From a virus, in IMG/VR virus record IMGVR_UViG_3300044611_001491, positions 1 through 34,668 of that record: 34,668 nucleotides of DNA, one strand, 5' to 3'. Each line of letters starts with the position of its first letter. Positions within the stretch are counted from its first letter, which is position 1. The notes under the pieces are model-generated. The model was not told the DNA's origin. It did not search any database and saw only the letters and a program-made list of their open reading frames with translations. The position numbers and the translations under genes are program-made. Shown one piece after another: positions 1-34,668 of this stretch.

Positions 1-1298
1 GGAAGAGTAATCATGTCAGAGTAACCAGCTGTAGCACTTCCAGGCATCTTTGCAGTCTTAGGCATATTGCTCAAGCTCCAAGCAGACTTAACCTTGTCCA
101 TTAGCTGTCTTGGCTCCTTGTAAACATACATAATTCTACCAATAGAAGGACTAGTAGCATCAAGGAAGTCCTCTGCAGAACCCTTCACAATAAAGTTACT
201 CTGCTCATCGACAGATAGGTGATCGCCTGGCTTACCCTCACCATCAAAGAAGATCCACTGAGCGGAGGTAGCCCCAACAGCAGCGTTATCATAGAAGGAG
301 TAAGAGAAAGTAGGATCGGTATTGTCTGTAACAAGAGTATCGTAAGTGTCAGCATGTAGGAAGAGTAGACCGACCTGTGTATCTAGGAACCAATCGCCAG
401 CCTTCTTAATTGCAAGAACAGAGGTCTTCTCAACAAGGAGTACACCATCTACATCACAAGCAAAAGGAGTTCTGGAGGTATTCTTAGCAACAGGAGACTC
501 GGCTAGAGCTAGAGCTACAATCTCTTCATCGCCTTCAAGATCGTATCTTGCAAGATCAACAAGAGCGTCAATATCCCAAACTTCACCAGCCTGAGGGAAA
601 TCACCAGCACCAGAGACAGCGGAAGTAATAGTAACGACAGATACGTCGAAGCTATCTGCATCAGTACTATCGGAGACTCTCCAAGGAACCTTCATCTGAT
701 GTCTATTGGTAAACTGAACGAGGTGCTGCTTCTGGTAGTTAGTAAAGTAAGTACTGTTAGTAGCTGCATCACCAGTGTAAGCATATACATCATAAAGCAT
801 AACACCTACAGGCTCAGAAATGAATGCCTGTACAACTGCTTCAATATCTGCATCACTCGAAGGAGGATTTGCAGAAGCTACATCAGAAGCGACTAAGCCT
901 CTCTCTACTAGAGCCTTTGCAACCTGTAGAGCTGTATAAGAAGTAGTACCGTTAACAGCATATCTCTGACCGGTGGTGAGATTTACTATGCCCTGCTCGT
1001 AGTCAGTAGCGGTATAAGTAAGGACAGTTGTTGCGCCAGCCTTTGCCCATGCGCCTCTGAGACCTGCAGGTACAACGTTACTCTCTACATCAAGAGCAAC
1101 GACCTTACCGACAGAGATTGTAAAATAGTCAGTGCCCTGATTTCTATCAGACTTGCTGAATAGAATTGGCAACCAACTGGCAGGCTTCCACTCACCCTGA
1201 GGATTATCCAGATTGGTGTTCTGGACCCACGGAGGAGGAGTGATACTTGCGAACATATCATTTCTAACATTGAAGTTAGTAGTCATTCTTGTAGCCAT
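1..1298 (-). CDS. Probable major capsid protein, 5' part (runs off left edge)
   Basis: An open frame of 432 codons with no stop before the window edge. It starts MATRMTTNFN, one base overlapping the stop of the protease gene (TAATG), behind AAGGAG eight bases upstream. I see no signal peptide or membrane segment; the protein is rich in Thr, Ala, Asp and Val, as expected of a shell protein. I do not recognise it by sequence. The call rests on gene order: portal, then maturation protease/scaffold, then major capsid protein is the standard arrangement in tailed phages. Its composition and length so far fit an HK97-fold capsid protein. A tail sheath or another abundant virion protein is the alternative. 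Confidence 0.6.
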   Translation of the reverse strand, partial: MATRMTTNFNVRNDMFASITPPPWVQNTNLDNPQGEWKPASWLPILFSKSDRNQGTDYFTISVGKVVALDVESNVVPAGLRGAWAKAGATTVLTYTATDYEQGIVNLTTGQRYAVNGTTSYTALQVAKALVERGLVASDVASANPPSSDADIEAVVQAFISEPVGVMLYDVYAYTGDAATNSTYFTNYQKQHLVQFTNRHQMKVPWRVSDSTDADSFDVSVVTITSAVSGAGDFPQAGEVWDIDALVDLARYDLEGDEEIVALALAESPVAKNTSRTPFACDVDGVLLVEKTSVLAIKKAGDWFLDTQVGLLFLHADTYDTLVTDNTDPTFSYSFYDNAAVGATSAQWIFFDGEGKPGDHLSVDEQSNFIVKGSAEDFLDATSPSIGRIMYVYKEPRQLMDKVKSAWSLSNMPKTAKMPGSATAGYSDMITL

Positions 1299-2821
1299 TA
1301 TTCATTCTCCTTAATAAATTTATTTATATCAAACTTTTTGGAAAGATATCCCCTATACTTTTGAGATATTAGATAGGATTCAGCATTCTTCTGACCTTGC
1401 TTGTCCAAGATCTGCCTGTACTTCTCAATTATCCCCTTTTCAAAATCATCTACTACAGGGGATATTGTACGTCCACTAGTAATAGAAGGATTATCAATTG
1501 TATTTAATGTATTGTCGTTTTTAGGTGGTCTAGAGTCAAGCGTTTCTTTTAGATTTTTTAATTCTTCTCTTAATTGATCAGCAACGACAAGAGATTCCTG
1601 ATAATCTTTCTTCAAGTTCTCATACTCAATCTTATCTACAGACTCGTCAACAAACAGTCTGCTCTTGCTATCAATTAGAGAGAGGAGTTCTTGCTTCTGA
1701 CTATCCTTCATTCTACTCTCATTTACTAATTCTCTTGCAGCCTTAGTGTAAGCAATGTTAGCTATAGGAAACAGTCTATCCTGCGCACAAAAGACCTTAA
1801 CGTCAAGGGCATCAAGAGCAACCTTATCCAAAGGACTAGAAACCTTAGCCTTCAATGCTAAATCTAGTACATAGAGATCAATTGTCTCATCGGTGACAAA
1901 GTCCTTAGAAGTTTCCACAGCAGTTTCTGTTACCTCTGCTGGCTTGTTAAGTTCTGCAATAGCATCAGAAATTCTCTTAACAAGATTGTCTTCTATAAGA
2001 GTAAGCTGTGAATTATACTTATCTGCCTGACTATCAATTAGAGCTATAATTTCTTCTCTTATATCAACACCTGTCTCTACAGTACATACAGTATCTAGTG
2101 TCTTGAGGATAAATGAGTCCTGGTCGGAAATAGAATCAGACATCTCTATAGAATGAACGAATCCACCCTTATATGCTGGGTTGTTAACAACAGAAATCTC
2201 TCTACCCTTGTATGCACCGGTGACGAAAACAACCTTTACACCATCTTCTGTTACCTGGCCAGGTCTGTGTTCGCAAACATCACCCTTATGCCAGTCGGAC
2301 ATACATGCAGGACATACCCATCTATCGGTATCTGCACCACCAGAGAAGTTTAAGTATCTTTGATCTATGAATTTCTCAATAGCTGCACTATCTGTAATAC
2401 GAGCCTTAGCTCTAAGAGAAGACAGTCCGGGCCATTCTTCATTATCAAGTAACTCGCTATCAACCATAGCTTTATATATACGCTTTGGATCATCAGATAA
2501 TATTTCATTTCTAAACCTAATAAAATCAGCAGTTGACTTAAAGAACTTGATTGCCTCTTCAGAATTATCTACAAACTCAACGTCTATAATCCGACCAATC
2601 GAATCTCTCTCCTGATCATGGAATACAAGGATTGGCTTGGCATAGGGCTTGACCCAGCTCTTAAGACCATTCTGTTGACCTATTGGAGTATAAATACGAT
2701 CGTTTATCTTCTTTGCCGAAGCAGATAGACCGAACGTAATAGTGATACTCTTTGGTGGGTTCTTCTTATCGAACTCCTGAGAATCATTTAACAACACTCT
2801 TAAATTATCATACTGTAGCAT
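1298..2821 (-). CDS. Capsid maturation protease fused to scaffold-like coiled coil (507 aa)
   Basis: The N-terminal part matches phage prohead proteases of the T4 gp21/herpesvirus assemblin type: a reading such as KPILVFHDQ with His68, then an IGRIIDVEF strand. After YLNFSGG (Ser160, a plausible nucleophile; Ser210 in EISVVNNPA is another candidate) comes a zinc-type cluster Cys170-x2-Cys173...Cys183-x-His185. This C-x2-C...CEHxPG insert is familiar in large-phage proteases. Residues about 400-450 form a charged heptad-like coiled coil (KIEYENLKKDYQESL), typical of an internal scaffold. The protein would cleave itself, the scaffold and the capsid protein inside the prohead. AGGAGGG precedes the start, which overlaps the portal gene by 14 bases. 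Confidence 0.75.
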   Translation of the reverse strand: MLQYDNLRVLLNDSQEFDKKNPPKSITITFGLSASAKKINDRIYTPIGQQNGLKSWVKPYAKPILVFHDQERDSIGRIIDVEFVDNSEEAIKFFKSTADFIRFRNEILSDDPKRIYKAMVDSELLDNEEWPGLSSLRAKARITDSAAIEKFIDQRYLNFSGGADTDRWVCPACMSDWHKGDVCEHRPGQVTEDGVKVVFVTGAYKGREISVVNNPAYKGGFVHSIEMSDSISDQDSFILKTLDTVCTVETGVDIREEIIALIDSQADKYNSQLTLIEDNLVKRISDAIAELNKPAEVTETAVETSKDFVTDETIDLYVLDLALKAKVSSPLDKVALDALDVKVFCAQDRLFPIANIAYTKAARELVNESRMKDSQKQELLSLIDSKSRLFVDESVDKIEYENLKKDYQESLVVADQLREELKNLKETLDSRPPKNDNTLNTIDNPSITSGRTISPVVDDFEKGIIEKYRQILDKQGQKNAESYLISQKYRGYLSKKFDINKFIKENE

Positions 2822-4568
2822 CTACCCTCCTGATTCGCCACATCATTGATGCAGCGATTGATTCAAATGATACGTTACCATCTAATTGATGATACCTACT
2901 TAATATTTCTTTATTCCAGAGACTAATATTAGAGTCATCAATATCAAAATTGCAAGCAATCAATATTTCTTCTCCTTTATTATCTACTAAACTTATATCT
3001 CTTATTGTTTTCGCCGAGCTTCTTGTTCCATGTTGATTACTTGGCCTTGATTTGCTCTTCGATGTGCTACTTGCACTCTTGCTCTTTGACTTAGTTACTG
3101 GCCTCCCTGCCTTCTTAGCTGCTAACTGTTTGTTTAATGTTTGCTGTGCAAACGTCTTCTCCTTGTTAACTGCTTGAGAGGTAACACTAGATGCACTGTG
3201 GTTAGCTAACACGTCTCCAGCAGCAGATCCTGGTTGCATACTCTTAAGAAGGTCAGCCGGTTCCTCGAACATCTTATAATGTGATTGCTCATAATGCTCA
3301 TCACTCCAAGGAGTATCACCAAGACTTTCTCTTATTTCACCCATAGTACGTAAATTACCATGGAAGAGTTGTATCTGTTGATTTTCATCTGCGCGGCGAT
3401 CGTCCTTATCAATAACACCAAACTTCAGTCTTACTTGGTCTTCCTTTTCCATAGGATCAAAACCACCTTCAAGTAAAAGCTCATTAATCACATAGAATTC
3501 CAGGAAGCTCTTAACAACTTTAGTCATAGCCTCTACATCCATAAGCATTCCCTTAGACATAGTAGAAGCAGTAGACTTATTAGCTGTATCTCCTTCACCA
3601 ACATCTAGTGCAGAAGTTCCAAGTCCAGAGAGAACTCTATTCTTAAAGTAGGTTAGATAGAAGTCAATACGTAATGCTCTTCCTTCAGAACCAATAGCAG
3701 ATATAGAATGTCTATGGTCAGATATGTAGATACCACCAGAAGGCATATATTGAAGCTTGCGGCGAACAACATCGGTTTCCTTGACACCATTAGGATCAAA
3801 TCTCTCAGGCATAGTATCACTACCTACCTGATAATGATAAACAGGAAACAAGTTAGTTTCTATCAGATCTTCAACGTTCTCTTCAATACGTCTAAGTAAA
3901 GCTAAATCGTCAAGTACAGGTAATACTTCTGGTGTACCAACTAGGAAGCCAGGACTTCTATTAATGTAGAAGTGGACAACATCGTTAGGCCCCCATTCCT
4001 TCTCTCTACCATCTTCTACTTGCATTACCTTCTTCAAGGAACCATTTACTTTAGTCTTAAACTGTAAGGACTCGAAAGGTAATATGTAATAACCAGCTAC
4101 AGGTATACGTTCTGATCCATCTGGATACACAACGATTTCACCACTAGAGGATTCCTCACTACGTACCTTAGCCCATAGACAGTTACTATACCGGAATAGA
4201 TCAAAGAAGGTATCCCATACTAACTGCTCCCAAGGTCTATTCGTTGCAAAAGACATCTCTAATAGTCTCTTTTTGATATATTCTACTGACTCAGAGTTAT
4301 CTCCTACTATATCCAGACCCGCAACAATAACTTTGTTGAGTTTCTTGATAACAGATCTAGAGAAAAAGGAATCAGTTCTTTGTGCAATCTGAATTTCTGT
4401 GAAGTCGTACTCTGGCTTAAACCAAACACCTCTATGTCTAGCTGTATAGGAGATATTCTTAGGCTCAGCTCTTTTAGGAATAGATTCGGCGTTAAAAACG
4501 TCCTCTATTCGTGGAGAAAACCTTCTTTGTCTAAGAGACAGATAGAGATCTATATTTTCTTTGTTCAT
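2808..4568 (-). CDS. Portal protein (586 aa)
   Basis: The portal is the dodecameric ring at the capsid vertex through which DNA is packaged and ejected. The length is right for the family. The sequence has the expected mixed alpha/beta core: a segment FSRSVIKKLNKVIVAGLDIV near residue 70, a DVVHFYINRSPG strand followed by GTPEVLPVLDDLALLRRIEE, and the long helical stretch DVEAMTKVVKSFLEFYVINE near residue 370. The C-terminal region (about 480-530) is Ser/Lys-rich and probably disordered. The start uses AAGGAAGG and overlaps the upstream gene by four bases (ATGA). The following protease/scaffold and capsid genes support the call. No catalytic motif is expected, so it rests on fold-like sequence and order. 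Confidence 0.75.
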   Translation of the reverse strand: MNKENIDLYLSLRQRRFSPRIEDVFNAESIPKRAEPKNISYTARHRGVWFKPEYDFTEIQIAQRTDSFFSRSVIKKLNKVIVAGLDIVGDNSESVEYIKKRLLEMSFATNRPWEQLVWDTFFDLFRYSNCLWAKVRSEESSSGEIVVYPDGSERIPVAGYYILPFESLQFKTKVNGSLKKVMQVEDGREKEWGPNDVVHFYINRSPGFLVGTPEVLPVLDDLALLRRIEENVEDLIETNLFPVYHYQVGSDTMPERFDPNGVKETDVVRRKLQYMPSGGIYISDHRHSISAIGSEGRALRIDFYLTYFKNRVLSGLGTSALDVGEGDTANKSTASTMSKGMLMDVEAMTKVVKSFLEFYVINELLLEGGFDPMEKEDQVRLKFGVIDKDDRRADENQQIQLFHGNLRTMGEIRESLGDTPWSDEHYEQSHYKMFEEPADLLKSMQPGSAAGDVLANHSASSVTSQAVNKEKTFAQQTLNKQLAAKKAGRPVTKSKSKSASSTSKSKSRPSNQHGTRSSAKTIRDISLVDNKGEEILIACNFDIDDSNISLWNKEILSRYHQLDGNVSFESIAASMMWRIRRVDATV

Positions 4569-6253
4569 TGCCGACCTTCCTTAAGTTCTGAAATCCATGA
4601 AGTAATCATATTATTTTGAGGAGATACTCTTTGAGAAGAACAAGTATACACCTTACCTAATATTTCTTCACCCTGTTGAAGCACAACAGCCCTCTCATTT
4701 TCAGAATAAAATGCTTTTGCATTTGGGAAGACCTTTTCTAATATCTCTGGATTCTTCTCAAGCTCCTCACACCAATCGGTTATACCTTGTCCTTGCTTAA
4801 TTAGAGCATAAACAAGTAGGACTAAACTAATCATATCCTTAATAAAGAGTAACAGACCAAGATTTCCTATCTGCAATGATAAGGAGCCGGCAACAAGACC
4901 TTTAATAGAGTTTAATGATCCAACAATTCTAGACACAAGATCTATGATGTATTGCTTGGCCTCCTCTACAGCCATTATCATCTTTATAGTCCAATGACTT
5001 GTATGAAATCTTGGGTCTTTTAATGCTTCTGGAAGGGTTACGGTGTCGTTTAAGCTGATACCAGATAGGAAGGCGAACGGATCTACTGCTACATCTGCTC
5101 CTAAGTCCTCTGACGAACTCTTAACGCTAAGACTTGGAGGTCTGGGGGCCTCTAGATCTACTACTTCTATATCGGTACCATCTATAATGACACGCTTAGT
5201 ACTGTTAGTTCCACCAGTTCCGTCTTTTACACTTACCTGCTTCATGATCTTCTGAAGATCGAAGGTAGTTTCCTCGTCAAGTACTGTTGGATCTTTAGAT
5301 AACAGAGACTTTCCTTGTCTAATTCTCTCAGCAAACCTCTGCTCAAAGGCAACTGCTGCATTACCCGTATTTACCAAGGCCTGCTCAAATTGACTAATAG
5401 TTCTCAGTACTCCAAGAACACACTCTATAGGACCTAGTAACACACCAGCAATAGCTTGTATAAGGGATGCTAAGGCGTCTAATATGAATTTAAGTAGCGG
5501 CCCCAATAACACTGTCCAGTCTAGGTTAAGCTTTAACTGGAATGTCATATATTTCATAAATAACATCTTCAATGCCATTAGAAGACTAATTAGGTCCGGC
5601 AGACACAACCAATTTATACCGTTGAGAATATTACAAAGCTCTTCCAATGACTTAAATGGGTTTAACTGAGATTCTAGCTGATCAAGAGCGTCATTAATCT
5701 GATCCAAGAAATCTACTATAGGAAGTACAAGATCTATTGGCTTTAACTGCCAATCAAACTTAACTCTAAGATCACAATTAAAACACTCACTTAGATAGCT
5801 ATTAAGATTATCAACACCAGTAAGATTCTTCATGTCATCATCAAATTCAACTCTGGACAGGTCTATCCAAGAATCCTGCCCAACCATATTCATCTCTGTA
5901 TTTTCAGAGAGTCCAGTTGGATCTATAATAACACTTGGAATAACAGGTACCTGTGGTAAATATCCGGTGTTCTTCTCAGGTGTATTCTCCTTTACTGATA
6001 TCTCAAAGTTAGGACCTTTACTTGAAGAACTTAGCTTAGAGTTGTTACTCTTTTTTGACGAGGACTTTCTTCTCTTGTAGTTCATCTGCATAGCTTCTAA
6101 TGAGCCATAGAGTAATTCCCTGCTAGCAGCTAAAGGAGAATGTGCCATGACTAATATTGCATCTCTGCTAGTCATCTTACTTAGTTCTTCCTCGTAAGCT
6201 TTTACTATAAGACTCAAATGTTCATATAGATATTTGTTTTTGGTCTTTAACAT
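4565..6253 (-). CDS. Unknown large protein with hydrophobic segments, virion operon (562 aa)
   Basis: I do not recognise this protein. The first 110 residues are charged, with a Ser/Lys-rich stretch near residues 80-105. From about residue 200 to 300 it is Leu/Ile-rich with several possible membrane or buried helices (around LLKFILDALASLIQAIAGVL), and a second pair lies near residues 460-510 (around GLLLFIKDMISLVLLVYALI). The middle (about 320-400) is polar and probably exposed. Its place directly upstream of the portal, with a four-base overlap, argues for a structural or ejection role, for example a capsid-vertex or membrane-penetrating protein. That role is inference from position only. 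Confidence 0.6.
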   Translation of the reverse strand: MLKTKNKYLYEHLSLIVKAYEEELSKMTSRDAILVMAHSPLAASRELLYGSLEAMQMNYKRRKSSSKKSNNSKLSSSSKGPNFEISVKENTPEKNTGYLPQVPVIPSVIIDPTGLSENTEMNMVGQDSWIDLSRVEFDDDMKNLTGVDNLNSYLSECFNCDLRVKFDWQLKPIDLVLPIVDFLDQINDALDQLESQLNPFKSLEELCNILNGINWLCLPDLISLLMALKMLFMKYMTFQLKLNLDWTVLLGPLLKFILDALASLIQAIAGVLLGPIECVLGVLRTISQFEQALVNTGNAAVAFEQRFAERIRQGKSLLSKDPTVLDEETTFDLQKIMKQVSVKDGTGGTNSTKRVIIDGTDIEVVDLEAPRPPSLSVKSSSEDLGADVAVDPFAFLSGISLNDTVTLPEALKDPRFHTSHWTIKMIMAVEEAKQYIIDLVSRIVGSLNSIKGLVAGSLSLQIGNLGLLLFIKDMISLVLLVYALIKQGQGITDWCEELEKNPEILEKVFPNAKAFYSENERAVVLQQGEEILGKVYTCSSQRVSPQNNMITSWISELKEGRQ

Positions 6254-6538
6254 TTAGTCCTCTAGATCTATAAGGTCATATATTCTGAACTTTTCCATAT
6301 CATCTTCTTCTATAGCATCTGAATATTCATAGGCTCTTTGGATTGCATGATCATTAGCAGATAAGTTGATATTACTCATGCCCAGCGGATCTACAATTGA
6401 AAGTATTTGGCGAATAATCTCTTCAAAGTCTTCTCGGTATATAAAATCCCTGCCAATCTTAGGAAACAATTCAAGATACTGCCTTTCGGAATTATCTTTG
6501 TTAGACTCCACAGTATTTGAACGGTTTAAGAAACTCAT
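6254..6538 (-). CDS. Unknown small acidic protein, virion operon (94 aa)
   Basis: A 94-residue acidic protein ending in a run of Asp/Glu (EEDDMEKF...DLIDLED). No signal peptide, membrane segment or recognised motif is visible. It lies end to end with the 562-residue gene and overlaps its upstream neighbour by four bases (ATGA), so it is almost certainly translated as part of the structural operon. An assembly factor or minor virion protein is possible, but nothing in the sequence shows this. Confidence 0.6.
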   Translation of the reverse strand: MSFLNRSNTVESNKDNSERQYLELFPKIGRDFIYREDFEEIIRQILSIVDPLGMSNINLSANDHAIQRAYEYSDAIEEDDMEKFRIYDLIDLED

Positions 6539-6978
6539 TGGTTTATATACTCCTTAGAATCCTGATGCATGAACTTAGCTCTTGCCTTTATTGCTTCTAC
6601 ATACATCTCATAAGTAATTTTATTGTCCTTAGTGCCGAATACTTTCCTAATTGCTTTCTTCACATTAGCATCTTTTACCGTCACCTCTATTTTCCCATCA
6701 TTCTTTTGTATCTGCTTTGACACTCTCTCCTCAATAGAATTGATCCTGTCAATAGTAGCCTCTACTTTCTTCTTTGTTACCTCAAATTGATTCGCTATTA
6801 CTACTGCCTCTTCTTCTGTGAGTGGCTTTGGAACCTTATCATCTAACAACAGCTTTGCTAGTGGTGACTTGGTTATTAATTCTTCCTTTGGCACTTCTCG
6901 TGCGACTATAGCATCAGCAATATCATAATTGTTAACTGGTAACTGCAGTTGAGTTAATATAGATGGGAAATTCTTCAT
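6535..6978 (-). CDS. Unknown helical protein, virion operon (147 aa)
   Basis: A Lys/Glu-rich protein predicted by eye to be mostly helical. Residues 60-100 (EEAVVIANQFEVTKKKVEAT and onward) look like a coiled coil. It has four-base overlaps with both neighbours. I do not recognise the family. Small helical proteins between terminase and portal can be assembly chaperones or head-completion proteins, but that is only a positional guess. Confidence 0.6.
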   Translation of the reverse strand: MKNFPSILTQLQLPVNNYDIADAIVAREVPKEELITKSPLAKLLLDDKVPKPLTEEEAVVIANQFEVTKKKVEATIDRINSIEERVSKQIQKNDGKIEVTVKDANVKKAIRKVFGTKDNKITYEMYVEAIKARAKFMHQDSKEYINQ

Positions 6979-7400
6979 TCTGTAACCTGTAATTCATTAT
7001 AGTACAAACGTAACTTCTGTGATTCCCTTAACATAGCAGGAGAACCACCAGGACAGTAGAATCTTACCCACACAGGATGATAAGTAAAGGTGTCACCTAA
7101 AGAAGCATCACCTATATCTGGAAGATGTATAGATGTCATATCTGTAGCTGCATCCCACTGGACAGGTAAAGGCTCGGTACCTCCAGAGATCATCTTAACT
7201 CCCCAGCCGGTAGAACCATGTAGTCCATAGTCTTCCTTAGAAGAGATGTACTGCAAAACAAGATCTGTATAATACACGGATGCATCATCATTTCTTATCA
7301 GGATTAAATGTACATCGGAGCCACCAGAAAGCCCATTATGAACTGTATGTAGTGGATTTGAGTTAAAAGCATCTCTATTAGCATCATAATATCTAAGCAT
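6975..7400 (-). CDS. Unknown beta-rich virion-operon protein (141 aa)
   Basis: The sequence alternates short hydrophobic strands with Gly, Asp and Ser turns (VHLILIRNDDASVYYTDLVLQY, FTYHPVWVRFYCPGGSP), suggesting an all-beta fold. No catalytic motif or membrane segment is visible. It overlaps the 147-residue gene by four bases. A capsid decoration, neck or tail-fibre-like protein would fit a beta sandwich in this operon. I could not link it to a named family. Confidence 0.6.
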   Translation of the reverse strand: MLRYYDANRDAFNSNPLHTVHNGLSGGSDVHLILIRNDDASVYYTDLVLQYISSKEDYGLHGSTGWGVKMISGGTEPLPVQWDAATDMTSIHLPDIGDASLGDTFTYHPVWVRFYCPGGSPAMLRESQKLRLYYNELQVTE

Positions 7401-7403
7401 TTT

Positions 7404-8249
7404 TCACCTTATTGGACGAGAGCCACGATTAGCATTTAGACCAGTGGCTAGGCTCTGACTATTGGCTCTCATAGCACCAAAAGCAACACCCGTTAACATA
7501 GCACCACCAGCGAAGAGAAGATTCCTATTACCAATACTAGTTAAGAACTTAGCCGCCTGTAAACCACCTCTTTGTACAGATGCAGTTTCAGCTGTATTCC
7601 TAAGAGTCTTAGCTGCCCACGGACGTATCTTACTAGCTGCACTAGACGCTATAGCACCACCAGCATAAGCCATACCAGCACCCATAAATGCAGTATCTAT
7701 ACCACCATCAGACATACTTGACGCAGCCATACCGGCAGTTAGGGCAGCACCTATTCGAGGAATTCTTCCATTCAAATACTTATTGGAATCTCTAAGCTCT
7801 CTAGTAAGAAAACCATTAGACTTGTAACCTCTATATTGAGGAGAGGCTGGATTTGAATAGATACCTGAATAGGATCCCATACCAACAGGTAATTGATTAG
7901 CTTTCTGAGCAGCACTCAAAGAAGGTCTAGATCTGTTAGGAACATTTGGAGAAGCATTTGGAACAGTGCTTGTAGTAGGCGAAGGAGCTATCGGAGGGGC
8001 TAATGGAAAAGCGCTCCAAGGACTTCTTGGACTAGGTCCCATAGCACTAACTGTAGGAACTCCTTGGCCTTGATTTTGTACACTTAGTGGGATGTATGCT
8101 CTTTGGGCTTTGGAAGGGCGAGTATATGCCGGTACTGATCCTACGATAGGGTTAATATTTGCAGGATACCAGTTACCAAGACCCATATACTGTTTGCCAT
8201 GTGGCGACGCCCAGTCTCCTAAAGTAGCATTTATAAAATTAAAATTCAT
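7404..8249 (-). CDS. Pro-rich/Gly-Ala-rich virion protein (281 aa)
   Basis: There are two clear halves. Residues 40-125 are rich in Pro, Ser and Asn, low in complexity and probably disordered. Residues 165-270 are rich in Gly and Ala (ALTAGMAASSMSDGG, AGMAYAGGAIASSAAS, LLFAGGAMLTGVAFGAM), which are small-residue helices of the kind that pack in or against membranes. The 315-residue protein at 11915-12862 has the same Gly/Ala character. The gene directly follows the terminase with a four-base overlap. A virion-internal or ejection protein is plausible; no family is recognised. Confidence 0.6.
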   Translation of the reverse strand: MNFNFINATLGDWASPHGKQYMGLGNWYPANINPIVGSVPAYTRPSKAQRAYIPLSVQNQGQGVPTVSAMGPSPRSPWSAFPLAPPIAPSPTTSTVPNASPNVPNRSRPSLSAAQKANQLPVGMGSYSGIYSNPASPQYRGYKSNGFLTRELRDSNKYLNGRIPRIGAALTAGMAASSMSDGGIDTAFMGAGMAYAGGAIASSAASKIRPWAAKTLRNTAETASVQRGGLQAAKFLTSIGNRNLLFAGGAMLTGVAFGAMRANSQSLATGLNANRGSRPIR

Positions 8250-11200
8250 TGCTTCCTCCAGCCACGATCAGAACGTCTTCTTGGCTCTATAATATGAGAG
8301 CTAGTTGTCTGCCTACTATATTCTGGATCACCTGCTACTGGCAAGCTATTGCTCCATTTAACAAGTTCTGGCTCCTGTTCTTCTCTTCCTCTGACTCTTC
8401 TTTGGACTCGATCTCCTCTCCCGTTCCTGGACGCGGCTTGCTCTGGTGTCTCCCCTTGCCTCATTGTTTGTAGAAGAGTAAACGCTCCTGGAGCAGCTGT
8501 ATTTGTCTTCCTGAAGTTATCAATAAGCATTTCCCCTGGACTCTGAAAAGTTGTTTCCGCACGTTCGTCAAGTTCATCCTTACTTAGATATGTAGGAATA
8601 CTATTAGCTGTACGTTTAGGAGAGAAAAGTCCTGATTCTATTTGTATACCGCCTATAGCTAGCATGAAAGCGTCCAGTCTATGGTCGCCTATAGAGGGAG
8701 AATCGGTACCATATACAGGCTTATTAGTTGTACTTGAGAGCTTCAGCTGAACATAATGTGCTAACTGCTTAAGAAGTACCTTCTCAGCCTCTGGTATCCA
8801 AAGTATTCCATTATCACCTTGTCCTGGGTCTTCAAATACTCGCTTAGACATCTCGACCAAGAACAACTTGCCATACTTAACTATTTCTGTACCATCTACA
8901 GGATTTCTAAGTACTAAATTCTTAGAGAAGTTGAAAGACTTTAATCTCTCTCTCATCTTAGCTGTTTCTTGTTCTCTTAATGTTGCACCCTTCTTCTGAC
9001 TTAACTCAAGTGCAAGTAAAAGGAGGTTCTCTATAATAACAGCTCCATATCCTTCGTCTGCGTAGATATAGTCTGGTCTCCATTTATAGTTTAATCTGAT
9101 GAGTTCTTCTTGCCAGCGTAGAGCAGAAAATTCTCCAGCAGAAATATTAACAGCTTCGGAAACAATATACCTATTAAGATGGGGTATGTAAGTAACAACA
9201 ACAAACTCAGTGCCAGCATTTTTATTCCAGTCGATGCCTATGCATCTAATTACTTGTTGATCACTTGTTACAGCGAAATGATCTTTCCACCATTTAGAAT
9301 CATTACAATCCTCATAGGTATAATCTTTCCTGCTTCTAGCTATAAAACTTGCCTTAAATACTCCGTAGTTAGAATCAACGAATGAAGCCATGTACTCTGC
9401 TTCTATAGCTTCCTTAGTTGCATCACCTATCATCTCATATTTAATTTTATTCCATTGAGGAAGCACACTAGAAGGTAGATAATCTTCTTTAAATCTAGGG
9501 GATTCCATACACCATTTATAAAAGTGTCCTTTCTTGCCTGAAGGAGTACTGGTAGCAAATAACATAGTATTACCTTCTATATCGGACATTAAGATTGGCT
9601 TAACAACCTTCTCCAATACGTCTTCCGGAATGAAGTCCATCTCGTCTAGATATATAATATGAGCAGACTGACCACGCATAGAAGCACCACCATTGCCATC
9701 ATGTCTTAGACCAACACCTGAGATGAATCCACCTATCTCTGCTCCGTTATCAAAAGCCATCTTGTATTGTGGACTCTTAATATATAATGCGTCATTGGAA
9801 CCACTGGTAACGGATTTACACAGATCCTTGTTTCTCTTTAACAAGGACTCCATCTCATTAAATATGTTTGTTAACTGATTCTGATAAGGAGTAATAATCA
9901 TGATCTTTGGTCCATGATACTCTTCTTCGCCTTCAGAGTTAATCCATGCAACCTTCATATTAAATGCTCTTTCGAGTAACTTAATAGCCATTGCAAAAGT
10001 ATTATGCGTAGGTATACAAGCTTCACCAGCTAAATATAAATGATTAGGAGAATCTACAGTAATACATTTTACTGGAACAGACTCAACTTTTGTTATAGCA
10101 GTGATATATCTATTGCTCTGACCAAACGTCTTATCTTCAATCCTATTTGCCTTTCTTGTTAATTTGAAAACATTTACTGGTGGATTGAAGTATATCCTAG
10201 TTCTGTCTTTATATCTCTCACCATCAAACCAAGATTCTCCTATGTTCTTACTCGCCTTAAAACCAAGACTAATTATTAGTTCGAAAACATCATCAGCTAG
10301 TTCTGGATCGGAAGAGGTGAATTCACACGTTCCTTTTGTTAAAGCAGAGCCATCACTATCCATTAAACCCTTGAGTAACTCTAGTCTTTGATTAACAGAA
10401 GCCCTTAGATACTGTGCTGGTATTCTCTTCTCTTTATGGATACCTAGCCTCTTAAGCTTAGTTATGAGTCCTGGTATACCACAATTTATCTCCGAGGAAT
10501 AACCTGTCTTAGTTGTATAACCACAAGCATTTATATTTCTCAAAGATTCGTTTTGGTCCTGCAGTCCTATAGTTACATAACTAGTACCTCTCGTACCATC
10601 TCCTAACCAATAACCTAACACGTATGGATGAACAAGTAGTTCTATATCTGAAGATGTATAAGACAAAGGCTTTGTTATTGGAATAGAATAGTTAGATTCA
10701 TTCTTTTTACCAACTTTAAGATTCTTGATCATATCCTCTGTAGTTAGATTAATAAGTCCATGTCGCTTTGTCTTGTTTCTGGCATTACTCTTTCGCATAG
10801 ATTTTGTCTGCACAGACCAAGTATGTTCAGCATCAGCTATTATTTCGCTGCCATCATCAAATTCAACCTTATAGCAGGGATGATCATACATTACATCAGT
10901 AACGAAAGTTACTTTACACGGCTTCCCAGTCTCATCAAACACTAAAGATCCTTCCTCTAGATCTTCCATGGTTGTCCAGCCATTTGGTGAAGGAATCTTG
11001 GTCTTTATCCAAAGTGCTTTTCCAGCTCGACGACCTTCACGAACAACAATTCTACGAGATGTACATCTTATCTGCTCTTTCTGGTATGGACGTATAGACC
11101 ATTTAGGATCAGTATCTCTTAATCCGAACATAAGTTCAGCCCAAGCAACAGGATCTACAGTAGATTGAGCATATCTTAGAGCCCTTTCGTATGGTATGCC

Positions 11201-11506
11201 TTTGGCTTCCATATTTTCAATAAGCATCTCGGCACTAGCTGGTAAATGCTTAGGAATACCGCTACATGGTACTAAGAATTTGTTAGCATTTTGGCTAGTC
11301 TCGTTATCTTTTGTGTATTCGTATTTTAATTGCTGTCTTACCTGACAGTTAATACATGTTCTATGCAACGTGGTATCTATGCCCCAAGTCTTACCAGCAA
11401 ACTCTATTTCATCCTCATCTAGAGAAGCTGTAGGTATTTGATGCCTATAACCATACTCGTTAGTAACGAAAAGTTTCTTCTCTAAGTCTTCTCTAGTTAA
11501 TACCAT
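8246..11506 (-). CDS. terL: Terminase large subunit interrupted by an intein (1086 aa precursor)
   Basis: This is the DNA-packaging motor: an ATPase that pumps DNA through the portal plus a nuclease that cuts the concatemer. Removing the intein (residues 164-502) restores the P-loop VREGRRAGK-TFAMA and leaves a 747-residue protein of usual size. Walker B is IIYLDEMD (Asp621, Glu622) and the coupling motif is ATSTP (651-655). The RNase H-like nuclease shows Asp759 (IGIDW), Asp817 (YADEGYG) and a late Asp in GDHRLDAF. A Cys51-x2-Cys54 pair near the N-terminus may bind metal. The C-terminal tail of about 100 residues is polar and Arg-rich. The gene overlaps its upstream neighbour by 14 bases. 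Packaging depends on correct protein splicing, because the insertion splits the ATP-binding loop. Confidence 0.95.
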   Translation of the reverse strand: MVLTREDLEKKLFVTNEYGYRHQIPTASLDEDEIEFAGKTWGIDTTLHRTCINCQVRQQLKYEYTKDNETSQNANKFLVPCSGIPKHLPASAEMLIENMEAKGIPYERALRYAQSTVDPVAWAELMFGLRDTDPKWSIRPYQKEQIRCTSRRIVVREGRRAGKALWIKTKIPSPNGWTTMEDLEEGSLVFDETGKPCKVTFVTDVMYDHPCYKVEFDDGSEIIADAEHTWSVQTKSMRKSNARNKTKRHGLINLTTEDMIKNLKVGKKNESNYSIPITKPLSYTSSDIELLVHPYVLGYWLGDGTRGTSYVTIGLQDQNESLRNINACGYTTKTGYSSEINCGIPGLITKLKRLGIHKEKRIPAQYLRASVNQRLELLKGLMDSDGSALTKGTCEFTSSDPELADDVFELIISLGFKASKNIGESWFDGERYKDRTRIYFNPPVNVFKLTRKANRIEDKTFGQSNRYITAITKVESVPVKCITVDSPNHLYLAGEACIPTHNTFAMAIKLLERAFNMKVAWINSEGEEEYHGPKIMIITPYQNQLTNIFNEMESLLKRNKDLCKSVTSGSNDALYIKSPQYKMAFDNGAEIGGFISGVGLRHDGNGGASMRGQSAHIIYLDEMDFIPEDVLEKVVKPILMSDIEGNTMLFATSTPSGKKGHFYKWCMESPRFKEDYLPSSVLPQWNKIKYEMIGDATKEAIEAEYMASFVDSNYGVFKASFIARSRKDYTYEDCNDSKWWKDHFAVTSDQQVIRCIGIDWNKNAGTEFVVVTYIPHLNRYIVSEAVNISAGEFSALRWQEELIRLNYKWRPDYIYADEGYGAVIIENLLLLALELSQKKGATLREQETAKMRERLKSFNFSKNLVLRNPVDGTEIVKYGKLFLVEMSKRVFEDPGQGDNGILWIPEAEKVLLKQLAHYVQLKLSSTTNKPVYGTDSPSIGDHRLDAFMLAIGGIQIESGLFSPKRTANSIPTYLSKDELDERAETTFQSPGEMLIDNFRKTNTAAPGAFTLLQTMRQGETPEQAASRNGRGDRVQRRVRGREEQEPELVKWSNSLPVAGDPEYSRQTTSSHIIEPRRRSDRGWRKQ
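10001..11017 (-). mobile_element. Class 3-type intein with LAGLIDADG homing endonuclease in TerL P-loop (339 aa)
   Basis: The intein lies between Lys163 and Thr503 of the precursor, exactly in the Walker A loop. It begins with Ala (ALWIKTKIPSPNGW) rather than Cys or Ser, and ends IPTHN before a Thr +1 residue. It carries the W-C-T set that defines class 3 inteins: Trp in DAEHTWSV (intein residue 67, two after the block B His), Cys in VKCITVDSPNHLYL (residue 318) and Thr just before the terminal His-Asn (residue 337). In this class splicing starts at the internal Cys. Two LAGLIDADG motifs (LGYWLGDG and LLKGLMDSDG) about 80 residues apart indicate an intact-looking homing endonuclease. The reading frame is open throughout. 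Confidence 0.92.
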
Positions 11507-11915
11507 CTTCTTTTATCTCCTCGATAACAGGTTCATAGAAAACATTGAATACAGCTAGGTCGTCTTTTATATGCTTAAAAGGTCCAAACTGACATAACAG
11601 ATAGGTAATACGTATTACATTCTCCATATGTGTTAGTTCCTCATTGAAATCATGACTCTCAACATGAAGAATCAATATCTTCTGAGTCTTAGTAGTAACA
11701 ACGAAAAAGTTCTTTCTCTTGAAGAACTTTATTTCACAAGAGTCCTTTCCTAAGGCAAAATGTAAGAGATAAATTAGCAAGTGAGCTATAAGCTCTGGCG
11801 CGACAATAATTCTCTCTTGTAATGTAACCTCAAGTGCTTCTGGATCTCTAGCTGCAAGTATTTCTCCCTCTAGATCTTTGATATGCTTAACGACTCCTAG
11901 TATCTTCTGTATCAT
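11493..11915 (-). CDS. Unknown protein upstream of terminase (140 aa)
   Basis: A mixed-charge, largely helical protein with hydrophobic strands in the middle (PELIAHLLIYLLHFAL, NFFVVTTKTQKILILHV). I do not recognise it. It overlaps terL by 14 bases and its start overlaps the stop of the 315-residue gene by one base (TAATG), so translation is probably coupled. The position just before the large terminase is often taken by the small terminase, but I see no helix-turn-helix or other support, so that remains a guess. Confidence 0.55.
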   Translation of the reverse strand: MIQKILGVVKHIKDLEGEILAARDPEALEVTLQERIIVAPELIAHLLIYLLHFALGKDSCEIKFFKRKNFFVVTTKTQKILILHVESHDFNEELTHMENVIRITYLLCQFGPFKHIKDDLAVFNVFYEPVIEEIKEDGIN

Positions 11916-12862
11916 TACCTGTACCTCGAATTGTAATTCTTATATGGTGAATGGAGGAAAGAAGCTTCCATTCCTAGAGCAGACCTTGCATTCAAATGGC
12001 TTTTAGCTATTGCCTGTACAGATCTTTCTCTCATTGTTACGGCCCCTTGAGACATAAACGCTGCCATATCTCCATCAGTATTAATTCCTCTTCTTGATTG
12101 AGCATAAGCTTGTCCTTCTCTAGCAAAACTGTATACACCATATGTAAGTCCCGCGCCGAGACCAGCAACACCTGCAACAGCAGCACCTGCCATTAATATA
12201 GGATTATTTACCATTGCCCTGATAGGTGCACCACCAATGTATGAACCAAGGAATGCACCAGCCGTACCAGCGAACGGAATACCTGTAGCATTACCAAGTG
12301 ATTGACCTATACTACCTCCAAGGTAAGCTCCACCACCTCTTACTAAACCACCACCAATACTCATGTTTAGTCCATGACCAGCTACTCTAGTACCAGCATT
12401 GATAAACTGACCAGTCTTCGTATTAATAGCGTTACCAACACCATAGGCCCATTTATTAAGAGATGCTTCAACACCAATGTTAAGCATTAGTGCGTCTCTA
12501 GCTCCACCCAATCCTCCCTCCTGATAGCCTTGATACATAGTAAGTACGTTCATACCAGCTGCTAAAGGAGACATTATCCCTATTGACTTACCTACTTCTT
12601 TGGAAATCCACCCATGCTTCTTAGCTAGATCTGTCAATGGCTTAGCATCTGTTGACGGCAAGATCTTAAATGTTCTACCATTAGTATAATTAGCATTCAT
12701 ACCAAAAATCTTTCCTTGCTCCTCACCTAGAGCATTCACGGAATGAGGTGTATATCCACCAACACCAAATAGACCTCTACTTAGATAGTCGGCCTTACGT
12801 AGAAAACTTCCTCCCGCTAATGGGGCCAAAGCTACGGCTGCTGCTATATATCCTAATCCCAT
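11915..12862 (-). CDS. Gly/Ala-rich, membrane-active-looking virion protein (315 aa)
   Basis: The protein opens with a hydrophobic helix (GLGYIAAAVALAPLAGGSFL) and has several Gly-rich stretches resembling glycine zippers between residues 165 and 250 (IGGGLVRGGGAYLGGSIG, AGAAVAGVAGLGAGLTYGVY). Such runs are common in phage proteins that enter or cross membranes during DNA ejection. It sits between the nuclease fusion and the terminase. It resembles the C-terminal half of the protein at 7404-8249 in composition, though not clearly in alignment. A role as ejection or tape-like internal protein is inferred. Confidence 0.6.
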   Translation of the reverse strand: MGLGYIAAAVALAPLAGGSFLRKADYLSRGLFGVGGYTPHSVNALGEEQGKIFGMNANYTNGRTFKILPSTDAKPLTDLAKKHGWISKEVGKSIGIMSPLAAGMNVLTMYQGYQEGGLGGARDALMLNIGVEASLNKWAYGVGNAINTKTGQFINAGTRVAGHGLNMSIGGGLVRGGGAYLGGSIGQSLGNATGIPFAGTAGAFLGSYIGGAPIRAMVNNPILMAGAAVAGVAGLGAGLTYGVYSFAREGQAYAQSRRGINTDGDMAAFMSQGAVTMRERSVQAIAKSHLNARSALGMEASFLHSPYKNYNSRYR

Positions 12863-12864
12863 GT

Positions 12865-15840
12865 TTACATCCTATAATGGTTAATTGGGTTTGCTCTTAC
12901 TAATTGGTTAACATGTTGCTGAAGCATCATTTGAGAAGCTTTTCTTTCTCTTTGTATAGCATTATTAGTATCATACATGTCGAAGGCTGCATACCTCTTT
13001 CTAGAATATGAACTTGTAGACATCCCTGTCGAGTCAAGTACTGATACCTGATTTAGCGCGCCATATCCATTCCTGCTATCGAAATTATTCTGATTCACAT
13101 TTGCAGAAGTTATATCCTTAGACTTCATCTCTAACTGCAACTGATTTATATGTAGCTGATTATTCATCCTTGTTACTAGTAGATTACTAGGTGCCTTCTG
13201 ATCATTCCAAGCCATAGGCGTAATAATGCCAGACTCTGCCGCAGCAGCAATATTCATAAGATTAGTATCTCCTGCTACCTTCTTTATATCAGCTAAAGTA
13301 TTGAAAGTAGGTCTATTCTTACTACTAGACATCTGATACACTGCTTGTCCGAAATCGGTATTCCACACACCTCTAGAAGCCATATAGGCATTATCTTCTG
13401 CCTTCTTCATGGCGTCGTAGTTAACCATTGCCTCTTGTTTCTTACCATATGGTAGATGTGCTACGTATCCTCTCTTGATCATTTCCTCGTTCATATTTGC
13501 GCCATCTACCATAAGCGCACCCATTGGTCTTCCATAGGACATACCAGTAGACTTAAAAACCACCTCTGATTTGTTCCCTTTTGCTAATATCTGTTCTAGA
13601 GCTGCCTTTGCTTCCTCAGCTCCGTCCTGCGCTTTTCTTCCTTGATGGCTTACCTCTGGCGCGTCAACACCTGCAAGTCTGATAGATAGATCATTATTAC
13701 CTGTAAAGAAACCTATAGTCCTATTTAAGATACCTTTCCTTCTAAGAGATACAGTATCTGCGTCCTGAGCAGTAACATCATAGTTATCAAGTGCTAAAGC
13801 TACTAAGTCATTACCTTTAAATCCCTGGTATCCATCCTGTACTCTAACTCCATCAGAAGTATAATGATAACCAGTCTTAATAGACATATCGCTAATGATC
13901 TTAAATATACCATTCTTGGGATCGTAGTACTGAGCCCTGAATTGACTTCTCTGCCAACGCTCTCTTTCTTCCATAAGTTTTTGATTTTCTAAAACCTGTG
14001 AAGAAACAACCGGACCACGATAAGGAGATCCGAAGTCAGTATTGTACTTTCTTTGCTCTGCACCTACGCCCTGTGTAGCCATACCATGGAAGGATTGAGA
14101 TATTGGTGCTGGTTGCTCTGGCTGAGGTAATCTCTTTTGTGCATCTAACCAGTCTCTATAACCATAGCCTAAAATAGACTTATTCCTTTCTTGTTGTCTA
14201 CCTGCTATAGCATCGTAAGCGAGAGTAACCATGCCTAATCCAGCAATGGCAGCAGCTCCTAATCCTATATGAGGCAGGAACTTATTAGCCTTTGTGATGT
14301 CGATTGGATTACTCTTAATTAAGCTATCTAACGCATCTGTAGCCTTTAAAGCAGAAGGTGTCCAGGACCTAAGCGACTGTGCCTCTGCCTCAACAAATAG
14401 AGAGCCAATCTGTTGTTCAGTATTTCCTAAAGTACTTCTCATGGGCTTAACTCTGCCTACTGCATTGGAATACTCTTTCCATACTGACTCTATATCTACA
14501 CCATAGTTATTATTATCTGTTAAATGTTGTAGAACAGAGTCCATGTCTCTAAAGCTTTGTACGCCATGATTTATTCTTGGGATCTTTACTACTTCCCCAC
14601 TAGGTGTTACCTGCTTCATATTATATGTACCGGCAGGACCAGTAGTCTGAATAGACTGACCGGTAAGGGAAATATCTTGGAATGCTCTATGTATACGCTT
14701 AAGTACGTTTACTCTTTGTAGAGGTGCCTCTACTTCTTCTCTCGCACTTAAAAATTTCAGATACTGAAATAGATCGCCTTCACCCTTCTTAGCGCTCTTA
14801 ATATAGTGTTCGCCCGTACCCTCGCTAATGGACTCTAGCATTCTATTATACTTTGTTGCCTGCTCTAAAGCATACGACTCATGGATACCAGCGTCTTCAG
14901 CACCTCTATGCAACTCTCTTAGAGATAGCATCTTCTGGTTTCCTTCTGCATATGCAAAGAGATGCGATACTAGGTCAATACCGGAACCATACAAAGGATC
15001 ACCCTTAGACTTGGTTAATCCTAACTTATTAGCATAGGAGAAGTTAGCCTTAACAACATCTAATATATCTCTAACTGCCGTTTCGCCGGCCTTAGGCTGG
15101 AACTGATTGTAGGCCTTCCACACATGAGTCCAGTCACCTGTTAGTTGAGCCTTTACTTTTGCCTGATTTACTTCCCTACCTGTTACATAGAAAGGATCCG
15201 GCGAATGAACATTCTGAGTCTCTAAATTTAAGGCCCTCTTGAAATTATTTGCTTCGCCATCTGCTGCTAACTGTGCGCCTACTTGTGTAGCCTCGAACTT
15301 AGTATTGGCAATCCAGATTGTCTTGCCTTTAAGTTCCTGAGCTAGTTCATTCTTCAAGAAGCTAGATATACCCTTTCTATTACCTAGATCGGATGTAATA
15401 CCAAATTCCATAAACCGCTTAGTTCTAGCAGCCATCTCTGCTGCATCCAAATGAGCCGGTTGTCTAAACGGATGATTCGGATTTAAAGCCATCTCAACTT
15501 GAAGTTCATTATAGGCGAAGGTATTACTCCACTTAAGAGCTTCAAGCATTGCTGTTCTATCGCCCTTAATACCCAGCTGAGAAAATACCTCCTGGGTTAT
15601 TACCTCTTCCCAATGACTAAATGGTCCTGCTCTTGTATGTATATCTCTAGCAGATGAGGATAACTTAGTTAAATCTTGAGGAGAATGCGGAGTAACACTT
15701 ACTAAGTTAGGATCAAAGATGAATTCCTTAAGAACCTTTGTCTGCAGGTTGTAGATACCTAGTTCCTTTATACCAGCACCACGAGCGAGACTGGTTGTCT
15801 CTACGTCTATGATCAGAGCATTTCTTAGTAAGTTGTCCAT
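12865..15840 (-). CDS. DEDD exonuclease-like / staphylococcal nuclease fusion (991 aa)
   Basis: The N-terminus, LIIDVETTSLARG (Asp12, Glu14), looks like motif I of DnaQ/DEDD 3'-5' exonucleases; a matching FEAT segment follows near residue 180, but the later Asp motifs are not certain. Residues about 531-557 form a single hydrophobic Gly/Ala helix. Residues about 686-826 are a convincing staphylococcal (thermo)nuclease domain: Asp703/Asp705, Arg731 in SIRLAGVDAPE, Asp736, Glu739 and Arg781 in YGRPMGAL match the calcium-binding and catalytic residues of the family. The tail is polar. The gene lies inside the virion operon, between the endolysin and a Gly/Ala-rich protein. A virion-borne, ejected nuclease attacking host DNA is an attractive reading, but unproven. 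Confidence 0.8.
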   Translation of the reverse strand: MDNLLRNALIIDVETTSLARGAGIKELGIYNLQTKVLKEFIFDPNLVSVTPHSPQDLTKLSSSARDIHTRAGPFSHWEEVITQEVFSQLGIKGDRTAMLEALKWSNTFAYNELQVEMALNPNHPFRQPAHLDAAEMAARTKRFMEFGITSDLGNRKGISSFLKNELAQELKGKTIWIANTKFEATQVGAQLAADGEANNFKRALNLETQNVHSPDPFYVTGREVNQAKVKAQLTGDWTHVWKAYNQFQPKAGETAVRDILDVVKANFSYANKLGLTKSKGDPLYGSGIDLVSHLFAYAEGNQKMLSLRELHRGAEDAGIHESYALEQATKYNRMLESISEGTGEHYIKSAKKGEGDLFQYLKFLSAREEVEAPLQRVNVLKRIHRAFQDISLTGQSIQTTGPAGTYNMKQVTPSGEVVKIPRINHGVQSFRDMDSVLQHLTDNNNYGVDIESVWKEYSNAVGRVKPMRSTLGNTEQQIGSLFVEAEAQSLRSWTPSALKATDALDSLIKSNPIDITKANKFLPHIGLGAAAIAGLGMVTLAYDAIAGRQQERNKSILGYGYRDWLDAQKRLPQPEQPAPISQSFHGMATQGVGAEQRKYNTDFGSPYRGPVVSSQVLENQKLMEERERWQRSQFRAQYYDPKNGIFKIISDMSIKTGYHYTSDGVRVQDGYQGFKGNDLVALALDNYDVTAQDADTVSLRRKGILNRTIGFFTGNNDLSIRLAGVDAPEVSHQGRKAQDGAEEAKAALEQILAKGNKSEVVFKSTGMSYGRPMGALMVDGANMNEEMIKRGYVAHLPYGKKQEAMVNYDAMKKAEDNAYMASRGVWNTDFGQAVYQMSSSKNRPTFNTLADIKKVAGDTNLMNIAAAAESGIITPMAWNDQKAPSNLLVTRMNNQLHINQLQLEMKSKDITSANVNQNNFDSRNGYGALNQVSVLDSTGMSTSSYSRKRYAAFDMYDTNNAIQRERKASQMMLQQHVNQLVRANPINHYRM

Positions 15841-15843
15841 ATC

Positions 15844-16347
15844 TTATACTATTTCCCTTAGTGCTTTAGTTCTATTTAGCCAGCCCTTCAGAAATACAGC
15901 AAAGCTTGCCTTATTAGCTACTAGTGCCTTATAGAACTTATCTCTCTCATCAATAAACAGAATAGCTAATTCATGGGCGTCCACTGTCTTTATGGCTGCG
16001 AGTGTTTTGGGGCCGATGACTCCATCGTCCACAATCCTGAGAGCCCTCTGAAGCAGAACGGCAGCCCTTTTAACGCCTGTATTGACAGCTGTGTCGAACA
16101 TAACAATAGCTACAGGTTCAGGCATAGCATCACAGTAGCCCTCTGCCCAATATCTAGACTTGTATATGTCTGTTACCTCATGATCAGTTATAAGCTTAAC
16201 TGACTGCATAGGGAGGCCCTTAGAACGTCTATAGGAGTCATAGACTAGTCTAGTTACACCTTTGTTGGTTTCGCCGCCGGGATCGTTAGGATGGTTAACG
16301 TAACCACCTTCGTATTTAAGAGTGAATGCTAGAGCTTTATTAAACAT
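15844..16347 (-). CDS. Endolysin, GH108-type N-acetylmuramidase (167 aa)
   Basis: The protein opens with the family signature KYEGGYVNHPNDPGGETNKG, in which Glu13 is the expected catalytic acid. The C-terminal half (DDGVIGPKTLAAI) is the peptidoglycan-binding 3 type domain normally paired with GH108. Length is typical for single-unit phage lysozymes. There is no signal peptide, so release would need a holin, or the protein may ride in the virion. It would cut the glycan strand of peptidoglycan for lysis or entry. It sits in the structural operon, four bases from the nuclease fusion, which leaves open a virion-associated role. Confidence 0.92.
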   Translation of the reverse strand: MFNKALAFTLKYEGGYVNHPNDPGGETNKGVTRLVYDSYRRSKGLPMQSVKLITDHEVTDIYKSRYWAEGYCDAMPEPVAIVMFDTAVNTGVKRAAVLLQRALRIVDDGVIGPKTLAAIKTVDAHELAILFIDERDKFYKALVANKASFAVFLKGWLNRTKALREIV

Positions 16348-16349
16348 GC

Positions 16350-17108
16350 TTAATCCTTTAATGGTATTTGTTTGCGATCTATTGTTTTAGCAGGAACCTG
16401 AAGATTAGACATCATGTCCCTAAGTACTGCTATTTCTTGCATAAGCTGTGAAGATTCCTTACGCTTACCCATCTTTATAGCAAGGTCAGATTGTGCTTTA
16501 CGAGTAGCTAGAAGTCTGTCTAGGAGGCCTGTCCTTCTCTTCTCTAATTGATCTATCACTGCCAGAACAGGGTGCACTTGTGTTGTGCTGGCTGACATGT
16601 CCTTCCCCTCTCCGTTCCCATTACCTGACATCTCTGTCACATCTATTCTCAAGAAGTCCATTCCCTGACTGTTCCTGTCTCCAGAGGAAAGAATCATAAC
16701 TGCTCTATTCTTGTAAAGATCTATCAGAGCTAGTTCATTTACTATACTTAGTTCTATCGGATTATTAGAATCAACCTCAAGGAAATTCAGATACTCTATT
16801 GTCTTCTGCTTAATAAAGGTAGCCTCAAGGATGCATGGTTCGCTTATGGGATAATCTTGCAATGGCCCGTAATCTACTTCTCCATCTATTACTTCTGGTA
16901 TTGGACAGTGTCTGATGAACGGACACTTGTCAGGACCTCTACATATGATTGGAGCTACGGCGAAGATGCCAGTATTAGCTCTACGTAGACCTTTAGCTAT
17001 TCTCTGCTTCTTTTCCTCAGGTAGCTTATCCATGTACCTATTTACTCGCTCCGCATCTACCTCCATTAGTTCTATAGCTATGTCTTGTACATTTTGTTCT
17101 ATTTTCAT
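16350..17108 (-). CDS. Unknown protein with Cys cluster (252 aa)
   Basis: A Cys-rich segment at about residues 58-69 (CRGPDKCPFIRHCPI), with another Cys near residue 92, could bind metal. The segment NPIELSIVNELALIDLYKNR and the C-terminal region (HPVLAVIDQLEKRRTGLLDR onward) are helical, the latter coiled-coil-like. It is the second gene of the leftward operon. A small terminase or a regulator of late genes are possible; neither is shown. I do not assign a family. Confidence 0.6.
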   Translation of the reverse strand: MKIEQNVQDIAIELMEVDAERVNRYMDKLPEEKKQRIAKGLRRANTGIFAVAPIICRGPDKCPFIRHCPIPEVIDGEVDYGPLQDYPISEPCILEATFIKQKTIEYLNFLEVDSNNPIELSIVNELALIDLYKNRAVMILSSGDRNSQGMDFLRIDVTEMSGNGNGEGKDMSASTTQVHPVLAVIDQLEKRRTGLLDRLLATRKAQSDLAIKMGKRKESSQLMQEIAVLRDMMSNLQVPAKTIDRKQIPLKD

Positions 17109-17341
17109 TTTATTGCCTTGTTTAATAATTCTAAAGTTTTTTCATCAAGTAATGGAAGTAGTCGTTCATACTCGTTAGTGGAAAGGAACATCTCTACTGT
17201 TCTTTTAGCATATACACAGTTATGTCTCTTTCTTGAACCATCTACAAAGTGTTTATATCTAACTATATGATATGAGTACTTATCTGGCAAGGAGGAGAGG
17301 TTTAGTTGGCGCGAGAGTTCGTAAAATAGATCTATGTTCAT
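17105..17341 (-). CDS. Unknown basic small protein, first gene of leftward operon (78 aa)
   Basis: A 78-residue protein rich in Tyr, Arg and Leu (YSYHIVRYKHFVDGSRKRHN). No motif is recognised. The Shine-Dalgarno sequence before its ATG is weak (only AGG in TATAGGTTTCC), unlike the downstream genes. It overlaps the next gene by four bases and is the first gene of the minus-strand operon. Confidence 0.55.
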   Translation of the reverse strand: MNIDLFYELSRQLNLSSLPDKYSYHIVRYKHFVDGSRKRHNCVYAKRTVEMFLSTNEYERLLPLLDEKTLELLNKAIK

Positions 17342-17538
17342 GGAAACCTATATAGGGTAGAGAAATTGATTTTGTAAAAATTTCTAGGATACAAGAGAGC
17401 TTAATCCCAGAATTACAAGAAAGCAAGATGGAAATATATATTCAGTGCAGATATAGATTTATATATATGTTGGAGGTACCAGGTATTATATATGGTGTCA
17501 TGGGTAGGGACATCAAACGTTCGGAGCCCACCGGCCTA
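17342..17538. promoter_or_regulatory. Divergent intergenic region between the two gene blocks
   Basis: The leftward virion operon and the rightward small-gene block separate here, so promoters for both must lie in or near this AT-rich stretch. TATA-like runs occur at 17433-17468 and 17487-17493. On the minus strand, sequences near 17423 and 17395 (CTTTCTTGTAATTC, CTCTTGTATCC) resemble the rightward box imperfectly. On the plus strand, ATGTTGGAGGTACCAGGT at 17467-17484 recurs with one change at 29637-29654, also after an AT-rich run. No confident -35/-10 pair can be named. Confidence 0.45.
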
Positions 17539-17580
17539 AAGTACAGCAATGTGCTTCTTTCTTTTAATGGACCGTTGGTC
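17539..17580 (+). promoter_or_regulatory. Hairpin + TTTAATGG box + leader hairpin (cassette 1)
   Basis: AAGTACA-GCAA-TGTGCTT (17539-17556, one G-U pair) is followed by CTTTCTTTT, as in an intrinsic terminator. The box TTTAATGG (17563-17570) comes next. The leader hairpin GACC-GTT-GGTC (17570-17580) starts at the last G of the box. Confidence 0.65.
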
Positions 17581-17625
17581 ATGCGCTCATCCTGAGTAGC
17601 AACCAACAATGGAGGTCCTATGTAC
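17557..17625 (+). repeat. Leader direct repeat, copy 1
   Basis: A 69-base stretch running from the T-rich tract through the box, leader hairpin and ribosome-binding site into the first codons (ATGTAC). It is repeated at 17791-17859 with a single difference (T at 17619, C at 17853). A longer possible stem GTTGGT/ACCAAC lies inside it. The protein-coding parts that follow diverge at once, so the duplication has kept the regulatory leader only. Confidence 0.9.
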
Positions 17626-17760
17626 GCCAAGTTCACCCTTTGTGTCCACGTCAGCACCTACTCTCACGCCTGTGAGCAGTTGGAGCAGATGGGATGGAAG
17701 CGGGGACGTGGAGGGTACTGGAAGGGGGACATATACCTCTCCACTACCTTCTACGTCTAG
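17620..17760 (+). CDS. Small unknown protein (46 aa)
   Basis: Starts MYAKFTLCVHVS behind GGAGG five bases upstream, within the duplicated leader, and ends TTFYV just before a strong UUCG terminator. It is rich in Gly, Lys and Tyr (GWKRGRGGYWKGDIYL). No family is recognised. The shared leader and the immediate terminator make a real, separately transcribed gene likely. Confidence 0.65.
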   Translation: MYAKFTLCVHVSTYSHACEQLEQMGWKRGRGGYWKGDIYLSTTFYV

Positions 17761-17770
17761 TACTGTATTG

Positions 17771-17814
17771 GAGAGCCCTTCGGGGCTCTCCTTTCTTTTA
17801 ATGGACCGTTGGTC
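17771..17814 (+). promoter_or_regulatory. UUCG terminator + TTTAATGG box + leader hairpin (cassette 2)
   Basis: GAGAGCCC-TTCG-GGGCTCTC (17771-17790, eight perfect pairs) then CTTTCTTTT. The box TTTAATGG is at 17797-17804 and the leader stem GACC/GGTC at 17804-17814. Confidence 0.8.
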
Positions 17815-17859
17815 ATGCGCTCATCCTGAGTAGCAACCAACAATGGAGGTCCCATGTAC
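17791..17859 (+). repeat. Leader direct repeat, copy 2
   Basis: Second copy of the 69-base leader at 17557-17625, one mismatch. It drives the 60-residue gene starting at 17854. Confidence 0.9.
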
Positions 17860-18036
17860 ACTGTCTGGATCAACCGGCCGTCTCGCATGAGCAGCGCCTC
17901 CTCCTTGGTCGTGACGAAGGAGGAGTTGGCTATGCTCATCGGGTATGGCTGTTGGCAGCGGCTTACTGTCTTCGTGGACGGTAAGCAGGTGTGTCTGAGG
18001 AAGCGCTCTCGCAAGGGTCGCATCTCTCAGAAGTAG
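17854..18036 (+). CDS. Small basic protein (60 aa)
   Basis: MYTVWINRPSRM... with a helix TKEELAMLIGYGCWQ followed by a strand-like TVFVDGKQVCLRK and a basic tail. GGAGG lies in the duplicated leader. The pattern of an (N)R/K-E-L/I-A helix followed by a beta strand recurs loosely in the proteins at 20733 and 21238, suggesting a shared small fold, but similarity is weak. A terminator follows five bases after the stop. Function unknown. Confidence 0.7.
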   Translation: MYTVWINRPSRMSSASSLVVTKEELAMLIGYGCWQRLTVFVDGKQVCLRKRSRKGRISQK

Positions 18037-18041
18037 TACTA

Positions 18042-18069
18042 GGAAGGGCCCTTCGGGGCCCTTCCTTTA
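18042..18069 (+). terminator. Strong UUCG intrinsic terminator
   Basis: GGAAGGGCCC-TTCG-GGGCCCTTCC (18042-18065), ten perfect pairs with a UUCG loop. It closes the 60-residue gene and separates it from the long non-coding stretch that follows. Confidence 0.9.
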
Positions 18070-18105
18070 ATCACTCTTTCTTTATCTTACTCGTTATAAC
18101 TCTAT

Positions 18106-19090
18106 GGGTGCATGGCGACATGACCCCTTGTGTGGATATAGGCATCGCTATGCCTGTCCACATGTACTGAATATAGCCTATGCTGGTAGGGTGTAAGCCC
18201 TACTGGTGTAGTACACGTCAGCTGTACCCTTGTGGTATGGCGGCTCAACCTGGTAGGTACCATGTAGGGTGATGATGTGTTGTGCATACGTGCCTTAGGG
18301 TACTGTATGGTGCGCGCAACACTGACTCACACGCATGGTATCATGGAGGGTGAAGGCTATGGCATGGGTATTAGCAGTATACCCATTACCCAAGGTAGTG
18401 CCTGTAGTGGGCATGAGATAGGGCAAGCATACTACCCATACATAGTACACCTTAGGGTGATATGTATGTGGCAAGTGCGATACTGAAGCCTGCCTCCTGG
18501 GCAAAATACAGGAGGACGGTGCTGGTAGTGTTAAGGTAGGGGCAACCCGAGGATACACACCTATACAGCACTCTATCCGCAAGGATAGGTCAGACCCGCA
18601 AGGCCGAGATGTACCCTGTGGTAGCAGAGATGCTACCAGTTAGAAGGTATGAGGCATGTAGGTAAGGTCTGTGAGGGAAGTGATGCGCCCAAGATTAGCA
18701 AGCTCACATAGGTACAGTGGTATACCTAGGCTACCAAGCCAATAAGACCACTACGATTTTGCCTGTACATCGTAAAGAAACAGGCACCTTTCCGGTAGTT
18801 CGATCCGGATACCTTGGTTGCAGGTAGGAGTGTTGTCGCGGCACAACAATCCCAAAGCAACTGGTCCAGCTTGAGATCTACGATCAAGCACAAATCGTCT
18901 AGGTTGAGTCCTAGCGATAACCCATACCCAGGCTAAGGCTGCTCCTCCAGAAGCAGTCCTGAGGCTTACTAGCCCTTAGGTAAGGCTGTTTCCGTTACTA
19001 CTGTGCTGGGCTAGAAAGAGTTTCACTTGGAACCTTTCGAAGCTCATTGGTCCTTGGGCAAGACTATCCCTGTCTATAGTGTCCACTCTC
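18106..19090 (+). ncRNA. Candidate large structured phage RNA A (about 1 kb)
   Basis: No convincing gene lies between 18037 and 19135, but helices are dense. A box-like CTCTATGG (18100-18107) precedes a 5' hairpin that begins on its G: GGGT(g)CATG-GCGA-CATGACCC (18106-18126). Further helices: 18131-18162, 18185-18204, a three-tier stem 18277-18322 (9+4+5 pairs), 18364-18386 (8 perfect pairs), 18437-18468, 18493-18515, CTATCC-GCAA-GGATAG (18573-18588), GGTAGCA-GAGA-TGCTACC (18620-18637), nested stem 18817-18861, 18869-18889 and 18894-18918. An H-type pseudoknot pairs 18752-18757 with 18769-18774 and 18760-18766 with 18780-18786. Three GNRA loops are present. The 3' end is unclear: no terminator precedes the next gene, so it could be a giant leader. 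ROOL or GOLLD RNA are size-matched alternatives I cannot test. Confidence 0.72.
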
Positions 19091-19101
19091 CTCCATTACC
19101 T

Positions 19102-19123
19102 GTTGGTGTTTAGGTAAACCAAC
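19102..19123 (+). promoter_or_regulatory. Leader hairpin before the 19136 gene
   Basis: GTTGG and CCAAC (19102-19106/19119-19123), with TTT/AAA inside, form a hairpin ending seven bases upstream of GGAA at the start of the 128-residue gene. It may be the last helix of RNA A or a separate translation-control element. Confidence 0.5.
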
Positions 19124-19135
19124 GAAGGAACTGCC

Positions 19136-19522
19136 ATGTTCGTTCTCAACTTCTTCGCCGCTGCGACCCTCCCCACCTCGGTCATCGCCGCCATCGTGCT
19201 CGCCTCGATGGATCACAGCGGGGGGCTCCTCAGCTTCTGTATGGTCCTCGGCACCATCGGTGTCAACATCTTCACCTGGGGGCTCAACGCCCTCAAGCAG
19301 GAGGATGAGATGGCCGAGGAGATACGAAAGTTCCGTGTGGCCGAGTGGAAGACGGCCCTGCTCTATATGTGGAAGCAGAGCCAGGAGATCTGGGCCTGGA
19401 TGGCCCAGGAAGTAGAGCGCGACAATCGGGCCATGGCCCGGTATCACGTCCGCAAGTTCTGGGAAGCTGTCGAGGCTGCCTACTGCCTGCAGCAGTACCA
19501 GTCCGAATTGGCTGGCGAGTAA
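19136..19522 (+). CDS. Two-pass membrane protein (128 aa)
   Basis: Hydrophobic helices at about residues 3-23 (LNFFAAATLPTSVIAAIVLA) and 30-50 (GLLSFCMVLGTIGVNIFTWG), followed by a charged, Trp-rich amphipathic helix to the C-terminus. The start follows GAAGGAACTGCC. The topology would suit a holin, antiholin or superinfection-exclusion protein, but no family is recognised. It is the first protein downstream of RNA A, with no terminator between, and may be cotranscribed. Codons are strongly G/C-ending from here on. Confidence 0.75.
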   Translation: MFVLNFFAAATLPTSVIAAIVLASMDHSGGLLSFCMVLGTIGVNIFTWGLNALKQEDEMAEEIRKFRVAEWKTALLYMWKQSQEIWAWMAQEVERDNRAMARYHVRKFWEAVEAAYCLQQYQSELAGE

Positions 19523-19530
19523 GTAGGATT

Positions 19531-19587
19531 GAACAGCTTGGGGCTTAGGCTCTGGGCTGTTCTTTCTTTTAATGGACAATTACGTCC
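19531..19587 (+). promoter_or_regulatory. Hairpin + TTTAATGG box + AATT-loop leader hairpin
   Basis: GAACAGC (19531-19537) pairs with GCTGTTC (19556-19562) and TTTCTTTT follows. Box TTTAATGG 19568-19575. Leader hairpin GGAC-AATTAC-GTCC 19574-19587. Confidence 0.75.
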
Positions 19588-19604
19588 ATGTACAGGAGTT
19601 TCCA

Positions 19605-19814
19605 ATGTCTGTCACTGTCACTGTTATTCCCACCGTCGTCAATCCCATCACCAAGACCACGAAGGTCGTGAAGTGGATGGGCGTGCTGTACCTGCTCGAT
19701 ACCACCCGACACCCGGAGGAGTTCTGCCCTGGCTATGACTGGGCACGTAAAGCTACAGAGGCCGACAAGCACCTACCGTGGCTCTGGCGACCACGACTGA
19801 AGAAGGTGAAGTAA
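19605..19814 (+). CDS. Unknown small protein (69 aa)
   Basis: Starts MSVTVTVIPTVVNP at the ATG preceded by CAGGAG. An in-frame ATG at 19572 is rejected because it lies inside the box and leader hairpin. The protein has a beta-like N-terminus and a basic, Trp-containing C-terminal half (LPWLWRPRLKKVK). No family is recognised. Confidence 0.7.
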   Translation: MSVTVTVIPTVVNPITKTTKVVKWMGVLYLLDTTRHPEEFCPGYDWARKATEADKHLPWLWRPRLKKVK

Positions 19815-19842
19815 AACCCACCTTGGGCTGACGTTAAAGATT

Positions 19843-19898
19843 GGGCCTTTCGAGGCCCTTTCTTTTATTTCTTTAATGGTTCTAGAAAGGAATAAACC
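19843..19898 (+). promoter_or_regulatory. UUCG terminator + TTTAATGG box + leader stem
   Basis: GGGCCT-TTCG-AGGCCC (19843-19858) with tail TTTCTTTTATTTC; box TTTAATGG 19872-19879; leader stem GGTT (19878-19881) with AACC (19895-19898). AAAGATT directly precedes the hairpin, as in several neighbouring cassettes. Confidence 0.75.
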
Positions 19899-19919
19899 TG
19901 GATGAACCACGGAGCAGCA

Positions 19920-20006
19920 ATGCTTAAGTCTATGCTCAACGATACTTCCGGCCTTATCATCTTCATCCTCCTCGCCATCATCCTTACCTGGAGCGTGGCT
20001 CGCTAA
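19920..20006 (+). CDS. Single-pass membrane peptide (28 aa)
   Basis: MLKSMLNDTS followed by one hydrophobic helix GLIIFILLAIILTWSV and a C-terminal Ala-Arg. GGAG sits five bases before this ATG; an in-frame ATG at 19902 would add six residues but has a poorer ribosome-binding site. It has its own box, leader and terminator, which supports it as a real gene despite its size. Function unknown. Confidence 0.65.
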   Translation: MLKSMLNDTSGLIIFILLAIILTWSVAR

Positions 20007-20014
20007 AGACGATT

Positions 20015-20063
20015 GGACAGAGGGGAGACTCTCTGTCCTTTCTTTATATGGCCAATTCAGGCC
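20015..20063 (+). promoter_or_regulatory. Terminator hairpin + TTATATGG box + GGCC leader hairpin
   Basis: GGACAGAG/CTCTGTCC (20015-20022/20031-20038) then TTTCTTT; box TTATATGG 20044-20051; leader hairpin GGCC-AATTCA-GGCC 20050-20063. Confidence 0.8.
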
Positions 20064-20076
20064 TGAGGAGTATGTC

Positions 20077-20289
20077 ATGACCAAGCTCGTCATCAAGTTC
20101 GTCCGCTTCTCCCCCTCCACGTTCCACGCCGTTGAGCGGCGGGAAGTCGAGGTCACTCGTCTTCAGGATGAGGAGGGTGTCAAGTACACGGAGATCACCT
20201 GCCACTGGTGTGGGCAGAAGGAGAAACGAGTAGGGTGGATCAACAGCACTTCCAGAAGAGAGTGCTACGAGTGTCGAGATATGGGCTAA
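20077..20289 (+). CDS. Small zinc-ribbon protein (70 aa)
   Basis: The N-terminal half is a beta-like region (KLVIKFVRFS, REVEVTRL). The C-terminal half carries CHWC and, 20 residues later, CYEC, the paired Cys-x2-Cys knuckles of a zinc ribbon. Such proteins often bind nucleic acid or a polymerase, but here that is inference. GAGGAG lies a few bases before the ATG. Confidence 0.75.
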   Translation: MTKLVIKFVRFSPSTFHAVERREVEVTRLQDEEGVKYTEITCHWCGQKEKRVGWINSTSRRECYECRDMG

Positions 20290-20297
20290 TAAGATTG

Positions 20298-20340
20298 GGG
20301 GGCCGCAAGGTCCCCTTTCTTTAAATGGGTAATTAAGCCC
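20298..20340 (+). promoter_or_regulatory. GCAA-loop terminator + TTAAATGG box + AATT-loop hairpin
   Basis: GGGGGCC-GCAA-GGTCCCC (20298-20315) followed by TTTCTTT; box TTAAATGG 20321-20328; leader GGGT-AATTAA-GCCC 20327-20340. AAGATTG precedes the hairpin. Confidence 0.8.
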
Positions 20341-20351
20341 AAGGAGAAGTC

Positions 20352-20657
20352 ATGATGACTGAGTATCAAGAGGAACAGAGAAGGATTTCTGCTGCGCTGG
20401 CTAAGGCCAGCTTCAGCGGAGGGGCGTTCCCTCGCCGCAAGACTGTTCCTCCCACCACGAGTGTACTCCCGCTCTGGCCCTGTCAGGTGGACTGGCTGAG
20501 GAAGGAGGGATGTGTCCTCAGGAAAGGAGGTGACAAGTACTACCTGCTTCTGGATGGGAGGGCGAAGAAGTGGTATAACAGGAGTGCGATTGCTTGCTCT
20601 CTCTACGGAGAGCTGGTGCATGTCGGTCGCAAAGAGTTTTACGTCATCTTCGGCTGA
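20352..20657 (+). CDS. Unknown protein sharing a C-terminal domain with the 21582 gene (101 aa)
   Basis: The first 38 residues are polar. Residues about 40-101 (CQVDWLRKEGCVLRKGGDKY onward) align well with residues 93-155 of the coiled-coil protein at 21582: both have Q-x-DWL-x3-GC, a Lys, an L-x-L-x-G-x-A segment, IA-x2-L-x-G and an aromatic C-terminal strand. This suggests a duplicated small alpha/beta domain specific to this phage group. AAGGAGAAGTC precedes two adjacent ATGs; I take the first. Function unknown. Confidence 0.75.
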   Translation: MMTEYQEEQRRISAALAKASFSGGAFPRRKTVPPTTSVLPLWPCQVDWLRKEGCVLRKGGDKYYLLLDGRAKKWYNRSAIACSLYGELVHVGRKEFYVIFG

Positions 20658-20670
20658 TTAGGACGATAAG

Positions 20671-20716
20671 AAGTTGGGCTTTCGGGCCCTCTTCTTTTAA
20701 ATGGACAATTACGTCC
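20671..20716 (+). promoter_or_regulatory. UUCG terminator + TTAAATGG box + AATT-loop hairpin
   Basis: GGGCT-TTCG-GGCCC (20676-20689), extended by AAG/CTT, then TTCTTTT; box TTAAATGG 20697-20704; leader GGAC-AATTAC-GTCC 20703-20716. Confidence 0.8.
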
Positions 20717-20732
20717 TGAACTGGAGAGTGCT

Positions 20733-20945
20733 ATGGAATTCGTCGTAACTTACATCGAGACCTATTCCCATCACTGCTATGGCGAAGATGAGGGAGAGGC
20801 CGAGCGCGAGGAGGTGTGCCTCATGAACCGCAAGGAGATCGCTGGGCTGGTGAGTAAGGGTATCCCGAAGGGGTTCAAGTACGAAGTCTTCGAAGAGAAG
20901 GATTATTTCTACTACGAGTGCTATCGCCCTGATTTGCTCGCTTAA
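20733..20945 (+). CDS. Unknown acidic protein (70 aa)
   Basis: MEFVVTYIETYSHHCYG, an acidic stretch, then MNRKEIAGLVSKG and an aromatic strand (YFYYECYRP). The MNR-K/Q-x-(I/L)-A helix followed by a Y-x-V strand also occurs in the 21238 product, so the two may be distant relatives. GGAG precedes the start. Function unknown. Confidence 0.7.
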   Translation: MEFVVTYIETYSHHCYGEDEGEAEREEVCLMNRKEIAGLVSKGIPKGFKYEVFEEKDYFYYECYRPDLLA

Positions 20946-20960
20946 GAGAGACGCAACTGA

Positions 20961-21004
20961 GAAGAGCCCTTCGGGGCTCTTCTTTTAAATGACCAATTAA
21001 GGTC
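20961..21004 (+). promoter_or_regulatory. UUCG terminator + TTAAATGA box + AATT-loop hairpin
   Basis: GAAGAGCCC-TTCG-GGGCTCTTC (20961-20982); box TTAAATGA 20985-20992; leader GACC-AATTAA-GGTC 20991-21004. Here the leader stem has changed on both strands relative to its neighbours. Confidence 0.85.
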
Positions 21005-21019
21005 AATAAAGGAGTCACC

Positions 21020-21169
21020 ATGTCTGTCATCGCTCGTTTCCCCGCTGTGTGCCCTTTCTGCAGCAAGCCTATCAAAGTGGGGATGGAGATCAAGCCTCAC
21101 CCTCGTGCATCTAGGTGGGTGCACGCCTCCTGTGCTGGAGGAGGCACTCAACAGAGGCTCTTCAAGTAG
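21020..21169 (+). CDS. Small C2HC zinc-finger protein (49 aa)
   Basis: AAAGGAG precedes MSVIARFPAVCPFCSKPIKV. Cys11-x2-Cys14 near the N-terminus and WVHASC (His35, Cys38) form the Cys-x2-Cys...His-x2-Cys arrangement of small PARP-like zinc fingers often found in phage proteins. The fold would be a single metal-stabilised module. Partner and role are unknown. Confidence 0.75.
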   Translation: MSVIARFPAVCPFCSKPIKVGMEIKPHPRASRWVHASCAGGGTQQRLFK

Positions 21170-21179
21170 GAGAAAGATT

Positions 21180-21222
21180 GAGGGGGCTTCGGCCTCCTCT
21201 TCTTTAATGGCCAATTCAGGCC
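21180..21222 (+). promoter_or_regulatory. UUCG terminator + TTTAATGG box + GGCC leader hairpin
   Basis: GAGGGGGC-TTCG-GCCTCCTC (21180-21199, one G-U); box TTTAATGG 21203-21210; leader GGCC-AATTCA-GGCC 21209-21222. AAAGATTG precedes the hairpin. Confidence 0.8.
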
Positions 21223-21237
21223 TAACTGGAGCGTGTC

Positions 21238-21468
21238 ATGAAGTGTACTCACTGTGAAGAAGTCCTGTTCAAGGTCAAGTGCTATTACGGATACCTCGAA
21301 GAGGGGATCGGTCACTATGGTAATTACACTGTGTATATGAACAGGCAGAAATTAGCTCGTCACATCTTCAATCCGGATCCTCACCTCGTCTCATACACTG
21401 TCTACTATGAGGGTGGTGAGACCCAGATGGAAGTGTTACCCAATGGAGTGTGGTATCAGGTCTGCTGA
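21238..21468 (+). CDS. Unknown protein with N-terminal Cys pair (76 aa)
   Basis: MKCTHCEEVLFKVKC contains Cys3-x2-Cys6 and a further Cys, a possible half zinc site. The remainder is aromatic and beta-like (YGNYTVYMNRQKLARHIF, YTVYYEGGETQMEV). It may be distantly related to the 20733 product. TGGAG precedes the start. Function unknown. Confidence 0.7.
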   Translation: MKCTHCEEVLFKVKCYYGYLEEGIGHYGNYTVYMNRQKLARHIFNPDPHLVSYTVYYEGGETQMEVLPNGVWYQVC

Positions 21469-21503
21469 AAAATAGTTAAACTTCGGGCTGACATAAAAGA
21501 TTA

Positions 21504-21567
21504 GAGCCTTCGGGTTCTTTTCTTTTTAAATGGCCAATTAAAGATCTAAATTCCTTAGATCTAGGCC
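21504..21567 (+). promoter_or_regulatory. UUCG hairpin + TTAAATGG box + enlarged leader hairpin
   Basis: GAGCC-TTCG-GGTTC (21504-21517); box TTAAATGG 21526-21533. The outer leader stem GGCC/GGCC (21532-21535/21564-21567) keeps AATTAA after its 5' arm, but a perfect stem AGATCTAA/TTAGATCT (21542-21549/21555-21562) is inserted in the loop. The outer pairing is preserved despite the insertion. Confidence 0.8.
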
Positions 21568-21581
21568 ACTAGGAAGCAACC

Positions 21582-22049
21582 ATGTCCAAGCCCACCATCG
21601 CCACGCTCACCTCCACCGTCGCCCAGCTCAATGGTGCGATCGAGAACCAGGCGGCCGTGATCAAGAACCACGAGGTCACGCTCAAGGCCCAGTATGAGGA
21701 GAAGAAGAAGCTGCAGGACGAGGTCATCCGCCTCAAGGACGCCCTCAAGGGCCAGGCCGCCCGCGCCATCATGGCTGAGGAGGAGCTGGCCAACCTCAAG
21801 GATCAGCTGGAGGAGCAGGAGGTGCAGGTGGCCAACCGCACCACTACCACCACCCAGGGCGGGTGGAAGGGGCTCAACTACAAGCAGTTGGATTGGCTCA
21901 AGGAGCAGGGCTGCTCGTTCACCAAGACGGCGAGCGGGTTCAAGTTGTTCCTGAAGGGGGAAGCGCTCACCTGCTCAACCCCGATCGCCACCGCCCTCAA
22001 GGGCAAGGTCTGCAAGGACTGTAACACCACCTGGATCTACTTCTCGTAG
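21582..22049 (+). CDS. Coiled-coil protein with shared C-terminal domain (155 aa)
   Basis: Residues about 10-85 form an uninterrupted coiled coil (ENQAAVIKNHEVTLKAQYEE and on, LANLKDQLEEQEVQV). A Thr-rich linker follows. Residues about 93-155 are the domain also found at the end of the 20352 product (KQLDWLKEQGCSFTKT). The coiled coil suggests an oligomer that displays this domain. GGAAGCAACC precedes the ATG. Function unknown. Confidence 0.8.
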   Translation: MSKPTIATLTSTVAQLNGAIENQAAVIKNHEVTLKAQYEEKKKLQDEVIRLKDALKGQAARAIMAEEELANLKDQLEEQEVQVANRTTTTTQGGWKGLNYKQLDWLKEQGCSFTKTASGFKLFLKGEALTCSTPIATALKGKVCKDCNTTWIYFS

Positions 22050-22071
22050 GTGGTAATGGGCTGACGTTCTA

Positions 22072-22116
22072 GAAAGGGCCTTTCGGGGCCCTTTCTTTTA
22101 TTTCTTTCTTTAATGG
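22072..22116 (+). promoter_or_regulatory. Terminator + TTTAATGG box before the RNA polymerase gene
   Basis: GAAAGGGCC/GGCCCTTTC (22072-22080/22087-22095) followed by TTTTATTTCTTTC; box TTTAATGG 22109-22116. This is the nearest box upstream of the polymerase gene, leaving a leader of about 180 bases. Confidence 0.75.
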
Positions 22117-22292
22117 ATTGAGGGATAACTCCGCAGTGGCCCTTACGGGCACCACTCGTTCAGACTCCGCTCAAGCCAGAGGAAGTCGGTTAGTCTGGAA
22201 ATCAGTCCAGGCTCGCTGACGCTCGCCCCTTTCAGGCATTTTCCTCTAATCAAAGACTGGCTGTAGGGTTGAACTACAGCATGGAGACAAGC
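22117..22292 (+). promoter_or_regulatory. Structured leader of the RNA polymerase gene
   Basis: About 175 bases without a gene. GTGGCCC-TTAC-GGGCACCAC (near 22136-22154) is a hairpin. GCTCGCTGACGCTCGC (22211-22226) is repeated exactly at 25595-25610 just after the polymerase gene; in both places it can fold as GC-TGAC-GC with an outer stem (GGC/GCC here, AGC/GCT there) across a TC/TC mismatch. This is the longest leader among the protein cassettes from 19.5 to 28.7 kb, which hints at control of polymerase synthesis. Confidence 0.5.
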
Positions 22293-25200
22293 ATGTCCGT
22301 CCAGAACTCGTCCTGCACTCCCATCACCGTGGCCGCTCTTCCCGCCGACACCACCCTCCGCCAGCTGCGGGTCGAGGCCTCGCGCCTCGGCATGAGGTGG
22401 AACGACATCAAGCTGCTGGGGAAGGACCAGCTGTGGGAGCACCTCTGTCTCGTCTCCACCCTCGCCCCGCTCTGGGGAACGGAGAAGGACAAGACCCTCC
22501 TCCTCAAGAAGGTGGAGGCCATCCGGTCCAAGAGGGACCTGATGAGGAAGGCCTTTGAGAAGGCCGAGGGGAACACCGCCGCCCAGGACGGCTTGAAGTT
22601 CCTGTGTTGGGACCGTCTCCAGCCCGAGAAGGCGCTGGACTACATCCTCCAGAGCCCGAAGACTGAGCAGGCCGACGAGGTGCTCGGTCTCCTCTTCGAT
22701 GAGGTTCAGACCGACCTCATCACCAAGTCCGAGGGGAAGGCGAAGAAGTTCGCCAACGCTGGAGCCCGACGCGGAACCTACGTCCCCAAAGCTCTGCTGC
22801 TCGTCAGCCAGATGCAGAGCAAGGGCAAGGAGCACCTGCTCAACGTCCGCTGGGATGAGTCCCTGGACACCCTCGGTCTGGTAGAGCAGATTGTGGGCCA
22901 GCATGAAGGACGCCCGCCCGTGATCCGTATTCGGTGGGAAGTCGAGTTGAAAGGCAAGGCGGACATCACTGCCCGTCAGGAGCTGGCGAAGAAGCTCTGG
23001 GAGATCGGTTATCTCTCGTCCCAGGGTATCCTGGCCTGGGACATGCGTAATGTCAAGGTCAAGTATCTACTGGAGAAGACCTTCGGCAGTGCCATCGACT
23101 TGGCCGGTTACAACCACCGGTTGGGTGCTCCGCTCCTCCCTGAAGGCTTCCTCTCCGGTGTCAGGGTCCGCTTCTGGACTCCCATGGTCAACGGGGAGAA
23201 GCAGCAGACTGACGGTTCCGGGTGCTATGATCCTAAGCATCCGGATATGAAGAGCTTGGTTGACAGGTACGGTGCTGTCCCGATGCAGTTCACCTACATG
23301 ACCAAGTTTGGTCTCTTCGCGAAGGGGATTATTGTCCCGCGCGAAGACATCAACAAGGACATCGAGAATCCCACTGGTATCGTCCTTGATCCTCTGCAGG
23401 TCAAGGGCAGCCAGAAGGGCAAGGTAACTGACGGTCAGATCCACGAGGGCTGGCTGGGTGTGATGACGGCCTGGAATCAGGACCGGTTCTACCCGACCGG
23501 CTTCGAGTCTCTCCAGTGCCTGGACTGGAAGGACCAGAATGTCGTCATCAAGGCGTCCGACCTGATGAAGAAGTTCATCAAGAACCGGGTCGATGTTGTG
23601 GAACTCCAGGGACTCGATGGTCTGCTGGACAAAGCTGCTCGTGCTGATGAGCAGGTAGAGATGGTGATCCGTCTCGCCCGGGCCATCCAAGCTCACAACC
23701 CTGCGTACAGCCCGCTTTCATTGCCCCTCATCCGGGCGGATGTGAACAACATCCTCCGCAAGTTCAACTACGTGCTTCTCCAAGGGGCTGGTGCTCAGGG
23801 TGCACAGCGTATCTGCGTGCTCGACGCATCGGTTCCTCGTGGCAAGTGTGTGGTCAGTGGATTCCGTACCGGCCAGCAGTTGGTCGTGTGGCGGTTCCCG
23901 AACATCCTCAGCCAGGGCAATAAGGTGCTGGAGAGCATCAAGCCCTCTGCTCACCACCTGTGGGATGGGAAGGTAATCAGGAACACCATCTGGCTGAATC
24001 CCTGGGACCTCACCCTCGGGATGCAGGGAGACGATGACGGTGATATGGTGGGCGTCAGCGATGATGCAGACCTTGTCTCGTTGTTCTCCCTGCCAATGAT
24101 TGGTGACATGGGTAAGAAGGAGAGGGCTCAGTACAAGATTGAGCCCGTCGGCGACAAGAAGGTCATGAGTTCTCTCAGCCCTGAAGGCCGTGAGTACCTG
24201 GCCCTTGACCCGATGGGACCGGTCGGTATTGCCACCATGTGGCAGGCTGAGTTCTACGCCCTGGGTTCCTGGAAGCACGCACTCGTCATGGGCGTGTTCA
24301 TCCAGTACGCCATCGACTCGGCCAAGCGGCTGGTTCGTTGGCCTGACCCAAATAAGCTCCTGCTCAAGTCTTCCTGGTACCTCAAGGAGGGTGCCTGGGC
24401 CATCACCGACAACGTGTGGTTGGACCTCGCTCCTGGTTCTCCGTTCCCCTATGACACTCTCGTTGAGTGGATGCAGGAACAGAAGAACCACTTCCCTGAG
24501 GCTCGCTGGCAGAAGAATGCCGAGCGTCCGAATATCCTCAGCTGGCGAATCCAGAAGGCTCCCGATAGCAAGGGCGTCATGAAGGACTTAAACAAGCTGG
24601 CTGACCTGGACTACTGGGATACCACGGCAGCCAAGTCCGGCAGCTTCGTTGGTGGGAATGCTGTGCATTTCTGCCACGACATCGCCAGAGCCGAGATGCT
24701 CAAGGTGAAGGACTCCTTCAACATGGATGTTCCTGAGGTGGACGTTCGTGAGATCCTGAAGGAGGTGGCAGCTTCTAAGGGGATCGAGCTGAGTCTCACC
24801 GCTGACGACTGGGATACCTATGAGGCTGGTCTTCGGAAGTCTTCTGGTCTGGAGGGCTTCAAGAAGAAGTTCTCTGAGGCCATGAAGAAGTCTACCTCCA
24901 CCGAGGACAAGCAGGAGCGCATCAGTGAAGAGCTGGCGAAGCTTGCTGTCAATGCTCAGGGTCTCACCCTGAACGAAGTCTACACCATCTGGTACTGGGA
25001 GAACACTCCGGTTTGGGGTAAGGCCCAGCACACCTCAATGGTGGAGATGGATGGGGATGGATGGTATCTTCGGAACCGGCCCAACTATGCATTCCGCATG
25101 GTGGCTGAGTCCAAGATGCTCCAGGTCCTGGGGCTGGTAGAAGATCGTGGGTGTCCCTGGATGACTCCCCAGTACATCAAGGGGATCAAGCAATGGTTCG

Positions 25201-25514
25201 GGAAAGGGAATTCGTGGAAGGAGTTGGCGGCGGCTATCGCCAAGAACACCTCTCACGCCAGCTTGGTCAAGGACGAGAATGGGGCTGATGTCCCGTTGCA
25301 GTCCTGCTCATGCTGCAAGAACGCCCTGACCAGCCTGCTCCTCCAGAGCGAACGTGCCAAGTCTCGTGGGTTTCGGCCCGATGAGATGAACACGATCGTT
25401 CGGGAACTCAAGTCCACTCCCTGGTTCATGCCGGGGAAGGAAGGCTTCGAGGAGGAGTTCTCCTACTACTCCGATGGCGGTAACGATGGTTGGGATGGCG
25501 CTTGCGGTGAGTAG
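22293..25514 (+). CDS. Single-chain two-barrel RNA polymerase, YonO/QDE-1-like (1073 aa)
   Basis: The catalytic signature is MQGDDDGDMVGV: Asp580-Asp581-Asp582-Gly583-Asp584, the DxDGD metal-binding motif of RNA polymerases built on two double-psi beta barrels. Forty-six residues earlier VWRFPNILSQGN (Arg534) corresponds to the RNPclHpGD segment seen before DLDGD in cell RNA-dependent RNA polymerases and in phage YonO-type enzymes. It would transcribe phage genes from one polypeptide without host subunits. YonO is a DNA-dependent enzyme of this class; template preference here is inferred. The C-terminus has a Cys cluster (SCSCC). ATG at 22293 is chosen because GGAG lies six bases upstream; ATG at 22281 and TTG at 22269 are in frame. 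Codons are strongly G/C-ending. Its presence suggests that the repeated boxes are its promoters. Confidence 0.85.
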   Translation: MSVQNSSCTPITVAALPADTTLRQLRVEASRLGMRWNDIKLLGKDQLWEHLCLVSTLAPLWGTEKDKTLLLKKVEAIRSKRDLMRKAFEKAEGNTAAQDGLKFLCWDRLQPEKALDYILQSPKTEQADEVLGLLFDEVQTDLITKSEGKAKKFANAGARRGTYVPKALLLVSQMQSKGKEHLLNVRWDESLDTLGLVEQIVGQHEGRPPVIRIRWEVELKGKADITARQELAKKLWEIGYLSSQGILAWDMRNVKVKYLLEKTFGSAIDLAGYNHRLGAPLLPEGFLSGVRVRFWTPMVNGEKQQTDGSGCYDPKHPDMKSLVDRYGAVPMQFTYMTKFGLFAKGIIVPREDINKDIENPTGIVLDPLQVKGSQKGKVTDGQIHEGWLGVMTAWNQDRFYPTGFESLQCLDWKDQNVVIKASDLMKKFIKNRVDVVELQGLDGLLDKAARADEQVEMVIRLARAIQAHNPAYSPLSLPLIRADVNNILRKFNYVLLQGAGAQGAQRICVLDASVPRGKCVVSGFRTGQQLVVWRFPNILSQGNKVLESIKPSAHHLWDGKVIRNTIWLNPWDLTLGMQGDDDGDMVGVSDDADLVSLFSLPMIGDMGKKERAQYKIEPVGDKKVMSSLSPEGREYLALDPMGPVGIATMWQAEFYALGSWKHALVMGVFIQYAIDSAKRLVRWPDPNKLLLKSSWYLKEGAWAITDNVWLDLAPGSPFPYDTLVEWMQEQKNHFPEARWQKNAERPNILSWRIQKAPDSKGVMKDLNKLADLDYWDTTAAKSGSFVGGNAVHFCHDIARAEMLKVKDSFNMDVPEVDVREILKEVAASKGIELSLTADDWDTYEAGLRKSSGLEGFKKKFSEAMKKSTSTEDKQERISEELAKLAVNAQGLTLNEVYTIWYWENTPVWGKAQHTSMVEMDGDGWYLRNRPNYAFRMVAESKMLQVLGLVEDRGCPWMTPQYIKGIKQWFGKGNSWKELAAAIAKNTSHASLVKDENGADVPLQSCSCCKNALTSLLLQSERAKSRGFRPDEMNTIVRELKSTPWFMPGKEGFEEEFSYYSDGGNDGWDGACGE

Positions 25515-25534
25515 CAAGTAGGGCTGAATAGATT

Positions 25535-25571
25535 GGTGTTGGGGCGCAAGCCCTGACACCTTTCTTTTTTT
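25535..25571 (+). terminator. GCAA-loop terminator after the RNA polymerase gene
   Basis: GGTGT(tg)GGGC-GCAA-GCCC(tg)ACACC (25535-25560) followed by TTTCTTTTTTT. The TG/TG mismatch is symmetrical. This is the most classical intrinsic terminator in the window. Confidence 0.9.
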
Positions 25572-25593
25572 AATACAACTAATCTAACTCAGT

Positions 25594-25646
25594 AGCTCGC
25601 TGACGCTCGCTTGTTCTTGAGTAGTCTGCTCATCCTATAGCAGACT
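25594..25646 (+). promoter_or_regulatory. Hairpin + GTTCTTGA box + leader hairpin before acrIII-1
   Basis: AGC(tc)GC-TGAC-GC(tc)GCT (25594-25611), then box GTTCTTGA (25613-25620), then a perfect leader hairpin AGTCTGCT/AGCAGACT (25623-25630/25639-25646) that ends three bases before GGAGG. The arrangement mirrors the other cassettes and suggests that the anti-CRISPR gene has its own start of transcription. Confidence 0.65.
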
Positions 25647-25656
25647 TGGAGGTTCT

Positions 25657-26055
25657 ATGGCCGTCATCCATCTTCTGAACACCGCTATCATCCCTTCCTT
25701 CTGGGGAGACTTCACCGTCTACGGTGGTTCCTACACCCTTGAGCAGGCCAAAGAATCTCTGGTCTGCCATGGGACCGGCATCGGCGAGGACTTTGATGGG
25801 CCCGAGCCCATCGAGGTGATCTCCCACATCGGCCACCAGTCCACCGCGGACATGATGTCGGTGATGCTCGGCCGAAAGATCGAGATGAGCCGCGCTCCTT
25901 GGGACGGCTTCGGCGACGCTCTCATCTGTCAGCTCAACTTCCGAGGTGAAGAAGGCAAGGTGTACTCCGCAGAGGAGATGCAGGCCTTCTGCAAGGAGGG
26001 CAAGGTGGTCTGGCGGTGGATCAACATCGTCAAGAGGGGTGAGAAGCGCTGGTAA
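25657..26055 (+). CDS. acrIII-1: AcrIII-1 viral ring nuclease, DUF1874 family (132 aa)
   Basis: Family members such as SIRV1 gp29 degrade the cyclic tetra-adenylate made by type III CRISPR complexes and so shut off Csx1/Csm6-type effectors. The sequence has the family order: LLNTAI at the N-terminus, SHIGHQSTADMMSVMLG with the catalytic-position His60, then SRA, then ALICQLNFRGEEGKVYSAEE with Arg96 and Glu98/Glu99, and a final EGKVVWRWINI strand. Length (132) is slightly above the usual 110-120; the extra residues are in the loop at about 38-52. TGGAGG precedes the ATG. It is the first gene after the RNA polymerase, so early expression is likely. Activity on cA4 is predicted, not shown. Confidence 0.88.
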   Translation: MAVIHLLNTAIIPSFWGDFTVYGGSYTLEQAKESLVCHGTGIGEDFDGPEPIEVISHIGHQSTADMMSVMLGRKIEMSRAPWDGFGDALICQLNFRGEEGKVYSAEEMQAFCKEGKVVWRWINIVKRGEKRW

Positions 26056-26068
26056 CAACCTCTTTCCT

Positions 26069-26096
26069 GGGCTGCTGACGCAGCCCTTGTTCTTGG
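26069..26096 (+). promoter_or_regulatory. UGAC-loop hairpin + GTTCTTGG box
   Basis: GGGCTGC-TGAC-GCAGCCC (26069-26086), then box GTTCTTGG (26089-26096). The expected product starts the 26.1-26.37 kb structured RNA. Confidence 0.75.
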
Positions 26097-26387
26097 TCGA
26101 GTCTAATGCCACAAGGCATTGGTTAGACAAGGAAGTCTGGATTGGCGACCGGACTGCATCTCTGGATGTATAGCTCCAACTTGTCCGTTGCTTGGTAGTG
26201 TTGCAACGGACTGGGTTTTAAGTTTCTGCTCACTTATCCAAGAAAGAGTAGACGACCGTAGAACCTGCTACGGAGGACGCGTAAAGGGCCTTTTCGAAGT
26301 CTGGAGTGGCGACCGACCACCAGTGTCATCAAGGACAATGGTATAGCTGGGAGGCACTACGAAAGTAGGCTCCCTCTCTTTTTATTT
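26095..26387 (+). ncRNA. Candidate structured small RNA B (about 280 nt)
   Basis: A discrete unit between a hairpin-box and a strong terminator, with no gene that has a ribosome-binding site. Helices: GTCTAATGCC/GGCATT...AGAC (26101-26128), GTCCGTTG/CAACGGAC (26183-26190/26204-26211), CCGTAG/CTACGG (26256-26261/26268-26273) and the terminator stem with a GAAA loop. A 20-base sequence GAAGTCTGGAKTGGCGACCG occurs twice (26132-26151 and 26296-26315, one mismatch). Each copy contains CGACC, complementary to the predicted 5' end GGTCG (26095-26099), so alternative pairing is possible. Position next to acrIII-1 may or may not matter. Confidence 0.6.
26349..26387 (+). terminator. GAAA-loop terminator of RNA B
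   Basis: GGGAG(gca)CTAC-GAAA-GTAG(g)CTCCC (26349-26374) followed by TCTCTTTTTATTT. No box is visible directly behind it. Confidence 0.85.
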
Positions 26388-26404
26388 ACCAAGTAGGGGT
26401 GGCA

Positions 26405-26482
26405 GTGATTGAGATTGTGGCGTGGTGTTTTTTGATCGCGGCGGGCTCTCTTCCCGTTATCTGCTACCACACGTCTAAGTAG
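26405..26482 (+). CDS. Putative membrane peptide (25 aa, GTG start)
   Basis: GTG start after GGGGTGGCA; reads MIEIVAWCFLIAAGSLPVIC then YHTSK and stop. One hydrophobic helix with a short polar tail, the same plan as the peptides at 19920 and 26524. It is directly followed by a cassette hairpin. Support is modest because of size and start codon. Confidence 0.45.
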   Translation: MIEIVAWCFLIAAGSLPVICYHTSK

Positions 26483-26488
26483 GAGGTA

Positions 26489-26516
26489 GGGCTGCTGACG
26501 CAGCCCAGTTTATTGA
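26489..26516 (+). promoter_or_regulatory. UGAC-loop hairpin + TTTATTGA box
   Basis: GGGCTGC-TGAC-GCAGCCC (26489-26506), identical in stem and loop to that at 26069; box TTTATTGA 26509-26516. The tail is not U-rich enough for a textbook terminator. Confidence 0.7.
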
Positions 26517-26523
26517 GGTGTGT

Positions 26524-26613
26524 ATGCTTTTCATCCAACTGTGTGTACTGGCCCTGATGCCAGCGTTCCTGTGGTGGATGTGCAGTCGGATCGCCCAACA
26601 CTACGGAAAGTAA
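26524..26613 (+). CDS. Single-pass membrane peptide (29 aa)
   Basis: Starts MLFIQLCVLALMPAFLWWMC, followed by a short basic tail. GAGGTG lies a few bases upstream, within the box region. A single hydrophobic helix at the N-terminus indicates an inner-membrane peptide. Function unknown. Confidence 0.55.
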   Translation: MLFIQLCVLALMPAFLWWMCSRIAQHYGK

Positions 26614-26618
26614 TCCAG

Positions 26619-26646
26619 AGCGGTCTCACGACCGCTTAGTTATTGA
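26619..26646 (+). promoter_or_regulatory. UCAC-loop hairpin + GTTATTGA box
   Basis: AGCGGTC-TCAC-GACCGCT (26619-26636), then box GTTATTGA (26639-26646). There is no T run, so termination alone does not explain the hairpin. Confidence 0.7.
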
Positions 26647-26669
26647 ACAGATTCACTCAGGAGCAGACC

Positions 26670-27101
26670 ATGTCCCTTACCGAGATCGAGAAGATGCAGA
26701 TCCTCGCCGAAGCCGAGCTGGCCAAGAACAAGAAGAACGGCAAGCAGGACCCGAACAAGGTAGCCGCCCAAGCCCAGAAGGACATCGAGCGTGCCGAGGC
26801 CACCGGTGACCAGGCCCTCAAGGACGCCGCAACCAAGCGGCTCGCCATGGCGGTGGCCAAGGTAGTCCTTGGCCTGGGGATCATCGGGGTCATCATCATG
26901 TTCGTGCCCATCGACCCGACCGGGCTGAGCCACATGCTCATCCCCATCCTGGCCATCTTGCTGATGGTCTTCTGCACCGGGGCTGTCTTCCATGGCATCC
27001 TGCAAATCACCAGGGAGCCCGCGTTCTACGAGCGCGTCAAGAAGTACCATCGCGAGTTCTACAAGGGACTCACCTTCGAGGAGGCCCTGGCGACGGCCTA
27101 A
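26670..27101 (+). CDS. Two-pass membrane protein (143 aa)
   Basis: An N-terminal charged helix (MSLTEIEKMQILAEAELAKN) of about 60 residues leads into hydrophobic helices at residues 62-80 and 89-111 (around LGLGIIGVIIMFVPI and IPILAILLMVFCTG), then a basic tail. CAGGAG precedes the chosen ATG; an in-frame TTG upstream is part of the box and is rejected. Topology would place both ends in the cytoplasm. No family is recognised. Confidence 0.75.
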   Translation: MSLTEIEKMQILAEAELAKNKKNGKQDPNKVAAQAQKDIERAEATGDQALKDAATKRLAMAVAKVVLGLGIIGVIIMFVPIDPTGLSHMLIPILAILLMVFCTGAVFHGILQITREPAFYERVKKYHREFYKGLTFEEALATA

Positions 27102-27114
27102 CCAGTGTCCGGGG

Positions 27115-27143
27115 AGAGCTGCTCACGCAGCTCTTCTTCTTGA
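27115..27143 (+). promoter_or_regulatory. UCAC-loop hairpin + CTTCTTGA box
   Basis: AGAGCTGC-TCAC-GCAGCTCT (27115-27134), then box CTTCTTGA (27136-27143). Confidence 0.7.
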
Positions 27144-27161
27144 CCTTCAACTGGAGTCACC

Positions 27162-27365
27162 ATGGAAACCGAAGCACTCCGCGCCCTGCTCTCTCAGCTC
27201 CACAACCAGAACATGGACATTATGGACAGGCTCCCGGAGGCCGACCGGCTGACGTTCCTGCTGGCCTCGGCCCAGATCTCCGGGCTGCTCATCTCGTGCC
27301 TCACCGACCCCGCCGTCATCGCGGCCGTGCACGCCTTCGTCGTCTCTCTCACCAAGCAGGACTGA
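27162..27365 (+). CDS. Unknown small helical protein (67 aa)
   Basis: METEALRALLSQLHNQ and following residues form amphipathic helices; the C-terminal half (ISGLLISCLTDPAVIAAVHA) is hydrophobic enough to pack in a dimer or against a membrane. CTGGAG precedes the ATG. The next gene starts three bases after its stop, so the two are probably translated together. Function unknown. Confidence 0.7.
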   Translation: METEALRALLSQLHNQNMDIMDRLPEADRLTFLLASAQISGLLISCLTDPAVIAAVHAFVVSLTKQD

Positions 27366-27367
27366 AC

Positions 27368-27688
27368 ATGGGAATCAAGAACCCGAACTGGAAGCTGCTC
27401 TCTGGACTCGTCGGTCCCACCCACGCCGACACGCTCATCCGGCAGAACGGACACTCCGACAACAAGGTCGGCGGCCTTGTCCGTGCCATCGCCAAGACCG
27501 GCAAGTACCTCATCCGCCAGACGGTGGAGGTCAAGAACGCCGAGGGCGTCGCCTCCATGGTCGAGAAGGACGTGGAGCACACGGTCAACCCCTCCGAGGC
27601 CGTCTGGCGGATGCAGAACCTCTTCGCTGGCTCCATCAACGCGGGCCACACGGAGATCGGTCCGGACTTCCTCCCGCGCCGGAAGTAG
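27368..27688 (+). CDS. Unknown basic protein (106 aa)
   Basis: MGIKNPNWKLLSGLVG..., with a central strand-rich part (KYLIRQTVEVKNAEGVAS) and a C-terminus ending in Arg-Arg-Lys. The ribosome-binding site is weak (GGACTGAAC), consistent with coupling to the 67-residue gene that stops three bases upstream. No family is recognised. Confidence 0.7.
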   Translation: MGIKNPNWKLLSGLVGPTHADTLIRQNGHSDNKVGGLVRAIAKTGKYLIRQTVEVKNAEGVASMVEKDVEHTVNPSEAVWRMQNLFAGSINAGHTEIGPDFLPRRK

Positions 27689-27700
27689 ACAGCCTCAGCA

Positions 27701-27730
27701 GAGGGCCTTCACAGGCCCTCTCATTCTTGG
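27701..27730 (+). promoter_or_regulatory. UCAC-loop hairpin + ATTCTTGG box
   Basis: GAGGGCCT-TCAC-AGGCCCTC (27701-27720), then box ATTCTTGG (27723-27730). Confidence 0.7.
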
Positions 27731-27774
27731 AGTCCGTTCCTCGTTCCCTTTCTCTTCCTCATCGGAGTCACGAT

Positions 27775-28389
27775 ATGTCCGTTCCCGCCGCCATCCTTAC
27801 TTCCGTCCTGGCCCTCACCATCACCCACGAGGGCAAGTCCTACGTGGCCTTCGAGGTCACCTCTTCCCGCGACCGTCAGGGGAACCAGTACCGGTACCTC
27901 CAGTTGAACTCCTCCTTCAAGAAGGAGAAGGATGACAAGGACAAGACCCCCCGCATCACCACCCTCCAGTCCGTGCAGGTCATGATCGTCCTCGGTAAGG
28001 CGGCAGAGCTGCTCAAGGGCCACGTCCCCGACGACGCCGGACAGTTCTTCTTCCCGGCCAAGGACGGCTCCTCCGTGAGCCACATCCGCATCAACCTGGA
28101 TAGCCCGGTGCGCGGCCCCAACCAGGGGAACAACGACGCCGTCATGGCACGTCTGGAGGCGATGGAAAAGGCCAGCCAGCTCCAGGCCAAGAAGGCGGAT
28201 CTCCGGGAGGGTCTCAAGAGCCTCCTGGGCGAGTTCCAGGCCGGTCTGTGCACCAAGGAAGAGTACCTGGCGGCCAAGGTGGAGTGCGACGCGGCCATCA
28301 AGGCCCTGGACACTCCCACCACCGTCCCGTCCACCACCCCCAACACCGCGCAGCCCACCGAGGACCAGCCGGAGTGTCCGTTCCCGTGA
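27775..28389 (+). CDS. Unknown protein, beta N-terminal domain and acidic Pro-rich tail (204 aa)
   Basis: Residues 1-110 look beta-rich (SYVAFEVTSSRDRQGNQYRY, FFFPAKDGSSVSHIRINL), residues 120-175 form a helical hairpin, and the last 30 residues are Pro/Thr-rich, ending EDQPECPFP. A compact beta domain with a flexible tail ending in acidic and Pro-Phe residues recalls single-stranded DNA-binding proteins, but there is no clear OB-fold signature, so this is only a suggestion. CGGAG precedes the ATG; the frame extends upstream without a better start. Confidence 0.7.
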   Translation: MSVPAAILTSVLALTITHEGKSYVAFEVTSSRDRQGNQYRYLQLNSSFKKEKDDKDKTPRITTLQSVQVMIVLGKAAELLKGHVPDDAGQFFFPAKDGSSVSHIRINLDSPVRGPNQGNNDAVMARLEAMEKASQLQAKKADLREGLKSLLGEFQAGLCTKEEYLAAKVECDAAIKALDTPTTVPSTTPNTAQPTEDQPECPFP

Positions 28390-28394
28390 GATGT

Positions 28395-28425
28395 AGAGGG
28401 GCCTTCACGGGCCCCTCTTTAATGA
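28395..28425 (+). promoter_or_regulatory. Terminator-like hairpin + TTTAATGA box
   Basis: GAGGGGCC/GGCCCCTC (28396-28403/28410-28417), loop TTCACG, then box TTTAATGA (28418-28425). Confidence 0.75.
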
Positions 28426-28448
28426 ACCCTTCTCTATGGAGCGTATAC

Positions 28449-28565
28449 ATGACAGATGAATATTACTGGTTTGGGGAGGTGGGCGAGGAATACAAGATGC
28501 TCGGATTCCCACAAGGAGACCTTCACATCATCGGAACCATCTGGGTGTGGTTCTATGTGGGATGA
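28449..28565 (+). CDS. Unknown aromatic-rich peptide (38 aa)
   Basis: MTDEYYWFGEVGEEYKMLGF..., ending IIGTIWVWFYVG. Acidic and aromatic, with a hydrophobic C-terminal end. ATGGAG lies seven bases before the ATG. It is enclosed by cassette elements on both sides. Function unknown. Confidence 0.55.
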   Translation: MTDEYYWFGEVGEEYKMLGFPQGDLHIIGTIWVWFYVG

Positions 28566-28572
28566 CCATAGC

Positions 28573-28663
28573 CCCCGATAGGGGTACAACAACTACTACC
28601 AAAGAGGAAGGCACTTCCTTTCTTTATTGGGACAGGGATAACCATGGGGGCCCCGATAGGGGC
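28573..28663 (+). promoter_or_regulatory. Repeated CCCC-GATA-GGGG hairpins around terminator and TTTATTGG box
   Basis: CCCC-GATA-GGGG (28573-28584) and GCCCC-GATA-GGGGC (28650-28663) flank the terminator AGGAAG-GCA-CTTCCT (28605-28619) and box TTTATTGG (28623-28630). The second GATA hairpin ends right at AAGGAGG of the next gene and could control its translation. Confidence 0.7.
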
Positions 28664-28673
28664 AAGGAGGACA

Positions 28674-29114
28674 ATGGAAATCACGATTGAAATGTACAAC
28701 GATATGGTGAAACGTAATGCTATGCTTGAATTTGAACTCAAGCTGGCCAGAGAGTCTCAGTATCTCACCAGAGCTGAGTGTGATAGGCTTGGGCGTCAAA
28801 ACCAGATGCTTCTTCGGAACAACAAGTGCTTGGAGTCCGAACTCCAAAAGACCAATACACACCTTACCATGACTCGGAATGACAATGACTCACTCAGGAA
28901 GGATATAAGTGAGCTTCATAGACAGAACGAGGTGTTGAAGAAGTCTTGTGCCGCGCCCTCTGAAGAACAAGAGAATATCATCAACTCCTTGAAGAAGGAT
29001 GTTACTCTTCTGACGAGACAGAAGGATCGGCTCCTTGAATATTCTCTCCGACTACAGGATGATGTAGACAGGTTAAACAAGAAAATTCAACATATCAAAG
29101 AGGCCCTGGGATAG
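28674..29114 (+). CDS. Coiled-coil protein (146 aa)
   Basis: Nearly the whole length is a charged heptad-type coiled coil (ECDRLGRQNQMLLRNNKCLE, RKDISELHRQNEVLKK, DRLNKKIQHIKEAL). AAGGAGG lies just upstream and decides the start. No enzymatic domain is present, so a scaffold, tether or inhibitor role is conceivable. Codons here are less G/C-ending than in the genes before 28.4 kb. Confidence 0.75.
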   Translation: MEITIEMYNDMVKRNAMLEFELKLARESQYLTRAECDRLGRQNQMLLRNNKCLESELQKTNTHLTMTRNDNDSLRKDISELHRQNEVLKKSCAAPSEEQENIINSLKKDVTLLTRQKDRLLEYSLRLQDDVDRLNKKIQHIKEALG

Positions 29115-29308
29115 ACAAATTACCATTTCTCCGTAGGGAAAAGTTTCACTTCCAGTACAGATTCGTATTGGAGGTGGGCTTGAATTTAGGGAGATATTGA
29201 AGTAGTCGGCGGGACAACTACCTTATCAGAGAATTCATCTTATCTGGTAAGCAAGTAAGTAAAGTAAATTACCATTTCCTCGTAGGTAAAAGTTTCACCT
29301 ATTTTAGT
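29115..29308 (+). repeat. Gene-free stretch holding a 33-base direct repeat
   Basis: No gene is visible. A 33-base sequence that begins AAATTACCATTTC and ends AAAAGTTTCAC occurs at 29117-29149 and 29266-29298 with three mismatches. In the second copy TTACC and GGTAA can pair. The spacing of 149 bases is too irregular for CRISPR. The copies may be binding sites or paired RNA motifs. Confidence 0.75.
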
Positions 29309-29337
29309 AGAGGCCCTAACGTGCCTCTATTTCTTGG
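29309..29337 (+). promoter_or_regulatory. Hairpin + TTTCTTGG box
   Basis: AGAGGC/GCCTCT (29309-29314/29323-29328), then box TTTCTTGG (29330-29337). Confidence 0.7.
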
Positions 29338-29583
29338 ACAAGAGATCTCACAGCAGGTAATACCTCTCAGTAGGAGGAAAACAAACAACCTATGGTGAGT
29401 GAGCAGAGGTTTGAGGCTGTGGCCAAGACAACCAATGTAACCAGAAAATATCCCTTGTCCAAACAACTTAGGAGTTAACAAAAAACAAAGTTCCTAACAC
29501 CACAAATAAGACACTAACAGAAGCTAATGTAACATGTAAAGATGACATAGCTGGAGAGAGCATAGACCTTAATTGGTTATGCT
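29336..29583 (+). ncRNA. Possible RNA C (about 245 nt) with paired ends
   Basis: The predicted 5' end TTGGACAAG (29334-29342) is perfectly complementary to CTTGTCCAA (29454-29462), a nine-pair closing stem. The unit ends in AGCATA(g)ACC/GGTTATGCT (29559-29583) plus a T-rich tail. The inside is AT-rich with fewer helices than the other candidates. A 28-codon frame at 29392 has AGGAGG 13 bases upstream, so this could instead be a short mRNA. Confidence 0.4.
29392..29478 (+). CDS. Doubtful peptide gene (28 aa)
   Basis: MVSEQRFEAVAKTTNVTRKY and eight further residues. AGGAGG is present but 13 bases from the ATG, longer than usual. The peptide is basic and soluble, with no recognised motif. It competes with the reading of this stretch as a non-coding RNA. 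Confidence 0.3.
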   Translation: MVSEQRFEAVAKTTNVTRKYPLSKQLRS

Positions 29584-29658
29584 TTCTTTATTGAATAGAT
29601 ATAAGTATATAGAAATATATAGATAAATATATAATTATGTTGGAGGGACCAGGTCTAC
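29559..29658 (+). promoter_or_regulatory. Hairpin + TTTATTGA box + AT-rich region with conserved TTGGAGG element
   Basis: Hairpin 29559-29583, box TTTATTGA (29587-29594), then an AT-rich run ending in ATGTTGGAGGGACCAGGT (29637-29654), which matches 17467-17484 with one change. GAGGGACCAGGTCTAC recurs at 29717-29732. Two places with the same AT-rich plus element layout suggest a second promoter or regulator-binding type. Confidence 0.5.
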
Positions 29659-29819
29659 CACTGTCCGTACTACTTCTATCTCTTTCTAACTATCTATCTA
29701 CTTATTCCCACTTCTCTGAGGGACCAGGTCTACTACTTATTTCCTACCTTTTTCCTGCTTCCTTCCTAACAGTCTACCACTATTTATCTTCTCTTTTACA
29801 ACTCTACATAAGGAGATCA

Positions 29820-30056
29820 ATGTCTGCATTCGATGAAGGCTTAGAGGCCTTCAATAACAACCAAAACATAAATACTAATCCATATTCAAGTGACACTCAG
29901 GAATGTGCTGATTGGTTTCTTGGTTGGTGGTATATACCTCTTAGACATAGAGATTTTGATACTGATTATCTTGAGTATTTAGATAGTATTCCTGATTATA
30001 ATGATGAGCTTTTGGATACTGATCCATTTGAGTTTTTACCAGTTAAGAAGAGTTAG
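29820..30056 (+). CDS. Unknown acidic aromatic protein (78 aa)
   Basis: MSAFDEGLEAFNNNQNI..., then WFLGWWYIPLRHRDFDTDYL and an acidic tail. AAGGAG seven bases upstream fixes the start. The frame is open back to an ATG at 29637, which would add a hydrophobic 61-residue extension, but that ATG lacks a ribosome-binding site. AT-rich codons set it apart from the 19-28 kb genes. Function unknown. Confidence 0.7.
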   Translation: MSAFDEGLEAFNNNQNINTNPYSSDTQECADWFLGWWYIPLRHRDFDTDYLEYLDSIPDYNDELLDTDPFEFLPVKKS

Positions 30057-30080
30057 TGTTGCCGCGGGAATCAACATCAT

Positions 30081-30108
30081 AAGCCCATGACTGGGCTTTA
30101 ATTATTGA
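30081..30108 (+). promoter_or_regulatory. UGAC-loop hairpin + ATTATTGA box
   Basis: AAGCCCA-TGAC-TGGGCTT (30081-30098), then box ATTATTGA (30101-30108). It heads a run of five genes (30133-31607) without internal hairpins. Confidence 0.75.
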
Positions 30109-30132
30109 ACTCAACTCGACAGGAGCACAACC

Positions 30133-30366
30133 ATGCTTACATGTTACATCCATGTCTGTAACCAGTGTGAAGAACCAAACTGTGAAACTCATAAAAACTT
30201 CCATCTTGTTGGTGTGAAAGTTTCAGAATGTCCTCCTAAGGCAATGACTGAAGACGAAGTTCTGATGGGTCTTGGGTACACCAGAGAGGAGGTTCTCAAA
30301 GATCTCAAGACAGAAGAGATGCTTCAGGGATGGATCGAGAGCCTGTCCTTCAATCCCCAGGAGTAA
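30133..30366 (+). CDS. Unknown protein with N-terminal Cys/His cluster (77 aa)
   Basis: MLTCYIHVCNQCEEPNCETH holds four Cys and two His in the first 20 residues, a likely metal site. The rest (MTEDEVLMGLGYTREEVLKD) is helical. CAGGAG precedes the start. First gene of a five-gene run; the next gene begins two bases after its stop. Function unknown. Confidence 0.7.
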   Translation: MLTCYIHVCNQCEEPNCETHKNFHLVGVKVSECPPKAMTEDEVLMGLGYTREEVLKDLKTEEMLQGWIESLSFNPQE

Positions 30367-30368
30367 TC

Positions 30369-30731
30369 ATGCATAAAGACGAATCTGATACTCATAGCTT
30401 CATCTCAACAACACAGATTGGTCTGGATATAGCGTTCAAACTCTACGGGAAGAGAGCTATCTACACGAACACTAGTGGAGTGGAGATGGCCTATATCCCA
30501 ACAAAGGACGTAGACACTTTCCGCGAACTTGTAAAAGAACAGACGCCAACAACTAAATTCCCTGAACTTGAGAAATTAGTCAAGTTCAAAACTAAGTGGC
30601 ACTCACATCTATTCGAGGGACATTACCTGTACATCTTCAATGGAAATCATGAAGAAGTATTGCGTTTTAAACCTTGTGGCTGTTCAATACTTTTTCCACC
30701 GGAAGACATTCTCTACTGGTATTACCCTTAG
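30369..30731 (+). CDS. Unknown protein sharing a domain with the 32086 gene (120 aa)
   Basis: Residues about 14-60 (TQIGLDIAFKLYGKRAIYTN, then IPTKDVDTFRELVKEQ) align with nearly the whole 57-residue product at 32086 (GSVGLVVALKFYGADCVVSA, VPTEDVACFCELVREE). The C-terminal half is specific to this protein and ends in aromatic residues. AGGAG overlaps the end of the preceding gene, seven bases before the ATG. Function unknown. Confidence 0.7.
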   Translation: MHKDESDTHSFISTTQIGLDIAFKLYGKRAIYTNTSGVEMAYIPTKDVDTFRELVKEQTPTTKFPELEKLVKFKTKWHSHLFEGHYLYIFNGNHEEVLRFKPCGCSILFPPEDILYWYYP

Positions 30732-30739
30732 GAGTAGTT

Positions 30740-30883
30740 ATGCGAGTACGAATCAAGTGGAAGTACAACGACAAGGGTGTCTGGTACTACGGAGAGCTAA
30801 TTCCCTACGAAGCTGCTCTTGCGTGGGTCTCCGAACAGAACACTCAGCATCACAACATAACCCATGAGCTTAGCTTCTCATGA
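30740..30883 (+). CDS. Unknown small protein (47 aa)
   Basis: MRVRIKWKYNDKGVWYYGEL..., a beta-hairpin-like start followed by a helix (YEAALAWVSEQN). TAGGAG precedes the ATG and the stop overlaps the next start by four bases (ATGA). Function unknown. Confidence 0.65.
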   Translation: MRVRIKWKYNDKGVWYYGELIPYEAALAWVSEQNTQHHNITHELSFS

Positions 30884-31239
30884 AGGTCTGGTTGGATGAT
30901 GAACGTGATCCTGCTGATCCTCAAATCATTAAGGGGTTTGGTTCCTCTGCTGATTTGATCTGGGTGAAGACTGTTGAAGAAGCAATTAAGCTTCTGGAGA
31001 CAGGAGAAGTTACCTGGATCTCATTGGATAATTATCTCGGGTTTGGGCTTAGGGAGGGGTATGAGGTCGCCCGATGGCTTGAAGAACAGGCTGCTTTGGG
31101 CCAACTCAAACCTCTTCAAGTCTATGCACACACAATGAATCCAGTACGTGGTAGAGAGATGCGCATCTGCATCTTGAACATGAGAAGATACTGGAGGCAG
31201 CCCTTATACTTAGCATCAACTCTTTCGGAGGATGAATGA
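30880..31239 (+). CDS. cREC-like (cyclic-phosphate processing receiver) domain protein (119 aa)
   Basis: The sequence follows the cREC pattern: VWLDDERDP at the start (Asp6, Asp7), TVEEAIKLLETGEVTWISLD ending at Asp50, a Gly-x2-VARWL helix, then VYAHTMNPVRGREM with His84 and Asn87-Pro. cREC domains are receiver-like folds predicted to act on cyclic phosphate nucleotides or ADP-ribose derivatives. The usual SLDHDLG is SLDNYLG here: His and the second Asp are replaced by Asn and Tyr, so activity may be altered. The gene overlaps both neighbours by four bases, so it is translated with them. A defence-related role is inferred. Confidence 0.75.
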   Translation: MKVWLDDERDPADPQIIKGFGSSADLIWVKTVEEAIKLLETGEVTWISLDNYLGFGLREGYEVARWLEEQAALGQLKPLQVYAHTMNPVRGREMRICILNMRRYWRQPLYLASTLSEDE

Positions 31240-31607
31240 CAAAGCCTTTTGATACTCAGCGGTTCTTTGACCTTGGCGTAGCCCACATTCGGAAGCAAGG
31301 AAAGCCTGCTTTTAGTTCTGGCAACTGCCTCTACGCAACCAGTGATGGACTGCACTGTATTGCCTATCCAGGGCTTGTGGATTTGGGCATTGAACCTGCA
31401 GATCTCACTGAGGATAGATCAGCCATCCTCAATCTTGAGGACGCAGGAATCAAACTCACAGAAGAGGAAGCGCTTTTTGCTAATGACTTTCAAGCAAGTC
31501 ATGATATGTGGGCTTATATGGTACCTAATCACTCAATGTCAGAGCTAGAGGTGAAGCTGATGGCAATTGCTGAGAGGTATAGTCTCACCTACACGCCTCC
31601 GGTTTAA
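31236..31607 (+). CDS. Conserved-looking phage protein (123 aa)
   Basis: MTKPFDTQRFFDLGVAHIRK followed by NCLYATSDGLHCIAYPGLV. The pattern C-x-Y-x(5)-G-x2-C-A/I-x-G near residue 30, after an opening helix, recalls a common family of phage proteins of unknown function that usually begins with an IFDKV-type helix. No catalytic role is known to me. Overlaps the cREC gene by four bases and ends the five-gene run just before a ten-pair hairpin. Confidence 0.65.
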   Translation: MTKPFDTQRFFDLGVAHIRKQGKPAFSSGNCLYATSDGLHCIAYPGLVDLGIEPADLTEDRSAILNLEDAGIKLTEEEALFANDFQASHDMWAYMVPNHSMSELEVKLMAIAERYSLTYTPPV

Positions 31608-31608
31608 G

Positions 31609-31640
31609 ATTATGTGCCTTGACTGGCACATAATTATTGA
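31609..31640 (+). promoter_or_regulatory. Ten-pair hairpin + ATTATTGA box
   Basis: ATTATGTGCC/GGCACATAAT (31609-31618/31625-31634), loop TTGACT, merging into box ATTATTGA (31633-31640). It heads the next gene run (31662-33032). Confidence 0.75.
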
Positions 31641-31661
31641 ACTATAAAATCGGAGCATCTG

Positions 31662-31898
31662 ATGCTTGATCATACTGGTGGAGAACACAAGCTTTCTGTA
31701 GCAGACATTAAGAATATCGTGTTTGCTATGAAATCTCACATTTGGACTCTTCAGGAGACTCTCGAACTGTGGGGTGTAAATGATGAGCGAGCGAATGAAG
31801 CAATATCCTCCTTAAACAGAGGGCTCATTCTGCTTGGTCAGCCGGAGAACACAGCTGAGCTTCATAAACAATGGATTGACTGCCCGGAAGATTCATGA
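31662..31898 (+). CDS. Unknown helical protein (78 aa)
   Basis: MLDHTGGEHKLSVADIKNIV..., an all-helical-looking protein with a conserved-looking LWGVNDERANEAISSLNRGL segment. CGGAG precedes the ATG; its stop overlaps the next start (ATGA). Function unknown. Confidence 0.7.
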   Translation: MLDHTGGEHKLSVADIKNIVFAMKSHIWTLQETLELWGVNDERANEAISSLNRGLILLGQPENTAELHKQWIDCPEDS

Positions 31899-32071
31899 AT
31901 AGACTTCTCTACTTTGATGAGGTACTAGACAACTGGGTAGAGTTCACACCAACTGAAGAAGAACTGGAAACTCTTCAGTCTCACGACTGGAACAGAGTAG
32001 GTGACTATGAACATTGGCAAGGAACTATCCTTATCAATGGACAAGTCTTCACCGTTGGATGGCTCACTTAA
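31895..32071 (+). CDS. Unknown small acidic protein (58 aa)
   Basis: MNRLLYFDEVLDNWVEFTPT..., ending in a beta-hairpin-like GTILINGQVFTVGWLT. Its start overlaps the stop of the previous gene by four bases, indicating coupled translation. No family is recognised. Confidence 0.65.
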   Translation: MNRLLYFDEVLDNWVEFTPTEEELETLQSHDWNRVGDYEHWQGTILINGQVFTVGWLT

Positions 32072-32085
32072 CAATGAGGTAACAC

Positions 32086-32259
32086 ATGATCATTGAAGTT
32101 GGTAGTGTTGGATTGGTAGTGGCGCTCAAGTTCTACGGAGCTGATTGTGTTGTCTCAGCTGGCGATTGGGTTCGTCCGGCAATCATTAGCGTTCCTACAG
32201 AGGATGTTGCTTGCTTCTGTGAGCTTGTTCGCGAAGAACGTACTCGGCTTGGATCCTAA
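32086..32259 (+). CDS. Small protein, paralogue of the 30369 N-terminal domain (57 aa)
   Basis: MIIEVGSVGLVVALKFYGAD..., a single compact domain. Similar residues run in register with residues 14-60 of the 30369 product, so it is either a duplicated copy or the ancestral stand-alone form. GAGG lies upstream, and the next gene starts right after its stop (TAAATG). Function unknown. Confidence 0.7.
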   Translation: MIIEVGSVGLVVALKFYGADCVVSAGDWVRPAIISVPTEDVACFCELVREERTRLGS

Positions 32260-32553
32260 ATGAATAACCGAGTCATCTATCACCTTAGGATCCTCACTAC
32301 ACCGCAAATCCAGAAGCTCTCAGCTCATGGTTTCAAGGCCTATAGACGAAAGGCTATTGACATCAAGGACAATCTACACCCTGAGAGAGAAGATTTTGTG
32401 TATAGCGAGGAACACATTCAGAATATCCGAACCTTTGATTGGCTCTGTAATGAGCTAAACAGAGAAAAGGACAGACGAGAGGAGTACAACACTAATCTTG
32501 ACGCAACTATTTGCTTGAGCAATATGGAAAGATTACAACCAATTCCTCGATAG
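32260..32553 (+). CDS. Unknown basic protein (97 aa)
   Basis: MNNRVIYHLRILTTPQIQKL... is mixed in charge with many Arg, Glu and Asn. It begins directly after the preceding stop, so re-initiation is likely; no strong ribosome-binding site is visible. No motif is recognised. Confidence 0.65.
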   Translation: MNNRVIYHLRILTTPQIQKLSAHGFKAYRRKAIDIKDNLHPEREDFVYSEEHIQNIRTFDWLCNELNREKDRREEYNTNLDATICLSNMERLQPIPR

Positions 32554-32562
32554 GAAGTCAAT

Positions 32563-32904
32563 ATGAAACAAGGTCTTATTCTTCAGCGTTATGAAGCCTT
32601 CTTTGGCCTCAGGAAGATCGAACGTATCATCACCGTCAAGATCTACCCTGAGGGAAAGGGATTCTCCTCAATCCACATGGACAGCATCGGCTATCGCTGG
32701 GTGCCGTCTGACAGGATTGGCACTGACACAGTAGAGTACGAACAGATCTGGATCGACAGCTTCAGTGATCTTACTGAGCCCATGAAGGATTACTTGGTTG
32801 AGACAGACTGTTACGGCTTCTTTAAGGACATGGAAACCTTTCGTCGTTTCCTCAAGTGGGTGGTCCGTAGCGAGATTCTTGAGGAAGTTTGGTTGGAGGA
32901 GTAA
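32563..32904 (+). CDS. Unknown protein (113 aa)
   Basis: MKQGLILQRYEAFFGLRKIE..., beta-like in the first half (RIITVKIYPEGKGFSSIHMD) and helical at the end (ETFRRFLKWVVRSEILEEVW). GGAAG lies just upstream. Its last stop base is the first base of the next ATG. No family is recognised. Confidence 0.7.
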   Translation: MKQGLILQRYEAFFGLRKIERIITVKIYPEGKGFSSIHMDSIGYRWVPSDRIGTDTVEYEQIWIDSFSDLTEPMKDYLVETDCYGFFKDMETFRRFLKWVVRSEILEEVWLEE

Positions 32905-33032
32905 TGAAGCCACACATCCCTGACTCACAGCTCAAGGTAATCTTCCGGCCTGTTTGGTGGGAGGTGCTACTCGTTTGTGGTACTTCTTCTGTGCTCGCCT
33001 GGTGCTTCGGCCAGTTGATCTGGCACAACTAA
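32904..33032 (+). CDS. Single-pass membrane peptide (42 aa)
   Basis: MKPHIPDSQLKVIFRPVWWE, then a hydrophobic helix VLLVCGTSSVLAWCFGQLIW and a two-residue end. GGAGG precedes the start, which overlaps the previous stop (TAATG). The positive N-terminal side suggests the N-terminus stays in the cytoplasm. Function unknown. Confidence 0.65.
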   Translation: MKPHIPDSQLKVIFRPVWWEVLLVCGTSSVLAWCFGQLIWHN

Positions 33033-33039
33033 CCTGAGT

Positions 33040-33067
33040 GGGGCCTTGACAGGCCCCCTCTTCTTGG
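33040..33067 (+). promoter_or_regulatory. UGAC-loop hairpin + CTTCTTGG box
   Basis: GGGGCCT-TGAC-AGGCCCC (33040-33057), then box CTTCTTGG (33060-33067). It opens the 33.07-33.9 kb structured stretch. Confidence 0.75.
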
Positions 33068-33905
33068 CTCCCTCTCTTCATCAAAGATTTAACTTCGAGA
33101 ACTCATTTCGGCCCAGACGCCCACCGTTCTCGCTGGTGATAGACGGAGCTAGCAAGGCTGACCCCTTGCTTACCTAAGACAGAAAAAGAGGAAACCGAGT
33201 CTGCTAGCCAGAATGGCCAGACTCAACACCAACCACAAGTTGGAAAGGATTGTCTTCAATGGATGGCTTGTTCACTGACCTGTGATGACGTACAGGCAGT
33301 AACTTCTAAGCGCTGCTAAGAAGAGTTTGATCATCGCGCAAGGAAGGAAGGACGTTCCGAATCGTCAACTTCTCAACCATTGTCATCCTGACAAACCCTC
33401 GGCCTGAGGGATTTCTACGCAGTCAAGTACTTGCATATTGCAGGCAAGTGCTTGCATATTAAGAAAGAGGATTACAACTTGAAGCGGCGTCATACAAACG
33501 GTCTGGGGGGTGTCAGACCGTAAAGTGTTAGGGAGTCTCGGCTCAACGTCTTAGGGCAATGAGTATCTGGTGGGCAAACCGGATTTCGACTAGCTCCAAA
33601 TCATCCTATCTAACTAATTATACAAAAAATCTGTTTTTCATTTTGAGGCCAAGCCGGATGAGATGAGTTAATCACTTGTCTCATATGAAGGCGGGGAGAA
33701 GCTTTGTGTGCGGGGACAGCTCCATAGAGGTGGAGGCTTAGTGGAGCAATAATGCTCTGTAAGTGGGCAGCACAAACAAACACAGAATAGTAAAATCATT
33801 TCAAGAGCACGGGTAAATATCCCCTAACCCCTAGGGATTAGGCTCTTGAAATGACACGATTTAATATCCTCGTACTGTTCTGCTAAGATTCCTGGAAACA
33901 GGTAA
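33066..33905 (+). ncRNA. Candidate large structured phage RNA D (about 840 nt)
   Basis: No gene is visible between 33033 and 33957, and a cassette hairpin with box stands on each side. Helices: CGAGAAC/GTTCTCG (33096-33102/33126-33132), whose 3' arm lies inside CACC/GGTG (33122-33125/33135-33138), giving a possible pseudoknot; AGCAAGG/CCTTGCT (33151-33170); GAGTCTG...CAGACTC with inner GCC/GGC (33197-33224); CCAAC/GTTGG (33229-33243); CCTGT/ACAGG (33279-33296); CCCTC/GAGGG (33396-33410); ACGGTCTG/CAGACCGT (33498-33521); TCATTTCAAGAGC/GCTCTTGAAATGA (13 perfect pairs, 33796-33808/33842-33854); CCTG-GAAA-CAGG (33891-33902). An AT-rich unpaired part lies near 33600-33650. I cannot assign it to a known RNA class. 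Confidence 0.68.
33424..33460 (+). repeat. Two tandem copies of a 16-base sequence inside RNA D
   Basis: CAAGTRCTTGCATATT occurs at 33424-33439 and 33445-33460, period 21 bases, one difference (A/G). Each copy contains a palindromic core (CAAGTACTTG and GCAAGTGCTTGC), so each could form a short hairpin or bind a dimeric protein. Confidence 0.8.
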
Positions 33906-33908
33906 TGT

Positions 33909-33936
33909 AAGGGGCTTCGTGCCCCTTCTTTATTGA
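33909..33936 (+). promoter_or_regulatory. Terminator + TTTATTGA box
   Basis: AAGGGGC-TTCGT-GCCCCTT (33909-33927) followed by CTTT; box TTTATTGA 33929-33936. It closes RNA D and heads the 33958 gene. Confidence 0.8.
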
Positions 33937-33957
33937 ATAACTAACTTGGGAGGACTC

Positions 33958-34077
33958 TTGCCTGACAATAACGACACTCTATCACGTAGAATTGATGAGT
34001 TTATGGGTGAGATTGGTGAGGTAATGATGTGCCTCGCTAAGAAAATAGACAATATCACTGGTAAGGGGGATGGTTAG
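33958..34077 (+). CDS. Putative small protein (39 aa, TTG start)
   Basis: TTG start four bases after GGGAGG; reads MPDNNDTLSRRIDEFMGEIG and ends DNITGKGDG. The helix is amphipathic with heptad-like spacing (RRIDEFMGEIGEVMMCLAKKI is its core). Position right after a box supports it; the start codon is the only plausible one near the ribosome-binding site. Confidence 0.5.
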   Translation: MPDNNDTLSRRIDEFMGEIGEVMMCLAKKIDNITGKGDG

Positions 34078-34110
34078 GGCTGGAGCCGATCCATCAAGTA
34101 CGAGAAACAA

Positions 34111-34284
34111 ATGAATGAGGACGACAAACTCAATGTGATTGTTGAGTTAGCCATTAGGGATTCTGTTCCTGTAATTGTTGTCTCCAAAGTGTCTCGGAAC
34201 ATTGTCCGTACCTACTTTCACCTAGATACTAGACCCACACTTATTGCTGGGTTCATCTACAGCCGCTTCTTTGCTCCTGTTTGA
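34111..34284 (+). CDS. Unknown small protein (57 aa)
   Basis: MNEDDKLNVIVELAIRDSVP, then VIVVSKVSRNIVRTYFHLDT and a hydrophobic end. The ribosome-binding site is weak (CGAGAAACAA). The stop codon lies inside the 5' arm of the next cassette hairpin. No family is recognised. Confidence 0.5.
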   Translation: MNEDDKLNVIVELAIRDSVPVIVVSKVSRNIVRTYFHLDTRPTLIAGFIYSRFFAPV

Positions 34285-34352
34285 CGGCTTCACAGCCGTC
34301 CCCTTCTTGGACACATCTGAGAAGCCCCTCCACTGTTAGTTTTTCCGTCCAA
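34283..34352 (+). promoter_or_regulatory. UCAC-loop hairpin + CTTCTTGG box with paired 5' end
   Basis: GACGGCT-TCAC-AGCCGTC (34283-34300), then box CTTCTTGG (34303-34310). TTGGAC at the predicted start (34307-34312) pairs with GTCCAA (34347-34352), recalling the closing stem of RNA C. Confidence 0.7.
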
Positions 34353-34367
34353 ACCTGTTCTCCTCAT

Positions 34368-34556
34368 TTGAACTTGGGTAACTGCGGGTTAACTACTAAT
34401 AAGAAAGAACTTACTCGGAAGGAAGTGAAGCTTCGTGCGGTCCATCGCCCTGACTATGGGCATAAGCACTATTTCAATGTTGAGGACTTACATTCCCAGA
34501 TCCAGAGTGTGGGCTCCAAGGGTAAAGTAAGGCACACCAGAGACAGCGAAAACTAA
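34368..34556 (+). CDS. Doubtful gene (up to 62 aa)
   Basis: An open frame with a plausible basic product (KKELTRKEVKLRAVHRPDYG...). No ATG or good ribosome-binding site is present; TTG at 34368 or 34374 are possible starts. It fills the space between two cassette hairpins, which is the main support. Confidence 0.35.
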   Translation: MNLGNCGLTTNKKELTRKEVKLRAVHRPDYGHKHYFNVEDLHSQIQSVGSKGKVRHTRDSEN

Positions 34557-34581
34557 GAACATTAAATCATCAGGTTCCCAC

Positions 34582-34609
34582 GGGCTGCTTTTGCAGCCCT
34601 ATTTCTTGG
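34582..34609 (+). promoter_or_regulatory. Hairpin + TTTCTTGG box at right edge
   Basis: GGGCTGC-TTTT-GCAGCCC (34582-34599), then box TTTCTTGG (34602-34609). The next cassette begins here and leaves the window. Confidence 0.7.
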
Positions 34610-34668
34610 TCGTAAGACTTTGTTTGTAGTAGGTAACTTCTATTCGGATATCCTAGAAGCAATCAAAG

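Follow-up and report, generated by a model that had tools for sequence, protein, structure and literature searches.

What does a phage encode in a stretch of about 1 kb that is located between two protein genes and appears to be folded rather than translated? A sequence-only reading had described dense RNA structure without plausible coding frames at this place and had suggested a new or divergent large ornate phage RNA. We analysed the stretch, here called RNA A (18106-19095, + strand), in the context of the complete virus record of 34.7 kb (34,668 nt), hereafter the window. RNA A most likely represents a new family of large phage RNAs, its general kind being "large ornate phage RNA". We estimate the probability that this family is real and functional as RNA at roughly 0.8; the figure excludes the mechanism, and there are no expression data. 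The location, synteny, structure, base-pair-level selection and lack of coding of RNA A can be read directly from the sequences.

As judged from its sequence, the window represents part of the genome of an uncultivated jumbo phage, with Acinetobacter phage ME3, Moorella phage MTATph1 and Bacillus phage KLEB27-3 as distant relatives. In a joint alignment its portal protein is 28-31% identical to those of the three phages, the identity of the terminase being 25-28%. Their genomes comprise 177-235 kb, and Bacillus phage 0305phi8-36 is cited in the annotation of ME3. The genes of the left arm are directed leftward and those of the right arm rightward, with RNA A close to where the rightward array begins. 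A gene for an SNase-domain protein (12865-15840, - strand; Pfam SNase, E 1.8e-15; 57 viral loci) serves as synteny anchor. An intein-like insert carrying a LAGLIDADG domain interrupts the gene of the terminase large subunit (8246-11506).

RNA A ends at approximately 19095, possibly as far as the hairpin at 19101-19122, and the coordinates given earlier were accurate within about 10-30 nt. Protein coding is rejected, as all three + frames contain 16-22 stops each, the longest closed + ORF covers only 69 aa, and the RNAs of two related loci, L104 and L105, differ by indels of 1-2 nt. Shine-Dalgarno-like enrichment, which might hint at ribosome binding, is weak (AAGGA, z 4.0; AGGAGG, z 1.5). The minimum free energy of 18100-19095 (+) is -391 kcal/mol as compared to -347 +/- 6 kcal/mol for dinucleotide shuffles (z -7.4), and repeats with other bounds and shuffles yielded z values of -4.5 and -6.5. 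The opposite strand folds less well (z -3.3 and -3.5). Among 20 tiles of 996 nt the RNA A tile has the lowest z value; the coding tiles of the left arm lie between +0.7 and -1.1 and those of the right arm between -0.2 and -4.4, i.e. right-arm coding sequence is somewhat structured too, which limits the weight of the fold evidence. RNA A has six perfect stems of 7 bp or more that are closed by short loops, where 1.8 +/- 1.3 are expected and six is the maximum of 300 shuffles. Windows of 200 nt within RNA A are unexceptional (z -1.4 to -3.4; median of the whole window -0.5) and do not single it out, so the fold signal resides in the whole. Thus, both the dense structure and the absence of coding frames proposed from the bare sequence hold up. 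A second non-coding, strongly structured stretch at 33060-34055 (z -6.3) is without Rfam match and possibly contains a further RNA gene, and another intergenic non-coding stretch (26050-26380) carries repeated GGGCTGCTGACGCAGCCC hairpins.

Several local elements can be distinguished within RNA A. At its 5' end the hairpin GGGTGCATGGCGACATGACCC follows the box CTCTATGG (18106-18126, +), a start of the type TTTWATGG plus hairpin that is also found in other cistrons of the array. The perfect stems include eight-pair hairpins at 18138-18157, 18364-18386 and 18619-18638, the last with a GAGA tetraloop; a GCAA loop closes the hairpin at 18572-18589. Two further hairpins, GUGCC-UUAG-GGUAC (18285-18309, +) and CACC-UUAG-GGUG (18440-18469, +), expose a UUAG loop, and a comparison of the window (both copies) with the relatives G003 and L099 reveals that this loop is constant while the stems change. 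The conserved core of RNA A (18591-18671, +) was recognized by BLAST to L207 and by compensatory changes versus L207 and L101. It is composed of the helices P1 (18591-18596/18666-18671), P2 (18603-18605/18653-18655), P3 (18612-18615/18646-18649) and P4 with its GAGA loop (18620-18626/18631-18637), all on the + strand and all also present in the single-sequence fold of the core. On the 3' side of the core the strands GUGAGG and AAGAKUAGCAA are constant: the conserved strand GUGAGG...CCCAAGAUUAGCAA (18671-18701, +) recurs as GUGAGG-ACG-CCAAGAGUAGCAA in L101, L184 and L207.

A search for homologues, which the sequence-only reading had called for, was seeded with the portal and the SNase-domain gene of the window and uncovered homologous loci at the same genomic place in IMG/VR phages. 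The portal alignment provided 80 viral loci, two alignments of the SNase-domain protein provided 11 and 57 loci, and a search with the leader pattern added L115, a contig of 183.5 kb. In about 20 related phages 0.45-1.2 kb of non-coding, structured sequence lies between the leader and the downstream genes, the shared order being leader, 0-3 small genes, RNA, membrane protein, polymerase. Some copies are incomplete at contig ends, namely those in G003, L104, L105, L107, L178 and L188. All 20 RNAs that were folded have a negative z value on the + strand (-2.05 to -15). With z -15, L107:1-1242 (minus) is the most structured of the homologues; it is incomplete at the contig end, contains many GNRA and UUCG hairpins and is a good candidate for structure work.

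Sequence likeness among most homologues is limited to patches, and the homology of distant family members rests on synteny. When RNA A was compared by BLAST with the records from which 50 of the loci came, only patches of 20 nt appeared, one of which is located exactly at the syntenic place in G003, where leader, hairpin unit and a structured RNA, incomplete at the contig end, follow each other. No DNA similarity to RNA A was detected in phages and plasmids, and none to the RNAs of the relatives in phages. Scans with single proteins yielded nothing for the polymerase and, for the terminase, only one contig, a 100% match to the window. A motif scan of bacterial genomes gave 54 short matches, mostly in high-GC genomes, which were judged to be chance, as was L220, the sole further contig from a scan for CCTGCTTATG...AAGGA.

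The loci L104 and L105 are alignable over about 600 nt of the RNA, which is 84% identical, as compared to 76% for the SNase gene and 70% and 67% for other neighbouring genes, and all RNA indels comprise 1-2 nt. A structure predicted from one sequence alone was scored on its partner: double compensations numbered 8 where 1.5 were expected, broken pairs 19 where 35 were expected, and none of 2000 simulations was as extreme in either respect. With structure and scored sequence swapped, 0 and 1 of 2000 simulations reached the observed values. The core of the window RNA finds L207 by BLAST (E 6e-7); in P1-P3 all 13 pairs are kept, 4 of them being changed on both sides, while slid-partner controls gave no double changes and 23-42% pairing. 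A shuffle control is weak with only two sequences (35/500). P1 differs in sequence and nevertheless pairs in the window, L207 and L101, and the GAGA tetraloop of P4 sits atop unrelated stems in the same three loci. L099, L174 and L172 have a 3' domain in common, in which 4 double changes are found with 98% of cells paired (6/500 shuffles). A search with model R1 recovered only its own two members, without extension, and R2, the model of this 3' domain, matched L115 and L103 at the right 3' place, with E values of only 0.5 and 1.3. These comparisons indicate that selection in the homologous loci is acting on base pairs, not on a protein frame. An absence of covariation or conservation at the protein level, either of which would have refuted the original proposal, is not what we find: compensatory pairs occur in L104/L105, window/L207 and L099/L174/L172, and in L104/L105 the RNA is more conserved than the flanking genes. 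With helix covariation and no coding frame RNA A qualifies, on sequence evidence, as a large structured non-coding RNA.

Upstream of RNA A lies a leader or promoter-like element, TACCAGGTATT-N-CGGAGCCCACCGGCCTAAAGTACA (17477-17545, +), which is found with a spacing of 31-42 nt in RNA-bearing relatives and in many contigs of the SNase family. Its consensus is ACCWGGTATT-N36-GAGCCCACC, with the structured RNA downstream, and it is 88% identical between L104 and L105. Throughout the phage clade it is kept in the form TACCAGGTATT-N36-CGGAGCCCACCGG at the divergent point from which the rightward operon starts; its part GAGCCCACCGG is present twice in G003, and extra ACCAGGT copies occur in the window at 29645-29735. 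Two small ORFs (17620-17762 and 17854-18036, +) separate leader and RNA A, corresponding to the 0-3 small genes of the relatives, and a terminator-like GC hairpin with T run (18038-18072, +; repeat family D4) closes the previous unit. Between 17554 and 21545 nearly all small genes of the rightward array come after a GC terminator-like hairpin, the box TTTCTTTTAATGG and a short hairpin (GGnCAATTnnGnCC), and RNA A starts with the same kind of hairpin-box-hairpin unit. This unit may be a phage promoter, processing or terminator signal.

Directly 3' of RNA A the window encodes a membrane-anchored protein of 128 aa (19136-19522, +) with a hydrophobic N-terminus (KD 1.94). An N-terminal hydrophobic segment is present in the protein directly after the RNA in all 11 readable loci, as compared to 10 of 50 other array genes; the count leaves out the divergent loci L183, where the polymerase gene is next, and L216, where no long ORF starts. 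These proteins have one or two such segments and an acidic-looking tail. None of the eight that were scanned has a significant Pfam match, and there is no recognizable sequence likeness among those of different loci. The polymerase gene (22281-25514, +) is located about 3 kb beyond RNA A. Its product of 1081 aa is not recognized by Pfam and PHROGs, is conserved in the clade and is best read as single-chain QDE-1/YonO-like RNA polymerase, based on its GDDDGD motif, its homologues and a predicted structure: the AlphaFold model (pLDDT 67, pTM 0.61) matches QDE-1 in Foldseek (prob 1.00, E 1e-13). In other loci the homologues located downstream contain GDDDGD or GDNDGD, and the L183 variant has GDSDGD.

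Among known large RNAs no counterpart could be identified. At the gathering score Rfam 15 has no match in the window or in seven homologous loci, and at relaxed E-values nothing relevant appeared in the window, L103, L107 and L172, the best group-II fragment in the window (16 bits, E 0.9) being chance. RNA A thus does not qualify as ROOL, GOLLD or OLE by Rfam covariance model, in line with the earlier failure to recognize any diagnostic ROOL or GOLLD sequence. RNA A resembles GOLLD in being large (over 800 nt), structured and borne by phages or prophages, and ROOL in being a large structured phage RNA of unknown function. However, GOLLD often is near or contains tRNA genes and ROOL often lies near phage tRNA islands, tRNAs being the usual setting of both (PMC12286853), whereas neither the window nor 22 related loci contain tRNA genes. 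RNA A further lacks an Rfam match to GOLLD (at gathering score, or in the window at E values as high as 5) and to ROOL, has a fixed place before a membrane-protein gene and has been observed in a single jumbo-phage clade only. With OLE it shares the large structured RNA and a membrane-protein gene immediately downstream (PMC12265935), but RNA A has no Rfam OLE match and is carried by phages, and OapA, with four helices and a basic cytoplasmic patch, differs from the RNA A neighbour with its 1-2 hydrophobic segments, acidic-looking tail and lack of a significant Pfam match. HEARO, raiA, group II introns and other large RNAs are alike in size class only, without a match above threshold in RNA A. 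As there is no Rfam match, no tRNA and no report of the family in the literature (open access only), we treat RNA A as new family. Of the two options raised initially, a new large RNA of the ornate type is thus supported over a divergent ROOL or GOLLD that models could recognize, given the negative Rfam search, the syntenic homologues and base-pair selection.

As to the mechanism, we infer that the leader drives transcription of RNA A and that it is released as separate stable, free RNA with the function of a structural RNA. RNA A would most likely be transcribed among the first segments of the rightward operon, which starts at the conserved leader, and the hairpin/U-run units, which separate all cistrons there, would set it off. 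Once folded, it may consist of several domains that covarying helices and constant loops hold together and, as structural scaffold, join the membrane-anchored protein of the gene that follows immediately, similar to OLE RNA and OapA, so that both might build a membrane-associated ribonucleoprotein during infection. By analogy, this OLE/OapA-like scaffold with adjacent membrane protein is the most likely mechanism, if only a tentative one; it is favoured because the membrane-protein neighbour is the most constant feature. That a giant phage RNA and a co-encoded membrane protein form a membrane-bound ribonucleoprotein or RNA-scaffolded structure in convergence with bacterial OLE/OapA is conceivable but doubtful. 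The membrane proteins, acidic-looking and mutually unlike, do not favour direct RNA binding, as far as their sequences tell.

The RNA might also dispense with a dedicated protein partner and assemble into a homo-oligomeric cage or scaffold. GOLLD forms such a cage as 14-mer, and ROOL, of similar size, forms cages as well (PMC12286853); the size of 0.45-1.2 kb, the jumbo-phage context and the many GNRA-type and constant apical loops would suit this idea, but the missing Rfam similarity to both RNAs, the missing tRNA island and the conserved membrane-protein neighbour argue against it and we consider it unlikely. The same neighbour could instead be the target of regulation in cis, with the RNA being a long untranslated region that controls translation or stability of the membrane-protein mRNA. 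In most loci the RNA indeed ends directly before the Shine-Dalgarno sequence and start codon of this gene. Nevertheless, 0.45-1.2 kb is far above the usual length of leaders, L101 has a terminator-like hairpin with U run between RNA and next gene, and the arrangement is broken in L183 and L216, rendering this role improbable.

A QDE-1-fold polymerase downstream in the same operon, both in the window and in many relatives, raises the possibility that the RNA is its template, substrate or regulator, e.g. in second-strand synthesis or as 6S-like decoy. This seems remote, as nothing links RNA and polymerase directly and related single-chain phage polymerases such as YonO are reported to be DNA-dependent (PMC5467207). 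Finally, the array is rich in hairpins and some coding tiles have z values below -3, i.e. the stretch might contain no functional RNA at all but merely the usual hairpin-rich DNA between genes, or a gene that escaped detection. This is hardly tenable in view of compensatory changes far above chance, an RNA that is more conserved than the genes with indels of 1-2 nt, and constant loops on changing stems; covariation already disfavours it.

To our knowledge, very few RNAs of such size have been described from bacteria or phages. ROOL, GOLLD and OLE were found to form RNA assemblies, the purpose of which is unknown. The RNA A family, with about 20 divergent sequences of 0.45-1.2 kb, constitutes a natural set for structure and covariation work and, being an independent family with a fixed context of leader, membrane protein and QDE-1-like polymerase, provides a new handle on the roles of giant RNAs in phages.
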